Shown: positions 1 through 64,000 of the stretch, in pieces
Position numbering within the stretch: position 1 is the stretch's first letter
Layout of the letters: each line of letters opens with the position of its first letter
Source of the DNA: Halomonas socia
Lineage (GTDB): Bacteria > Pseudomonadota > Gammaproteobacteria > Pseudomonadales > Halomonadaceae
NCBI RefSeq assembly: GCF_010977575.1
Contig: NZ_CP048812.1
Coordinates: 4,464,001 to 4,528,000 of the forward strand
Length of the DNA: 64,000 nucleotides
Direction of reading: 5' to 3'
Notes under the pieces: generated by a model
Told to the model about the DNA's origin: nothing
What the model saw: the letters and a program-made list of their open reading frames with translations, nothing else
The model's database searches: none
Made by a program: the position numbers and the translations under genes

Positions 1-190
1 TCAAGGCGTCGCCCTCCATGCGCATCTCACGTGATCATAGCCTCAAGTGTGTGCCAGCTTTGGCATTCTGACAATGCGGCGCCGCAGAGCGGCACCACAC
101 AGACCGCTTTTGCCTATCCGCCGGGGCCTGTACCGCTCGGTGCTGATCCGTCGACAGAATCTCGGACATGCACCAGCGAGGGACGCCGGG
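1..190. other. No recognisable gene at left edge
   Basis: I see no supported coding region here. Short open frames exist on both strands but none has a ribosome-binding site or a recognisable product. The stretch lies beyond the 3' end of folA and leads into the palindromic repeat at 191-290. Confidence 0.4.
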
Positions 191-290
191 GGCAGGCCGA
201 AGAGGAGGTGTCGATGCCAGGGATGGCATCGGTAGCGCCCAGGGACGGTTTACAGCGCCTCCTCGTAGGCCTGCCGACGGGATAGTCCCG
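191..290 (-). repeat. Palindromic intergenic repeat, copy A
   Basis: First of three related copies. The outer stem pairs 191-198 (GGCAGGCC) with 268-275 (GGCCTGCC). A second stem pairs 202-208 (GAGGAGG) with 258-264 (CCTCCTC). An inner hairpin pairs 212-219 (CGATGCCA) with 224-231 (TGGCATCG). A further small hairpin (CGGGA/TCCCG) lies at about 278-290. It begins 34 bp after the folA stop, so it would be in the folA 3' untranslated RNA. Stem sequences differ from copies B and C but pairing is kept. Confidence 0.8.
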
Positions 291-308
291 AGCGGCACTG
301 CCAATGAC

Positions 309-860
309 TCAATCGGGAGCTGCCCCACCCTTGCGACGCCGATACTCGACGAATGCATAGGCCGGCTGGCCCTCGTGCGGTGTGCCGGGCACCCGCTGGT
401 ACTGCTGCCACTCGCCCAGGTCAAGCTCCGGGAAGCGCGCATCGCCCTCCACCTCGAGGTCGACCTCGGTGAGGTAGAGGCGCGCGGCGTAGGGCATGGC
501 CTGAGCGTAGATCTGCCCGCCGCCCATCACCATGATCTCCTCCACCCCGTCGATGATCGCCTGCTGGTCGGCGAGGTCCAGGGCGTTTTCGATATCGTGG
601 CAGACCCGCACGCCCGGGTGCTCGAAGGCAGTATCGCGCGTCACGACGATATTCAGCCGCCCCGGCAGCGGCTTGCCGATAGAGGCAAACGTCTTGCGCC
701 CCATTACCAACGGCTTGCCCTGGGTCATGGCCTTGAAGAACTTGAGGTCCTCGGGCAGATACCAGGGTAGCTGATTGTCGACGCCGATCACTCGGTTGCG
801 CGCCATGGCCGCGATCATCGCCACCGGCACCATGGTGTCAAACGGGTATCCCCAGCTCAT
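309..860 (-). CDS. folA: Dihydrofolate reductase
   Basis: Reduces dihydrofolate to tetrahydrofolate with NADPH and so recycles the folate oxidised by thymidylate synthase. The 183-residue protein shows the family landmarks: an N-terminal strand ending NRVIG, the substrate-site region [13 protein letters not shown] with the conserved acidic residue, the [15 protein letters not shown] cofactor segment and the VMGGGQIY motif. The ATG at 860 overlaps the thyA stop by 4 bp (ATGA), which suggests translational coupling. A second ATG at 833 ([10 protein letters not shown]) matches the usual family N-terminus better, so the first nine residues may not be translated. The palindromic repeat copy A follows the stop. 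Confidence 0.95.
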
Positions 861-1711
861 ACCGCCACCTCTGCCTTGATATGCGGGTGCGGGTCGTAGC
901 CCTCGATGGCGATATCCTCGAAGCGGAAGGCGAACAGATCACTCACTTCGGCGTTGAGAATGAGACGCGGCGCCGGGCGCGGCGTGCGCGACAGCTGCAG
1001 CTCGGCCTGTTCGAGATGATTGGCATATAGGTGTGCATCACCCAGGGTGTGGACGAACTCCCCCGGCGCGAGGCCGGCCACCTGGGCCACCATGCAGGTC
1101 AGCAGCGCGTAACTGGCGATATTGAACGGCACGCCGAGGAAGATATCGGCGCTGCGCTGGTAGAGCTGGCAGGAGAGCCGCCCCTCGGCGACGTAGAACT
1201 GGAACAGCGCGTGGCACGGCGGCAACGCCATCTCGTCGACCAGCGCCGGGTTCCAGGCCGAGACGATCAGCCGCCGCGAGTCGGGGTTGCGCTTTATCTG
1301 CTCGACCACCTGGCGGATCTGGTCGACGTGGCCGCCGTCGGGACGCGGCCAGCTGCGCCACTGGTAGCCGTAGACCGGCCCCAGGTCGCCGTTGGCGTCG
1401 GCCCACTCGTCCCAGATGCGCACCCCGTTGTCCTTGAGGTAGCGTATATTGGTGTCGCCGGAGAGAAACCACAGCAGCTCGTGGATGATCGAGCGCAGGT
1501 GCAGCTTCTTGGTGGTCACCAGCGGAAAGCCGCGCGCCAGGTCGAAACGCATCTGGAGGCCGAACACGCTGCGCGTGCCGACCCCGGTGCGGTCGTGCTT
1601 GGCCACGCCCTGGGCCAGCACATGGCGCATCAGGTCCAGGTAAGGCTGCTCGAGCGCCGGGGCATCAGCCGCCGGCCGTTCAGCATCATGGTATTGAGGA
1701 GACTGTGTCAC
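857..1711 (-). CDS. thyA: Thymidylate synthase
   Basis: Makes dTMP from dUMP using methylene-tetrahydrofolate. The 284-residue protein has the catalytic cysteine at about residue 166 in [13 protein letters not shown], the phosphate-binding arginine region [12 protein letters not shown] and the nucleotide-binding stretch [19 protein letters not shown]. Compared with the E. coli enzyme there is about 20 extra residues at the N-terminus; an internal methionine at residue 28 lies within the conserved LDLMRHVL helix and is therefore too late to be the start. It is coupled to folA by a 4-bp overlap, which fits their joint role in the folate cycle. Confidence 0.96.
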
Positions 1712-1734
1712 GCGTTTGCCATTTTGAAAAGTGG

Positions 1735-1755
1735 GCCGGGCAGCAAGCGCCCGGC
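1735..1755 (-). terminator. Weak terminator between lgt and thyA
   Basis: Inverted repeat GCCGGGC (1735-1741) and GCCCGGC (1749-1755) with a 7-nt loop, followed on the minus strand by a stretch with four Ts (CACTTTTC). It lies 20 bp past the lgt stop and 24 bp before the thyA start, so it could separate the two transcripts, though the U-tract is imperfect. Confidence 0.4.
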
Positions 1756-1774
1756 GTTGAATATTGCAGCCGCC

Positions 1775-2566
1775 CTAGCCCGCCAGGCGCTGATCCACCG
1801 GCTGGCGCCGCGACCAGCCGATCAGCGCCGCACCGGCCAGTATCATCGGCACGGTCAGCAGCATGCCCATGGTCACCCAGCCGAAGGCGATAAAGCCGAT
1901 GTGGGCGTCGGGCAGGCGCACGAACTCCACCGCGAAGCGGAACACGCCATACAACATCAGAAACAGCCCGGAGACCAAGCCGCGCTGGCGCGGCGTAGCC
2001 GATACCGCCCACAGCACCGCGAACAGCACCAGGCCCTCGAGCAGCGCCTCGTAGAGCGCCGAGGGATGCCGCGGCTCCGGCCCCATCCCGGGAAACGGCA
2101 TGCCCCAGGGCAACTCGGTGACACGCCCCGGCAGCTCGCGGTTGATGAAATTGCCGATGCGCCCGGCACCCAGGCCGATGGGTACCAGCGGGGCGATGAA
2201 GTCGGTCAGGGTAAAGAATGCCAGGCGCTTCTTGCGGGCGAAATAGAGCGCCGCCAGCAATACCCCGATCAGGCCGCCGTGGAAACTCATGCCACCGTCC
2301 CAGACCTGGAACAGCCATAGCGGATTGTCGATCAGCCGGCCCATGCCGTAGAACAGCGCATAACCGAGGCGACCGCCGGCGACCACGCCGATGGCGCAGT
2401 AGAACAGCAGGTCGCCGATGTCGTCGCGGGTCAGGCCGAGCCGCGCCGCGCGCCGGCAGCCCAGCCACCAGGCGGCCACGAAGCCGATCACGTACATCAG
2501 GCCGTACCAGTGAATGCTAAGCGGCCCAAGGGAGATGGCGACCGGGTCGATATCGGGATAGTTCAT
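1775..2566 (-). CDS. lgt: Phosphatidylglycerol-prolipoprotein diacylglyceryl transferase
   Basis: Inner-membrane enzyme that transfers diacylglycerol from phosphatidylglycerol to the lipobox cysteine of prolipoproteins, the first step of lipoprotein maturation. The 263-residue protein is strongly hydrophobic with about seven membrane segments and carries the family signatures FHGGLIG (about residues 95-101) and [18 protein letters not shown]. The lgt-thyA-folA order is common in gammaproteobacteria. One likely client, the small lipoprotein at 15276-15701, is in this window. Confidence 0.95.
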
Positions 2567-2645
2567 CTAGCGTCCTGCTCGTGAAGAGAAAGGCATTAGG
2601 CGCCGTGCGAAAACTGCCTGCGCTCGGCGACGTTTCGTACACAGC

Positions 2646-4037
2646 CTAGGCATCGGCGGCCAGCCAGCGGCGTACCAGGTCAACCAGCGCCTGGGGACGA
2701 TACGGCTTGGCGAGGTAATCGTCCATGCCGGCGTCGAAGAAACGCTGGCGATCGCTGTCGCTGGCGTTGGCGGTCAGCGCCACCAGCACGCTGCGCTGCG
2801 CCTGCTCCGCGCTGCGCCAGCGGCGACTGGTCTCGACGCCGTCGAGCCCCTGCATGTAGATGTCCATGAACACCAGGTCGTAGCACTGCTGCTCGCGCAG
2901 GCGCAGCGCCTCTTCACCGTCGCGGGCCGTATCCACGCGCATGCCTTCGGCTTCCAGCACCTGGCGCGCCAACATGGTGTTGACCGGCCCGTCGTCGACG
3001 ATCAGCACCCGCGGCACCTGAGAGGATAGCGCCTCGTCGCGCCGAGCGGTCGGCGTCTGGCGCGAAGCCGCAGCACGCGTCGCCCCCGCGGCACCCAGGG
3101 CTTGCGGCTCCTCCACCAGATTGGTGACCAGGGTTTCCAGGTCGGCGAGCTGCTCCAGCAAGCGCGGCGTCGGCTGCCCGGGTGCTTGCAGCGTATGCAT
3201 CAGCTCGCCCAGCTCCTTCTGCAGCACTTGCAGGTAACGGCTCTTGAGGCGCGACTCCTCGCGTGCCCGATCCCGCGACAGCATCAGCTGCGCGAGCTGC
3301 TGCTGCTGGTCGACGATATCCTCGAGCAGCCCCATGCAGTGGCCGTGGCCATCGTCCAGTGACAGCAGGCGGAAGGTACGATAGCCGCCCTGGCTGTCAC
3401 TGATGCGCACCACCTCGGCTGTCTGGCCACCCGCCTCGGCAGCGCCATCGGCCCGAATCAGATAGCTCAGCTCCAGGCCCCGCAGTTCGCCAAGACTGCG
3501 CCCGACCAGCTGCTCGAAGACGCCGTTGGCCTCGACCAGCTTGCCCTCGCGGGTAATGAAGGTGGGCAGCGGTAGCCGTCCCAGCATGGTGGCAAAACGC
3601 GGTCGCTCGGCAACCCGCCCCATCAGGGTTTCGAGGGCATCCAACAGCCGCTCGAGGCGCCGCACCGGCCCCTCGCCGACGCCGGCGAAGGGCAGCACCC
3701 GCTCGCTCTTGAGCCAGGTGGGCAGGTCGCCGTGAATGATCCCCAGCAGCCGCTCGAGGCGCTCGTAGGAGACGCCCAGGGCATCTTCCCACTGCTGCAG
3801 ACGCTGACGCAGCATCAACAGAAAGGTCGCCACGCTGAGGCTGGTGCCCAGCGCCAGGGCCAGCAGCAGCCAGCTGAGGTTGTGCCAGTTGCCGGTGTTT
3901 TGTCCATTCGTCTGCCAGATCAATAGCCAGGCCAGCAGGCACAGCAGCATAAGCCCCAACTGCGCCGTGAGTAGCGGCCATAGCAATGGCCAGATCACGC
4001 GCTGCCAGAGGCTATCGGAGGCTTTGTCGACTCGCAT
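2646..4037 (-). CDS. PAS-receiver membrane protein, hybrid kinase lacking kinase core
   Basis: The 463-residue protein has two membrane helices (about 15-42 and 54-76), a HAMP-like or helical linker, a PAS-like region (about 145-240), a coiled segment (about 245-310) and a C-terminal receiver domain (343-461). The receiver has all key residues: the acidic pair D348-D349, phospho-acceptor D392 in VFMDIYMQGLDG, T422 and K444. There is no HATPase domain. Residues 264-283 (KSRYLQVLQKELGELMHTL within them) align with a histidine-kinase H-box, but the phospho-acceptor histidine position is lysine (K274). It therefore looks like a BarA/ArcB-type hybrid kinase that lost its catalytic core and now may act as a membrane-tethered phospho-acceptor. 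Its partner kinase is not visible here. Confidence 0.75.
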   Translation of the reverse strand: MRVDKASDSLWQRVIWPLLWPLLTAQLGLMLLCLLAWLLIWQTNGQNTGNWHNLSWLLLALALGTSLSVATFLLMLRQRLQQWEDALGVSYERLERLLGIIHGDLPTWLKSERVLPFAGVGEGPVRRLERLLDALETLMGRVAERPRFATMLGRLPLPTFITREGKLVEANGVFEQLVGRSLGELRGLELSYLIRADGAAEAGGQTAEVVRISDSQGGYRTFRLLSLDDGHGHCMGLLEDIVDQQQQLAQLMLSRDRAREESRLKSRYLQVLQKELGELMHTLQAPGQPTPRLLEQLADLETLVTNLVEEPQALGAAGATRAAASRQTPTARRDEALSSQVPRVLIVDDGPVNTMLARQVLEAEGMRVDTARDGEEALRLREQQCYDLVFMDIYMQGLDGVETSRRWRSAEQAQRSVLVALTANASDSDRQRFFDAGMDDYLAKPYRPQALVDLVRRWLAADA

Positions 4038-4148
4038 TCTCGTCCCTGTGAACCGTCGAAGGGCCTAAAGTGTACGAAAATGTGCGGCGCCTGTCATGGC
4101 GGCCCGGCGGCGCTTGGTGACGGCGCGGCCGCGCGGTATGGTAGCGCC

Positions 4149-4925
4149 ATGTGCCTGATCGCTTTCGCCTTTCATCCCGGCAGCCGAGTGCCGCTGCGGC
4201 TCGTCGCCAACCGCGACGAACGCCACTCCCGGCCCAGCGCAGCGCTGGCTCGCTGGCGCGACACCCCCGCCATCATCGGCGGGCGCGACCTGGTGGCCGG
4301 CGGCAGCTGGCTGGCGGTGCACAGCGGTGGACGCATGGCGGCCATCACCAATGTCCGCGACCCGGGCATCCAGGTCGCCGCCGCGGCGCCCAGTCGCGGC
4401 GAGCTGGTGCGCCAAGCGCTGCTCAGCGACGATCTGCCGCGCTGGCTTGCCGGGCTCGCCGAGGGCGAGGCGTGGCGCTACAGCGGATTCAACCTGCTGG
4501 CGGGCGACGCTCGGCAACTTTGGCACCTGCATCGTGGCCGCGAGCGCCTGGCACTGCAGTCACTCCCTCCCGGCCACTACGGGCTGTCGAATGCCGACCT
4601 GGACACCCCCTGGCCGAAGCTCGAACTGGCCAAGGCCGGCCTTGCCGAGAGTCTCGTCGCCCAGCGCTGGCCCGACGCGGCGCTGGCAACGATGGCCGAC
4701 AGCCAGGAGGTCGAGGACCCTCGCACCCTGCCGGACACCGGCGTCGGCGAGACCCTCGAGCGCTTCCTGTCGCCGCCCTTCATCGTCGGTGAGGAGTACG
4801 GCACCCGCGCCACCAGCTGGCTGAGCTGGCACGCCGACGGCCGACTCAAGTTCGGCGAACGCCGCTTCGGCCCGGGCGGCATGCCCGCCGGCGAAACGAC
4901 TGAACGCCTACTCCTCGGCACCTGA
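4149..4925 (+). CDS. NRDE family (TANGO2-like) protein
   Basis: The 258-residue protein begins MCLIAF, with cysteine directly after the initiator methionine as expected of this family, and has the name-giving NRDE motif at residues 21-24 (VANRDERH). Later family features include GGSWLAV and ALSRG-like turns and the segment TYGTRATSW-like (GTRATSWLSW). The open frame extends to 4080 but the longer start would bury the conserved MCLI N-terminus. In eukaryotes the homologue TANGO2 is linked to haem or lipid handling; the bacterial role is not established. It converges with ptsP and the two are separated by a heptamer repeat tract. Confidence 0.85.
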   Translation: MCLIAFAFHPGSRVPLRLVANRDERHSRPSAALARWRDTPAIIGGRDLVAGGSWLAVHSGGRMAAITNVRDPGIQVAAAAPSRGELVRQALLSDDLPRWLAGLAEGEAWRYSGFNLLAGDARQLWHLHRGRERLALQSLPPGHYGLSNADLDTPWPKLELAKAGLAESLVAQRWPDAALATMADSQEVEDPRTLPDTGVGETLERFLSPPFIVGEEYGTRATSWLSWHADGRLKFGERRFGPGGMPAGETTERLLLGT

Positions 4926-4926
4926 T

Positions 4927-4978
4927 GCCCGCAGCCCGCAGCCCGCAGCCCGCAGCCCGCAGCCCGCAGCCCGCAGCC
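4927..4978. repeat. Seven-copy tandem heptamer (GCCCGCA)
   Basis: Seven perfect copies of the 7-bp unit GCCCGCA run from 4927 to 4975, followed by a partial copy. They fill the gap between the converging NRDE gene (stop 4925) and ptsP (stop 4986). A perfect tract like this is prone to slippage, so copy number probably varies between strains. It lies just outside both coding regions, so a change in copy number should not shift either frame. Confidence 0.9.
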
Positions 4979-4985
4979 AAACAGC

Positions 4986-7247
4986 CTAATCCCGCGGCGG
5001 GAGCAGATGCGCCAATTGCCACTCGCCCAGCCGGGCGGCCAGGTGTGCGCGCACCTTGGCCGGCGACTCCAGCGCCAGCGTCTCGCTGACCAGCGACTGC
5101 GCCGCCGGCAGCGGCACGCGGCGGATCGCCGCCCGCACCCGCGGTAGGCTCGGCGCGTTCATCGACAGCGCATCGAAGCCCATGCCCATCAGCAGCAGCG
5201 CCCCGGCCGGGTCCCCGGCCAGCTCGCCGCACACCGAGACCGGCATCTGCAGTGCCGCCGACTCCTTGGCGAGTCGCTCCAGCGCGGCGAGCACCGCCGG
5301 ATGGCAGGCATCATAGAGCTCGGCGACGCGCGGATTGTTACGGTCCACGGCCAGCAGGTACTGGGTCAGGTCGTTGCTGCCCACCGAGAAGAAGTCGGCC
5401 CGCTCAGCCAGCGCGGCAAGCTGGTAGAGCGTCGCCGGGACCTCGAGCATCACGCCGACCTTGGGCCGCGGCACCTTGACGCCCTCCTCGGCGATCTCCT
5501 CCAAGGCACGGTCGAGCAGGCGTAGTGCAGCGTCGACTTCGTCGACGTTGGTGACCATGGGCAGCAATACCTGCAGGTTATCGAGCCCCTCGGAGGCCTT
5601 GAGCATGGCGCGCAGCTGCACCATCAGCACTTCGGGATGGTCGAGGGTCACGCGGATGCCGCGCCAGCCGAGGAAGGGGTTGGCTTCGTCGATGGGAAAG
5701 TACGGCAGGTCCTTGTCGCCGCCGATATCCAGGGTACGCATCACCACCGGCAGCGGCGCGAAGCTCTCGAGCTGGTCGCGGTAGAGGCGAATCTGCTCCT
5801 GCTCACCGGGGAAGCGCTCGGTGATCATGAACGGTACTTCGGTGCGGTACAGCCCCACCCCGCTGATGCGCGGCTTGAGCGAGGCTACCGCGTCCACCGC
5901 CAGGCCGGTGTTGACCATCAGCGGCATGGCGTAGCCGTCGGGAGTCTCGCTGGGCAGGTCCTGCTCGTGCTCGAGCACCGCCGTCAGCGCGTCTTCCTCG
6001 GCGATCAGCGCACGGTAGTGGCTCTCCAGCTCGGCGCCGGGGCGTACGAACAGGCGCCCGCGATGACCGTCGAGCACCACCTTGGTGCCATTGAGGCGCG
6101 GCAGCGGCAGATCGACCATGCCCAGCACGGTGGGGATGCCCATGGCCCGGGCCAGGATCGCCACGTGGGAGGTGCTCGAGCCGCGCACCGAGACCAGCCC
6201 AGCGAGCTTGTCGCGGGGCACTTCGCCAAGCGTTGCCACGCTGATCTCGTCGCCGACCAGCACGGTGCGCTCGGCGAAGGTGTCAGGGGTCTGCGGCGAC
6301 TCTTCCTGCAGATGCGCCAGCACCCGCCGCCCCAGGTCGCGGATATCCGCGGCGCGCTCGCGCAGGTAGTTGTCGTCGACCCGCTCCAGATACTGCACGT
6401 GACGGCGTACCACATCGGCCAGGGCGCCGGGAGCCCACTGGCCCTCGCGGATGCGTTTCACGACCTCCTGACCCAGCGCCGCCTCGCTGAGCATCTCCTG
6501 GTAGACCTCGAACAGCGCCAGCTCCTGGGCGCTGATACGGCTGGCCAGGCGCTCGCCGGCGGCGCGAATCTCGTCGCGCACCCGGTAGATGGCGTCCTTG
6601 AGGCGCTTGATCTCGTAGTCGACGTCGGTGGGAACCAGGTCGGGCACGTTGTCGAGATCGGCCGGCGGCGAGATCACCAGCGCCTCGCCGATGACCATGC
6701 CCGGCGAGGCCGCGACCCCGGTGAACATCGCCTGGCCATCGCCGCGGCTGGCACGCGTCAGCCCGCCGGTGGCCAGCGCATGGGCCAGCACGCCGGCCAA
6801 CTGCGCGGCCATGGTCACCAGGAAGGCTTCGTCACCCTCGTCGAAACGTCGCTTGTCCTGCTGCTGCACCACCAGTACGCCGAGCATGCGCCGCTGGTGG
6901 ATGATCGGCACACCGAGAAAGCTCGAGTAGCGCTCCTCGCCGGTCTCCTCGAAATAGCGGAACAGCGGATGGCTGGGCGCATCCTCGAGGTTGAGCGGCT
7001 CCTCGCGCTGGCCGACCAGGCCCACCAGGCCCTCGCCAAGGCGTAGTGATACCTGGCCCACGGCGCGGCTGTGCAGGCCGATGGTGTCGTTGAGCACCAG
7101 CCGCTGCTGGTCGGTGTCGAACAGGTAGAAGGAGCACACATCGGTGCGCATCGCCTTGCGAATGCGGCGCACCATGGTCGACAGCGCAGCTTCCAGCGTG
7201 CGGGCGCTGTTGACCTCCTGGACAATGCGGCGAAGGACATCGAGCAT
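4986..7247 (-). CDS. ptsP: Phosphoenolpyruvate-protein phosphotransferase PtsP (EI-Ntr)
   Basis: First enzyme of the nitrogen phosphotransferase system: it takes phosphate from PEP and passes it to NPr (PtsO), a regulatory rather than sugar-uptake chain. The 753-residue protein has an N-terminal GAF domain (about 1-165), the EI N-terminal helical domain, the swivelling phosphohistidine domain with H361 in VRGSSTSHVAILAR, and a C-terminal TIM-barrel PEP-binding domain with MVTNVDEV and the active-site cysteine in MPVSVCGELAGDP. It follows rppH by 54 bp on the same strand, the usual rppH-ptsP arrangement. Confidence 0.95.
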   Translation of the reverse strand: MLDVLRRIVQEVNSARTLEAALSTMVRRIRKAMRTDVCSFYLFDTDQQRLVLNDTIGLHSRAVGQVSLRLGEGLVGLVGQREEPLNLEDAPSHPLFRYFEETGEERYSSFLGVPIIHQRRMLGVLVVQQQDKRRFDEGDEAFLVTMAAQLAGVLAHALATGGLTRASRGDGQAMFTGVAASPGMVIGEALVISPPADLDNVPDLVPTDVDYEIKRLKDAIYRVRDEIRAAGERLASRISAQELALFEVYQEMLSEAALGQEVVKRIREGQWAPGALADVVRRHVQYLERVDDNYLRERAADIRDLGRRVLAHLQEESPQTPDTFAERTVLVGDEISVATLGEVPRDKLAGLVSVRGSSTSHVAILARAMGIPTVLGMVDLPLPRLNGTKVVLDGHRGRLFVRPGAELESHYRALIAEEDALTAVLEHEQDLPSETPDGYAMPLMVNTGLAVDAVASLKPRISGVGLYRTEVPFMITERFPGEQEQIRLYRDQLESFAPLPVVMRTLDIGGDKDLPYFPIDEANPFLGWRGIRVTLDHPEVLMVQLRAMLKASEGLDNLQVLLPMVTNVDEVDAALRLLDRALEEIAEEGVKVPRPKVGVMLEVPATLYQLAALAERADFFSVGSNDLTQYLLAVDRNNPRVAELYDACHPAVLAALERLAKESAALQMPVSVCGELAGDPAGALLLMGMGFDALSMNAPSLPRVRAAIRRVPLPAAQSLVSETLALESPAKVRAHLAARLGEWQLAHLLPPRD

Positions 7248-7301
7248 AAGCGTTCTTCTTATGGGGCCCCGCGGGGCCTGAATGTCGTGCCGCTGGCGGG
7301 G

Positions 7302-7802
7302 TCAGCCTTCACCCAACGCCAACCGCTGCGCGCGAGGAGCCAGCTCGCGCAGCGCGCGGCGATAGACCTCCCGCTTGAAGGGCACCACCTGGCCCAGTGG
7401 ATACCAGTAGCTGACCCAGCGCCAGCCGTCGAATTCCGGTTTGGCGGTGGTGTCCACGCAGATTTGGCTATCCTGACAGCGAATCTGCAATAGAAACCAC
7501 TTCTGTTTCTGGCCGATGCATACCGGCCGCGAATGCGTTCTTATCATGCGTCGTGGCAGACGATAGCGCAGCCACCCCCGGGTACAGGCCAGCACGTCGA
7601 CATCGGCAGAGGTCAAGCCGATCTCTTCTTCCAGCTCGCGATACAGTGCCTGCTGCGGTGTCTCTTCAGCCTTGATGCCTCCCTGGGGAAACTGCCACGC
7701 ATTCTGTCCCACCCGACGCGCCCAAAGCAGCTGGCCCTCGCGGTTGGCAATGATGATGCCAACGTTGGGGCGGAAGCCGTCAGCGTCGATCACGGACGTC
7801 AC
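7302..7802 (-). CDS. rppH: RNA pyrophosphohydrolase
   Basis: Removes pyrophosphate from the 5' end of triphosphorylated mRNA, which opens the transcript to RNase E decay. The 166-residue protein has a complete Nudix box at residues 41-63 ([20 protein letters not shown] followed by IGL), preceded by the typical [10 protein letters not shown] and WQFPQ segments. It is the first gene of the rppH-ptsP pair and is divergent from the HAD phosphatase gene at 7942. Confidence 0.95.
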
Positions 7803-7941
7803 CTTATGAATCCACTATTGCCGCCATTCTTCCACAAAGCCGGAAAGCCCATCAATACGCTTGCCGCGCCCGGCATTGTTGCCGGGCCGCCAACTCTGCA
7901 ATAATCGGCGGCTGTTTTGTCCCTCACCCTAGGAGCGCGCC

Positions 7942-8595
7942 TTGAGTCTGGCCATCTTCGATCTCGACAATACCTTGCTTGGCATCGACAGCGATCACGC
8001 CTGGGGCGAATTTCTGCTCGAGCAGGGCGCCGTGGATCCGGTGAGCTACCGCGAGGCCAACGAGCGCTTCATGCGCGACTATGACGCCGGCACCCTGGAT
8101 ATCCACGCCTTTCTCGAGGTCGCGCTGAAACCGCTGGCCGACAACACCCCGGAGCAGCTCGCCGCCTGGCATCAGCAGTTCATGGCCAGCAAGATCGAGC
8201 CGAACATCCTGGCCAAGGGCGAGGAGCTGCTGGCGCGCCACCGCACCCGCGGCGACACCCTGCTGATCATTACCGCCACCAACCGCTTCATCACCGGACC
8301 GATCGCCGAACGCCTCGGCGTCGACCACCTGATCGCCGTGGAGCCGGAAATCGTCGACGGCCGCTACACCGGCCGCGTCGCGGGCACCCCCAGTTACCGT
8401 GAGGGCAAGGTCGAGCGCCTCGAGGCGTGGCTCGCCCACACCGACCTAACGCTGGATGGCGCCTGGTTCTACAGCGATTCGCACAATGACCTGGCACTGC
8501 TGGAGCAGGTCGACCACCCGGTGGCAGTGGACCCCGATGATACCCTGCACGAGATCGCCCAGGCGCGGAACTGGCGGATCATGAGCCTGCGCTGA
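7942..8595 (+). CDS. HAD-superfamily phosphatase, SerB-like (HAD-IB)
   Basis: The 217-residue protein has the HAD motif I FDLDNTLLG with nucleophile D7 and acid/base D9, motif II IITAT (about residue 110), the lysine in the YREGKVERL region and motif IV YSDSHNDLALL. It resembles the HAD-IB subgroup that includes phosphoserine phosphatase and histidinol-phosphatase-type enzymes; the exact substrate cannot be told. The start is TTG at 7942, supported by AGGAG at 7931-7935; an upstream ATG in frame is absent. A strong terminator hairpin follows 45 bp after the stop. Confidence 0.85.
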   Translation: MSLAIFDLDNTLLGIDSDHAWGEFLLEQGAVDPVSYREANERFMRDYDAGTLDIHAFLEVALKPLADNTPEQLAAWHQQFMASKIEPNILAKGEELLARHRTRGDTLLIITATNRFITGPIAERLGVDHLIAVEPEIVDGRYTGRVAGTPSYREGKVERLEAWLAHTDLTLDGAWFYSDSHNDLALLEQVDHPVAVDPDDTLHEIAQARNWRIMSLR

Positions 8596-8640
8596 AGAGA
8601 GCCGAGCGCCACCCGCAAGACTACGACCAACGTATTATAT

Positions 8641-8676
8641 TGCGCCGCACCATTTACCTGATGCGGCGCATTTCGT
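8641..8676 (+). terminator. Rho-independent terminator after HAD gene
   Basis: Perfect 9-bp stem TGCGCCGCA (8641-8649) and TGCGGCGCA (8662-8670) with a 12-nt loop, followed by TTTCGTT. It ends the HAD transcript and insulates the mqo promoter. The rest of 8596-8910 is an AT-richer promoter region without a gene. Confidence 0.8.
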
Positions 8677-8774
8677 TGTAAACCAATGATTTATCTGCTT
8701 ATTTCCAGCCAATCTCAACCAAAGAGATACCTTATGGTCAATCGACTGAGCATAAAGTCGAGCTTTGGCATGGA

Positions 8775-8802
8775 TTTAATTTGTCGACAAAGCGTCTATA
8801 AT
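8775..8802 (+). promoter_or_regulatory. Candidate sigma-70 promoter of mqo
   Basis: A perfect -10 hexamer TATAAT lies at 8797-8802. The best -35 at a suitable spacing is TTTAAT (8775-8780, 16-bp spacer), which is a poor match, so an activator may be needed. The predicted start is about 100 bp before the mqo ATG at 8911. The surrounding 8700-8800 stretch is markedly AT-rich compared with the flanking genes. Confidence 0.5.
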
Positions 8803-8910
8803 GCAGCCATCTGAATGACGTCGAGCCAGCGGTGATCGATCATCGCCGCCGGCCAGGGCCTTCGGTCACCGCCGAGGGATTCGTTCCGCACCAGGCAAGC
8901 GAGAGCCCCC

Positions 8911-10305
8911 ATGTCCACACCGACCTATGATGTCCTGATCGTGGGAGGCGGCGTATCCGGCACCGCCCTTCTGTATGAACTGGCTCGCTACACCGACCTC
9001 AAGGCCATCGGCCTGGTCGAGAAGTACGATCACGTGGCGATCGTCAATTCGCACGGCCGCAACAACAGCCAGACGATCCACTGTGGCGACATCGAGACCA
9101 ACTACACCCTCGACAAGGCCAAGGTGACCAAGCGCACCGCGGGCATGGTGGTCAACTTCGCCACCAAGCTGGTGCCCGAGGTACGCGACAAGATCGTCTA
9201 CAAGTATCCCAAGATGGTGCTCGGCGTCGGCGAGCACGAGTGCGACTTCCTGCGCAACCGCTTCACCAAGTTCAAGGAGCTGTTCCCGCAGATGCGCCTG
9301 CTGGAGCGCGACGACATCGCCGAGCTGGAGCCCAAGCTGGTCGAGGGGCGCCCCTCCGAACAACCGATCGTGGCCATGGGCTCCACCGACGAATACACCG
9401 CGGTGAACTACACCACGCTCTCCGAGGCATTCGTCGAGGAGGGCCGCAAGAGCGCCGACGCCAAGGGCATGGCCTACGACGTCCACCTCTCCACGGCGGT
9501 GGAAGACATCCAGCAGGACGGCGAGCTGTTCACGGTCAAGACGCCCAACAAGGGCACCCTCAAGGCGCGCTACGTGGTGGTCAGCGCCGGCGGCCACTCG
9601 CTGCTGTTCGCCCACAAGATGGGCTACGGCCTGGACAAGTCGTGCCTGCCCATGGCCGGCTCCTTCTACTTCACGCCCAAGGTGCTCAACGGCAAGGTCT
9701 ACACCGTGCAGAACGAGAACCTGCCCTTCGCCGCGGTACACGGCGACCCGGACGTGCTGGTCGAGGACAAGACCCGTTTCGGCCCCACCGCGCTGATGCT
9801 GCCGCTGCTCGAGCGCTATAACGGCAAGACCTTCTTCGAGTTCGTCAAGGTGCTGCGCCTCGATCGTAACGTGATCAAGGCGCTGTGGGACCTGATGAAG
9901 GTGCGCGACATCCGCCGCTACATCTTCAAGAACTTCCTGTTCGAGGTGCCGGTGCTGCGCGAGCGGCTGTTCCTCAAGGACGTGCAGAAGATCGTGCCCA
10001 GCCTTAGCGTCAAGGAGGTCAGCTTTGCCAAGGGCTTCGGCGGGGTGCGCCCGCAGTTGATCGACAAGCAGCAGAAGAAGCTGGTGATGGGCGAGGCCAA
10101 GATCAACCCGGGCACCGGCATCGTGTTCAACATGACCCCGTCGCCGGGCGGCACCAGTTGCCTGGGCAACGCCGAGAAGGACATGTACCTGGCTCAGGAA
10201 TTCCTCGGCTTCAACGTCGACAAGGAGGCCTTCGAGCGCGATCTGCTGACCGGCGAGATCCCGCTCACCGACCTCGAGCGCCCGGCGGCCAGCTCGCTGA
10301 TGTAA
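8911..10305 (+). CDS. mqo: Malate:quinone oxidoreductase (FAD-dependent)
   Basis: Membrane-associated flavoprotein that oxidises malate to oxaloacetate and passes electrons to quinone, an alternative to NAD-dependent malate dehydrogenase. The 464-residue protein starts with a Rossmann dinucleotide motif GGGVSG (12-17), has the HGRNNSQTIHCGDIETNY region and a FAD-binding C-terminal end. It is clearly shorter than the E. coli enzyme (about 548 residues) and belongs to the shorter form; related FAD dehydrogenases share the fold, so the malate assignment rests on overall similarity. It stands alone between two strong terminators. Confidence 0.8.
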   Translation: MSTPTYDVLIVGGGVSGTALLYELARYTDLKAIGLVEKYDHVAIVNSHGRNNSQTIHCGDIETNYTLDKAKVTKRTAGMVVNFATKLVPEVRDKIVYKYPKMVLGVGEHECDFLRNRFTKFKELFPQMRLLERDDIAELEPKLVEGRPSEQPIVAMGSTDEYTAVNYTTLSEAFVEEGRKSADAKGMAYDVHLSTAVEDIQQDGELFTVKTPNKGTLKARYVVVSAGGHSLLFAHKMGYGLDKSCLPMAGSFYFTPKVLNGKVYTVQNENLPFAAVHGDPDVLVEDKTRFGPTALMLPLLERYNGKTFFEFVKVLRLDRNVIKALWDLMKVRDIRRYIFKNFLFEVPVLRERLFLKDVQKIVPSLSVKEVSFAKGFGGVRPQLIDKQQKKLVMGEAKINPGTGIVFNMTPSPGGTSCLGNAEKDMYLAQEFLGFNVDKEAFERDLLTGEIPLTDLERPAASSLM

Positions 10306-10331
10306 GCCTGCCCCGCCCTGCGCACTGCGAT

Positions 10332-10366
10332 ACATGCCCCGGCTCCGGCCGGGGCATGTCGTTTCT
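10332..10366 (+). terminator. Rho-independent terminator after mqo
   Basis: Perfect 12-bp stem, ACATGCCCCGGC at 10332-10343 and its complement at 10348-10359, with a 4-nt loop TCCG, followed by CGTTTCTC. It lies 26 bp past the mqo stop. Confidence 0.85.
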
Positions 10367-10441
10367 CGCGGCCGGTTTGCGCTATGCTAGGCTGCGCTTG
10401 ATTAGCGTCACCCCTCTCTATCGACTCACCAAGGAAGGCTC

Positions 10442-11578
10442 ATGGTCGTGCGGCGCCCCTCTACCCCGTTTCTGCTGGCCCTGGCCTGCGGCCTGGCGCT
10501 GCTGGCGTGGATGCTGTTTGGTGACCTGCAGCGCTTCAGCGCCGAGGCGCCGGAGGCCGAACCCGCTGGCGACGCGACGCTGTCACGCGTCGAGGTGCAG
10601 CGCAGCGAGGCCCAGCCCTTTGCGCCGCAGCTGACCACCCAGGGTCAGCTCGGCGCCTGGCGCGACATCGAACTGCGGGCGCGCCGCGAGGGCCAGGTCG
10701 AGGCGCTGCCGGTGGCCCAGGGCGAGCGAGTCGAGGCCGGCCAGACGCTGCTCGAGCTCGACCGTGAGGATCTGCCCGCCCAGCTGGCCCGCGCCGAGGC
10801 CGACCTGGAACTGGCCCGTGCCGAGCTCGATGGCGCCGACCAACTGCGCCAGCGCGACCTGGTGTCGCGCACCGAGCAGCTGCGCCTGGCCGGCGCCGTG
10901 GCCGGCGCGGTGGCCGAGGTCGAGCAGTTGCGCCAGATGCTCGAGCATACCCGCCCCACAGCGCCCTTCGCCGGCACCCTCGACCAGCTCGATATCGACC
11001 CCGGCGCGACGCTGCAGGTGGGTGAGGTCTATGCCCGCCTGGTCGACGATACCCAGCTGCGCGCCACTGCCCATATCGCCCAGCGCGACGCCCTCGACCT
11101 CGCGCCCGGCCTGCCGGTCAGCGTGCGCCTGCTCGACGGCAGCAGCCTCGATGGCGAACTCAGCTACGTGGCCAGCCGCGCCGATGAGGGCACCCGCAGC
11201 TTTGCGGTGGAGGCGCGCCTCGACAATCCGCAGCGCCGCCGCCTGGCCGGCGCCAGCGCCAGCCTCAGCATCACCCGTGCCGAGCGGCCCGCCCACCGCC
11301 TGTCGCCGGCGCTACTGGTGCTCGATGCCGATGGCCAGCTGGGCGTCTATGCGGTGGGCGACGACGACCATGTAGTGATCCATCCGGTGCAGCTGCTGGC
11401 CGCCGACAGCCGTCAGGCCTGGGTCACCGGCCTGCCCGACAGCGTCACCCTGATCACCCTGGGCGGCGGCTTCGTCAGTGCCGGCGAGCGGGTCGAACCG
11501 GTACCCGCCGAGGACGACGCCCTGCTCAGCGGCGACGACCTGCCGGAGGCGCCCGGCAGCGGCGGCGCGGTGCTCTGA
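10442..11578 (+). CDS. RND efflux periplasmic adaptor (membrane fusion protein)
   Basis: The 378-residue protein has an N-terminal membrane anchor (about residues 10-27) and then the HlyD/AcrA-type order: a barrel-sandwich half motif (REGQVEALPVAQGERVEAGQ), an alpha-hairpin rich in alanine, glutamate and leucine (about 105-165), the second lipoyl half (TAPFAGTLDQLDIDPGATLQ) and beta-barrel and membrane-proximal domains. AGGAAGG precedes the ATG at a good distance. It overlaps nothing but sits 1 bp from the RND pump gene, so the two form one operon. No outer-membrane TolC-type gene is adjacent, so the channel must be encoded elsewhere. Substrates are unknown. Confidence 0.88.
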   Translation: MVVRRPSTPFLLALACGLALLAWMLFGDLQRFSAEAPEAEPAGDATLSRVEVQRSEAQPFAPQLTTQGQLGAWRDIELRARREGQVEALPVAQGERVEAGQTLLELDREDLPAQLARAEADLELARAELDGADQLRQRDLVSRTEQLRLAGAVAGAVAEVEQLRQMLEHTRPTAPFAGTLDQLDIDPGATLQVGEVYARLVDDTQLRATAHIAQRDALDLAPGLPVSVRLLDGSSLDGELSYVASRADEGTRSFAVEARLDNPQRRRLAGASASLSITRAERPAHRLSPALLVLDADGQLGVYAVGDDDHVVIHPVQLLAADSRQAWVTGLPDSVTLITLGGGFVSAGERVEPVPAEDDALLSGDDLPEAPGSGGAVL

Positions 11579-11579
11579 T

Positions 11580-14500
11580 ATGCGAACCTTGATCGAGGCG
11601 GCCCTGCAGCGGTCGCGCACTACCCTGTTGCTGCTGGCGTTTCTGCTGCTGGCCGGCAGCGCGGCCTACCAGGCGATTCCCAAGGAAGCCAACCCCGACG
11701 TCGCGATCCCCATGATCTACGTCTCGCTGAGCCTCGAGGGTGTCAGCCCCGAAGACGGCGAGCGACTGCTGGTGCGGCCCATGGAGCAGGAGCTGCGCTC
11801 GATCGTCGGGGTGCGCAAGATGACCTCCCAGTCCAGCGAGGGCCACGCCTCGGTGACGCTGGAGTTCGACGCCGGCTTCGATGCCAACCAGGCCCTGGCC
11901 GACGTCCGCGAGCGAGTCGATATCGCACGCAGCTCGCTGCCCGACGAAGCCGACGAGCCGCGGGTGATGGAGGTCAACGTGGCACTGTTCCCGGTGCTTT
12001 CGATCGGCCTCTCCGGCGCACTGGAAGAACCCCGGCAGTTGGCGGTGGCGCGTCAGCTCAAGGAGGAGATCGAGGGCATTCCCGAGGTTCTCGAAGTGGA
12101 AATCGGCGGCGAGCGCGAGGACCTGCTGGAGATCGTCGTCGACCCACTGGTGCTCGACAGCTACGGCGTCGACTTCGACAGCCTGTTCAACATGGTCTCG
12201 CGCAACAACCGCCTGGTGGCCGCCGGCAGCCTGGATACCGGCGCCGGGCGCATGGCACTCAAGGTGCCCGGGGTGATCGAACGCCTTGAGGACGTGATGG
12301 GCATGCCGGTCAAGGTCGAGCAGGACCGGGTGGTCACCTTCGGCGACGTGGCGCACATCCGCCCCACCTTCAAGGACCCCGAGGGTTTCGCGCGCATCAA
12401 CGACCAGCCGGCGCTGGTGCTGGAGATATCCAAGCGCGCCGGGGCCAATATCATGGCCACCGTGGGGTCGGTGCGCCAGCTGTTCGACGAGGCCGGGCCG
12501 CTGCTGCCCGACGGCCTCGAGATCACTACCATCATGGATGAGTCCGAGACCGTCGGCGACATGCTCTCGGAGCTGCTCAACAACGTGCTCACCGCGGTGG
12601 TGCTGGTGCTGATCGTGATCCTCGCGGTGATGGGACTGCGCGCCGCACTGATGGTGGGACTGACCATCCCCGGCGCCTTCCTTACCGGCATCCTGCTGAT
12701 CTGGGCGGTGGGCTATACCCTCAATATCGTGGTGCTGTTCGCGCTGATTCTGGTCGCCGGCATGCTGGTCGACGGCGCCATCGTGGTCAGCGAGCTGGCC
12801 GACCGCAACCTCAACGCCGGCCAGCCGCCCTCCGAGGCCTGGGCCGGGGCGGCCTCGCGCATGGCCTGGCCGGTGATCGCCTCCACCGCCACCACCCTGG
12901 CGGTGTTCGTACCGCTGATGTTCTGGCCCGGCGTGGTCGGCGAATTCATGAAGTACCTGCCGGCCACGGTGATACTGTGCCTGCTCGCCTCACTGGCCAT
13001 GGCACTGATTTTCCTGCCGACGCTCGGCAGCGTGGTGAGCCGCGGCCAGGCACGCCCCGCCGACAGCCGCGAGCCGCGCATCAGCCACGGCGGGCGCGCC
13101 TACCGACGTGCGCTGGGCTGGCTGCTGGCGCGGCCCGGCATGACACTACTCGCCGCCCTGGGCATCATGGCACTGGTGTATACCGGCTATGCGCGCTTCA
13201 ACCACGGGGTCGAGTTCTTCCCCAGCGTCGAGCCCGACAGTGCCCAGGTGCTGGTGCGCGCGCGCGGTGATCTCTCGGCGCTGGAGAAGGATGCCGTGGT
13301 GCGCCGCGTAGAGCGCCGCCTGGCCGGAATGAGCGAGGTCCAGGCGCTCTATGCACGCTCCTTCGCGGTGGCCAACGAGCAGATGGGACCCGACGTGATC
13401 GGCCAGTTGAGCTTTCAGTTCATCGACTGGCAGCAGCGCCGCCCGGCGAGCCGCATACTCGCCGAGATGCGCGAGCGCACCGCGGACCTGCCCGGCGTGA
13501 TCCTCGAGTTCCGCGAGCAGGAGCAGGGGCCCGCCGGCGGCAAGCCGATCGTGCTCGAGATCAGCGCCCAGGATCCGTCGCTTACCGACAGCGCGGTGGA
13601 CGAGCTGCGCGCCGCCATGGGGGAGCTGGGTGGTTTTCGCGATATCGAGGACAATCGCAGCCTGCCCGGGGTGGAGTGGCGCATCGAGGTCGACCGCGAG
13701 GCGGCGGCGCGCTTCGGCGCCGACGTGGCGGCAGTCGGCAGCGCGGTACAGCTGGTCACCACCGGCCTGCAGGTGGCCAGCTACCGCCCCGCCGAAGTCA
13801 CCGACGAGGTCGACATTCGCGTGCGCCTGCCTGAGGCGCATCGCTCACTGGACCAGCTGCAGGCAATGACCATCAACACCGAGCGCGGCCAGGTGCCGAT
13901 GAGCCACTTCGTCGAACTGACGCCGGCGCCCAAGGTCGGCAGCCTGCAGCGCATCGATGGCCGCCGCGCCATCACCCTGGAAGCCGACGTGGAGGCAGGC
14001 GAGCAGCCCGCCGAGCGCCTGCAGGCACTGGCCGGGGCCATGCAGGCCCTGCCCGACGGCGTGCTGGTCAATATCGCCGGCGAGCAGGAGGATCAGCAAG
14101 AGACCGCCCAGTTCCTGGTCAGCGCCTTCCTTGTGGCGCTGTTCTTGATGACGCTGATCCTGGTGACCCAGTTCAACAGCCTCTACCAGGCGGCGCTGGT
14201 GCTCTCGGCCATCGTGTTCTCCACCGCCGGGGTATTGATCGGCCTGCTGGTCAACGGCCAGCCGTTCGGTATCGTTATGGTGGGGATGGGCATCATCGCC
14301 CTGGCGGGCATCGTGGTGAACAACAACATCGTGCTTATCGATACCTACAACCAGCTGCGCCGCGACGGCCTGAGCAGCCCAGAAGCGGCACTGGAGGCCG
14401 GCGGCCTGCGCCTGCGGCCGGTGCTGCTGACGGCGATCACCACGGTGCTGGGGCTACTGCCGATGGTGCTCGGCATCAACGTCAACCTGTTTGCGCCGAG

Positions 14501-14645
14501 CCTCGGCATCGGCGCGCCGTCGACCCAGTGGTGGACGCAGCTGTCCAGCGCCATCGCCGGTGGGCTGACCTTCGCCACCGGACTGACGCTGCTGCTGACG
14601 CCGTGCATGCTGGTGCTGGGAGGTAAGATGTCATCGCGGCGGTGA
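11580..14645 (+). CDS. RND efflux permease (HAE1-type)
   Basis: Proton-driven inner-membrane pump of 1021 residues, the usual length, with twelve predicted membrane segments and two large periplasmic loops. Segment 4 reads AGMLVDGAIVVSELADR; the AcrB-type pair of aspartates is reduced to one (D followed by G), a variation seen in part of the family. The C-terminal half has the conserved ALAGIVVNNNIVLID and LRLRPVLLTAITTVLG segments. The ATG at 11580 is chosen over the longer open frame from 11478 because it begins the conserved amphipathic MRTLIEAAL helix directly after the adaptor stop. Confidence 0.92.
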   Translation: MRTLIEAALQRSRTTLLLLAFLLLAGSAAYQAIPKEANPDVAIPMIYVSLSLEGVSPEDGERLLVRPMEQELRSIVGVRKMTSQSSEGHASVTLEFDAGFDANQALADVRERVDIARSSLPDEADEPRVMEVNVALFPVLSIGLSGALEEPRQLAVARQLKEEIEGIPEVLEVEIGGEREDLLEIVVDPLVLDSYGVDFDSLFNMVSRNNRLVAAGSLDTGAGRMALKVPGVIERLEDVMGMPVKVEQDRVVTFGDVAHIRPTFKDPEGFARINDQPALVLEISKRAGANIMATVGSVRQLFDEAGPLLPDGLEITTIMDESETVGDMLSELLNNVLTAVVLVLIVILAVMGLRAALMVGLTIPGAFLTGILLIWAVGYTLNIVVLFALILVAGMLVDGAIVVSELADRNLNAGQPPSEAWAGAASRMAWPVIASTATTLAVFVPLMFWPGVVGEFMKYLPATVILCLLASLAMALIFLPTLGSVVSRGQARPADSREPRISHGGRAYRRALGWLLARPGMTLLAALGIMALVYTGYARFNHGVEFFPSVEPDSAQVLVRARGDLSALEKDAVVRRVERRLAGMSEVQALYARSFAVANEQMGPDVIGQLSFQFIDWQQRRPASRILAEMRERTADLPGVILEFREQEQGPAGGKPIVLEISAQDPSLTDSAVDELRAAMGELGGFRDIEDNRSLPGVEWRIEVDREAAARFGADVAAVGSAVQLVTTGLQVASYRPAEVTDEVDIRVRLPEAHRSLDQLQAMTINTERGQVPMSHFVELTPAPKVGSLQRIDGRRAITLEADVEAGEQPAERLQALAGAMQALPDGVLVNIAGEQEDQQETAQFLVSAFLVALFLMTLILVTQFNSLYQAALVLSAIVFSTAGVLIGLLVNGQPFGIVMVGMGIIALAGIVVNNNIVLIDTYNQLRRDGLSSPEAALEAGGLRLRPVLLTAITTVLGLLPMVLGINVNLFAPSLGIGAPSTQWWTQLSSAIAGGLTFATGLTLLLTPCMLVLGGKMSSRR

Positions 14646-14674
14646 AGGGCCGCCGCGGTCGCGTGAACAGTCGT

Positions 14675-15178
14675 TCAGGAAGTGGCGCGCAGGCTGGCTT
14701 CGGCGCCGGGCGGCGGCGAGTGGGCCGCGTGCAGGCGGCCGATCAGCTGGTCTTCGAGGGCGAACCGCTCGGTCAGCCCCTTGGCGAGACGATCCAGCCA
14801 GGCCGGCAACAGGCTCAGATTGTGCTGGCACTTTACCGGCGAGGCATAGTCGGCATCGAAGGAGAGTACCAGCTCGGTGGACATATCGAGGCGCTCGAGC
14901 AGACGCTCGGCGATCATCAGCGCCTCGTCGTCGTTGAAGGCCGAGGCCTCCTCGCGCAGCTGCGGGTAGATCTCGAAGTGACCAGCGCTGATATAGTCCA
15001 TCAACAGTTCGCTGAAGGTGTCGACCTGAGCCTTGGTCACCGCCTCGAGTTCGACGTCGCAGGCTTCCTGCAGTTCGACGAAGCTGACCAGCAGTTCGCG
15101 GCGCTGGTCGAGCCAGCGGTCGATCAGACGGTGAACGCCACCCCAGCGTTCCAGGGCCGTCTTGCAATCTTCGAGCAT
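14675..15178 (-). CDS. rsd: Regulator of sigma D (Rsd/AlgQ family)
   Basis: Anti-sigma-70 protein that binds the housekeeping sigma factor and favours alternative sigma factors in stationary phase. The 167-residue product is all-helical with the family pattern VHRLIDRWLDQRRELLVSF and LLMDYISAGHFEIYPQL. The ATG at 15178 is preferred to the open-frame start at 15253 because AGGGAGG lies 5 nt upstream and the family begins at this point. It is convergent with the RND gene, stops being 30 bp apart. Confidence 0.9.
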   Translation of the reverse strand: MLEDCKTALERWGGVHRLIDRWLDQRRELLVSFVELQEACDVELEAVTKAQVDTFSELLMDYISAGHFEIYPQLREEASAFNDDEALMIAERLLERLDMSTELVLSFDADYASPVKCQHNLSLLPAWLDRLAKGLTERFALEDQLIGRLHAAHSPPPGAEASLRATS

Positions 15179-15275
15179 GAGCGCCTCCCTTGCACATCCT
15201 GGCCCGTGATCAGGGCGGAAGGACAGACTCGCGCGACTGGCGAGTCGTGTCAATCCTCAATCGGCCTGATTCGTG

Positions 15276-15701
15276 TCAGCCGCGGTCGACGCGGAACATC
15301 AGCGTGAACGACATGTTCTCGTTGGGACAGAGCCGCGAGCTGCAGGCCTGGGGCTGGCGCATCTCCAGGTAGTAGGTGCCGGCGTCGAGCCGCTCGGCGA
15401 TGCGGAAATTGAAGCGCTCGCCGCTGTCGCGATCCTCGGCGATCAGCTGGCTGTCGGCGTCCAGCAGGCGGCCGTTATAGCCACCGGGCAGGCTGCGCAT
15501 GACCGGTGTGGTGGCGCTCAGAATGACGCTGGTGGGACGGTCGAGGGTGAAGCGGAACAACCTTGAACCGGAGGCCAGCTGGCCGTGATAGGTCTGGCCG
15601 GGGCGCAGCTCGGTGGCACGCTCCTGCTGCATGGCGGTGGTCGAGCAGGCCGCCACCAGCAGGGCGATGATCAACATCAGGGGAAGGGTCAGAAGGCGCA
15701 T
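15276..15701 (-). CDS. Small predicted lipoprotein of unknown function
   Basis: The 141-residue protein starts with a signal peptide and lipobox LVAAC, cysteine 19 being the predicted lipidation site. The mature part is probably a beta-sandwich: it has alternating hydrophobic strands such as SRLFRFTLDRPTSVILSAT and AGTYYLEMRQP, reminiscent of bacterial pre-peptidase C-terminal (PPC-like) domains, and a cysteine pair CSSRLC that could form a disulfide. It lies between rsd and dsbB on the same strand; I do not recognise a characterised homologue. Confidence 0.75.
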   Translation of the reverse strand: MRLLTLPLMLIIALLVAACSTTAMQQERATELRPGQTYHGQLASGSRLFRFTLDRPTSVILSATTPVMRSLPGGYNGRLLDADSQLIAEDRDSGERFNFRIAERLDAGTYYLEMRQPQACSSRLCPNENMSFTLMFRVDRG

Positions 15702-15795
15702 GCCAGGTTCCTTATCTCAGGGTTACCGAAAAGTGCATCTGGGTTGCCGAAGAAAACGATCACCCGCGGGTGAGGTGTCGAAACGGTAGCATATT

Positions 15796-16341
15796 TCAGC
15801 CGCCGCGCACCGCCCGAATGCCGCGTACCAGCATCGCCAGCGGCGCGACGGCCAGGATCACGAAACCGATCAACGTCCAGCCCGGCAGCGAGATGCCGAG
15901 GAACAGGAAGTCGATCTCGGCGCACTCGCCGGAGCCGGACAGCACCCTGGCCAACACGTCGCGCCATGGCAGGATGTCCATCATGTAGTCGAGCCCCGGG
16001 CCGCAGCTCGGCACCTGATCCGCCGGCAGCGACTGCAGCCACAGGTGGCGCCAGGCCACGCCGATGCCGCCCAACACCGCCACCAGCCCCAGGCCGCCAT
16101 ACACGATCATGCCGGCGCCGCGCGGGTTGTGCAGGGCCGCCACCAGCAGTACCGCTGCCGCCGCCAGGACCGCGACGCGCTGGAAGATGCACAGCGGGCA
16201 GGGCTCGAGCCCAACGCCGTGCTCGAGCAGCAGGGCCACGGCCATCATCAGGCCGCAGAAGACGAGCCCGGCAAGGCTCCATTGGCGCGCCGACAGCGCC
16301 TTGAGAGTTGAGGTCACGCGAGTTCCTCGAATGATGTCCAT
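15796..16341 (-). CDS. dsbB: Disulfide bond formation protein DsbB
   Basis: Inner-membrane oxidoreductase that re-oxidises periplasmic DsbA and hands electrons to quinone. The 181-residue protein has four membrane segments, the first periplasmic cysteine pair C48 and C51 (EPCPLC) and the second pair C113 (PSCGPGLDYM) and C140 (SGSGECAEI), all four catalytic cysteines being present. It precedes the lipoprotein gene and follows gshA; gshA beside dsbB joins two thiol-redox functions but they need not be co-transcribed. Confidence 0.95.
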   Translation of the reverse strand: MDIIRGTRVTSTLKALSARQWSLAGLVFCGLMMAVALLLEHGVGLEPCPLCIFQRVAVLAAAAVLLVAALHNPRGAGMIVYGGLGLVAVLGGIGVAWRHLWLQSLPADQVPSCGPGLDYMMDILPWRDVLARVLSGSGECAEIDFLFLGISLPGWTLIGFVILAVAPLAMLVRGIRAVRGG

Positions 16342-16366
16342 GTGGTTTGTTCAGACGCTGGCAGAA

Positions 16367-17992
16367 TCAGACGGCACGCGCCGCCCGGGGTTCACGTGCA
16401 CGGCTGAAATAGCCGTTGAGGAAGGCACTGAAGCTTTCGCTATCGGCGGCCTCGAGCTCGCCCTGCTGGCGATGCGAGGTCTCGATGAGCTCGTCGAGCA
16501 GCGCCCGGTGGGCGGCGTCCATCGGCTCGCCGCGGAACCGCTCGGCCTGCTCCCGGGCCAGCGCCAGCATCGCCTCGGCGAAGCTTTCCTGGGTCTCCTG
16601 GAGCCTGGCCATGACGCGCCCCGAGGGGGTCAGCGAGGGGTCATCGAGCAGCGGCGCCAGCCCGCGCACCGCAGCGCCGTGGGGGCTGCCCTCCTCGCGG
16701 ATGTCGAGCAGTTCGGCCACCGCCTCGAGCTCGGCGAATATCTCGGCCCCGCGCCCGGCCACCGAGCGCAGTTCGCCGTCGATGCTCAGGCGCATCGCCG
16801 GGTCACGGCCGCGCTCCACCACCAGGCGGCGGTTGTCGTCGAGGTGGTCGCACTCGTCGTCGGGGATCCATGGGCTGTCTGCCAGCAGGCACCACATCAG
16901 GAAGGTGTCCAGGAAGTGCATCTGGGCGGCATCCACGCCCAGCGGCAGAAACGGATTGAGATCCAGGCAGCGCACCTCGATGTACTCCACCCCGCGCGCC
17001 TCCAGCGCCTGACTGGGCGTCTCGTCGTGGCGCGCCACGCGCTTGGGGCGGATGTCGCTGTAGTACTCGTTCTCGATCTGCAGGATATTGGCGTTGAGCT
17101 GCTGCCACGCATTGGCCTGCCTGACGCCCAGCGACTGGTACGGCGCCCAGGGCGTGGAGATCGCATGGCGCAGGGTACCGACATAGTTCGACAGCGAATT
17201 GAAACAGATCTTGAGCTGCTCCTGCACCTTGTTCTGGTAGCCGAGCCCGGACATGCGCAGGGTGGTGGCATAGGGCGCCAGCAAGGTATCGCGGCCGTGG
17301 GCCTCGAGCCACTCGGGTGCAGGCTTGTCGTCGAGGAAGCTGCGGTCGATCGCCGGCGAGGCACCGAACAGGTACATCAGCAGCCAGCTGTTGCGGCGGA
17401 AGTGGCGAATCAGCCCGAAATAGCGGCTCGAGCGGTAGTCGGCGTCCGACGAGGCAGCGGCATCCGGCGCCTGGGGGTCCAGCTCGCGCAGCAGCGGCCA
17501 CAGATCGTCGGGTAGCGACACATTGTAGTGAACCCCGGCGATGGCCTGCATGATCCGTCCGTAACGCACGTCGAGCCCCTTGCGGTAGACGTGCTTCATG
17601 GTACCGATATTGGAACGGCCGTAGTCGGCGATCGGCACGCTGGCGTTCCCCGCGAGCCGTGCCGGCATGCTGGCCGGCCAGATCAGTTCATCACCCAGGT
17701 AGTGATAGCTGAAGCGGTGCAGGTCGCCGAGGAACGCCAGCGCGTCAACAGGCCGGCAGTAGACCGGCGTGATGTACTCGAGCAGCGCTTCGGAATAGTC
17801 GGTGGTGATATGCGGGTGGGTGAGCTTCGAGCCCAGCGCATGGGGATGCGGGGTCTGGACGATGCGGCCGGCAGCATCGACGCGCAGCCCCTCTTTCTCG
17901 ATGCCGCGGCGCAGGCGACCGATCTGGCCCTCGCGGGCCGGCGCCTTGAGCCGGGCGATGACGGAAGCGAGTTGCTCGGACAAGGTAAACAC
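16367..17992 (-). CDS. gshA: Glutamate-cysteine ligase, type 1
   Basis: First step of glutathione synthesis: ATP-dependent joining of glutamate and cysteine. The product (541 residues with the chosen start) matches the E. coli-type enzyme throughout, for example RRGIEKEGLRVD, ALGSKLTHPHITTDYSEALL, GVHYNVSLP and YIEVRCLDLNPF. The open frame runs up to 18082, but the family starts near VFTLSEQLASVIARL, which would use the GTG at 17992; no convincing Shine-Dalgarno sequence decides the matter, so the start is uncertain by about 30 codons. Confidence 0.9.
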   Translation of the reverse strand: MFTLSEQLASVIARLKAPAREGQIGRLRRGIEKEGLRVDAAGRIVQTPHPHALGSKLTHPHITTDYSEALLEYITPVYCRPVDALAFLGDLHRFSYHYLGDELIWPASMPARLAGNASVPIADYGRSNIGTMKHVYRKGLDVRYGRIMQAIAGVHYNVSLPDDLWPLLRELDPQAPDAAASSDADYRSSRYFGLIRHFRRNSWLLMYLFGASPAIDRSFLDDKPAPEWLEAHGRDTLLAPYATTLRMSGLGYQNKVQEQLKICFNSLSNYVGTLRHAISTPWAPYQSLGVRQANAWQQLNANILQIENEYYSDIRPKRVARHDETPSQALEARGVEYIEVRCLDLNPFLPLGVDAAQMHFLDTFLMWCLLADSPWIPDDECDHLDDNRRLVVERGRDPAMRLSIDGELRSVAGRGAEIFAELEAVAELLDIREEGSPHGAAVRGLAPLLDDPSLTPSGRVMARLQETQESFAEAMLALAREQAERFRGEPMDAAHRALLDELIETSHRQQGELEAADSESFSAFLNGYFSRAREPRAARAV

Positions 17993-18101
17993 CCCATGGC
18001 ATGGAAGGATGGGGCCCGGCCCCTCTTCGCTGATGAAACGGGACGAGCGTCGGGAAGCCCGCGACGCTCGCATAAGTGACACATTATGGTGCCTGGTCGA
18101 G

Positions 18102-18129
18102 ACCTTTCAAGGCGCTAGGCGTGAAAGGT
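18102..18129. terminator. Hairpin between tex and gshA
   Basis: Perfect 8-bp stem ACCTTTCA (18102-18109) and TGAAAGGT (18122-18129) with a 12-nt loop, 18 bp beyond the tex stop. On the minus strand, where it would act for tex, the U-run is missing; the T-run (GTTTTG) is on the plus strand. It may still mark the 3' end of tex mRNA. Confidence 0.4.
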
Positions 18130-18146
18130 GTTTTGCCAGCCGGGCA

Positions 18147-20486
18147 CTACTTGTCCTTGCGACGTGCCTGCAGCAGCGCGGCACCCAGCGCACCGACCTG
18201 CCCCTCGGCCTGGCCCTTGCCCTGCGGGGACGAACGCGACTCACGCTTGCGCGACGGCTTGGCAGGGCGCTCGCCGCGGCCCTGCTGCTGCTGCTCGGGC
18301 CGGTCGTCGAGGCGCATCGAGAGGCCGATCCGCGCGCGCTCCAGGTCGACGCTCATCACCTTGACCTTGACGATATCCCCGGCCTTGACCACCGAGCGCG
18401 GGTCGTCGACGAAGGTGTTCGACAGCGCCGAGATATGCACCAGTCCATCCTGATGCACGCCGACGTCGACGAAGGCGCCGAAGTGGGTAACGTTGGTCAC
18501 CGTGCCCTCGAGCAGCATGCCGACCTCGAGATCCTTGAGGGTCTCGACACCCTCACGGAACTCGGCGGCCTTGAACTCGGGACGCGGATCGCGGCCCGGC
18601 TTGTCGAGCTCCTTGAGAATATCGTTGACGGTGGGCACACCGAAGCGCTGATCGGCGAAATCGGCCGGCCTGAGCGACTTGAGGGTGGCGCTGTCGCCGA
18701 TCAGCCCGGCCAACGGCCGCCCGCTGCGCTCGGCAATGCGCTCGACCAGCGGGTAGGCCTCGGGGTGCACGGCACTGGCATCCAGCGGGTTGTCGCCATT
18801 CATGATGCGCAGGAAGCCGGCGCACTGCTCGAAGGTCTTGGGGCCCAGCCGGCTGACCTCGAGCAGCGCGCGGCGACTGCTGAAGGCGCCCTCGGCGTTA
18901 CGCCGCGCGACGATGTTCTCGGCCAGCCCCAGGTTAAGCCCCGAGACCCGCGACAGCAGCGCCACGGAGGCCATGTTGAGGTCGACCCCCACGGCGTTGA
19001 CGCAGTCCTCGATCACCGCTTCCAGGCTGCGCGACAGCTGCACCTGGGAGACGTCGTGCTGGTACTGGCCGACGCCGATTGACTTGGGCTCTATCTTGAC
19101 CAGCTCGCCGAGCGGGTCCTGCAGGCGCCGGGCGATGGAGACCGCGCCGCGGATGGTGACGTCGAGGTCGGGGAACTCGCGAGCAGCGTACTCCGAGGCC
19201 GAATAGACCGAGGCCCCGGCCTCGCTGACCATGACCTTGGCCAGCGCGCGCGGCGCCAGGCGCTTGATCAGCTCGCCGGCCAGCTTGTCGGTCTCGCGGC
19301 TGGCGGTGCCGTTGCCCACCGCAATCAGCGCCACGCCATGGCGCTCGACCAGCTTGGCGAGCACCGCCAGCGACTCGTCCCAGCGTTTCTGCGGCGCGTG
19401 GGGATAGATGGTGGCGTGCTCGAGGAACTGGCCGGTGGCGTCCACCACCGCCACCTTGCAGCCGGTGCGCAGGCCGGGGTCGAGGGCCAGGGTCGCCTTG
19501 GGTCCGGCCGGCGCCGCCAGCAGCAGGTCCTTGAGGTTGGCGGCGAAGACCCCGATCGCCTCCTGTTCGGCGCGCTCGCGCAGGCGCCCCATCAGCTCGG
19601 TCTCGAGGTGGGTATAGAGCTTGACCCGCCAGGTCCAGCGCACCACCTCGGCCAGCCACTTGTCGGCGCCGCGTCCCTGGTCGCGAATGCCTACGTGCTG
19701 GGCGATGGCCACCTGGGCCGGATGCAGCGGCGCCTCGTCCTCGCCGGGCAGCTTGATGGCCAGGCTCAGCACGCCCTCGTTGCGGCCGCGGAACATCGCC
19801 AGGGCACGGTGCGAGGGGGTCTTGGCCAGCGCCTCGTCGTGCTCGAAGTAGTCGGAGAACTTGGCACCCTGCTGCTGCTGGCCGGCGATCACCCGCGAAC
19901 TGAGCTGGCCCTCGGCCCACAGCCGCTCGCGCAGCTTGCCGACCAGCTCGGCCTCTTCGGCGAAGCGCTCCATGAGGATCTGCTTGGCGCCATCCAGTGC
20001 CGCCTTGGCATCCTCGACCGCCGGCGTCTCGCCCTCGGCGGGGCGCAGGTAGCGGCCGGCCTCGGCTTCAGGATCCAGTGTCGGGTCGGCGAGCAGCGCG
20101 TCGGCCAGCGGCTCGAGGCCCGCTTCGCGGGCTATCTGTGCCTTGGTGCGGCGCTTCTTCTTGTAGGGAAGATAGAGATCCTCGAGGCGCTGCTTGGTGT
20201 CGGCCGCCTCGATCTGGCGCTTGAGGTCGGCGTCGAGCTTACCCTGCTCGTCGATGGCGGCGAGCACCGCGGCGCGACGCTCCTCGAGCTCGCGCAGGTA
20301 GACCAGGCGTTCGTCGAGCTGGCGCAGCTGGGTGTCGTCGAGGCCACCGGTGACCTCCTTGCGGTAGCGCGAGATGAAGGGCACGGTGGCCCCGCCGTCG
20401 AGCAGTTCCACCGTGGCCGAGACCTGCTGGGGGCGGACACCGAGTTCGTCGGCAAGGCGGGCGATGATAGCGGCGTGTGCGTCCAT
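18147..20486 (-). CDS. tex: Tex/YhgF family S1 RNA-binding protein
   Basis: Conserved nucleic-acid-binding protein associated with transcription. The product (779 residues from the chosen start) has the Tex N-terminal helical domain with [17 protein letters not shown], a YqgF/RuvC-like RNase H fold ([20 protein letters not shown]), helix-hairpin-helix repeats ([19 protein letters not shown]) and a C-terminal S1 domain ([20 protein letters not shown]). The low-complexity tail is rich in Q, R, K and P. The ATG at 20486 is chosen over the one at 20525: AAGGA lies just upstream and the family N-terminus ([13 protein letters not shown]) follows. Confidence 0.93.
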
Positions 20487-20561
20487 GACATCCTTAGATG
20501 TAGCAACGGCAAAAGATCGCGCCAAGGTACCATAAACGCTCCGCGCCCGCCGCAGCCAAGG

Positions 20562-20840
20562 TCAGCGCCGCCAGCCGATATCGTCCCAGTAGTGGCGGCG
20601 GCTCTCGCGGTTGGCCTCATGGCGCGTCAGGCCAATGTCGCGCAGCAATTCATCGCTGAGTTCATGCAGCCGATTGCGCTCGCGACGAAGCTGGGCAAGC
20701 CGGTCCATGCGTCGCGCCCAGCGCCACAGGCGAACGATAAACCGCAGCCGTTGCCGCGTCGTAGCGATGGTATGCTCGACCGGACGGTGGTCGCAGGCGT
20801 TGCCTGGGAGAGCCGAAGAGCAGATTGATCCCTTGGTCAT
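20562..20840 (-). CDS. DUF1127 protein
   Basis: The 92-residue protein ends in a DUF1127 (YjiS-like) domain: an arginine- and tryptophan-rich helix LRFIVRLWRWARRMDRL, then LHELSDELLRDIGLTRHEA and a short basic tail. Such proteins are small, basic and often RNA- or membrane-associated; some have been linked to phosphate and carbon metabolism. The start at 20840 has a textbook AGGAGG 8-9 nt upstream; the longer open frame from 20906 does not. It is transcribed away from the LysR gene at 20991, a common pairing that suggests control by it. Confidence 0.85.
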   Translation of the reverse strand: MTKGSICSSALPGNACDHRPVEHTIATTRQRLRFIVRLWRWARRMDRLAQLRRERNRLHELSDELLRDIGLTRHEANRESRRHYWDDIGWRR

Positions 20841-20990
20841 GGTGACTTCCTCCTGGTGTGTGAAGCCTGAGCTGTGGGGGAAGTGTCGCGGCGACGCTAA
20901 AATCAATCCAACGAATACTTCTTATGCATAACATCAAGTGAATTGATGCAAAGTGATAACAGAGCGACGAGTCACCGATGAGGAAGCCAG

Positions 20991-21845
20991 ATGCTCCAGA
21001 CCATCGATCACGAACTACTGCGCACCTTTGTCGCCATCGTCGACCACGGCGGCTTCACCCGCGCCGCACAGGCGGTGAACCGCACACAGTCCGCCGTGAG
21101 CATGCAGATCAAGCGGCTAGAGGAGGACGTGATCCAGCGCCAGCTGTTCGAACGGCAAGGCCGTCAGATGCTGCTGACCAGCGAGGGGGCGACCCTGCTC
21201 GGCTATGCGCGACGCATCCTCGACCTGCATGGCGAGGCACTCACCATGCTCCGTCAGCCGGATATGGTCGGGAAGGTGAAGCTCGGCGTGCCCGACGACT
21301 ACGTGATGCGCTTTTTGCCAGGCATCCTGAAATCTTTCTCCCACTCCTGGCCACTAGTGGATGTCGAGGTACAGTGCGCGCCCTCCTCCGAACTGATCAA
21401 CCGCCACAAGGGCCAGCTCGACCTGAGTATCGTGACCCGCGAAGTGGGGCATGAGATCGGCGAGATCCTGCTGCAGGATCAAACGGTATGGGTAGTGGCA
21501 GAGTCGCATGCGACACACCGCCAGTCCCCTCTGCCGCTGGCGCTGTTCGAAGAGCCCTGTTTCTGCCGGCGCCACGCCTGCAACGCCCTGACCCGGGCCG
21601 GCCTGTCGTATCGCGTTGCCTACAGCAGCCCTAGCTTGGCCACACTTCAGGCAGTCGTCGGGGCAGGCCTTGCGGTGTCGGCATGGATGAAGAGCCTGGT
21701 CACACCGGGCATGCGCATCCTCGACGAGGCAGACGGCTTTCCTTCCCTGCCCGACGCCTCCATCGTGCTGCTGCGAGCGCCGGACACAGCCTCTCCGGTA
21801 GTAGAGGGACTGGCCCAGCACATCGTCGAGGGGTTCAGGCTGTAG
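20991..21845 (+). CDS. LysR-family regulator, LrhA-like
   Basis: The 284-residue protein has an N-terminal winged helix-turn-helix (LLRTFVAIVDHGGFTRAAQA through TQSAVSMQIKRLEE) and a C-terminal ligand-binding domain (from about residue 90: GKVKLGVPDDYVMRFLPG). The MQIKRLEE and GYARRILDLHGEAL wording is typical of the LrhA/HexA branch. GAGGAAG precedes the ATG. It is divergent from the DUF1127 gene across a 150-bp region in which its operator presumably lies, and converges with tcuB. Confidence 0.88.
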   Translation: MLQTIDHELLRTFVAIVDHGGFTRAAQAVNRTQSAVSMQIKRLEEDVIQRQLFERQGRQMLLTSEGATLLGYARRILDLHGEALTMLRQPDMVGKVKLGVPDDYVMRFLPGILKSFSHSWPLVDVEVQCAPSSELINRHKGQLDLSIVTREVGHEIGEILLQDQTVWVVAESHATHRQSPLPLALFEEPCFCRRHACNALTRAGLSYRVAYSSPSLATLQAVVGAGLAVSAWMKSLVTPGMRILDEADGFPSLPDASIVLLRAPDTASPVVEGLAQHIVEGFRL

Positions 21846-21867
21846 CGACGTCCCGCTCGCATTGCTC

Positions 21868-22977
21868 TCAGCGGCCGGCGCGGTTGCGCTCCAGGGCGTT
21901 GCGGTAGACCGCCAGCAGGCGATAGAAACCGTGCACGAACTTGCCGTAGGGCATGGTGATGAACAGCGCCATGACCACCCCCAGGTGCACCACCAGCATC
22001 ACTCCCATGGCCGAGGTCTCGCGCAGCAGCATCAGCGCCAGGCCGGTGAAGCCGGTCAGCCACAGCAGCGCGATGAAGGCCACGTCCATGCCCATCTGGC
22101 GCACGTCGGCGGTGTCCTGGTCGCGCACCAGCTTGAGGTACAGCAGCCCCGCCGGGCCGATCAGCAGGCCGATGCCGCCCAGGGTGCCGAACAACTTGGG
22201 CAGGCTGGTGAAGTCGTAGGGCGCCTGCCAGCCGAACACGTAGTGATAGATGGTACCGGTGACGGTGGCGGCGAAGCTGAGCATGAAGCCGTAGAAGGTG
22301 AAGTGGTGGAAGCGCCGCCGCCAGTGGGAGTGGTAGGCATCCGGATAGGTGCAGCCGACCTCGCCCTGGCCGTGCAGGTGCTGGAGCGAGAAGGTCTCCT
22401 TGAGCGCCTGTCGCCAGCTCTCGCCGTCACGCAGCCCGGCCGCACCCTCGCCGCTCTCGCGCCAGAAGCGCACCATCCCCATCACCAGCGCCAGCAGCAC
22501 GAACAGCGACACCGAGCCGAAGGTCACCACCATCACGTTGTGCGGCATCAGCGCGTAGAAGTCGCCGCCGTGCTGGGTGGTGACCAGCGCCGCCAGTCCG
22601 CCGTTGAGCCCGATGGCTATCAGCAGCAGCAGGGTCACCCCTACCGCCAGCGCCAGCGCGGCGAGCAGGCCGTTGCGGTCGAACAGCTTTGCCAGCGGAC
22701 CCGGCCAGGCGTAGTCGCGATAGGACTCGGCGCGCAGCTTGGCCATCGACTGCGGCACGTTGACGGCGAACTCGTGGGGCGGCGCATACTGGCAGGCGTA
22801 GTAGCACTCACCGCAGTTGTGACACAGGTTGGCCAGGTACTTGAGATCCTCCGGGGTGAAGGCACGGCGCCGCTCCATGGCCGGGAACACCGGGCAGAAC
22901 CCCTCGCAATACCGGCAGGCATTGCAGATCGTCATGTTGTTGCGGGTTTCCTCGATCAGTGCCTCAATCTTTTGCAT
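21868..22977 (-). CDS. tcuB: Tricarballylate utilization protein TcuB (iron-sulfur membrane protein)
   Basis: Re-oxidises the flavin of TcuA and passes electrons towards the quinone pool. The 369-residue protein has an N-terminal ferredoxin-like domain with two 4Fe-4S cysteine sets (C18, C21, C24, C28 and C52, C55, C58, C62 in LCHNCGECYYACQYAPPHEF), followed by about six membrane helices typical of the CitB/TcuB family. Its start overlaps the end of tcuA by 14 bp, so translation is coupled. It converges with the LysR gene. Confidence 0.92.
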   Translation of the reverse strand: MQKIEALIEETRNNMTICNACRYCEGFCPVFPAMERRRAFTPEDLKYLANLCHNCGECYYACQYAPPHEFAVNVPQSMAKLRAESYRDYAWPGPLAKLFDRNGLLAALALAVGVTLLLLIAIGLNGGLAALVTTQHGGDFYALMPHNVMVVTFGSVSLFVLLALVMGMVRFWRESGEGAAGLRDGESWRQALKETFSLQHLHGQGEVGCTYPDAYHSHWRRRFHHFTFYGFMLSFAATVTGTIYHYVFGWQAPYDFTSLPKLFGTLGGIGLLIGPAGLLYLKLVRDQDTADVRQMGMDVAFIALLWLTGFTGLALMLLRETSAMGVMLVVHLGVVMALFITMPYGKFVHGFYRLLAVYRNALERNRAGR

Positions 22978-24388
22978 AGCTGCCTGCCTCTGTGCCTGCG
23001 ATACGGCCGAACACGGTGCCGATGGTCATGCCGAAGCCGGCGACATAGCCCTGCCCGAGAATGTTGCCGGCCATGATCTCGCCGGCCAGGAAGACGTTGT
23101 CGGCCAGCTCACCGCTGTCCATGTACATGCGCGCCTTGTCGTCTACTTCGGCGCCCAGGTAGGTGAAGGTGATGCCGGTGCGCAGCGGGTAGCCGTAGAA
23201 CGGCGGCGCGTCGATACGTTGCGCCCAGTGGGTCTTCTCGGGCGTGATGCCCCGGGTGTGGCAATCGTCGAGCACGCTGTGATCGAAGTTGCCGGGCTGC
23301 ACCGCGGCGTTGAAGTCGTCGACGGTCTTGCGCACGACATCCACCGGTAGCTCGAGCTTGGCCGCCAGCTCCTCGAGGGTGTCGGCCTGCTCGGGGGGAA
23401 ATACCGAGGGCATGAAGCGCCCCTGGGCCTTGGCGTCGGTGATCGAGTAGCCCACCTGCCCCGGCTGCTTGGCGATCAGCCGCCCCCAGATGGCGTAGCG
23501 CTTGGGCCAGAAGTCCTCGCCCTCGTCGTAGAAGCGCTCACCATCGCGGTTGACCACGATGCCCAGCGATACGCAGTCGACGCGGGTGACGATGCCGCCG
23601 TCATACTTGGGCGCGCGGGCATCGATGGCCACCGCGTGCCCCTGGGTGGGGTCGCCGATGATCTTGGCGCCGTTGTCGATCAGCGCGCGCAGCATCTTGC
23701 CCTGGTTGAAGCGCGTGCCGCGGATCAGGAAGTTGCGCGACACCTCTCCCCAGGCCTCTTCCAGCCACGCCTGGTTGGACTCGAAGCCCCCCGAGGCGAT
23801 CACCACCGCCTTGGCGCTGACCTTGCGCGGCGAGCCGTTGTAGTTGACCAGCGCGTGGTCGAAGCGCTTGCCGTCGAACACCAATTGCTCGGCTTCTGCC
23901 TCGTAGAGGATCGTCACCCCCAGGCGCTCGGCGGCCTGGTAGTAGGTGTTGACCAGCGCCTTGCCGCCGCCCAAGAAGAAGGCATTGGTGCGCCCCAGGT
24001 GCAGGGTGCCGCCCAGCGACGGCTGGAAGCGCACCCCGTAGCCCTTCATCCAGTCGGCGCAGCTCTCCGAGGCGCGAATCACATGGCGCGCCAGGGCCTC
24101 GCTGGTGATGCCGCCGGTGACCCGCCACACGTCGTCGAAAAACTCGTCCTCGAGATAGGCGTCGCTCAGCACGTCGGTGGGCTCGCGGTGCATGCAGCGC
24201 AGGTTGCGCGTATGGATGCTGTTGCCGCCGCGCCACTTGCGCGGCGCACTCTCCAGCAGCAGCACGCTGGCGCCCTGTTCGCGCGCCGACAGCGCGGCGC
24301 ACAGCGCGGCGTTACCGCCGCCGATCACCAGCACGTCGTGGCCGGTCAGGTCGGCTTCGCTGAGTCGCTCTCCGGTCGATGACAACAT
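22964..24388 (-). CDS. tcuA: FAD-dependent tricarballylate dehydrogenase TcuA
   Basis: Oxidises tricarballylate to cis-aconitate in the known pathway; close relatives may act on other tricarboxylates. The product (474 residues) has the Rossmann motif VIGGGNAAL (about 21-29), the flavin-binding segment RGGNSIHTRNLRCMH and the succinate dehydrogenase/fumarate reductase-type fold ending in FLAGEIMAGNILGQGYVAGFG. The ATG at 24388 has GAGGGAA upstream; the open frame continues to 24472 without support and would run through the predicted promoter. Regulation is probably by the divergent GntR protein through the palindrome at 24411-24422. Confidence 0.92.
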   Translation of the reverse strand: MLSSTGERLSEADLTGHDVLVIGGGNAALCAALSAREQGASVLLLESAPRKWRGGNSIHTRNLRCMHREPTDVLSDAYLEDEFFDDVWRVTGGITSEALARHVIRASESCADWMKGYGVRFQPSLGGTLHLGRTNAFFLGGGKALVNTYYQAAERLGVTILYEAEAEQLVFDGKRFDHALVNYNGSPRKVSAKAVVIASGGFESNQAWLEEAWGEVSRNFLIRGTRFNQGKMLRALIDNGAKIIGDPTQGHAVAIDARAPKYDGGIVTRVDCVSLGIVVNRDGERFYDEGEDFWPKRYAIWGRLIAKQPGQVGYSITDAKAQGRFMPSVFPPEQADTLEELAAKLELPVDVVRKTVDDFNAAVQPGNFDHSVLDDCHTRGITPEKTHWAQRIDAPPFYGYPLRTGITFTYLGAEVDDKARMYMDSGELADNVFLAGEIMAGNILGQGYVAGFGMTIGTVFGRIAGTEAGSYAKD

Positions 24389-24407
24389 CGTGTTTCCCTC
24401 GTGGCAA

Positions 24408-24436
24408 TAAATACAAATGTATCCACTGGTGTTCAA
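24408..24436 (-). promoter_or_regulatory. tcuA promoter with overlapping GntR operator
   Basis: On the minus strand a -35 TTGAAC (24436-24431) and a -10 TATTTA (24413-24408) are separated by exactly 17 bp. The predicted transcription start is near 24401, 13 nt before the tcuA ATG. The palindrome ATACA-AA-TGTAT (24411-24422) covers the end of the -10 and part of the spacer; its form is typical of FCD-type GntR operators, which suggests repression by the adjacent regulator. Confidence 0.6.
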
Positions 24437-24464
24437 AATGACAAGACGTGTTCCCTGACATACC

Positions 24465-25196
24465 ATGTCCAACCATCACCATCACCGTCATTCGAGGCCC
24501 GCAGCCATGGCAGAGCGCAAGCCACGCAAGAGCGCCACTCCGGCGGCCAACCAGCGCGGCGAACCGCGCAGTGAACAGGCCTACCGCTTCATCATCGATG
24601 CCATCAAGGAGGGCAGCCTGACGCCCGGCACGCGGATTCGCGAGGTCGAGCTGGCCGAGCGCACCGGCCTCAGCCGCACCCCGGTGCGCGAGGCGCTCAA
24701 TCGCCTGCAGCTCGAGGGGCTGGTGGCCAACGACCCGGCGCGTGGCACCATCATCACCGAGCTCGACCACGGCATGGTCAGCGAGCTATATGCCATGCGC
24801 GAGGTGCTGGAGGGCACCGCGGCGGGACTCGCCGCGCAGCACGCCTCGGAGGTGGAGATCGCCTTCCTGCGCGAAATCAGCGAACGCGATGCGCGCCTGA
24901 GCGAGACCCGCGACCTAGTCAAGAACAACAAGCTGTTCCATAGCACCCTGTATCGCTGCGGCCACAACCGCTACCTGCTCAAGATGCTGCACTCGCTGCA
25001 GGAATCGATGATGCTGCTAGGCCGCAGCACCCTGGCCAAGCCGGGCCGCGCCGAGACCGCGCGCAGCGAACACCGGGCGATCATCGATGCCCTCGAGGCC
25101 CGTGACCCGGAGGCCGCCGAGCGCCTTGCCCGCACGCACATTCGTGAGGCCTACAAGGTTCGCCTCGAGGCCTTCTTCGACAGCTACGACGACTAG
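24465..25196 (+). CDS. GntR-family regulator (FCD subfamily)
   Basis: The 243-residue protein has an N-terminal winged helix-turn-helix (EQAYRFIIDAIKEGSLTPGT through TGLSRTPVREALNRLQLEGL) and an FCD all-helical effector domain (from about residue 105) with the metal-ligand-type positions in ELYAMREVLEG, NKLFHSTLY and SEHRAIIDALEARD. The first 15 residues are histidine-rich; an ATG at 24507 with GAGG upstream could be the true start. It is divergent from tcuA and its stop is 9 bp from the convergent aldehyde dehydrogenase stop. Confidence 0.9.
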   Translation: MSNHHHHRHSRPAAMAERKPRKSATPAANQRGEPRSEQAYRFIIDAIKEGSLTPGTRIREVELAERTGLSRTPVREALNRLQLEGLVANDPARGTIITELDHGMVSELYAMREVLEGTAAGLAAQHASEVEIAFLREISERDARLSETRDLVKNNKLFHSTLYRCGHNRYLLKMLHSLQESMMLLGRSTLAKPGRAETARSEHRAIIDALEARDPEAAERLARTHIREAYKVRLEAFFDSYDD

Positions 25197-25204
25197 CCCT
25201 CCGC

Positions 25205-26689
25205 TCAGGTGCGGATCGCAAAGGGATCGCGCGCCTCGCTCGACAGGTCGATCATCAGGTTCTTGATCTCGAGGTACTCATCCAACGCGTGCAGGCCGCG
25301 CTCGCGGCCGATACCGCTGGCCTTGACCCCGCCAAACGGCGCCTGGGCGGCACTGGTGCGATAGGTATTGACCCACACCCCGCCCACCTCGAGACGCCTT
25401 GCCACGCGGTGCGCCCGTGCCAGGTTCTGGGTCCATAGGCCGGCGACCAGGCCATAGGCGGTGCCGTTGGCGATGCCAATGGCCTCGTCCTCGGTGTCGA
25501 ACGGGATGATCGCCAGCACCGGGCCAAACACTTCCTCCTGGGCCAGCTCGGCGTCCGGCGCCACCTCGGTGAATACCGTGGGCTCGATGAAGTAGCCGCG
25601 CCCGTAGGCCTCGCCTTGCGGTACACCCCCACCCACCGCCAGGGTCGCGCCCTGATCGCGGGCCCGCTGGATAAAGGCCTGCACCCGCTGATGCTGGGCC
25701 TGGGTCGCCACCGGCCCCATCTCGGTGGCCTCGTCGCGGGGATCGCCGACGCGAATCGCCCGGGCGCGCTCACACACCTGAGCCACCACCCTGTCGTAGA
25801 TCTCGCGCTGCACCAGCAGTCGCGAGCCGGCGATGCAGGTCTGGCCGGCAGCGGCGAAGATCCCCGCCACCGCCCCGGTCACGGCCTGCTCGAGGTCGGC
25901 ATCGGCGAACACGATATTGGCCGACTTGCCGCCCAGTTCCAGGGTCACCGGCGTCAGGTGCTCGGCGGCCACCCGCGAGATCGCCTTGCCGGTGGCGGTG
26001 CCGCCGGTGAAGCTGATCAGGTCGATGTCGGGATGGCCGGTAAGCGCCGCGCCGACGCTGCCGTCGCCGGTGACCACGTTGACCACCCCCGCCGGGAAAC
26101 CGGCCCTCTCGCACAGCTCGGCGAAGGCCAGGGTGGTCACGCTGGCCATCTCCGAGGGCTTGATCACTACCGTGCAGCCCGCCGCCAGCGCCGGTGCCAG
26201 CTTGTTGGCGAGTATCGCCATCGGCGAATTCCAAGAGGTGATCAGGGCCGCCACGCCGCGCGGCTCACGGGTGGTAAAGTCGACCAGCTCGGGGCGATCC
26301 AGCGGAATGCTCTCGCCGTGAAGCTTGTCGGCCCAGCCGGCGAAGTAGCGGTAGTTGCGCGCCGCGAAGCGCATCTGCACGCGGGTCTCGCGGATCACCT
26401 TGCCGTTGTCGGTGGTCTCGAGCTGGGCCATGCGCTCGGCGTCGGCCTCGAGCAGCTCGGCTAACTTATGCATTAAAGCTGCACGCTGCATACCACTGGT
26501 CAGCCGCCACTCTGTCTCAAATGCGTGACGAGCTGCTTTTACTGCGGCATCTACATCAGCTGGAGACGCATGTGGAATCAATGCCCATATCGTTTGGCTA
26601 GAGGGATTGATTGTCTCCAAGGTACTGCTATCACCAGCGTCACACCAGCGATTGCCGATACGGAGTTGATAAGACTTAATCTCATACAT
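25205..26689 (-). CDS. Aldehyde dehydrogenase (NAD(P)+), chimeric gene
   Basis: The 494-residue protein is a full-length aldehyde dehydrogenase: ITSWNSPMAILANKLAPALA, VIKPSEMASVTT, the FTGGTATGK turn, the general base in LELGGKSANIVF, the nucleophile cysteine in AAAGQTCIAGSRLLV and EEVFGPVLAI. Substrate is unknown. Codon usage changes sharply at codons 77/78 (about 26460): the 3' part has the GC-rich codons of the chromosome, while the first 77 codons are AT-rich like the island next to it. The frame is intact, so a homologous crossover between two related genes probably made a functional hybrid and marks the left border of the island. Confidence 0.92.
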   Translation of the reverse strand: MYEIKSYQLRIGNRWCDAGDSSTLETINPSSQTIWALIPHASPADVDAAVKAARHAFETEWRLTSGMQRAALMHKLAELLEADAERMAQLETTDNGKVIRETRVQMRFAARNYRYFAGWADKLHGESIPLDRPELVDFTTREPRGVAALITSWNSPMAILANKLAPALAAGCTVVIKPSEMASVTTLAFAELCERAGFPAGVVNVVTGDGSVGAALTGHPDIDLISFTGGTATGKAISRVAAEHLTPVTLELGGKSANIVFADADLEQAVTGAVAGIFAAAGQTCIAGSRLLVQREIYDRVVAQVCERARAIRVGDPRDEATEMGPVATQAQHQRVQAFIQRARDQGATLAVGGGVPQGEAYGRGYFIEPTVFTEVAPDAELAQEEVFGPVLAIIPFDTEDEAIGIANGTAYGLVAGLWTQNLARAHRVARRLEVGGVWVNTYRTSAAQAPFGGVKASGIGRERGLHALDEYLEIKNLMIDLSSEARDPFAIRT

Positions 26690-26740
26690 TAGCTTAACCC
26701 TATTAAATAACTTTCCAAATAAACAAGAAGTTTTTTTAAT

Positions 26741-28015
<1,275 letters not shown>

Positions 28016-28153
28016 AGGTAAGTAACACCACGCCATGATCAAGGTGGGCGGTTTCAAATGATTTAGATGGTGAGACTCTTACTCCGGTTCTATGGGGGCC
28101 AGGATGGGCAATCGCCCGATCTACCCGACCGATGACTCATTTCGACACGAACC

Positions 28154-28187
28154 AATCCGAAAGGAAAGAGGGCTTTCCTCTCGGATT
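28154..28187 (-). terminator. Hairpin after the dioxygenase gene
   Basis: Long stem of 15 positions with one A-C mismatch, pairing 28154-28168 with 28173-28187 around a 4-nt loop; it lies 20 bp past the stop of the TauD-like gene. The U-tract after it is weak, but stem length and place fit a transcript end. Confidence 0.55.
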
Positions 28188-28206
28188 CTGCGGACTTACT
28201 GCGAGG

Positions 28207-29082
28207 TCACAAGGACGAGGAGAAAACCTTGTCTGCCATAACCTGACAGCGCTTGATCAGGCGGTGCTCATCAGGTCCGTAGTCGGCCACTGCGTTATGC
28301 AATGTACCAAAGTTGTCCCACATCAGTACATCATTCTCGTTCCACTCGTGCTTGTATCGGTACTTTTTCTGAAGCTGGTGCTTGAACAAAAATTCCAGAA
28401 TCTCGTCGCTCTCCGCGAGATCCATACCGTCGATTTTTATCGTATAACCAGGATTGGCATACAGAACCTTCTTTCGGGTGATCGGATGGGTCAAAAAAAC
28501 TGGATGCGAAACTGGTGGTTTCTTTCGGCGCTGTTCCTCGGTGAGCGGCGGTCGGCTCGACCCTTTCTCGCGGCGCATCGTCTCCCAGAATTTGTTGAAG
28601 TCATGAGTTGCAGTCATTCCCTCAAGCCGACTCTTATAACTATCTGGCAGCTCTTCATAAGCTATATGCATATTAGCAAATTCGGTGCAGCCCAAGGCGA
28701 TGCCATCGCGGCGCGGGATCTTGATGCCGTAAAGTACATTAGCAAAGGCCACATCCTTCGAATAGGACATGTCAGTATGCCAGTCCTGCCCTGCATCGGC
28801 CAGACCAATGGGTTTACCATCCTCGACGATGTTGGACAAGATCATCACCTCGGGTTGACCGGGCTCTTGATAGCTACCCGCCACATTGATCTCGAGCGTG
28901 CCGAAGCTGGACGAGAATGCCTTGAGTTCGTTTGCCTTGAGTGATTGCTTGGGAAAGCTGACGACGCCATACTTCCCGAGCGCCTCGACCACAGCCGTGT
29001 TCTCCATCTCGGTCAATGGGTGGGACAGGTCGAGCCCTTCAATCCGTGCGCCCAGCACCTTATCGGTTGGAATAATCTCCAT
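28207..29082 (-). CDS. TauD/TfdA-family alpha-ketoglutarate-dependent dioxygenase
   Basis: Non-haem iron(II) oxygenase that couples decarboxylation of 2-oxoglutarate to hydroxylation of a small acid; taurine, 2,4-D and alkyl sulfates are known substrates of relatives. The 291-residue protein has the iron ligands H102 and D104 (DWHTDMSY) and H262 (GTLHNAVADY), and the 2-oxoglutarate arginine R274 in EHRLIKRC. The ATG at 29082 has GGAGG 5 nt upstream; the longer frame from 29142 is not supported. It is last in the minus-strand cluster with the NifV-like enzyme and FMN oxidase. Substrate is unknown. Confidence 0.88.
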   Translation of the reverse strand: MEIIPTDKVLGARIEGLDLSHPLTEMENTAVVEALGKYGVVSFPKQSLKANELKAFSSSFGTLEINVAGSYQEPGQPEVMILSNIVEDGKPIGLADAGQDWHTDMSYSKDVAFANVLYGIKIPRRDGIALGCTEFANMHIAYEELPDSYKSRLEGMTATHDFNKFWETMRREKGSSRPPLTEEQRRKKPPVSHPVFLTHPITRKKVLYANPGYTIKIDGMDLAESDEILEFLFKHQLQKKYRYKHEWNENDVLMWDNFGTLHNAVADYGPDEHRLIKRCQVMADKVFSSSL

Positions 29083-29159
29083 AATTTCCTCCATTGCAAT
29101 ATTTTTCAAGTCTTTCCGAAGCGTTGCCGCGACTGAAACCAATCTATGTGGCGAGTTTC

Positions 29160-29284
29160 AATTCAGACAGAGAGTGTCTTATCCCAATGAGGCTTGAGAA
29201 CTCTAAACGTGGCTTCTCCGTCTGAGGCTACGCAAGTAGCAATCACCAGCGCACGACCGAGGTTTCAGTTATGATTTGTGACAT
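29160..29284 (-). pseudogene. Possible broken small gene upstream of the dioxygenase
   Basis: GAGGAGG lies just before an ATG at 29284 that reads only 13 codons (MSQIITETSVVRW) before TGA. In another frame the same DNA continues without a stop for about 30 codons and ends with VLKPHWDKTLSV near 29160. The two frames together could be a short gene of about 42 residues with one frameshift, or the first ATG could be a leader peptide. I do not recognise the product. Confidence 0.3.
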
Positions 29285-29423
29285 TTTTAGCCTCCTCATT
29301 TTGTAGAGCTTATATATGCCTTTGAACCGTATCGCCCCAGAGCACCAGTCAAAGGTTGGCACGACCGACCTTCCGCCCGTAAGCTAATGATTTGATCAGC
29401 CAGCTCAGTGCCTGTGAAACCCC

Positions 29424-30620
29424 TCAGGTCGCCTCTGTAACTAGTTTGATGAACTCTTCGTCTGTCACCGCGTGCCGTTGGCATGCCGCCACTTCCTTAA
29501 CTTTTTCTAGCAGGGCGGCGCGCCGCTCTTCCGGAAGAGTCAAGCCAAGTAAATCGAGTTTATAGGCGATCGAAATCAGGCCGCTCTTCTTACCCAGAAG
29601 GATTTCACGCGACTTACCGACGGTTTCCGGTTTGTAGGGTTCCGCGGTGAACGGCTCCTTAAGCACCCCAGCCACAACCATCCCGGCTTCGTGCCGGAAA
29701 GCGTTAGCGCCCACCACAGCCTTGTTCACCGGCACAGGAATACCACTCAGCTCCGAAACTAACGCAGAGATATCGGCGAACCGGTCGAGTTTCAGGCCGG
29801 TGCGGTAGCCTTCCAAAACCTCGAGCGCCATCGCAACCTCTTCGGTCGAGGCGTTGCCGCAGCGCTCTCCCAACCCGTTGATTGTGCTAGACACATAATC
29901 AGAACCGGCCCGAATTGCTGCGAGCGTATTGGCGCAGGCTAGACCGAAATCGTTGTGGCAGTGGATTTCTAGTGCTAGCCCGGGTGCCGCGTTTTTGATC
30001 CGTCTTGTGATGTCGGCGATCGCCTCGGGCAGCGCGCAGCCGGTAGTGTCGACGATGCGCAGCCGGTCGACCGTACCGGCTTCGTCCAGAGCCTTGACCA
30101 GAACCAGCAAAAAATCGGGATCAGCGCGGGTGGTGTCATAGGGGCTGAAGATCACGGCGAGACCTTTTTCCTTTGCGTAACGCGTGAGCGACAATGCCTT
30201 TTCCAGGTAGTCCTCGTTCGTGATGCCCTTTAGTTTATGCGCGCGCTCGATCTCGCTGATCGGGAAGCTGAGCCTTACGCCCCAGACTCCCAGCTCGGCG
30301 GCTAGATCGATATCTTTGGTCAGGCCTCGGCACAGTACGCTAAGTTTCGCGGTCAGCCCCAGCGAAACCATCTCGGCAATGGCTGCCCGGTCCTCTTTGC
30401 TGCTAGCTACTGTGCCCGCCTCAATCTCATATATCCCCATGGCATCAAGCGCCTTAGCAATAGCAATCTTTGCTTCGCAATCCATAACCACGCCAGCCTG
30501 CTGCTCGCCGTCGCGTAGCGTGCAATCGGCAATACGGATCTCTCGCGTGTCGCCGCCCCATGAGGAAAGGGAAGGGTTGAACGGGCTGGGCCACATGCCG
30601 TTTTCGGGAGGGTTAATCAT
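29424..30620 (-). CDS. NifV-like DRE-TIM condensing enzyme (homocitrate/isopropylmalate synthase family)
   Basis: The 398-residue protein begins its TIM barrel with DCTLRDGEQQAG (R36, D37 and E39 are the DRE-type metal and catalytic residues) and has the metal-binding HCHNDFGLA and STINGLGERCGNAS segments, as in homocitrate, citramalate and isopropylmalate synthases. Closest in wording is NifV, but no nitrogenase gene is near, so a catabolic aldol or Claisen-type step on an oxo-acid is more likely. The leucine-type allosteric domain is absent. It starts 11 bp after the FMN oxidase stop, so the two are co-transcribed. Confidence 0.82.
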   Translation of the reverse strand: MINPPENGMWPSPFNPSLSSWGGDTREIRIADCTLRDGEQQAGVVMDCEAKIAIAKALDAMGIYEIEAGTVASSKEDRAAIAEMVSLGLTAKLSVLCRGLTKDIDLAAELGVWGVRLSFPISEIERAHKLKGITNEDYLEKALSLTRYAKEKGLAVIFSPYDTTRADPDFLLVLVKALDEAGTVDRLRIVDTTGCALPEAIADITRRIKNAAPGLALEIHCHNDFGLACANTLAAIRAGSDYVSSTINGLGERCGNASTEEVAMALEVLEGYRTGLKLDRFADISALVSELSGIPVPVNKAVVGANAFRHEAGMVVAGVLKEPFTAEPYKPETVGKSREILLGKKSGLISIAYKLDLLGLTLPEERRAALLEKVKEVAACQRHAVTDEEFIKLVTEAT

Positions 30621-30631
30621 TAGGGTCTCCT

Positions 30632-31921
30632 TCAGGTATCATTAAGTTGTTCAACTGGAGTAAAGCGCTTGTGCACAACCTCCGACCGCTTCATCAGCCA
30701 TTCGGTGGTGGTAGTGTCGAACTGCCTTGCAATATCTTCCGAAGCGATCAGATCGGGCGTGATTTGAGAGATTCTCGTCACCCCGCAGAGTTGCATCACC
30801 CGGGTTAGTTCCTGGCGTAGGATATCTAGTGTGCGATGCACTCCGGCAGGACCTGCAGCGGCAATGCCGTAGATCACCGGACGACCGATCAGGACAGCAT
30901 CCGCCCCAAGCGCCAGAGCAGTGATGACATCGGCACCTCGCCGGATGCCACCATCGACAAAGACCGGTATCCGCCCGTCGACGGCAGCGGCCACAGGCGG
31001 TAGGCAAAGCAGTGTCGGAATGGCCCCATCAAGCTGGCGACCGCCGTGATTGGACACAGCCACAGCATCCACGCCGAGCTCGACCAAGTGGCACGCATCG
31101 TCTGCTCGAGCAATCCCCTTGACGATAAGCTTGCCGTGCCAGAGATCGCGTATCTCGCGCAGCCCGTCCCAGTCGAAACCTGCATCATAATTACGCCCGA
31201 CCGAGGACGCAGCTTCGGACACGTTCTTCGCCCCGTCGAAATCGGTTATGTTCGCCATTTCGGGCGTGCCATGATATAGCGTCGAAAAGGCCCAGCGGGG
31301 ATGGCGCACAAAATCCAGCACATTGCGGGGGGTATAGGAGAACGGTACCGCGAAATCGTTTCGGTAATCGCGTTCGCGGTTTCCCCCTACGGGTAAATCG
31401 ACCGTGATGACCAGCGTGTCATAGCCTGTCTGGCGTGCCCTTTCGATAAGCTTGCGAGTATAGTCGCGTTGTTTGAAGATATAGCACTGGAACCAGCGTC
31501 TGCCCGTTTCCTTCGCTGCCGCGATATCCTCGATAGAAACGCTGGCACTGCTAGATAGTGTGTAGGGAACACCTGCCTCTGCTGCCGCTCGCGCGACCGC
31601 GAGATCACCGCGCGGCCAAGAAAAGCCTACAGCTCCCGTTGGTCCGGCAATCAGCGGAAGGGAAGACGTGCTACCGAGGATGTCAGTAGAGGTGTCGATG
31701 TTAGTTACATTTACGAGGGTCCTGGGCCGGAAGCGGAACAGCGCAAAGGATTCACGATTGCCGCCAAGTGTGCGCTCATCCTCGGCACCACCGTCGACAA
31801 AGTCGAAAATGCCGCGTGGCAACCGGCGCGCAGCGGCCTGTCGTAAATCCTCGATTGAGCGACACCGCTCGGCTATACGGTGATAGCGCCTGCTGGAAAC
31901 AGGAGAGGGCTTGATGCTCAT
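30632..31921 (-). CDS. FMN-dependent 2-hydroxyacid oxidase/dehydrogenase (LldD/MdlB family)
   Basis: The 429-residue TIM-barrel flavoprotein oxidises a 2-hydroxyacid such as lactate, mandelate or glycolate to the 2-oxoacid. Visible family features are FDFVDGGAEDERTL at the N-terminus, LIAGPTGAVGFSWP, the tyrosine in WFQCYIFKQR, KGIARADDA with the FMN lysine, the catalytic histidine-arginine motif VSNHGGRQLD and VFVDGGIRRGADVITALALGA. Its partner genes are the NifV-like enzyme (11 bp downstream) and the dioxygenase. A 520-bp non-coding stretch with an IS-derived fragment separates it from the flavin reductase gene. Confidence 0.9.
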   Translation of the reverse strand: MSIKPSPVSSRRYHRIAERCRSIEDLRQAAARRLPRGIFDFVDGGAEDERTLGGNRESFALFRFRPRTLVNVTNIDTSTDILGSTSSLPLIAGPTGAVGFSWPRGDLAVARAAAEAGVPYTLSSSASVSIEDIAAAKETGRRWFQCYIFKQRDYTRKLIERARQTGYDTLVITVDLPVGGNRERDYRNDFAVPFSYTPRNVLDFVRHPRWAFSTLYHGTPEMANITDFDGAKNVSEAASSVGRNYDAGFDWDGLREIRDLWHGKLIVKGIARADDACHLVELGVDAVAVSNHGGRQLDGAIPTLLCLPPVAAAVDGRIPVFVDGGIRRGADVITALALGADAVLIGRPVIYGIAAAGPAGVHRTLDILRQELTRVMQLCGVTRISQITPDLIASEDIARQFDTTTTEWLMKRSEVVHKRFTPVEQLNDT

Positions 31922-32320
31922 GGCTACAGTCTCGCTCTTATGGTAAACGACGGCGCTAAGACTTGCCTTGCCAAACCGTCAGAAGGCAAGCTCCTAGTTC
32001 TGTCTGTGAGTCTAAACAATTTATCGTGTAATTGGTCCCTTAAAATAAAGGATAATTCCAAATACCGTGTTTCGATTCATGAAATCATGCAATCTCCGAG
32101 TGCAACACCTTCTCAGGGCTTTCCAGTATTTGTAGTGATCCAATGAAACCGGACACCAGCACAGGTGGTGATTTTTCCACCATTAGCGAAGTGTCTAATG
32201 AGCAGGAAACGACGGTCTTTTACTCCGAGATTCAAGCAGGAATCGGCCTGTCTGGAGTTCGGCTCTAGATTCATATAAGCTGGGTAGACCGGGAGATTTC
32301 TCTACCCGCCCCCCTGTAGC
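31922..32320. other. Non-coding stretch upstream of the FMN oxidase gene
   Basis: AT-rich intergenic DNA with no gene that I can support; short open frames lack ribosome-binding sites. It should contain the promoter of the FMN oxidase/NifV-like/dioxygenase group. Its far side leads into the IS-derived fragment at 32321-32435. Confidence 0.4.
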
Positions 32321-32435
32321 GGTCAAGTGCTTTTGGCCACTACAAAGCCTTCTCTTCTTCGTCATCATCTGCACCTGTCTGTCTAGGGAATGACCACACA
32401 CCCAAAACTAGGTGGCCAGATTCACTATGCCACTA
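32321..32435. mobile_element. MITE-like deletion derivative of the IS3 element
   Basis: A 115-bp fragment carrying both ends of the IS at 26774-28015 with its interior lost. It starts GGTCAAGTGCTTTTGGCC (32321-32338), matching the left end, and from 32350 follows the last 85 bp of the other copy with few differences, through ACACACCCAAAACTAGGTGG to the right end. Both copies have the same orientation and enclose the dioxygenase, NifV-like and FMN oxidase genes. Confidence 0.65.
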
Positions 32436-32441
32436 AAAGGA

Positions 32442-33065
32442 TCAAGCCTTCAGGATATCGGAGAAGCCTTCTGGACGATCCAGCTCCCAGACATCCTTGA
32501 CCGTGGCATAATCCCTGTATCCGAGTCGCGCAATAGGGCGCGCCTTCGTAAGATCAAAACGCCCTTCAGCATTGATGTACTCGTCGCGAATATGTGTTCT
32601 TACAACCTCTCCAATGACGAAGTAGCGATTAGTTAGTACGCCGTAACGATCAGTGATTTCCTCGGCAGAAACCACCACACACTCCAATGCAGCCGGACTT
32701 TCTGCGACGAAAGGGACTCCCACACTAATACCTGGCGCAGCAGTCAAGCCGGCGGCTTCGAATTCGCTTTCGCTTTCGGGCAGGTTGGCTGAGCTCATAT
32801 TCATGGCATGCTTTAGCTCTTCTGTGGCAAGAGAGAAGGTAAACTCGCGCTTCGTCTTGGCGTTTACATAGCTGTGCTTGGCTCCGTCGCTAGAAAAAAC
32901 AATCATGTTGGGGCGGGAACTTAGAGCAGCAAAGAAGGAATAAGGCGCAAGATTAGCTACACCATCACTGTTAACGCTTCCAATCCAGCCAATTGGCCGC
33001 GGCGATATAATCGCCTTGAAGGGGTCATATTTTAGTATAGCCGGACGATTATCACTATAATGCAT
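32442..33065 (-). CDS. Flavin reductase-like (FMN-binding split-barrel) protein
   Basis: The 207-residue protein has the split-barrel flavin reductase fold of the DIM6/NtaB group: PFKAIISPRPIGWIGSVNSDG at the start, NLAPYSFFAALSSRPN, and REFTFSLATEELKHAMNMSS. Relatives provide reduced flavin to a monooxygenase or act directly on a substrate. No flavin-dependent monooxygenase is adjacent, so its role in the cluster is open. It follows the TRAP permease gene by 59 bp. Confidence 0.85.
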   Translation of the reverse strand: MHYSDNRPAILKYDPFKAIISPRPIGWIGSVNSDGVANLAPYSFFAALSSRPNMIVFSSDGAKHSYVNAKTKREFTFSLATEELKHAMNMSSANLPESESEFEAAGLTAAPGISVGVPFVAESPAALECVVVSAEEITDRYGVLTNRYFVIGEVVRTHIRDEYINAEGRFDLTKARPIARLGYRDYATVKDVWELDRPEGFSDILKA

Positions 33066-33124
33066 GAAGGCTCCTTGTAGAAACTGTTGAGAAAGAAGAA
33101 CTGCTCGCTCAATAAGGAAATGTG

Positions 33125-35088
33125 TTAAGCGGTGCTAGCTACCATTTCAATGCGTCGTTTCTGAATTATCCAAACGACAATTACCACCAGAAAACCGGTG
33201 AAGCTGACCAAAATCTGCGGAAAAAGAAGCAGACAGGAAGCGGTTATTAGCAAGAAGATCTCTAATAGCGTGGTTCGCCGTATAAAGTAGCGAGAAAGCG
33301 CCGCAGCCGCCGTGATGACTGCGATGAAGGACGAGGCCATCACATGTGCCACTTCGGCGTTAAAACCATCAGGCATTAGGATCGGCGTATAGACAAACAG
33401 CACGGGTATGATGAAGAGGAACACCGAAAATCGCAAGGCGGTGAAGCCCGTCTTGATCGGATCCGATTTCGCGATCGAGGCGCCCGCAAACGCGGCCATA
33501 CAAACCGGTGGCGAAATGTTGGAGGATTGCGAATACCAGAAGACAATCATATGTGCCGCTAGTGCTGAAATGCCAAGTGCCTCGAGACCGGGCGCGACTA
33601 GTATTGCCATAAGGATATAGGCCGATGTCACCGTCATTCCCATGCCCAGAATATACGAGGCCACAAGCCCTAAGAGGATGCCAAGGGGTATCAAGCCGAA
33701 TGTGAACTGCATAATTGACGTCGTGAAGATAAAGCCCAGTCCGGTCAGAAAGACGACACCAAGGATGATCCCGACCACACCGACAATGGCAGATATTCCA
33801 AGCGCGTTCCGGGCACCATCTTCTAAGCCTCCGATCAGATCGCGAACAATACTGATTGCGACCGACTTATAAGATATTTCTGAAGGCTTCTTCAGGACTC
33901 GTGCGGCAGACCCGATGAGAATTAAAAAGATCAGTGTGAAGAAAACAGAACGAGCGGGGGACATTCCAGAAAGCATCAGGTAGATCACGGCTACAATCGG
34001 AAGCAGATAGAACCAGCCCTCGCGGAAAATCACCCACGGGCTCTCTCGTTCAGAGCGCGGTATGATCGGAATGTTATCGCGCAAAGCTTCGAAATGCGCC
34101 ATCGCGGCAACCGACAAGAAGTAAAGTATGGCTGGAACGAAGGCGACGATCATGATTTGTGTGTAGGGCATACGGATGATCTCGGCCATTATGAAAACAG
34201 CCGCGCCCATGATCGGGGGCATGAACATGCCGCCCGTGGATGCAGCCGGCTCTATTGCGCCAGCCACATGGCGGGGGTAACCGGCCTTAATCATCAGAGG
34301 GATGGTAAACGTTCCGGTCGCGACGGTGTTAGCTGTCGCACTGCCAGAGATCATCCCCATCATGCCGCTTCCCAGAACCGAGGCCTTTGCAGGACCTCCC
34401 CGATAACCAGCCGTCAGCGCGAACGGCAAGCGAATGAAGAACTCGCCTGCCCCGAAACGGTTCATCATGGCCCCGAATATGACGAATAGCAGGACATAGG
34501 CCGCTGTGACCTCCAAGACCATCCCGAACATGCCCTCTTGGCTAAACATCGCCGTCAGGACGCGCGGCCAAGGATAACCCCTATGAGAGATGCTGTGCGG
34601 CAGTAGGTCGCCGTAAACGGCATAGAGCAAAAACAAGCAGCCGACGATAGGAAGCATCCACCCCATAACTCGGCGAGTTGCTTCGAAGCAAACTATGGTA
34701 GCCAGCAGCGCCATGAAGAAGTCCATGTCGGTATAGAATCCGACACGGTGAACAAGGTTCTGGTAATCGGTGATGAAATATCCAAAGGAGACAACGGACA
34801 TAATGATTAAAACGAGATCGATCAGGCTTGGGGCTGTCCGTCCTGAACGAGCTGTAGGATTATACAACATGAAGACGAGTACAGTCGCCAGCAGCAGAAA
34901 AAGTCCCCGATAGGTGCCGACACCGACTCTTCCGAACCATTGTGGTCCAGCAGTATAGAAGTAAAAAGAGCGAAGAAGATGGCGAGTCCGGAAAAGACAA
35001 GCCTGTAGGGATAGGCAAGTTTCCGCACGGAACCGACTGGTTCAGGATGAACATTGCCAATCGATTTGGATTTCGTAGTTGACGTCAT
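33125..35088 (-). pseudogene. TRAP transporter fused permease (TAXI type), frameshifted
   Basis: Fused 4TM plus 12TM subunit of a TAXI-type TRAP transporter. The main frame (33125-34870) carries DctM-like features such as SGSATANTVATGTFTIPLM, the family GGMFMPPIMGAAVFIMAE segment and GMGMTVTSAYILMA. The N-terminus is in another frame: it starts at the ATG at 35088 (GGAGAG upstream) and reads MTSTTKSKS to AIFFALF, after which the conserved FYTAGPQWFGRVG continues in the main frame. The shift is one base in the run of five T/A at 34963-34967. It is either a real inactivating change or a sequence error; without it the protein would have about 653 residues, normal for the family. Confidence 0.8.
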
Positions 35089-35152
35089 GGCTCTCCCCAA
35101 ACACGCCGTGCTAAATTAATGGCGGCCAGATGACGGCCGCCGGAGTTTTTGT

Positions 35153-36118
35153 TCAGTTGTTTAGAGGTTCTGGAATCTCGACGCCGTGGCTGGACCAGAA
35201 AGTTTCGGCAGCAGGATGAAGGGGGATAAAGAGCGTTTGAGCCCAATCCTCGTTTCGATGATCGTGATTGGAGAAGGTGCGATCCAGATGGGAAGCGGCT
35301 TCTTCGGAGTAGGCAAGCTCAATGAATTTCATAACGACTTCGTCTGGGACGTCCTGATGGACGATCCACTGGGCTCCCTGACCAAAGGTGGTTGCGTCCT
35401 CGCTCTGACCGCGATAGGTATCGGCCGGGATATCCACCATTTCCAAATAAGGGAGAGAGTCAAGCAACCCACTCTCTTCCAACTCGACGCTAAGGTCGAG
35501 AACGCGGGCCGGATGCGTGGCATCGATCTCTTGGATGAATCCGGCAGGAACAGCGCCTACACGGTTGAAGCCGACAATATCGCCGTCTGACAGCATTCGC
35601 CCAAGCTCACCCCAGGATTGATAACTGATATCGATATCGTCGGCAATACCGGCATGTTCGAGAAACATATCTGCATCTGCGGCGCCGCCCGAGCCAGGGG
35701 CGCCGGGGACAAATTGCTGGCCTTTCAGATCCTGAACGGAGGTAATCCCCGAATCTTCAAGAACGATGAAATTCCACGCAAGCGTCTTCTGCGCGGGGCC
35801 GATCAGGCGGTATTCTTTGTATTCGCGTTCGAAGCCCTCTCCGCTCCAAGCATTGAAAATGTCGCCGCTGAAAGCTAAGGCGAACTCCGCACTACCGCTG
35901 CCGACCAAGCGTATGTTTTCCACGCTTCCGCCCGATGTTGAGGGTACAACCCTAATATCGGTCGTATTTTGATTGATAAAGTCTGCAAGTGACGACCCGT
36001 GGACGAAAAAATCACCGGACGAACCTCCAAGCGGCATACTTATGTTGTATGTCTGGGCATGAGCCGGAGACACCAGCATTACGGCCAATGATGCGAGAGT
36101 TACTGATTTCAGTGTCAT
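35153..36118 (-). CDS. TAXI-family TRAP solute-binding protein
   Basis: Periplasmic binding protein that delivers a carboxylate-type ligand to the TRAP permease 64 bp downstream. The product (321 residues) has a cleaved signal peptide (MTLKSVTLASLAVMLVSPAHA, cut before QTYN), the TAXI pattern GGSSGDFFVHGSSLADFIN and VPSTSGGSVENIRLVGSG, and FVPGAPGSGGAADADMFLE. The ATG at 36118 begins the signal peptide; the open frame extends to 36154 but would add a charged tail in front of it. Ligand is unknown. Confidence 0.88.
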   Translation of the reverse strand: MTLKSVTLASLAVMLVSPAHAQTYNISMPLGGSSGDFFVHGSSLADFINQNTTDIRVVPSTSGGSVENIRLVGSGSAEFALAFSGDIFNAWSGEGFEREYKEYRLIGPAQKTLAWNFIVLEDSGITSVQDLKGQQFVPGAPGSGGAADADMFLEHAGIADDIDISYQSWGELGRMLSDGDIVGFNRVGAVPAGFIQEIDATHPARVLDLSVELEESGLLDSLPYLEMVDIPADTYRGQSEDATTFGQGAQWIVHQDVPDEVVMKFIELAYSEEAASHLDRTFSNHDHRNEDWAQTLFIPLHPAAETFWSSHGVEIPEPLNN

Positions 36119-36260
36119 TTTTGTTTTCCCCAATAAGTTAGCGTGCTTAGTCAAGCTACCCTGCCCGCCCCCTCAGCACAAGGGCTCAGGACGAGCAAAA
36201 AACTGAATAGCATGTTTCCAAAACTAAAACGCTCCTGATTACCCATCTTGATCAACGGCC

Positions 36261-36624
36261 GGCGGTCTCAATGACGAAGTGCAACACCTGACCCATCAGG
36301 TACGGTATTGCCATGACTCATTGCTATCGCCACCTTTACCGCTGAAGACAGAGCCGCCATCTACTTTGCTGCCCCTCATAGCCCGTGGCAGCGCGGATCG
36401 AATGAAAACACCAACAGGCTGTTGCGACAGTACCTACCGAAGGGCACGGATCTGTCGGACTACAGTCAGGAAGAGTTTGGCGAGATCGCCGACTCACTGA
36501 ATACACGGCCGTGCAAGACACAGGACCGGCGAACGCCGTTGGAGGTCTACACCGAGGTACTCAAGAAATCCGTCGCCGATCCAAACAACATTCAATAGCG
36601 TTGCGTTTGGAACTTGAGACCGCC
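36261..36624 (+). mobile_element. Internally deleted IS30-family element
   Basis: Both ends are present: GGCGGTCTCAATGACGAAG at 36261 and, on the other strand from 36624, GGCGGTCTCAAGTTCCAAAC. Only the beginning and the last 85 codons of the transposase remain (from about 36342: SPWQRGSNENTNRLLRQY, then PKGTDLSDYSQEEF, ending at 36597). The left-end sequence recurs inverted at about 43055-43147. Confidence 0.75.
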
Positions 36625-36659
36625 GTTGCTTGTTTTGCGTAAGCGGAAACTGCTGGAGA

Positions 36660-37400
36660 TTAACTCTCGAACGCGGCCGAGGTGCCTCCGTCGACAGGGA
36701 GGAATGTGCCGGTGATGAACTCTGCCTCGCCGCTCAACAGTAGCTTAACCGCGGCCGAGATGTCGGCGGGCTGTGCGATGCGCCCGACCGGGGCGGGGCC
36801 CGAAGCGCGGTAGCCCTCGGTTGCATAAAGCGCGGGTCGGATCATCGGCGTATCGACCGTGCCGGGCCCAAGCGCATTGACCCGGATACCCTCCGGTGCG
36901 AGCTCTACCCCCAGTACGCGGGTCAGTTGGACAAGCGCAGCCTTGGTCGCGGCATAGACGCCGCCGTTAACCTTGGGACGGGTCGCCGCGATCGAGGCCA
37001 TCATGACGATGCGCGCAGGGGCGCCCTGCTGCGCTGCGCTGCATAGCAAAGGGCGGGCTACTCGTGTGCAGAGCCAAGGACCTCGGGTGTTCACCGCAAA
37101 GAGCAGGTCAAAATCGGCGGGCGAAGTCTCTGCAACTGGGCCCGCGCGGAGTACTCCAGCACAGCAGATTAGAGCATTGATAGCAGGCACGACCCGCGAT
37201 ACTCGTTCAAACGCGCTGGTGACCGAGTCTTCGTCCGATACATCGCAACGAATTGACACTAAATGCTCGAGTATGACATCGCCCTGCGTCTCTGTGGTCA
37301 GATCGAGGCCGAATACACCCCATCCTTCCGCCAGCAGGTCCAGCGCCACCTGCCGACCAATCCCCGATCCCGTTCCTGTAACTACCGCATATTTCCGCAT
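36660..37400 (-). CDS. Short-chain dehydrogenase/reductase
   Basis: The 246-residue NAD(P)-dependent oxidoreductase has the TGxxxGIG motif (T8-G15), the CDVSDEDSV acidic turn, the AGVLRAG strand and the catalytic triad S136, Y149 and K153 (YAATK). The C-terminal PVDGG motif is near residue 240. The ATG at 37400 begins the classical MRKYAVVTG strand; a longer frame to 37445 is less likely. It lies upstream of the TRAP genes on the same strand but the deleted IS30 element separates them. Substrate is unknown. Confidence 0.87.
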   Translation of the reverse strand: MRKYAVVTGTGSGIGRQVALDLLAEGWGVFGLDLTTETQGDVILEHLVSIRCDVSDEDSVTSAFERVSRVVPAINALICCAGVLRAGPVAETSPADFDLLFAVNTRGPWLCTRVARPLLCSAAQQGAPARIVMMASIAATRPKVNGGVYAATKAALVQLTRVLGVELAPEGIRVNALGPGTVDTPMIRPALYATEGYRASGPAPVGRIAQPADISAAVKLLLSGEAEFITGTFLPVDGGTSAAFES

Positions 37401-37566
37401 TTCACTCTTTGCCTCATTGTTGGTAGTTTTGAGTGACTTTATCACGTGGTTATGCGCGCAGGTGTTTCCAATTCGGCACTATCTTCTTTCGTTTTCCGCA
37501 GGCACAGCGTAAGTAGTGAACCGTACCGGGATTCCCGGAGGCTCCAAACCTTGAGAGGATGGAGCC

Positions 37567-38784
<1,218 letters not shown>

Positions 38785-39864
38785 ATGACTCAGCATCACA
38801 GTGATCGCCCTGACATTTTCGGTGGCGTCGACACCCACAAGGATCTCCATGTGGCCGCTGTCGTGGATACTCATGACCGGGTGCTTGGTGTCGCCAGTTT
38901 TCCGACCACCCGACATGGCTACAAGACCATGCTGGCCTGGATGCGTAGCTTCGGTGAGCTCAGCCGAGTGGGCATCGAGTGCACCGGGACCTATGGGGCT
39001 GGTTTGCTGCGTTACTTGCAGCGCAACGGGATCACTGTTCTGGAGGTCACCACCCCCGACAAGACTGTCCGCCGAAAGCGTGGCAAGGACGATACTATTG
39101 ATGCGGAGAATGCTGCCCATGCGGCGTATGCGGGCATCCGTACCGTCACCCCAAAGACCCGTGACGGCATGATCGAAGCCTTGCGCGTGCTGAAGGTCTG
39201 CCGGAAGACTGCCGTGGCTGCTCGCCGTGTGGCGCTTCAGATGATCCAGACCCAGGTGATCTCAGCTCCCGAGGAGCTCCGCGATCAGTTGAGGAACATG
39301 ACGCGGATGCAGTTGATTCGTACGTTGGCCGCATGGCGCCCCGATTTGAGTGGATATCGGGACGTTACAATGGCCTACCGCATCGCTTTGAAATCCTTCG
39401 CTCGCCGCTACCTGGAGCTGCATGACGAGGTCGCTGACCTTGATGTCATGATCAAGGCCATCGTCGATGAGCTTGCACCAGCGCTGGTGTCGCGAATGGC
39501 GGTGGGTTATGAGTCGGCATCCCAGTTGCTGATCACGGCGGGTGACAATCCGGATCGTCTTGGTTCAGAAGCCAGTTTTGCGGCGCTATGTGGCGTCAGT
39601 CCCATACCAGCCTCCTCAGGCAAGACACAGCGCCACAGGCTTAACCGGGGTGGCGATCGAGCCGCCAATAGTGCTCTGCATATCATCGCCATCGGGCGAC
39701 TGCGTCTGGATGCGACAACCCAAGCGTATGTCACCCGGAGAGTGACGGAGGGGCACTCCAAGCTGGAAGCTATTCGCTGTCTGAAACGCTACATCGCCCG
39801 AGAGGTATACTATGTGCTGCGTCATCGTCACCAAGAAATCAACCAGGCGACAATCGCTACTTGA
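38785..39864 (+). CDS. IS110-family transposase (RuvC-like recombinase)
   Basis: The 359-residue protein has the DEDD RuvC-like N-terminal domain (D16 in FGGVDTHKD, the glutamate in GIECTGTYG and the aspartates in KDDTIDAENAAHAAYAG) and the C-terminal Transposase_20 domain with the serine-containing GVSPIPASSGKTQRHRLNR motif and NRGGDRAANSALHIIA. It appears full-length and could be active. GGAG lies 7 nt before the ATG but partly within a hairpin. Family members integrate without target duplication at guide-RNA-specified sites; here the target was the IS3 orfB. Confidence 0.92.
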   Translation: MTQHHSDRPDIFGGVDTHKDLHVAAVVDTHDRVLGVASFPTTRHGYKTMLAWMRSFGELSRVGIECTGTYGAGLLRYLQRNGITVLEVTTPDKTVRRKRGKDDTIDAENAAHAAYAGIRTVTPKTRDGMIEALRVLKVCRKTAVAARRVALQMIQTQVISAPEELRDQLRNMTRMQLIRTLAAWRPDLSGYRDVTMAYRIALKSFARRYLELHDEVADLDVMIKAIVDELAPALVSRMAVGYESASQLLITAGDNPDRLGSEASFAALCGVSPIPASSGKTQRHRLNRGGDRAANSALHIIAIGRLRLDATTQAYVTRRVTEGHSKLEAIRCLKRYIAREVYYVLRHRHQEINQATIAT

Positions 39865-39898
39865 CTCGTAGAAGGGCGTCAAGGGCGTTCAACTTAGG

Positions 39899-41338
39899 TT
39901 CAAGGGGTCGTCGCAACACCGGCTTATGATGCTAAGGATAATAGTTCCTTGAGAGCTTCAGCAGGTGTTTTCCAGCCCAATGTTTTTCGGGGCCTGCTAT
40001 TGAGGGTAGCCGCAACAGCGTCAAGCTCATTTTCAGAATACCTGCCGATGTCGGTCCCCTTGGGGAAGTATTGGCGCAGCAGACCATTGGTGTTCTCGTT
40101 GGTCCCGCGCTGCCAAGGACTGTGGGGGTCGCAGAAGTAGATCGCCAGACCCGTATCGATCCGTAGCTGCGCGTGCTGAGCCAGTTCCGCGCCTTGATCC
40201 CAGGTCAGCGATCTGCGCAGCTGTTCGGGCAGGATTGCGATCTTGGTGGCAATCGCATCGCGAACAGCCTCGGCTCCGTGACCGGCCAACGCTGGCCCAT
40301 TCTTGGTTCTGAGACCGGACCCATGATCAGGCATGGGCGGCAAGTGCAGCAGCAACGTGAACCGGGTAGTGCGTTCAACGAGGGTGCCGATCGCCGAGCT
40401 GTTCAGACCGATGATCAGGTCACCCTCCCAGTGGCCGGGAACGGCACGATCGGCGGCCTCCGCTGGGCGCTGGCTGATCATTACCTCGGGCGAGATAAAG
40501 TGTTTGCCTCTTTGCTGACTCCTGGCGCGCGGCACCCGCAACGCCCGGCCACTGCGCAGACACGCGGATAATTCACGGTGCAGCCCATCGCGGCCTTGAA
40601 CGTAGAGGGCTTGATAGATCGCCTCGTGAGAGAGCCTCATCGTCTCATCATCCGGAAAGTCTACCCGCAATCGCCGGCTGATCTGCTCGGGGCTCCAACT
40701 GGTCCCCCATCGTCGATCGGCTCGGCGACCATGTCGTCGCCCCCTCCAGGGGACATTCGGGCCGGGAATGGGCCTACCCTCTGCATCGGTTACCATGCCG
40801 GCGAGGCGTGATTGCACGTATGCCTGAAGCCCGTCGTTTTTGACGAGCTTGGCAACCTTGGGCCGTTTGGCGGCCCGCTCCGCTTTCCACTGAGCGACCG
40901 TGGCCCGATAGTCCAGCATCCCGCCGCGGGTGGCAGCATTACGGCGCAACTCGCGCGAGACAGTCGAGGGTGACCGCCCTAGGCAGCGGGCGATCTCGCG
41001 AACCCCATGCCCCTGGGCCCGCAACAGCGCCAGTTCCTCGCGCTCCGCGAACGACAAATAACGCCCTGAGTGCGACGCCAAGTTGGCCGGTGCCATCCCT
41101 CCCGCTTCGCGAAACCACCGCGGTCCCACCGGCTGCGATACACCACACGCCAACGCTGCGTCCTCACTCGATAGTCCCTCAGCAATGCACTTCCAGAACG
41201 CGCGCTTCGCATCCCGCTGGTTGACGCCAGGTCGGCCAGGCGAGCGCATCGGTGTCCACCCCGTCTGTTCAGCGCCCCAGTCGCGTGATCGTCCCATGCA
41301 ACACCTCCAAAATCGAGGTGTTGCGACGATCGGTTGAA
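39899..41338 (-). mobile_element. IS30-family insertion sequence
   Basis: About 1440 bp with imperfect terminal inverted repeats: TTCAAGGGGTCGTCGCAACACC at 39899 and, on the other strand from 41338, TTCAACCGATCGTCGCAACACC. It contains one complete transposase gene. It lies between the IS110 element and the rest of the IS3 orfB. A nearly identical right-end fragment recurs at 44479-44512. Confidence 0.82.
39924..41297 (-). CDS. IS30-family transposase
   Basis: The 457-residue protein has the N-terminal helix-turn-helix (SFAEREELALLRAQGHGVREI, then GRSPSTVSRELRRN) and the rve integrase core with the DDE residues in HWEGDLIIG, LTWDQGAEL and the glutamate of RGTNENTNGLLRQYFPKGTD. It ends in LNSRPRKTLGWKTPAEAL, typical of the family. 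The ATG at 41297 has GGAGG 6 nt upstream; the frame extends to 41423 but that part belongs to the interrupted IS3 gene. An inverted repeat (41298-41307 with 41315-41324) covers the ribosome-binding site, which would limit translation. Confidence 0.93.
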   Translation of the reverse strand: MGRSRDWGAEQTGWTPMRSPGRPGVNQRDAKRAFWKCIAEGLSSEDAALACGVSQPVGPRWFREAGGMAPANLASHSGRYLSFAEREELALLRAQGHGVREIARCLGRSPSTVSRELRRNAATRGGMLDYRATVAQWKAERAAKRPKVAKLVKNDGLQAYVQSRLAGMVTDAEGRPIPGPNVPWRGRRHGRRADRRWGTSWSPEQISRRLRVDFPDDETMRLSHEAIYQALYVQGRDGLHRELSACLRSGRALRVPRARSQQRGKHFISPEVMISQRPAEAADRAVPGHWEGDLIIGLNSSAIGTLVERTTRFTLLLHLPPMPDHGSGLRTKNGPALAGHGAEAVRDAIATKIAILPEQLRRSLTWDQGAELAQHAQLRIDTGLAIYFCDPHSPWQRGTNENTNGLLRQYFPKGTDIGRYSENELDAVAATLNSRPRKTLGWKTPAEALKELLSLAS

Positions 41339-41644
41339 TCCGCCCAATATATCTCGATTCGATATACAGAGCGCTTAGAGGACGCCAGCATCGCCCCGTC
41401 TGTCGGGAGTGTCGGCGACTCATATGACAACGCGCTGGCCGAGACAGTGATAGGGTTGTTCAAGACGGAGGTGATCCGCCGAAGCGGGCCATGGCGGCAC
41501 CTGGAGGCCGTTGAGTTCGCCACCTTGGAGTGGGTCGACTGGTTCAATCATCGGCGGCTCTTGGAGCCGATCGGTAACATGCCGCCGGCCGAACGAGAAG
41601 CGCTGTATTATGAGCAACAGGGTCAGGCCAAGAAGGCGGCCTGA
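41339..41644 (+). pseudogene. IS3 transposase orfB, 3' part (interrupted)
   Basis: Continues the IS3 orfB broken at 38483: QYISIRYTERLEDASIAPS, then GDSYDNALAETVIGLFKTEV with the catalytic glutamate, and EWVDWFNHRRLLEPIGNMPP. The two halves would join as HHSD-x-x-x-QYISIRY, about two codons being lost at the junction. The element's right inverted repeat follows at 41659-41683. Confidence 0.88.
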
Positions 41645-41779
41645 CTCAAACCAACGGGTCTCCGAGAAAGCCGGTACGGTTCATTTATAGGATTTTCAGA
41701 TGTTGCACTCAGAGCCTGGATCCGCATAGTATCTTATTTTTTCGATTCACAGCGCCCCATCAGACTAAGGGAGACCGGT

Positions 41780-42379
41780 ATGCATCTTTATATGAGCACG
41801 AACTCGCCCTATGTCCGCAAGGTGCGCTGCCTACTTTCCGAAGCGGGTCTTCGCGACAGGGTGACCGAAACTGCGATCAATCCTCGCGATCCGACGACCG
41901 GTTTCTGGGAACTCGCACCGGCTGGACGTATCCCAGCTCTCGAGCTGGCCGACGGTACAGTCCTGACTGAATCGGACATCATTGCCGCCTATCTTGACAA
42001 GACCTTTGTTCAAAGCAGGCTGGTCGCTCCGGTACTGGCGGATCCAGTTCGATCGAGGATCCTTGCACTTGCCAATGGCATGCTCGACACTGGGATGATC
42101 GCCAGGGTGGAAAAGCAGCGGACCGGTGCCGCAGACAGCGAGGCTTTCGTGGCCAAGCATTTAGACGCCGTTCAGCGTCTTGCTGCGCGGCTAGAAGTGC
42201 TTGTTAATGACCCTGATGATACGGTCGACTACGCTGATATTGCCGTTGTCAGTGCTGTAGACTGGATCGCGTTCCGCCATCCCGATATCTTCCTAGCCGA
42301 AAACCACGCCCGCTTGGCCCGGTTCACCGAAGCGCTCAATTGTCGTCCTGCCTTCGCCACCACCAGACCTTCCACATGA
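41780..42379 (+). CDS. Glutathione S-transferase family protein
   Basis: The 199-residue protein has an N-terminal thioredoxin-like domain with the active-site serine region YMSTNSPYVRKVR, the cis-proline GRIPALELADGTVL and TESDIIAAYLD, then an all-helical C-terminal domain. Relatives conjugate glutathione, isomerise or dehalogenate small molecules. GGGAGA precedes the ATG. It stands alone in the island on the plus strand, between IS remnants, and has no visible partner gene; glutathione would be available from gshA. Confidence 0.87.
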   Translation: MHLYMSTNSPYVRKVRCLLSEAGLRDRVTETAINPRDPTTGFWELAPAGRIPALELADGTVLTESDIIAAYLDKTFVQSRLVAPVLADPVRSRILALANGMLDTGMIARVEKQRTGAADSEAFVAKHLDAVQRLAARLEVLVNDPDDTVDYADIAVVSAVDWIAFRHPDIFLAENHARLARFTEALNCRPAFATTRPST

Positions 42380-42647
42380 GAGGCAGACCTAAAATCAAGT
42401 AATAGACGCCGCACCTGCGGTGTTGAGGGCTCCTGAGAACCCTGAATTCATAGAATAACCGCAGTACTTTGGTCCACCCGGTAGAAGCAGGCGAGCCAGC
42501 GCCGGTACCCTCCCTGCTTTACCGACCAAAGTGAAGCAGAGCATGGGATACCGACAGCTGGCCCAGACCCAATGATACCAGATTCATGCCCAACGCGGTG
42601 TCGGCATGAGCCAGCGACAGATCCCCAAAGAGCTTGGCACCCACAAC
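42380..42647. other. Gene fragment cut by IS3 left end
   Basis: On the minus strand from 42647 to 42519 an open frame reads KLFGDLSLAHADTALGMNL and SLGLGQLSVSHALLHFGR before a stop; it begins exactly where the IS3 inverted repeat starts. It looks like the C-terminal end of a real gene of unknown product, cut by the element. The 12-base sequence TTCATAGAATAA near 42450 recurs at about 45080. I see no other gene here. Confidence 0.35.
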
Positions 42648-43054
42648 TGAATCGCCCCGGGTTTCGTAGACACCTCCAGGCCTTATACTGAAGGTACCCA
42701 GGAGGTCCCCATGAGCCGTCAACGATACACCGAAGAATTCAAGATCGAAGCCGTCAAGCAGGTGACGGAGCGGGGCCATCCCGTCAGCGAAGTCGCTGCC
42801 CGGCTGGGCGTGTCCGCCCACAGCCTGTATCAATGGATGAAGCGCTATGCCAAGCCTGCTGAACAACGCCAGCGGGATGATGATCTTCAGGCTGAGAACC
42901 GTCGTTTGAAGGCCGAGCTGAAGCGTGTATCAGAAGAGCGAGATATACTAAAGAAGGCCACCGCGTACTTCGCCAGGGAGTCCGACTGAAGTACGTGTTT
43001 ATTCAAGACCATGCGGACCAATATTCGGTGCGGCGGCTGTGCAGCATCATGGCG
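42648..43054 (+). mobile_element. IS3-family element, truncated
   Basis: Left inverted repeat TGAATCGCCCCGGGTTTC at 42648, then intact orfA and only the first 20-25 codons of orfB (from about 42987: KYVFIQDHADQYSVRRLCSIM). At about 43054 the sequence passes into the left end of an IS30 element in reverse orientation. The rest of orfB is missing. Confidence 0.75.
42711..42989 (+). CDS. IS3-family transposase orfA
   Basis: The 92-residue protein has the helix-turn-helix (YTEEFKIEAVKQVTERGHPV, VSAHSLYQWMKRY) and zipper (LQAENRRLKAELKRVSEERD) of IS3 orfA, and AGGAGG 7 nt before the ATG. It is intact but unpaired because orfB is truncated, so it can at most act as a regulator or inhibitor. Confidence 0.88.
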   Translation: MSRQRYTEEFKIEAVKQVTERGHPVSEVAARLGVSAHSLYQWMKRYAKPAEQRQRDDDLQAENRRLKAELKRVSEERDILKKATAYFARESD

Positions 43055-43147
43055 GCTCGGTCTTCAGCACAGAGGTGGCGATAGCAGTGAGTCATGGCAA
43101 CACCGTACCTGATGAGTCACGTGTTGCACTTGGTCATTGAGACCGCC
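43055..43147 (-). mobile_element. IS30-family left-end fragment
   Basis: The reverse complement of 43147 downwards starts GGCGGTCTCAATGACCAAG and follows the left end of the deleted IS30 copy at 36261 for about 90 bp (TCAGGTACGGTGTTGCCATG and on). No transposase sequence remains. It interrupts the IS3 orfB at its inner end. Confidence 0.7.
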
Positions 43148-43254
43148 CTCGCTTGACCATGACACCTCCAGCAGTAGTGCGGGATTCAGGTATCAGGTTA
43201 TATTATATTTGCAGTCCCTACTTGTGATAAGCCATACCAGTACTGATAATATCT

Positions 43255-44157
43255 CTAGTCAAGCGCGTGCCAGTCCGGCTCATTTTGCAGCCAGCTCTTG
43301 AGAAAACTCTGGAACTCCAATACGCGCTGAGGGCGGAAATTTCGCTCGGCATACACGGCATAAATGGACATTTCTTCCATCTGTATGTTCTCTAGAACCC
43401 GTTCCAATCTCCCTTGCCGAAGGTCGGACTTGACCATATAGGTAGGATGAAGCGAAATACCCTTTCCTTGGAGCGCCGATTGACGCAAGGCCTCGCCTAA
43501 ATTTGAACTCAGCGGTCCCCTCACAGTTACCATGGAGTCACTGTCAAAGGCCCAGCACATGTCAGGAGATTTAATTGTGTGAATTAGACAGTCGTGATGC
43601 ACTAGATCTTCTGGGTGACGAGGACGTTCCCTCGCATTGAGATATGCAGGCGACGCCACGAGGATCTGAGGCACACGTACGAGAAGTTGAGAGATCAAGG
43701 CCATGTCGGGCAGAGCGCGGGCAATGCGGATGGAAAAATCCAAGCCCTCCTTGATGACATTTAGCGTTCCGTCATCTGCCACAATCCGGAACTCAACCAT
43801 TGGGTGTTCATCGCGAAACGCATTGATCACCCGTACAAGGCACGTCGAAGCAAAGGCAGGAGGTGTGCCAATTATAACCACGCCCTTCAGCTCAGAATTT
43901 TCCGTTTCGATCCTCTGATGAAGATGGTCAACGCGCGCCAAAATCTCACGAGCTTCATCAGCAAAAATCTCGCCAGCATTGGTGATCGTGACATGGTGGG
44001 TCGAGCGCACCACAAGCAAGACGCCCATTCTCTGCTCGAGTCCCGTAATAATCTTGGTGACCGTTGAGGGGGACACTCCGAGCTGACGCGCGGCTGAACT
44101 GAAGCTCCGTGTCTCGGCCACACTTAGAAAGGTCCGCATTTCTCGCAGCTGATCCAT
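43255..44157 (-). CDS. LysR-family transcriptional regulator
   Basis: The 300-residue protein has an N-terminal winged helix-turn-helix (MRTFLSVAETRSFSSAARQL, GVSPSTVTKIITGLEQRMG) and a periplasmic-binding-type effector domain (from about residue 95: VIIGTPPAFASTCLVRVINAF). The domain resembles the branch close to DmlR and PerR. The ATG at 44157 (MDQLREMRTF) is preferred over 44193. It lies among IS remnants at the right side of the island; its targets could be the catabolic genes or the glutathione S-transferase but no operator is evident. Confidence 0.87.
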   Translation of the reverse strand: MDQLREMRTFLSVAETRSFSSAARQLGVSPSTVTKIITGLEQRMGVLLVVRSTHHVTITNAGEIFADEAREILARVDHLHQRIETENSELKGVVIIGTPPAFASTCLVRVINAFRDEHPMVEFRIVADDGTLNVIKEGLDFSIRIARALPDMALISQLLVRVPQILVASPAYLNARERPRHPEDLVHHDCLIHTIKSPDMCWAFDSDSMVTVRGPLSSNLGEALRQSALQGKGISLHPTYMVKSDLRQGRLERVLENIQMEEMSIYAVYAERNFRPQRVLEFQSFLKSWLQNEPDWHALD

Positions 44158-44269
44158 TCGCTTACTCCTACAACGGCGAAATCGGTAGAACAAAATACCG
44201 CATCGACCTATGATCCCTAAAGTCTGTTATACATCATCGGTAACACATATATTCTGGTCAAGTCAGACC

Positions 44270-45065
44270 GGACACATTTTCAAACCACAGCTGCCAATCC
44301 AACCTCCCCCGACGTCTGGCAGCCGAGGGGCGAGTGGTGCCGGCAGCTGTTGTACTCCATCTCGATGCATTAGATGACGTCCCGCCGTGCTGCCTGGCGG
44401 CTACGGTACCGCTGATCTGCCAGCCACTCACTTTTCAGTGAGCCGAAGAATAGCTCCATGACGGCATTGTCCCATGCAACACCCCCAGTTGCGACGACCG
44501 GTTGAATCTGCCTTAGCTGCCGCAGTCGCTGTGATGAATCAGCCCGTGCCGGCGACCTACGGCCATTTCCATGGCGTCTAGGACCAGCTGCGTACGGATG
44601 TGGGCCGACATTGCCCAGCCCACCAACTGCCGGTCATCGAGATCAAGCACCGCCGCTAGATAGAGCCAGCCCTACAGCGTCCAGATCACTGTGATATCGG
44701 CTACCCAAAACCGATTCGGTTCCGCCACCATGAACTGGCGGTTCAGCAGGTTCAGCGCCGCTGACGTGCATCTACACCCGCCTCACGCATCAGGCCACAG
44801 GCCTGGTAACGGCCGACGGCGTAGCCGCGGCGTCGCAGCTCTCTGTCCATGCGGCTACTGCCATAGCTGACACGCTTCTGGCAATGAATCTCTTTAACTT
44901 CGTGGCGCGGGGTCTGACGCTGGTCATCAGGGCCGCGTCGTAGCCAGGCATAGTAACCACTCCAGCTGACCTGCATTACCCGACACAACACGGCCACGGA
45001 ATAGGTGACCTTCTCCGACCCGATGAACTGGTATCTCAGCTCGACTCTTTGGCGAAGAAGGCAGC
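44270..45065 (-). pseudogene. Decayed IS3-family orfB with IS30 fragment inserted
   Basis: On the minus strand the orfB N-terminus is at 44752-44997 (MAVLCRVMQVSWSGYYAWLR). The middle is at 44515-44750 (FWVADITVIWTL, then LVLDAMEMAVGRRHGLIHHS) with an in-frame stop. The C-terminal part is at about 44360-44475 (WDNAVMELFFGSLKSEWL, DQRYRSRQAARRDVI). Between the last two lies an IS30 right-end fragment of about 35 bp. No orfA is recognisable. Confidence 0.8.
44479..44512 (-). mobile_element. IS30-family right-end fragment
   Basis: The reverse complement begins GATTCAACCGGTCGTCGCAAC, almost identical to the right inverted repeat of the intact IS30 at 41338, and after GGGGGTGTTGC joins the IS3 orfB at an ATGGGA shared by both sequences. 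Only the end survives; the rest was probably deleted by recombination across that short identity. Confidence 0.65.
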
Positions 45066-45335
45066 CTTGAATCCTGGATTCATAGAATAAGCGCAGCAGC
45101 TGCGGTGTTGGTCGCTATCAGAAGTGGCCTATCAAGGAAGGATGTGCGGCACTATCCTCGATCATGCACAGCCTTGGTCAGACCACAGCGCTGCCAAACG
45201 GCCGGTAATCCTGGCCTACAGCTGCGTGCTGCGCAATCACACTAGGAACAAGCCGATCCAGCCACCATTCGTCGTCGGTGTGCTCAGGCGCCTCCTTCCC
45301 AAAGGGGGTATTATGGTCGCCAATGCTGGGAATAA
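45066..45335. other. Non-coding right margin of the island
   Basis: About 270 bp without a gene I can support. The 12-base TTCATAGAATAA at about 45080 also occurs near 42450 and may be a relic of an element end. GC-rich chromosomal coding sequence resumes at about 45336. Confidence 0.4.
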
Positions 45336-45440
45336 ACCCTGGAAGCCGCCATGCAGCGCGCCTTTGCCGCCGACGGCCCGGCAGTGGTCGATGTAATGAT
45401 CGACAAGCACCACCTCGCGCCGATGCTGTTCAAGGCCTGA
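45336..45440 (+). pseudogene. 3' remnant of a thiamine-diphosphate enzyme gene
   Basis: The last 34 codons of a gene remain: TLEAAMQRAFAADGPAVVDV followed by MIDKHHLAPMLFKA and TGA. The pattern (helix, then a strand ending in VVDVxID) is that of the C-terminus of acetolactate synthase-like thiamine-diphosphate enzymes. An in-frame stop precedes it at 45333, which is where the island sequence joins. The GC-rich codon usage is that of the core chromosome, so the missing part was replaced by the island. The MFS gene follows 23 bp downstream. Confidence 0.6.
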
Positions 45441-45463
45441 GCACCCCAAGACTAAGGAGCATC

Positions 45464-46683
45464 ATGGACGATAGCGCGCCCCCCGATCGCAGCACGATCC
45501 GCAACCTGGTGATGGTCTGCATCGGCCTGACCAGCGTGTTCGTGTCCCAGACCATGCTGCTGTTGGCGGTGCCGCTGCGGGCGCTCGAGCTGGGCGCCAG
45601 TCCGTCGCTGGTGGGGGTGATCCTCTCGGCGCCCTATCTGCTGCCGCTGGTGTTCGCCATACCGCTGGGCGGTATCGTGACCCGGGTCGGCCCGCAGAAG
45701 GTGTTCTTCATCGGTGCCATCGGCATGATGATCGGCCCCTGGCTGAGCCTTGTCACCCCGACCTTCGGCGGCCTGGTGGCCACCCAGATCACCATCGGCC
45801 TGGCCCACGTGGTGATGGTGATCGCCGCCCAGTCGGTGGTCGCCGGCCTGGGCCGCGGGCGTGCACTGGAGCGCTACTTCGGCTGGTACACCATGTGCCT
45901 CTCCGGAGGCCAGCTGATCGGCCCGCTGCTCGCTGGCTACATGATCGACAGTCTGTCGATGGGCTGGGTGTTCGCTGCCATCGGCGCCATTCCGTCGATC
46001 GGCCTGGTGAGCGCCTGCTTCTTCGTCGGCAACGCCCGCCGCGGCCATGCCACGCCGCGCTCGCTGCTCGGCTATCGCGCCCAGGCCTCGCTGCTGCGCG
46101 ACAATATCGGCGTGCAGATGTCGATCGCGGTAACCGTGGCGGTGCTGTTTGCACTGGGTGCACATGCCGCCTTCCTGCCGGTCTACCTCGAGGAGCTGAC
46201 TTTCTCGGCGACGCTGATCGGCGTGCTGGTCAGCCTACGCGCGCTGGCGGCGATGGTGATTCGCCCCGTCATGCCCCAGGTGATCCAGGCGCTGGGCGGA
46301 CGCGGCAAGACCATGATCGCCTCGCTGGCGGCGGTGGCCATGGGGCTGATGTGGACCGGCATGACCGGCAGCGTAGCGGCACTGGCCGTGCTGGCGATCC
46401 TGGTCGGCCTGGGGTCGGGGATCTCCCAGCCACTGTCGATGGTAATCCTCGCCGAGCACGTTCACCCTGAGCAGCGCTCCAGCGCGCTGGGCATGCGCCT
46501 GATGGGCAATCGCGGTGCCCAGGTACTGGCGCCGCTGGTACTGGGGGGATCGCCGAACTGGTCGGCTTCACGCTGACCTTCCTGCTGGCCGGGGCCGCGC
46601 TACTGGCGGTGCTGGTCATCGTGGTACGCCTGCGCCCGGCCTTCGAACGCGCCGAGGCGGATAATGCCCGGCGCTGGTCCTGA
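45464..46683 (+). pseudogene. MFS transporter, frameshifted near 3' end
   Basis: Major-facilitator transporter of 405 residues if the frame were continuous. The first frame (45464-46576) encodes about ten membrane segments, with the loop motif GGIVTRVGPQKVFF between helices 2 and 3. At the run of six Gs (46543-46548) one base is missing; the other frame continues GIAELVGFTLTFLLAGAALL and ends at 46683 (RRWS). Without the missing base the protein is complete. The ATG at 45464 has AAGGAG upstream. It was probably co-transcribed with the thiamine-diphosphate enzyme now lost; substrate unknown. Confidence 0.82.
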
Positions 46684-46702
46684 GCGACCTAAGCGGACCT
46701 GG

Positions 46703-47200
46703 TCACGCCGGCACGAAGCGCAGCGCCAGGCCGTTATTGCACCAGCGCAGGCCGGTGGGCTCGGGGCCATCATCGAAGACATGGCCCTGGTGACCCTTGC
46801 AGCGCGCGCAGTGATACTCGGTGCGCGGGAAGAACAGGAAGTAGTCGACCTGAGTCAGTAAATGCCCTTCGACGTGCTCGAAGAAGCTCGGCCAGCCGGT
46901 TTTGGAGTCATACTTCATGTCGCTGGTGAACAGCAGCAGATCGCAACCCGCGCAGCGGTACTCGCCGTCGCCCCACTCCTTGTCCAGCGGGCTCGAGAAG
47001 GCGCGCTCGGTGCCGTGGTCGCGCAGGATCTCGTACTGCTCGGGGGTCAGCCGCTCGCGCCACTCGTCGTCGCTGAGCTCCAGGGGTTCAAGCCCTGGCG
47101 CCGGCTCGAGATCGAGCTTGGGGCGCCCCAGCGCCACACCGGGCAGCAGCCCGGCCAGGCCGCCCACCCCCAGCAGTCCCATGAACTGACGTCGCTTCAT
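46703..47200 (-). CDS. msrB: Peptide-methionine (R)-S-oxide reductase with Tat-like signal
   Basis: Reduces methionine-R-sulfoxide in proteins. The 165-residue product has the MsrB zinc cysteines (CAGC and CARC), the WPSFF substrate segment, GHVFDDGPEPTGLRWC with catalytic C154, and the following NNGLALRF strand. The N-terminus MKRRQFMGLLGVGGLAGLLP has a twin arginine and a hydrophobic stretch, so the enzyme is probably exported, unlike the cytoplasmic E. coli MsrB. GAGGAGG lies upstream of the ATG at 47200; the longer frame to 47251 is unlikely. Confidence 0.9.
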   Translation of the reverse strand: MKRRQFMGLLGVGGLAGLLPGVALGRPKLDLEPAPGLEPLELSDDEWRERLTPEQYEILRDHGTERAFSSPLDKEWGDGEYRCAGCDLLLFTSDMKYDSKTGWPSFFEHVEGHLLTQVDYFLFFPRTEYHCARCKGHQGHVFDDGPEPTGLRWCNNGLALRFVPA

Positions 47201-47249
47201 TCGATTTACCCTCCTCTGCGCTGAGACCTCGCCAGCACCTACCCTACGC

Positions 47250-47282
47250 AACGAGGGGAAGCGCTTGGCGCTTCCCCTCGTT
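47250..47282 (-). terminator. Terminator after pckA
   Basis: Perfect 15-bp stem, AACGAGGGGAAGCGC at 47250-47264 and its complement at 47268-47282, with a 3-nt loop. It lies 34 bp past the pckA stop and 50 bp before the msrB start, so it separates the two minus-strand genes. The T-run is short (CGTTGCG) but the stem is very stable. Confidence 0.8.
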
Positions 47283-47316
47283 CAGACCCTCGGCGTAGCG
47301 AGGGGTTCAGCGGCCG

Positions 47317-48903
<1,587 letters not shown>

Positions 48904-49040
48904 GTCGGTGTCCTGGGCCTTGCGGCCGATTCTCTCTCGTTAGCCGGGCGTCGGGCGACGCACTGGTGCCTGATGGCCCGCCGGTGAACGAGTGGACTCG
49001 TTTCTGGTAGGGCGGCGGGCGATCGCGTCAAAGGGGCGCC

Positions 49041-49096
49041 ATTATGGCAAAAACAATTCTTGTAGCAAACGACGCATTTCGCGGCATTTCTTGTAG
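49041..49096 (-). promoter_or_regulatory. pckA promoter with two direct repeats
   Basis: On the minus strand, -35 TTGCTA (49068-49063) and -10 CATAAT (49046-49041) are separated by 16 bp, giving a leader of about 130 nt. CTACAAGAAT (49065-49056), overlapping the -35, recurs as CTACAAGAAAT at 49096-49086. The two copies lie about 31 bp or three helical turns apart, on one face of the DNA, which suggests a regulator-binding pair. The regulator is not identified. Confidence 0.5.
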
Positions 49097-49129
49097 TTTT
49101 ACTACTACATCAGCGTCACTTGACGCCAA

Positions 49130-50005
49130 TCAATGCAGCGTCGGCGGCGGCGCATCGGGCGACTCGATCAGCGCCTCGATCTCGGCGGCGCCGAAGTGGT
49201 AGCGGGTATGGCAGAAGTGGCACTGGGTATCGATGGCCTGCTGCTCCTCGAGGATCTGGCGCAGCTCCTCGGCACCCAGGCTGTAGAGCGCCTGGGCGAT
49301 GCGCTCCCGCGAGCAGTTACAGCCAAAGCGCAGCGGCTTGGGCGGAAACACTCGCGCCTGCTCCTCATGGTAGAGACGGAACAGCAGCGTCTCTGCCTCC
49401 AGCTCGAGCAGCTCGCTGTGCTGCAGGGTCGCGGCGAGATGCACGCTGCGCTCCCAGGCGTCCGGGTCGTGGTGGTTGGCGTCGTCAGGCAACTGCTGGA
49501 GCAGCAGGCCGGCGGCCCGCGCACCGTCGGCGGCCAGCCACAGCCGGGTCGGCAACTGCTCCGACTGGCTGAAGTAGGCCTCGAGGCAGCCTCCCAGGCT
49601 GTCGGCGGAGAGCTCGACGATGCCCTGGTAGCGCTTGCCCTCGCGGGGGTCGAGGGTAATCACGATGCGCCCGGCGCCGAGCAGCTCCTTGAACCCAGCG
49701 TCATCGGCGGGCAGCGGCTGCCCCTCGCCGAGGCGCGCGATGGCGCGCATTTCACCGCCGGGGTTGGACTCGGCCATCAGCAGCTCGAGAGGGCCATCGC
49801 CGCGCACCTCGATGCTCAGGGTGCCGTCGAGCTTGACGGTCTCGGTGAGCAGCGCCACCGCGGCCAGCAGCTCGCCGAGCTGGCGGCTCACCGCCAGCGG
49901 GTAGGCGTGGCGATCGAGCACCTCCTGGTAGACGCGTTCGAGCTGCACGATCTCGCCACGCACATTGGTACCATCGAAGAGAAAACGCTGAATCTGGTCG
50001 GTCAT
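49130..50005 (-). CDS. hslO: Hsp33 redox-regulated chaperone
   Basis: Holdase chaperone switched on by oxidation. The 291-residue protein has the N-terminal folding domain ([30 protein letters not shown]) and a C-terminal redox switch with four zinc-binding cysteines in [14 protein letters not shown] and [10 protein letters not shown]. It is the last gene of yrfG-hslR-hslO, starting 28 bp after the hslR stop, and lies next to pckA as in E. coli. Confidence 0.94.
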
Positions 50006-50032
50006 GGGTCTCTCAGGTAAACAGTAGAACGG

Positions 50033-50422
50033 TCAGTCGTCGCCCTGACGGCGCTGAAAACGGGTGATCTCGCGGCGCTGCTTCTTGTTGGGCCGCTTGA
50101 GGGGATGCTGCATGGCCTGGTTGGTGAGCCGCCGCGCTTCGGCCTCGCGCTCGCGGCGCGCCACGCTGTCGGCAGTCTCGCGATACAGCTCGCGAGCCTC
50201 GGGGGCGCCGCGACGCTGGCCGGAGAGCGCCACCACCTCGACCTCGAGGATGTCCCAGCCTTGGGGCACCCGCACCAGGGCGCCAGCCTCGACGTTCTTG
50301 CTGGTCTTGGCGCGGGCGCCGTTGTAGTGCACCTTGCCACCCTCGATTGCTTTCTTGGCCAGTTGGCGGGTCTTGAAGAAGCGCGCGGCCCACAGCCACT
50401 TGTCGAGTCGGACGTTATCCAT
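50033..50422 (-). CDS. hslR: Ribosome-associated heat shock protein Hsp15
   Basis: S4-domain RNA-binding protein that binds 50S subunits carrying a stalled nascent chain. The 129-residue product shows the S4 motif VRLDKWLWAARFFKTRQLAK and the basic tail PLKRPNKKQRREITRFQRRQ. The ATG at 50422 has GGAGAG upstream; the longer frame to 50434 adds four residues. It starts 15 bp after the yrfG stop, so the two are in one operon with hslO. Confidence 0.94.
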   Translation of the reverse strand: MDNVRLDKWLWAARFFKTRQLAKKAIEGGKVHYNGARAKTSKNVEAGALVRVPQGWDILEVEVVALSGQRRGAPEARELYRETADSVARREREAEARRLTNQAMQHPLKRPNKKQRREITRFQRRQGDD

Positions 50423-50437
50423 GGCGCTCTCCATCCT

Positions 50438-51103
50438 TCAATGCGGCGGTCGCTCATCGGGCAGTATTGCGGCAAAGCGATCCAGGGCGATGAACTCCTC
50501 GAGGGCCTTCTCTGGCCGACTGCTGTCGGGCTGCTTGATGCCCAGCAGGTGGCGAATGCCGTACTCGCGGGCGCTCTCCAGCACATGGGGGTTGTCGTCG
50601 ATGAACAGGGTGCGGGCCGGGTCGAAGGGCTCGACCTCCTGCAGCTCGAACCAGAACTCCTGGGCCTCCTTGGCCACCCCCAGGTCCGCTGAGGAGACGA
50701 TCGCATCGAGGTACGCCTCGAGCCCGGTCAGCGGCAGCTTGAGGCCCAGGCTGGCGCGGTCGGCGTTGGTCGCCAGCACCACCCGCGGGTGGGCGCGCTT
50801 GAGCCACTTGAGAAAGTCGAGGGCATCGCTGCGCAGCCCGATCAGATGCTGCACCTCGCGCTTGAGGGCGACGATATCGACGTTCAGCTCGTCGCTCCAA
50901 TAGCTCAGGCTGTACCAGTTGAGGGTGCCCTGCTCGCCGATGATGCGGGCCTTGAGGGCGTCCTGGGCGGCGGCGTCGAGGCGATGCAGCTCGGCATAGC
51001 GCCGCGGCAGGTGCTCGAGCCAGAAATGGCTGTCGAAGTGCAAATCCAGCAGCGTACCGTCCATGTCCAGCAGCACGGTGTCGATGGCCCGCCAGTCGAT
51101 CAT
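50438..51103 (-). CDS. yrfG: GMP/IMP nucleotidase, HAD family
   Basis: Dephosphorylates purine 5'-monophosphates. The 221-residue protein has HAD motif I LLDMDGTLLDLHFD (nucleophile D13, acid/base D15), motif II VVLATNADR, the lysine in VAKEAQEFWF and motif IV TLFIDDNPHVLESA. The ATG at 51103 (MIDWRAIDTVLLD) matches the family start; the open frame to 51166 is unlikely. It is the first gene of yrfG-hslR-hslO and is divergent from nudE. Confidence 0.91.
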   Translation of the reverse strand: MIDWRAIDTVLLDMDGTLLDLHFDSHFWLEHLPRRYAELHRLDAAAQDALKARIIGEQGTLNWYSLSYWSDELNVDIVALKREVQHLIGLRSDALDFLKWLKRAHPRVVLATNADRASLGLKLPLTGLEAYLDAIVSSADLGVAKEAQEFWFELQEVEPFDPARTLFIDDNPHVLESAREYGIRHLLGIKQPDSSRPEKALEEFIALDRFAAILPDERPPH

Positions 51104-51196
51104 GCTCAGGGCTCCGCAGTGGTGAATCGAGAGTGGTATTGTACGCGAACCGATGGGCCGAGACACGGCCCTCCACGCGGCCTGCCAGGAGCCTCC

Positions 51197-51775
51197 ATGT
51201 CAGCACCCTATCTGCAAAAGCCCCAGATCCTGTCGCGCCAGGAAGTCGCGCGCAGCCGACTGTTCAGTGTCGAGCAGCTGGCGCTCAGGTTCTCCAACGG
51301 TGAAGAGCGCACCTTCGAACGGCTAACGGGCAGCGATCACGGCGCGGTGATGATCGTTGCCATGCCCGACCCCGAGCACGTGCTGCTGATTCGCGAATAC
51401 GCCGCGGGCTTCGAGGACTATGTGCTGACCCTGCCCAAGGGGCTGGTCGACCCCGGCGAGGACATCGTCGGCGCCGCCAACCGCGAGCTGATGGAGGAGT
51501 GCGGCTTCGGTGCCAGCAGCATCGAGCCGCTGGCCGAGCTGTCGCTGGCGCCCAACTACATGCGCCACCGCATGCAAGTGATGCTGGCCACCGACCTCTA
51601 TCCCAAGCGCCTGCCCGGCGACGAGCCGGAGCCGCTGATCGTCGAGACCCATGCCATCGACGAGCTGCCCGCGCTGCTGGCCCGCGACGACTTCCATGAA
51701 GCGCGCGCCATCGCCGCGCTATACATCGCCCGTGACCTGCTGCGCGAACGCCGCGAGGGGCTCGATCTGTGGTAG
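51197..51775 (+). CDS. nudE: ADP compounds hydrolase NudE
   Basis: Nudix hydrolase acting on ADP-ribose, NADH and related compounds. The 192-residue protein has the Nudix box at residues 82-104 (GLVDPGEDIVGAANRELMEE followed by CGF) after the segment REYAAGFEDYVLTLPK. The ATG at 51197 has AGGAG 8 nt upstream; the open frame from 50789 is antisense to yrfG and excluded. The nudE-yrfG divergence is conserved with E. coli. Confidence 0.93.
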   Translation: MSAPYLQKPQILSRQEVARSRLFSVEQLALRFSNGEERTFERLTGSDHGAVMIVAMPDPEHVLLIREYAAGFEDYVLTLPKGLVDPGEDIVGAANRELMEECGFGASSIEPLAELSLAPNYMRHRMQVMLATDLYPKRLPGDEPEPLIVETHAIDELPALLARDDFHEARAIAALYIARDLLRERREGLDLW

Positions 51776-51778
51776 CCC

Positions 51779-52819
51779 TCAGAGGCTGACCCAGCGGCCC
51801 TGGCGATGGCTGTCGAGTCCCGCCTCGAGCAGGCGCATCGAGCGCAGCGCATCCTCGATGCCGACCGGCATCTCGCCGCTGCCGCTCAAGGCCGCGACCA
51901 CGCCGCGGTAGTAGGCCAGGTAGTCGCCGGGCAGCGTGGCATAAGACGCTTCGCGGACTTGCCCCTCGCGGCCTTCGGCGAGGCTGAGCGTGCCGTCACG
52001 CGGATCCACGCCCCATGCCGGTGTCGGCGTGTCGCCGGCCTTGAGCCGCGCTTCCTGAGGGTCGAGGCCGTACTTGACGTAGCTGCCGCGGGTGCCGTGG
52101 ACGCGAAAGCGCGGCGTCTCGGCAGCCACCAGGGCGCTGGCGGCCAGGCTGACCCGACAGCCCGGGTAGTCGAGCAGGCACAGGAAATCATCCTCGACGC
52201 TGGCCTCGTCGCGCTGCCTGGCCAGGTTGAGCTGGATGGCCCGTGGCATGCCGAACAGCTCGCAGGCCTGGTCGAGCAAATGCGGGCCCAGGTCGTACCA
52301 GATGCCGCCGCCGGGACGCGGCTTCTCGCGCCAGCGGTCGCGCACCTCGGGACGAAAACGGTCGAAGCGCGATTCGAGGCTCACCACCCGGCCCAGCTCA
52401 CCGCTGGCCAACAGCGCCTTGAGGGTCATGAAATCGCTGTCCCAGCGGCGGTTGTGGAATACCGACAGGCGCCGCCCGGCGTCGTCGGCCAGGCTCTTGA
52501 GCTGCTTGGCCTCGGCCAGGGTCACCGTGAACGGCTTGTCGAGCACCACGTGCTTGCCCGCCGCCAGGGCCGCCTTGGCCAGCGGGAAGTGGGTCTCGTT
52601 GGGGGTCGGAATCACCACCAGATCGACGTCATCGCGGGCAAACAGCGCCTGGGGCGTGGCCGCCACGTCCACCTCGGGCAGCGCTGCGGTAACCTTGGCG
52701 GCATCGCTGGACGACACGGCCGTCAGGTTCAATCCCGGGGTCGCCAGGATCAGCGGCACATGAAAGGTCTGGCTGGCGAAACCGAAGCCGACTACGGCAA
52801 CGTTGACATCGTGCGGCAT
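51779..52819 (-). CDS. Gfo/Idh/MocA-family oxidoreductase
   Basis: NAD(P)-dependent dehydrogenase of the YdgJ-like branch. The 346-residue protein has the Rossmann motif VAVVGFGFASQTFHVPL, the catalytic lysine in HVVLDKPFTVT and the C-terminal domain with GGGIWYDLGPHLLDQACELF. Relatives act on sugars, inositols or similar cyclic alcohols; the substrate is unknown. The start is taken at ATG 52819, where GGGAG is 5 nt upstream; the GTG at 52825 sits too close to that site. Stops of nudE and this gene are 3 bp apart. Confidence 0.88.
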   Translation of the reverse strand: MPHDVNVAVVGFGFASQTFHVPLILATPGLNLTAVSSSDAAKVTAALPEVDVAATPQALFARDDVDLVVIPTPNETHFPLAKAALAAGKHVVLDKPFTVTLAEAKQLKSLADDAGRRLSVFHNRRWDSDFMTLKALLASGELGRVVSLESRFDRFRPEVRDRWREKPRPGGGIWYDLGPHLLDQACELFGMPRAIQLNLARQRDEASVEDDFLCLLDYPGCRVSLAASALVAAETPRFRVHGTRGSYVKYGLDPQEARLKAGDTPTPAWGVDPRDGTLSLAEGREGQVREASYATLPGDYLAYYRGVVAALSGSGEMPVGIEDALRSMRLLEAGLDSHRQGRWVSL

Positions 52820-52964
52820 GGGCACTCCCTGTCGGTGGCTTATGACGATATGGCGTGATGCATATCAAGAAACGGTCAAAGAAAGGTCATCTCGACCTTG
52901 GTATAGGGGTCCATACTCAAGGGGCTGTTTGCAATCCCGTCACCCACCCCAAGGAGGCAAACGC

Positions 52965-53072
52965 ATGTGTTGTTCAGAAGAGAGTCTAGCGCTACTGGAG
53001 ACATGGTATGCGCTGGAGTGCCAGCTGCAAACGCTGGCCGAGCCACCGGTTAGGCTGAACGAAGCGGCGTGA
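52965..53072 (+). CDS. 35-residue small protein of unknown function
   Basis: MCCSEESLALLETWYALECQ is followed by 15 more residues ending in EAA. AAGGAGG (52951-52957) lies 7 nt upstream of the ATG, and a 12-bp-stem terminator follows 19 bp after the stop, so it is a complete transcription unit. The peptide has cysteines at 2, 3 and 19 and an amphipathic helix; no signal or membrane segment. I do not recognise it. It stands alone between the divergent oxidoreductase gene and ilvD. Confidence 0.6.
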   Translation: MCCSEESLALLETWYALECQLQTLAEPPVRLNEAA

Positions 53073-53091
53073 TCTGCCACTGCCGACAATT

Positions 53092-53126
53092 CGAGCCCCC
53101 GCCTCCAGGCGGGGGCTCGCTGTTTC
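53092..53126 (+). terminator. Terminator after the 35-residue protein gene
   Basis: Perfect 12-bp stem CGAGCCCCCGCC (53092-53103) and GGCGGGGGCTCG (53108-53119), loop TCCA, followed by CTGTTTCC. It is a strong rho-independent terminator on the plus strand. Confidence 0.85.
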
Positions 53127-53163
53127 CAACCTGGGCGGTTACCACTTGGCGAGGCGTGCCGTA

Positions 53164-53248
53164 GGCAGACCGGAGAGAAGGTTTCGATGCCATGGATGGC
53201 ATCGGTAGTGCCCAGGGATGGTTTACAGCGCCTTCTCGAAGGTCTGCC
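53164..53248 (-). repeat. Palindromic intergenic repeat, copy B
   Basis: Outer stem 53164-53171 (GGCAGACC) with 53241-53248 (GGTCTGCC), second stem 53175-53181 (GAGAAGG) with 53231-53237 (CCTTCTC), inner hairpin 53185-53192 (CGATGCCA) with 53197-53204 (TGGCATCG). Both outer stems differ from copy A in sequence but keep full pairing. It lies 21 bp after the ilvD stop, so in the ilvD 3' region. The small second hairpin seen in copies A and C is not evident. Confidence 0.8.
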
Positions 53249-53268
53249 CACGGGCCGCTACTCTCCCC

Positions 53269-55113
53269 TCAATCCAGTTTGGAGAGGTCGCGTACCGCGC
53301 CCTTGTCCGCCGAGGTGGCCAGCAACGCATACGCCTTGAGCGCCGCCGAGACCTTGCGGTCGCGCTGGATGCGCGGCTTCCAGGCGTCCTTGCCGCGGGC
53401 TTCCTCGGCCTCGCGGCGGGCCGCCAGCTCGGCATCGCCGAGCTTGACGTTGATCGCCCGCTTGGGGATGTCGATATGGATGATATCGCCGCTCTCGATC
53501 AGGCCGATGGCGCCCCCTGCGGCGGCTTCCGGCGAGACGTGGCCGATCGACAGGCCCGAACTGCCGCCGGAGAAGCGGCCGTCGGTCATCAGCGCACACA
53601 CCTTGCCGAGCCCCTTGGACTTGAGGTACGAGGTCGGGTAGAGCATCTCCTGCATGCCGGGGCCGCCGCGCGGGCCCTCGTAGCGTACCACCACCACCTC
53701 GCCGGGCTTCACCAGCCCGCCCAGCACATGCTCCACCGCCTGGTCCTGGGACTCGACCACGTGGGCCGGGCCCTCGAACACGAGAATGGAGTCGTCGACG
53801 CCGGCAGTCTTCACCACGCAGCCGTCCACGGCGATATTGCCGAACAGCACCGCCAGGCCGCCTTCGTGGGAGAAGGCGTGCTCGAGATCGCGGATACAGC
53901 CGCTGACGCGGTCGCCGTCGAGGCTCGGCCAGCGCGCGGCCTGGGAGAAAGCGGTCTGGGTTGGAATGCCGCCGGGGCCGGCCTTGAAGAACTCCACCAC
54001 CTCGGGGCTGGGGTTACGCATGATGTCCCACTCGTCCAGCGCCGCCTTGAGGGTATCGCCATACACGGTAGGCACGCGGGTATCCAGCACCCCGGCGCGG
54101 TCCAGTTCGCCGAGGATCGCCATGATCCCGCCGGCGCGGTGGCAGTCCTCGATATGGTACTGCTGGGTGTTGGGCGCCAGCTTGCATAGCTGCGGCACCT
54201 CCCGCGACAGGCGGTCGATATCGGCCATGGTGAAGTCGACCTCGGCCTCCTGGGCGGCGGCCAGCAGGTGCAGGATGGTGTTGGTGGAGCCGCCCATGGC
54301 GATGTCCAGGGTCATGGCGTTCTTGAATGCCGCCTTGGAGCCGATGGCGCGCGGCAGCAGGTGCGCCTCGTCGCCCTCGTAGACGCGCTTGGCCAGCTCG
54401 ACGATGCGGCTGCCGGCCTCCTCGAACAGCCGGCGGCGGTCGGCATGGGTGGCCAGCACCGTGCCGTTGCCCGGCAGCGCCAGGCCCAGCGCTTCCATCA
54501 GGCAGTTCATGGAGTTGGCGGTGAACATGCCGGAGCAACTGCCGCAGGTGGGGCAGGCGCTGCGCTCGATTTCGTCGATCTCCTCGTCGCTGTACTTGTC
54601 GTCGGCGGCGTAGATCATGGCGTCGATCAGATCGATGCCGTGCTCGAGCAGCTTGGTCTTGCCGGCCTCCATGGGGCCGCCGGAGACGAAGATCACCGGG
54701 ATATTAAGGCGCATCGCGGCGTTGAGCATCCCCGGAGTGATCTTGTCGCAGTTGGAGATGCACACCAGCGCATCGGCGCAGTGGGCATTGACCATGTACT
54801 CGACGCTGTCGGCAATCAGGTCGCGACTCGGCAGCGAATAGAGCATGCCGTCGTGGCCCATGGCAATGCCGTCGTCCACGGCGATGGTGTTGAACTCCTT
54901 GGCCACCCCGCCGGCCTTCTCGATCTCGCGAGCCACCAGCTGGCCCATGTCCTTGAGGTGCACGTGGCCGGGCACGAACTGGGTAAAGGAGTTGGCCACG
55001 GCGATGATCGGCTTGTGGAAGTCGTCATCCTTCATGCCGGTGGCACGCCACAGGGCGCGGGCGCCGGCCATGTTGCGGCCGGCGGTGGTGGTACGCGAAC
55101 GATACTCGGGCAT
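53269..55113 (-). CDS. ilvD: Dihydroxy-acid dehydratase
   Basis: Iron-sulfur enzyme of valine and isoleucine synthesis: removes water from dihydroxy acids to give 2-oxoacids. The 614-residue protein has the cluster cysteines in [15 protein letters not shown] and [20 protein letters not shown], the [10 protein letters not shown] segment, [12 protein letters not shown] and C-terminal [20 protein letters not shown]. Length matches E. coli IlvD. It is transcribed alone here and followed by the palindromic repeat copy B. Confidence 0.96.
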
Positions 55114-55293
55114 GCTGTCCTCTAGCGTCGATGCCGCCTGCGGCCGCCCTCACGGTGTAGGCGACCGGCGGTCTTGATAGGAAGTCGTGCGGCAATTTTG
55201 TCATGCGCGCCGGGGGCGCGCCACTGCCGCTGCCCCGAGGAGGCTAATAGCCACGGCCATGCTCTGAAAAATCGGCGAGCGAAGGTCAGAGGG

Positions 55294-55968
55294 CTAGCTA
55301 CCAAGCCAAATAACGTGGCGAGCCCCCTTCCCCGGCTTATGCGCCCGCACCTGATGCTCGGTGACGCTGAACCCGACCCGCTTGAGACGCTCGCTGAAGC
55401 CGGCATCGCGCCCCGCCGACCACACCGCCAGCACGCCGTCCTGGCGTAGCGCACGCTGGGCGCTCTCCAGGCCGCGCGGCGAGTAGACGAGGTCGTTGTC
55501 CTTGCGGGTCATGCCTTCGGGGCCGTTGTCGATATCCAGCATGATGGCGTCGAAGCCGCCGGGAGAGTCACGCATCAGGGCCGCCACGTCGCCGACATGG
55601 ACCCGGGTGCGCGGGTCGTCCAGCGGCCGCCCCGCCGCCTGGCCAAGCGGGCCACGGTTCCAGTCGACCACCTCGGGCACCAGCTCGGCGACCACCACCT
55701 CGGCGTCACTGCCCAGCGCGGCCAATGCCGCGGCGAGGGTAAAGCCCATACCCAGGCCGCCGACCAGCACGCGCGCGCCTGGCCGGGCGGCGACGTCTGC
55801 GCAGGCCAGCTCGGCCAGCGCATCCTCGGAGCCGTGCAGGCGGCTGTTCATCAGGTCGCCGGGCTGGCCGACGATGCGAATCGAGAACTCGTCGTTACGC
55901 TGCAGCAGCCTGAGTTCCGTGCCCTGGCCGGGAATGGCGGCCCGGCCGATTTCTGCGAATTTTGCCAT
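55294..55968 (-). CDS. SAM-dependent methyltransferase, spermidine synthase-like
   Basis: The 224-residue protein has a Rossmann SAM-binding motif RVLVGGLGMGFTLAAAL and acidic second strand EVVVAELVPEVVDWNRG, then VHVGDVAALM and DAIMLDIDNGPEGM, typical of spermidine synthase-fold proteins. The N-terminal beta-domain of true spermidine synthases is short or missing, so polyamine synthesis is not assured. It lies between the Lon-family and ilvD genes on the same strand and starts 39 bp before the Lon gene end. Confidence 0.8.
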   Translation of the reverse strand: MAKFAEIGRAAIPGQGTELRLLQRNDEFSIRIVGQPGDLMNSRLHGSEDALAELACADVAARPGARVLVGGLGMGFTLAAALAALGSDAEVVVAELVPEVVDWNRGPLGQAAGRPLDDPRTRVHVGDVAALMRDSPGGFDAIMLDIDNGPEGMTRKDNDLVYSPRGLESAQRALRQDGVLAVWSAGRDAGFSERLKRVGFSVTEHQVRAHKPGKGARHVIWLGS

Positions 55969-56007
55969 GCGATCTCGTCATGTGATGGGGTGGGCACGGG
56001 GCCCCGG

Positions 56008-58432
<2,425 letters not shown>

Positions 58433-58540
58433 CGTGCATCCTGTTGGCAGCGGTGGGCAGTTGCCCTGTTGCCAACAGGAATGCGGGCGAGGCGAGCAAA
58501 CTTCAAGCGCAGCCGTCGCTTATCTCGGTTGGCGCCGCGG

Positions 58541-59791
58541 CTACCAGAGCGGTGGCAGCGGCTCGCCGTTGAGCGTCAGCTCGCCGGAATCGACGCGGAC
58601 CTCGAGGTCCTGGGTATCCAGCGGCAGCCCCAGCTGCAGCGCCACGAAGCGCGGCAGGTCGCGCCATACGAAGTGGCCATCGAGACGCGCCAGCCAAGGG
58701 TTGTCGGCGCTGGCCACCTCGAGGTCGGCCAGCGACAAGCTATCGATATCACTACCGTCGAAGACCAGTTCGCCCTCGATGTGAGCCTCGACGCCGAACA
58801 TCGGACTGGCGACCTGTAGCGGCTCGAGGGTCAGCCGCGGCGAGTCGACCAGGGTCGCCAGCACGTAGGGCTCGAGGCTCATCGCCAGCGCTTCGGCCTC
58901 GCGGTCGGTCAGTGGGTCCTGGCTGTCGCGGGCGGCCAGCGCCTCGCGCAGTTCACGACTCAGGCTACGCACGGCATCCGCATTGAGGCGTGACACGCCC
59001 AGCGCCAGTTCGCCGGACAGCGCTGGCTCCTCGGCCAGGGTCATCTCGCCAAGCGACAGGCGCCCTGCCAGGGTCAGCTCGTCGCTGCCCAGGCGCACCT
59101 CGCCGCGGTAGCCGAGCGCTTGCAGGGCGATCTCGGGGCCGTTGGCCTGGTACATCCGCAGGTGCGCCAGCGTGAGTTCATCGCGCTGCAGGAAATCGTC
59201 GCCACCATAGCGATAGTGGCTATCGATTTGCAGCGGACCGACCTCGAGCCGCTCACCGTCGACGCCGAGGCGCCACGGCGCCACATTGCCGGCAAGCGTC
59301 ACATCACCGTGCTCGCCGCTGAGGCGTAGCTCGAGGCCCTCGAAGTCGAAGTCAAACTCGCCCTCGGCGTCGGACACCTGGAAGGGCGCCATATCCAGGC
59401 GAGCGTCGAAGGCCTGCGACAGGGTCTGGTATTCGCCGTGCCAGCGCGGTGGGCTGGCCGGCAGGCGTTCACCGAACAGGATGTCCTCACCGCCCTCGAG
59501 CTGTAGCTGCAGCTCGCCTTCGAGGCGGGTCGTGAGCAGGCCGTGGCGGGCGACATAGGGCAGCGACAACTGCCAGTCATCGAGCAGCGCGGTGAGCTGG
59601 ATCTCGCCGCTGGACACGAACCAGCCGCGCTCCAGTTCATCGCGCTGCACGTGCAGGTCGCCACGCGCCTCGAGATCGTCGAGGGTGCGCGACAGCTCGC
59701 GTTCGAAGATCGCACTCGAATAGGCCTGGGCGGCCAGATAGCCGGCCCCCAGCACTATCACGGCGGCAACCAGTAGGCGTCCCTTGCGCAT
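58541..59791 (-). CDS. DUF945 (YdgA-like) family protein
   Basis: The 416-residue protein has an N-terminal membrane anchor (LLVAAVIVLGAGYLAAQAYS) and a long periplasmic part made of beta-strands (for example AGRLSLGEMTLAEEPALSGE and LVFDGSDIDSLSLADLEVAS), as in the DUF945/YdgA family, which belongs to the AsmA-like beta-groove proteins with unclear roles in the envelope. ATG at 59791 has GAGGA upstream; the longer frame to 59809 is less likely. It stands between the Lon-family gene and pgpA. Confidence 0.82.
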   Translation of the reverse strand: MRKGRLLVAAVIVLGAGYLAAQAYSSAIFERELSRTLDDLEARGDLHVQRDELERGWFVSSGEIQLTALLDDWQLSLPYVARHGLLTTRLEGELQLQLEGGEDILFGERLPASPPRWHGEYQTLSQAFDARLDMAPFQVSDAEGEFDFDFEGLELRLSGEHGDVTLAGNVAPWRLGVDGERLEVGPLQIDSHYRYGGDDFLQRDELTLAHLRMYQANGPEIALQALGYRGEVRLGSDELTLAGRLSLGEMTLAEEPALSGELALGVSRLNADAVRSLSRELREALAARDSQDPLTDREAEALAMSLEPYVLATLVDSPRLTLEPLQVASPMFGVEAHIEGELVFDGSDIDSLSLADLEVASADNPWLARLDGHFVWRDLPRFVALQLGLPLDTQDLEVRVDSGELTLNGEPLPPLW

Positions 59792-59836
59792 GCTATTCCT
59801 CAGTGACAAAGATGGGTCGAGCGAGACATGGCCGCC

Positions 59837-60310
59837 TCAGTGGAGCCACAACCAAAGGTGAATGGTACTCCAAGCATAGATGCCAGCCAGCACGTCATCG
59901 ATCATGATGCCGAAGCCCCCCGCCACGCGGCGGTCGGCCCAGCGAATCGGCCACGGCTTGAAGACGTCGAAGACGCGAAACACGACGAACCCCCACAGCG
60001 CCGCCTCCCAGGAGAATGGCACCGCTGCCATGGTGATCCAGTAGCCGACGAACTCGTCCCAGACGATGCCGGAGTGGTCGTGAACGCCGAGGTCTCGCGA
60101 GGTCACGTCGCACAGCCATACGCCGATGATGAAGGTGGCGAGGATGATCAGCATGTACCAGGAGAGCGGCAGTTCCGACATCAGCCAGTAGAAGGGAATC
60201 GCCGCCAGGGTGCCGAAGGTGCCCGGCGCCCAGGGCACGGTGCCGCTGCCGAGGCCGAAGGCCAGGAAGTGGGTGGGGCGTCGCCAGACGCTGGCCGGGG
60301 CGCGGTTCAT
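59837..60310 (-). CDS. pgpA: Phosphatidylglycerophosphatase A
   Basis: Dephosphorylates phosphatidylglycerophosphate to phosphatidylglycerol in the inner membrane. The 157-residue protein has FGLGSGTVPWAPGTFGTLAA, the metal-binding HDHSGIVWDEFVGYWITM and FKPWPIRWADRRVAGGFGIM, DDVLAG of PgpA. Its ATG overlaps the thiL stop by 4 bp, the usual thiL-pgpA arrangement. Confidence 0.94.
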   Translation of the reverse strand: MNRAPASVWRRPTHFLAFGLGSGTVPWAPGTFGTLAAIPFYWLMSELPLSWYMLIILATFIIGVWLCDVTSRDLGVHDHSGIVWDEFVGYWITMAAVPFSWEAALWGFVVFRVFDVFKPWPIRWADRRVAGGFGIMIDDVLAGIYAWSTIHLWLWLH

Positions 60311-61254
60311 GCCTCACCTCGCGGGAAGTGCTGCCAGCCGACGGTCGCCGTGGCACCGCGCACCCCCGGCGTGGCGCTGCAGCTGCCGATGACCGTCAGT
60401 GCCAGACCCTCGGCGGCAAGCCGCATGCGCGCCTCATTGAGCACCGCCGGGGGCAGGCTGACCAGCAGCTCGTAGTCGTCGCCACCGGCCAGCGCCGCCT
60501 GGCGAGCGCCCTCCTCGCCCAGCGCCGCAACCAGCCCGTCGGCCAGCGGCAGCGCCGTGGCGTCGAGCTCGGCGCCGACACCGGAAGCCTCACACAGGTG
60601 GCCGAGATCGGGCAACAAGCCGTCGGAAAGATCGATCGCCGCGCTGGCCAGGCCGCGCAGCGCCAGGCCCGCCTTGAGACGCGGCCGCGGCAGCAGGTAG
60701 CGCGCCAGCAAGGGCTGCGCCAGGTCGCGTTCGCCGGCCTGCCAGGCCTTGAGCCCGGCGTGGCCGCCGCCCAGCGAGCCGGTCACCGCCAGCACCTCGC
60801 CGGGGCGGGCCGCGTCGCGGGTCAGCGCAGCGCCGCTGGACACCTCGCCGTGCACGGTCACGCTCACCGCCAGGCCGCCGCGGGTCACGTCGCCACCCAC
60901 CAAGGACACGCCAGTCTCGGCACACAGCCCGTGGAAGCCTGCCGCGAACTCGCCGAGCCAGGCGTCATCGACCTCGGGCAAGGCCAGCGCCATCAGGCAC
61001 CAGCGCGGCGTGGCGCCCATGGCGGCAAGGTCGCTCAGGGCTACCGCCAGGGCGCGATGGCCGATGGCCGCCGGCGGCGCGTCGGGGGGAAAATGCACCT
61101 CGGCTACCGAGGTATCGACGCTGACCGCCAACTGGCAGCCGGCGCTCGGCGCCAGCAGTGCGCAGTCGTCACCTACGCCGAGCACCACGCCGTGGGCCTC
61201 GGTCTGGGCTGGGCGCGCGAAATGACGGGCGATGAGCTCGAATTCGCTAAGCAT
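60307..61254 (-). CDS. thiL: Thiamine-monophosphate kinase
   Basis: Phosphorylates thiamine phosphate to thiamine diphosphate. The 315-residue protein has the ATP and metal sites GVGDDCALL, SVDTSVAEVHFPPDA and SDLAAMGATPRWCLMALALP, then LVGGDVTRGGLAVSVTVHGE and IDLSDGLLPDLGHLCEASGV. The ATG at 61254 begins the typical MLSEFELIARHF; the longer frame is antisense to nothing useful and excluded. It starts 13 bp after the nusB stop and is coupled to pgpA. Confidence 0.94.
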   Translation of the reverse strand: MLSEFELIARHFARPAQTEAHGVVLGVGDDCALLAPSAGCQLAVSVDTSVAEVHFPPDAPPAAIGHRALAVALSDLAAMGATPRWCLMALALPEVDDAWLGEFAAGFHGLCAETGVSLVGGDVTRGGLAVSVTVHGEVSSGAALTRDAARPGEVLAVTGSLGGGHAGLKAWQAGERDLAQPLLARYLLPRPRLKAGLALRGLASAAIDLSDGLLPDLGHLCEASGVGAELDATALPLADGLVAALGEEGARQAALAGGDDYELLVSLPPAVLNEARMRLAAEGLALTVIGSCSATPGVRGATATVGWQHFPRGEA

Positions 61255-61267
61255 CTGGATGGACGAC

Positions 61268-61765
61268 TCAGCGACGCGCGCTGACCTCGGCGTAACGCAG
61301 GCGAGCGGCGAGCTTGTCGAGAATGCCGTTGACGTACTTGTGGCCGTCGGTGGCACCGAACGACTTGGCCAGCTCGACGCCTTCATTGATTACCGCGCGA
61401 TAGGGCACCTCGAGGCGCCGCGAGAGTTCGTAGGCTCCCAGGCGCAGGATGGCAAGCTCGATGGGGTCCAGGTCCTCGAGCCGGCGGTCGAGCAGCGGCG
61501 AGATGCTGGCGTCGAGGTCGTCACGAAAGCGCACCACGTTGTGCAGCAGCTCGTGGAACAGCGCCAGATCGGCGATCTCCATGACCTTGGCCCAGTTCTC
61601 GTGGTCCTCGAGGTCGTCGTCGGCGATCTGACTGCGAAACTCGGCTTCCACGGCGGTGATCGACTTGCCGGTCATCTGCCACTGGTAGAGCCCCTGCACG
61701 GCCAGCTCGCGAGCCGCATGGCGGGCCTGCTGCGCCGCCGAGGGAGCGCGACGCGACTCCTTCAT
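61268..61765 (-). CDS. nusB: Transcription antitermination protein NusB
   Basis: Binds boxA RNA with NusE (S10) in rRNA antitermination. The 165-residue all-helical protein has [40 protein letters not shown] and [21 protein letters not shown], the conserved NusB segments. Its ATG overlaps the ribH stop by 4 bp. A short basic N-terminal extension ([12 protein letters not shown]) precedes the conserved part. Confidence 0.95.
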
Positions 61766-62244
61766 TCATCACCTCCAAAGTGCTTGAGCAGCGAGACCAT
61801 CTCCATCGCCGCCATGGCCGCCTCGGCGCCCTTGTTGCCGGCCTTGGTACCGGCACGCTCGATGGCCTGCTCGATGGAGTTGACGGTCAGCACGCCGTTG
61901 GCCACCGGGGTGTCGAACTCGAGCTGCAGGTTGCCCAGCGCCGCATTGCAGTTACCGGCCACGTACTCGAAATGCGGCGTGCCGCCACGGATCACCGCGC
62001 CCAATGCGATCACCGCATCCGGCTTGGCAACCTTGAGCGCCCGCTTGACTGCCAGCGGCAGCTCCCAGGCGCCCGGCACATGGACGATGTCGATATGCTC
62101 GGCGTCCACGCCATGGCGCACCAGACTGTCGACAGCGCCCTCGACCAGGCTATCCACCACGTGGTGGTTGAAGCGTCCGACCACGATCACGTAGCGGCCA
62201 TCGACGTCGGTGAAGTTGCCTTCGACTTGGGAAATCGGTTGCAT
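61762..62244 (-). CDS. ribH: 6,7-dimethyl-8-ribityllumazine synthase
   Basis: Condenses a diaminouracil and dihydroxybutanone phosphate to lumazine, the penultimate step of riboflavin synthesis. The 160-residue protein has [20 protein letters not shown], the substrate segment [33 protein letters not shown] and [20 protein letters not shown] with the usual Lumazine-synthase order. It starts 51 bp after the ribBA stop and overlaps nusB. Confidence 0.95.
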
Positions 62245-62295
62245 GCTCTGATTCCTGCTGTAAACGGTACTGCTGAAATTGAAACCCGTCGAACG

Positions 62296-63447
62296 CTAGG
62301 GGTCCAGCCGTTCGACCACTTCCAGATCGAAGCCCGACAGCGCCGAGAACTTCCACGGCGAGCTGAGCAGGCGCATCTTGCCGACCCCGAGGTGGCGCAA
62401 GATCTGCGAGCCGGTGCCGATGGTCAGGTAGTTGCCAGCGCCGTCGGACTCGCTGCCACGCGGCTGACGGCGGCGCTCGAGGAACACCTCGAGGTAGTCG
62501 AGGAAGTCCTGGCGCGGGCGACCGTCGTCGAGCAGCACGAAGACGCCGGCCTCGGCGTTGGCCACCTCGGCGATGGCGCCGCTGGCGCTCCAGCTGGCGT
62601 TGTCGCCCTTCTGCAGGCACAGCAGGTCGCGCATCACGTCGGCCAGGTGGACGCGCACCGTGGTCGGCACCTCCGGCGACGGCCGGCCCTTGACCAGCGC
62701 CAGGTGATGGGCGCCCTGGATGCCGTCGCGGAACACATGCAGGTCGAGCGCGCCGAAACTGGTCTGCACCTGGGTCGACTCGACATGGTCGATGGTCTGC
62801 TCGTTGTGAATGCGGTAGTGGATCAGGTCGGCGATGGTGCCCATCTTAAGGCCGTGCTCGGCGGCGAAGCGCTCGAGCTCCGGGCGCCGCGCCATGCTGC
62901 CGTCGTCGTTCATGACTTCGCAGATCACGCCGCTGGGGTCGAGCCCCGCCATGGCCGCCAGGTCGCAGGCCGCCTCGGTGTGGCCTGCACGCCGCAGCAC
63001 GCCGCCGGGCTCGGCCATCAACGGGAAGATGTGCCCAGGCTGGACAATATCCTCAGCCTTGGCATCGCGTGCCACCGCAGCTTGCACGGTGCGCGCGCGG
63101 TCGGCGGCGGAAATACCGGTGGAGACGCCTTCGGCGGCCTCGATGGAGAGCGTGAACTTGGTGCCGAACCCGGAGCCGTTGTCGCTGACCATCAGCGGCA
63201 GCTTGAGACGCTGGCAGCGCTCGCGGGTCATCGGCAGGCAGATCAGGCCGCGCGCGTGGCGAGCCATGAAATTGATGTGCTCGGCCTCGACCTTCTCGGC
63301 GGCCATGATCACATCGCCCTCGTTCTCGCGATCCTCATCATCCATCAGGATCACCATCTTGCCCTGACGAATGTCCTCGATCAGCTCGGCGATCGAGGCC
63401 ATGCCAGTCGCCTGGTCGGCGCTGGAATCCTGTGAAGCCTTAGCCAT
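62296..63447 (-). CDS. ribBA: Dihydroxybutanone phosphate synthase with degenerate RibA domain (RibBX type)
   Basis: The 383-residue protein has a complete RibB half ([16 protein letters not shown], residues 36-51, and later [13 protein letters not shown] and [20 protein letters not shown]-like region) that makes dihydroxybutanone phosphate. The C-terminal half is shaped like GTP cyclohydrolase II, but the zinc-binding cysteines and HSECLTGD/CDCG motifs are missing ([20 protein letters not shown]). It is thus a RibBX-type protein that should not have GTP cyclohydrolase activity; another ribA gene must exist. GGAG lies 7 nt before the ATG. Confidence 0.92.
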
Positions 63448-63541
63448 GCAAACTCCAAATCGCTATGCCCATGGGCGCCGCACGGCGGCGGCGGGTGAAC
63501 GCTCGGACAGCAACGCCCATTCTGAATCGGCGCTCAGGGTA

Positions 63542-63608
63542 CCTTGGCGCGGCGTCGGGCGCCAGTAGAGAGCACCCTTGGCGCGGCGTCGGGCGCTAAT
63601 AGAGAGCA
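63542..63608. repeat. Tandem 33-bp repeat upstream of ribBA
   Basis: Two direct copies of a 33-bp unit (63542-63574 and 63576-63608) beginning CCTTGGCGCGGCGTCGGGCG and ending TAGAGAGCA, with two differences and a 34-bp period. They lie 95-160 bp before the ribBA start and directly beside palindromic repeat copy C. They are GC-rich and not part of a gene. Confidence 0.75.
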
Positions 63609-63639
63609 GCGCCCAAGGCCTCTGAGCGAGGACGCCGGG

Positions 63640-63738
63640 GGCAGGCCGAAGAGAGGGTTTGCGCCATGGATGGCGCAAGGTAGCGCCCAGGGAGGGGTTC
63701 ACAGCGCCCTCTCGTAGGCCTGCCGACGGATCAGTTCC
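63640..63738 (-). repeat. Palindromic intergenic repeat, copy C
   Basis: Outer stem 63640-63647 (GGCAGGCC) with 63717-63724 (GGCCTGCC), second stem 63651-63657 (GAGAGGG) with 63707-63713 (CCCTCTC), inner hairpin 63659-63666 (TTGCGCCA) with 63671-63678 (TGGCGCAA), and a small hairpin CGGA/TCCG at about 63726-63738. It lies 28 bp after the ribD stop. The middle part (GGTAGCGCCCAGGGA) is shared by the copies. Confidence 0.8.
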
Positions 63739-63751
63739 GAGCGGTGTTGTG

Positions 63752-64000
63752 TTAGGCCCGGCGCTGCGGGCGGGCGGTGATTCGCCAGTCGCGGCCCACC
63801 GCGCGAATATCGAGGATATCCAGGGCGCGCTGCTGGGCCATGGTCTCGAGCCCCGGCAGGCTGAACAGCGGGCGCGCCTCACCGCCCAGCAGGGTCGGCG
63901 CCATGAATAGCTGGATCTCGTCGACCAGCTCGGCGTCGAGCATCGCCCCGGCCAGGGTCGCGCCGGTCTCGACCAGCACCTCGTTGGCCTGCTCCTGATT
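63752..64000 (-). CDS. ribD: Riboflavin biosynthesis protein RibD, C-terminal part (runs off the edge)
   Basis: The last 83 codons of RibD, the bifunctional deaminase and reductase; only the reductase domain end is visible. Its family segments EVLVETGATLAGAMLDAELV and DEIQLFMAPTLLGGEARPLF are present. The gene continues beyond the right edge. Between ribD and ribBA, where ribE (riboflavin synthase) commonly lies, there are only repeats. Confidence 0.85.
   Translation of the reverse strand, partial: NQEQANEVLVETGATLAGAMLDAELVDEIQLFMAPTLLGGEARPLFSLPGLETMAQQRALDILDIRAVGRDWRITARPQRRA

Follow-up and report, generated by a model that had tools for sequence, protein, structure and literature searches.

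A wide, probably mobile repeat family of Gammaproteobacteria with two ANGGAN-loop hairpins, traced from three copies in Halomonas socia

The stretch of Halomonas socia DNA analysed here (64,000 nucleotides; the window) carries three copies of a palindromic sequence next to folA, ilvD and ribD, which raises the question of what kind of element this is and which of its strands acts as a folded molecule. The original prediction placed the copies at 191-290, 53164-53248 and 63640-63738 and considered a REP-like mobile element, an element of mRNA 3' ends or a protein-binding RNA. The copies and their quoted stems are present at these coordinates. The repeat is longer than described and runs to about 178-291, 53151-53264 and 63627-63740, with two further stems outside the former boundaries, one of them CCGG/CCGG and the other, in copy A, GAGGGAC/GTCCC. 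The features are as follows (R3 is the class-wide covariance model introduced below):

178..291, plus strand: copy A, full short form (match 4464178-4464291, E 1.5e-25), between a left-hand gene on the minus strand and folA (309-860, minus strand)
218..225, plus strand: hairpin 1 loop of copy A, C-AGGGAT-G (CANGGANG)
240..247, plus strand: hairpin 2 loop of copy A, C-AGGGAC-G (CANGGANG)
134..157, minus strand: end remnant of a second, inverted copy adjoining copy A (by eye)
53151..53264, plus strand: copy B, short form (R3 E 1.2e-6), between a terminator-like hairpin (about 53092-53119) and ilvD (53269-55113, minus strand)
53191..53198, plus strand: hairpin 1 loop of copy B, C-ATGGAT-G
53213..53220, plus strand: hairpin 2 loop of copy B, C-AGGGAT-G
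63627..63740, plus strand: copy C, short form (R3 E 9.5e-11), between a left-hand minus-strand gene (ORF 62296-63447) and ribD (minus strand, running off the window)
63665..63672, plus strand: hairpin 1 loop of copy C, C-ATGGAT-G
63688..63695, plus strand: hairpin 2 loop of copy C, C-AGGGAG-G

Copy A has an R3 score of E 3e-8 on the plus strand, and 19 nt separate its two GGA. Measured from where the match of the first model ends, folA, ilvD and ribD are 27, 14 and 21 nt away. Since the three genes lie on the minus strand, what their mRNAs contain is the reverse complement of the originally written copies, and the GGA strand of all three window copies is antisense to folA, ilvD and ribD. Directly left of copy C, at about 63541-63608, a unit of ~34 bp (CCTTGGCGCGGCGTCGGGCGC...TAGAGAGCA) stands in two tandem copies (by eye). 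Elsewhere in the window, at 37845-37961, the Rfam ALIL pseudoknot is matched with 103.7 bits (gathering 50); we take it to be the type of frameshift signal known from IS3-family transposases.

Layered from the outside, the short form consists of a 5 bp stem, CCGG/CCGG, an 8 bp outer stem and the second stem, followed by two junction hairpins. The unit has long arms that enclose a conserved core of ~55 nt, a three-way junction carrying two adjacent hairpins with ANGGAN loops. Fourteen copies in this genome are of a long form, in which the hairpin 1 loop opens into an extra ~90 nt, and 13 of these 14 have a third ANGGAN hairpin; still longer flanks are common to some copies and missing in others (by eye). 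The plus strands of copies A, B and C each beat all 200 dinucleotide shuffles (z -5.5, -6.0 and -3.7); the minus strands fold well too, with z of -4.4, -7.5 and -3.5, copy C being equalled by 2 of 200 shuffles. For one long copy none of 200 shuffles folded as well on either strand, with z of -4.0 for the GGA strand and -5.7 for its complement, hence folding energy alone cannot pick the strand. The joint change of stem partners claimed for the three copies was confirmed by covariation in an alignment of 37 short copies of this genome, outer stem included. In this alignment 94.3% of cells are paired, compared with 81.8% when partners are shuffled, 25 of 36 pairs show changes on both sides, and the covariation score is 0.399 against 0.167, with 0 of 500 shuffles as high. 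Sliding the partners by 1-3 columns leaves only 32-49% paired. Covariation both here and across the class (below) supports the view that the structure is selected, or otherwise kept.

The repeat is multicopy in its own genome and reaches far beyond it. BLAST of copy A against the own 4.75 Mb genome gave 42 matches. A covariance model with a search for further copies, the check that accompanied the original prediction, was carried out with nine copies (R1). At E<=1 it returned 65 matches; 8 of them repeat a place on the opposite strand, and by hand count 57 places are left (places 55-57 weak). A second model, built from the 37 short copies (R2), matches all five genomes of the genus, the own one included (55, 75, 99, 77 and 76 matches), and 40 of 274 genomes of the class. 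The R2 loci that were read have a general form, a conserved core near GACCGTCGGCNGCAGGGATGCNGCCGTCGAGCSTACAKGGANGTATTYACRGCGTGTC between long, mutually pairing, copy-specific arms. Scanning named genomes for a core pattern yielded at least 119 stretches, whose record titles point to Gammaproteobacteria, or merely to Proteobacteria in two, by the class to which we take each titled organism to belong. From 70 of the scan sequences, with no record named Halomonas, Yersinia or Pectobacterium, we built the third model, R3, which finds all three window copies on the plus strand (E 1e-6 to 1e-10), YPAL in Yersinia similis (E 4e-15) and two Pectobacterium copies; on the long copy in L036 it finds a fragment only (E 0.01). 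R3 matches occur in 53 of the 274 class genomes, own included, and in 47 of 222 genera, copy counts being lower bounds since up to 17 candidates were scored per genome; one same-family genome and two same-order genomes of this sample gave no R3 match. In a phylum sample, the core pattern (up to 2 mismatches) was found in 23 of 398 genomes, all among the 137 of the same class by hand count, and in 0 of the 261 outside it, and a backwards control pattern gave 0 in every row.

Pairing is conserved class-wide as well. Across the 70 sequences 89.1% of cells are paired versus 64.0% in shuffles, and the covariation score of 0.603 (0.155 shuffled) was reached by 0 of 500; pairs with changes on both sides are not in excess, as 403 of 500 shuffles reach their number of 19. 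A plasmid collection gave one match to copy A, in Halomonas sp. PA16-9, and one class query gave no match in plasmids and phages. Some loci are of interest in themselves. In G463 (L278, 1488-2700) six copies of the same orientation follow each other at a regular spacing of ~227 bp, forming a tandem array. The near-identical copies of G071 (L280-L295) lie within nested palindromes of ~370 bp, some near contig ends, and are a recent burst with long fixed arms. One core match (L218) comes from a MAG record titled Klebsiella pneumoniae, the other titles being mostly aquatic or soil bacteria; this record is possibly mislabelled or a mixed assembly.

The mismatches of the arms, with G-U and A-C scored alike, bear on which strand folds. 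The class set comprised 101 loci of the 122 matches listed, the rest being too near an end or having arms under 12. Read on the GGA strand, its arms hold 131 G-U against 35 A-C (60 loci versus 13, p 2e-8) and 59 G.A against 12 T.C. After removal of 3 near-duplicates (98 loci) the figures are 130 against 35 (59 loci versus 13, p 4e-8) and 58 against 10. The excess of G-U is found in copies with both neighbours running against the element (31 versus 11 A-C, 25 loci) and in every other neighbour-direction class too, so neighbouring transcription does not explain the bias. A second set of 76 copies, found mainly by other searches and reduced to 72 by removing 4 that overlap the first, showed 48 G-U against 14 A-C (28 loci versus 6, p 2e-4) and 25 G.A against 4 T.C; the own-genome copies alone, with two columns left out, gave 27 against 17, which is not decisive. 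One pair of hairpin 2 is C-G in 76 and G.A in 46 of all 122 scan matches listed, under a pattern that also allowed C.A and G.G. In the second set this pair is G.A in 39, C-G in 22, G-C in 4, U-A in 3, A-U in 1, C.A in 2 and G.G in 1, and other match lists hold a few more C.A and G.G. We conclude that the GGA strand very probably folds. Selection to fold is shown by this strand only, and a mutation bias tied to the element would be an alternative source of the asymmetry; the folded strand is compatible with RNA or with single-stranded DNA, neither being singled out. Downstream of hairpin 2, TTYAC is replaced by CTYGC in G463, G365, G661, G570, G278 and G281; letters 1 and 4 change jointly (U..A to C..G), like a pair across two nucleotides.

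The arms belong to individual copies. Among 112 class loci of the matches listed, a locus's own arms score a median of 23; with a right arm taken from another locus the corresponding score is 3.5 and the highest 13.9. Arm length has a median of 28, the shortest being 2. In Marinobacter salexigens (G278) the outer arms are unrelated between copies yet well paired in 6 of 6, and in M. iranensis (G279) unrelated but pairing in 4 of 6, the other two being without well-paired arms (by eye); in both genomes the core and the inner arm are near-constant between copies. Three copies in a Stenotrophomonas genome (G280) have arms in common, and in Microbulbifer (G281) the variable part is the middle. Such arms could get their new sequence on insertion or through template switching.

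Comparison of orthologous sites showed that copies come and go. At the ilvD site there is a short copy here, a long copy in G003 and none in G004, and G001 and G002 have other neighbours (by eye). The folA site has a plus-strand copy here and in G004 and an inverted copy in G001-G003 (by eye); in those three genomes the inverted copy is complete where the own genome has the remnant at 134..157, and end remnants of the other copy are found in G000 and G002. This site may once have held two inverted copies, with lineages losing one or the other. Gain or loss is therefore seen at both orthologous sites examined, ilvD and folA; no clean one-step insertion was found at the sites compared, and the flanks at ilvD differ too. 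Direct repeats of at least 6 nt outside the arms, as a target-site duplication would leave, were found in 8% of the 101 class loci versus 5% of the control, which is not above chance. A search for the Y1 transposase domain (PF01797), which detects it in 5 of 14 control genomes, found none in the own genome. The ORFs in three gaps between close copies look metabolic, resembling hydroxypyruvate isomerase, EpmA and histidine-degradation enzymes, and no mover was found among them (by eye). The proposal of a REP-like mobile element stands as far as a mobile repeat is the best class, given copy number and turnover at orthologous sites; a REP moved by a RAYT transposase is contradicted in this genome by the absence of PF01797. 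That the repeat is a mobile one we regard as quite likely.

To describe the placement of copies relative to genes, neighbours were called by our own script and not by a published caller. For the own genome 54 copies were used; the weak copies 55-57 were dropped, and the left neighbour of copy 13 was set by hand because of a shadow ORF. The copies are in the same sense as their neighbours in 21 cases, antisense in 18, in divergent gaps in 10 and in convergent gaps in 5, the background of gene pairs being 88 tandem, 30 divergent and 14 convergent. Divergent gaps are thus used about as often as background, and there is no excess of convergent gaps among the 54. Across the class, 72 of the 101 loci, among the matches listed, lie outside genes with both neighbours called within 600 bp: 22 convergent, 21 same sense, 20 antisense and 9 divergent, the pairs in the background of the same loci being 155 tandem, 39 convergent and 67 divergent. 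The ratio of convergent to divergent gaps (22 versus 9 against 39 versus 67) corresponds to an OR of 4.2 (p 0.001), an excess that promoter avoidance would also give. Subgroups differ, and placement is not simply neutral. In the 12 diverged copies (27-37, 41) the left gene runs into the element in 12 of 12 (11 sense, 1 convergent). Of the 26 best-scoring short copies 11 are antisense, 9 divergent, 5 sense and 1 convergent, so that the left gene points away in 20 and runs into the element in 6 of 26, against 12 of 12 in the diverged copies (p 7e-6). The long copies are mixed, the left gene pointing towards the element in 8 of 14. The common orientation close to a stop codon, on which the 3'-end suggestion was built, holds for the three window copies but not genome-wide.

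The most constant part of the repeat is its loops. All 37 own copies have the six fixed letters of hairpin 1, C-A-N-G-G-A-N-G, and hairpin 2 has its C in 37, its A in 36 and its GGA in 37 of 37, with the closing G in 30 of 30 ungapped copies. Class-wide, the search pattern placed no demand on hairpin 1; among the matches listed, 85 of 116 loci have it as C-ANGGAN-G and 8 as C-AGGAN-G. Several of the other 23 carry the motif in a badly placed hairpin, and some are without it. For hairpin 2 the pattern required only the GGA and the downstream block, and CANGGANG is found in 74 of the 76 second-set copies (70 of 72 without overlap); in G598 a U-A replaces the closing C-G. The gap between the two GGA, in 108 loci among the matches listed, is 19 in 78, 20 in 21, 18 in 5 and other in 4.

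This arrangement resembles the binding sites of CsrA/RsmA. In the excerpts of the review PMC7652899 the SELEX consensus for CsrA/RsmE is RUACARGGAUGU, with ACA and GGA always kept, and the ligands mostly have six-nucleotide loops closed by AC-GU; the NMR structure has an ANGGAN loop, and a pair of sites can be bridged at a distance of 10-63 nt, with the best bridging above 18. Set against these excerpts, the repeat has A(N)GGA loops, C-G closure and two sites within 10-63 nt of each other, and the SELEX consensus lies within GUACAGGGAUGUA, the form of hairpin 2 with the G.A pair. Against the likeness, the hairpin 1 stems of ~8 pairs are longer than those of most SELEX ligands. CsrA/RsmA is the best candidate for a protein gripping the repeat because the fixed and the free positions of the motif, as given in these excerpts, are reproduced in both hairpins. 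A CsrA match is present in 36 of the 40 R2-positive genomes and absent in G012, G073 and G104, which are under 90% complete, and in G200, which is 98% complete and not among the listed CsrA matches. Co-occurrence showed no association, as 199 of 234 element-negative genomes also have CsrA (235 of 274 overall). From the likeness of the letters, CsrA-family proteins would bind the repeat RNA with a chance somewhat better than even, and such binding may, a little less probably than even, be the reason why the loops are conserved.

The analysis shows the family, its covariation, the strand bias, the loop motif and the turnover at sites. A reading has to reconcile copies in both orientations to genes, with differing subgroups, one folded strand whatever the neighbours, arms that vary yet pair, and loops that stay fixed. 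The explanation that we place foremost, giving it about an even chance as a whole, is a non-autonomous mobile repeat with one folding strand that is gripped at its loops, plausibly by CsrA. A mobile unit with a strand handled at its loops explains all of the findings but the arms and the sense subgroup. The non-coding repeat represents the wide gammaproteobacterial family behind YPAL/RU-2 of Yersinia. It would spread while its GGA strand is single, through an RNA or single-stranded DNA intermediate; this strand would fold, and a dimeric protein, for which the host RNA regulator CsrA/RsmA is a candidate, could grip the two CANGGANG loops 18-20 nt apart. The sense subgroup may be kept by the host. 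An unlikely alternative, though the least so, gives the host the leading part, the GGA strand being a two-site CsrA/RsmA dock that regulates a transcript or titrates the protein and is kept for this purpose. It would account for fixed letters that make the CsrA motif in two hairpins (three in the long form) at tight spacing, for the RNA-like covariation and for the diverged subgroup, in which all 12 copies follow a gene in sense and 11 have both neighbours pointing the element's way. Pooled orientation shows no preference, however (21 versus 20 in the class set, 21 versus 18 in the own genome), and the GGA strand is antisense to its neighbour in many copies, all three in the window included; moreover, no conserved flank beyond the arms could serve as a promoter (by eye), and presence is patchy.

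An element for stability or processing of mRNA 3' ends, as the original prediction suggested and as proposed for YPAL, we consider rather improbable. The class-wide excess of convergent over divergent gaps, the subgroup with an upstream gene running into it in 12 of 12, and some copies that have a stop codon on one side and a terminator-like hairpin on the other (by eye) are in its favour. As a general rule in this genome it is not supported, and it was rejected as a general reading: both orientations occur and the pooled orientation is neutral, the own genome has no convergent excess, the selected fold is antisense to folA, ilvD and ribD, and the strand asymmetry is independent of gene direction. 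A host 3'-end element explains the sense subgroup and not the strand bias of antisense copies. Slightly more improbable still is template-switch repair at replication, which would keep palindromes perfect so that compensating changes need no selection. It suits arms that are variable yet pairing even within one genome around a conserved core, but the mismatches are strongly strand-biased, and we know of no reason why such repair should favour G-U over A-C on one strand; the hairpin stems and the pair S-R covary too. It may add to the turnover of the arms. A REP element moved by a RAYT (Y1) transposase would share the dispersed intergenic palindromes of Gammaproteobacteria, but with no PF01797 in the genome and a different size and architecture (a three-way junction of ~110 nt, not the hairpin of 20-40 bp with a GTAG/CGTC tag described in the excerpts of PMC3733652) it is very improbable. 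Going beyond the mobile repeat with a gripped strand, we suggest, tentatively, that a class-wide mobile repeat may use CsrA/RsmA as a docking protein that protects or tames its RNA intermediate, and so may give the genomes of some lineages 50-100 potential CsrA decoys or switches each, the arms being rewritten copy by copy.

If CsrA does bind, a large pool of its sites, so far unrecorded, would lie in mobile repeats, which bears on the growth and turnover of Csr regulons. The strand bias and the loop motif make the link between the repeat and RNA control testable, and arms that are copy-specific yet pairing raise a clean question of how palindromes get rewritten. In the literature searched, which covered few subscription papers, the class-wide family, the strand bias, the CsrA-like loops and the long form are unreported; PMC2759123 was the only bacterial paper to match the core strings, and nothing was found on palindromic repeats of Marinobacter or on CsrA CLIP at repeats, nor anything relevant on CsrA and repeats among the papers listed.

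The closest known system is YPAL/RU-2, in the excerpts of PMC2229807 and PMC2759123 a mobile sequence of ~168 bp with internal inverted repeats in Yersinia and Erwinia, with target duplications of 3-26 bp near dyad symmetry; its 2006 description is taken here as given in the excerpts of these papers and PMC2267715. Like the family, YPAL/RU-2/Ysr224 has an ANGGAN-loop hairpin, a second hairpin TACATGGATGTA followed by TTTACGGCG and a shared outer stem, and YPAL/RU-2 is intergenic and multicopy. Core sequence and structure are shared, R3 finding both. The arms and terminal sequence differ from those of the window copies (by eye), and the printed YPAL, as excerpted, has 168 nt, whereas the window form has ~114 nt plus a variable outer flank and a form ~90 nt longer exists. 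Rfam RF02770 (Ysr224) gives 24 bits for copies A and B, its gathering score being 70, and copy C goes unreported up to E 1; it passes gathering in Yersinia similis and two Pectobacterium copies (126, 73 and 72 bits), and of ten other loci it gives 23-32 bits in five and is unreported in five. The Rfam scan of the window and these ten loci found no family at the element other than the sub-threshold Ysr224, and that of four long-form loci no match. The wider family suggests that the Ysr224 'sRNA' is a model of a dispersed repeat, and its strand is not the one that shows the fold bias but the opposite one. The statement that the element is not a named family was right in so far as Ysr224 stays below gathering, and is superseded in that R3 unites the window copies with YPAL/RU-2/Ysr224. 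Judged by sequence and modelled structure, the small mobile sequence known from Yersinia as YPAL is one corner of a class-wide family, which has members in 47 of 222 genera sampled.

Other systems share single traits with the repeat. The sponge RNAs CsrB/RsmZ and CsrA leader sites have, like the repeat, A(N)GGA loops with C-G closure, two or more per RNA, and the spacing of the repeat's loops is within the bridging range of CsrA given in the excerpted source; unlike them the repeat is dispersed and has a three-way-junction core, no promoter or terminator belonging to it was noticed, and the likeness is known here from sequence. The GTAG/CGTC-tagged REPs (in the excerpts of PMC3733652, single hairpins of 20-40 bp with unpaired tags) are also dispersed intergenic palindromes, whereas the repeat has 110-210 nt, a three-way junction and no Y1 transposase in its genome. 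ERIC and other bacterial MITEs are, like the repeat, non-coding, palindromic, intergenic and multicopy; ERIC has 127 bp, the repeat has no detected target-site duplication, and it is set apart from ERIC by description.
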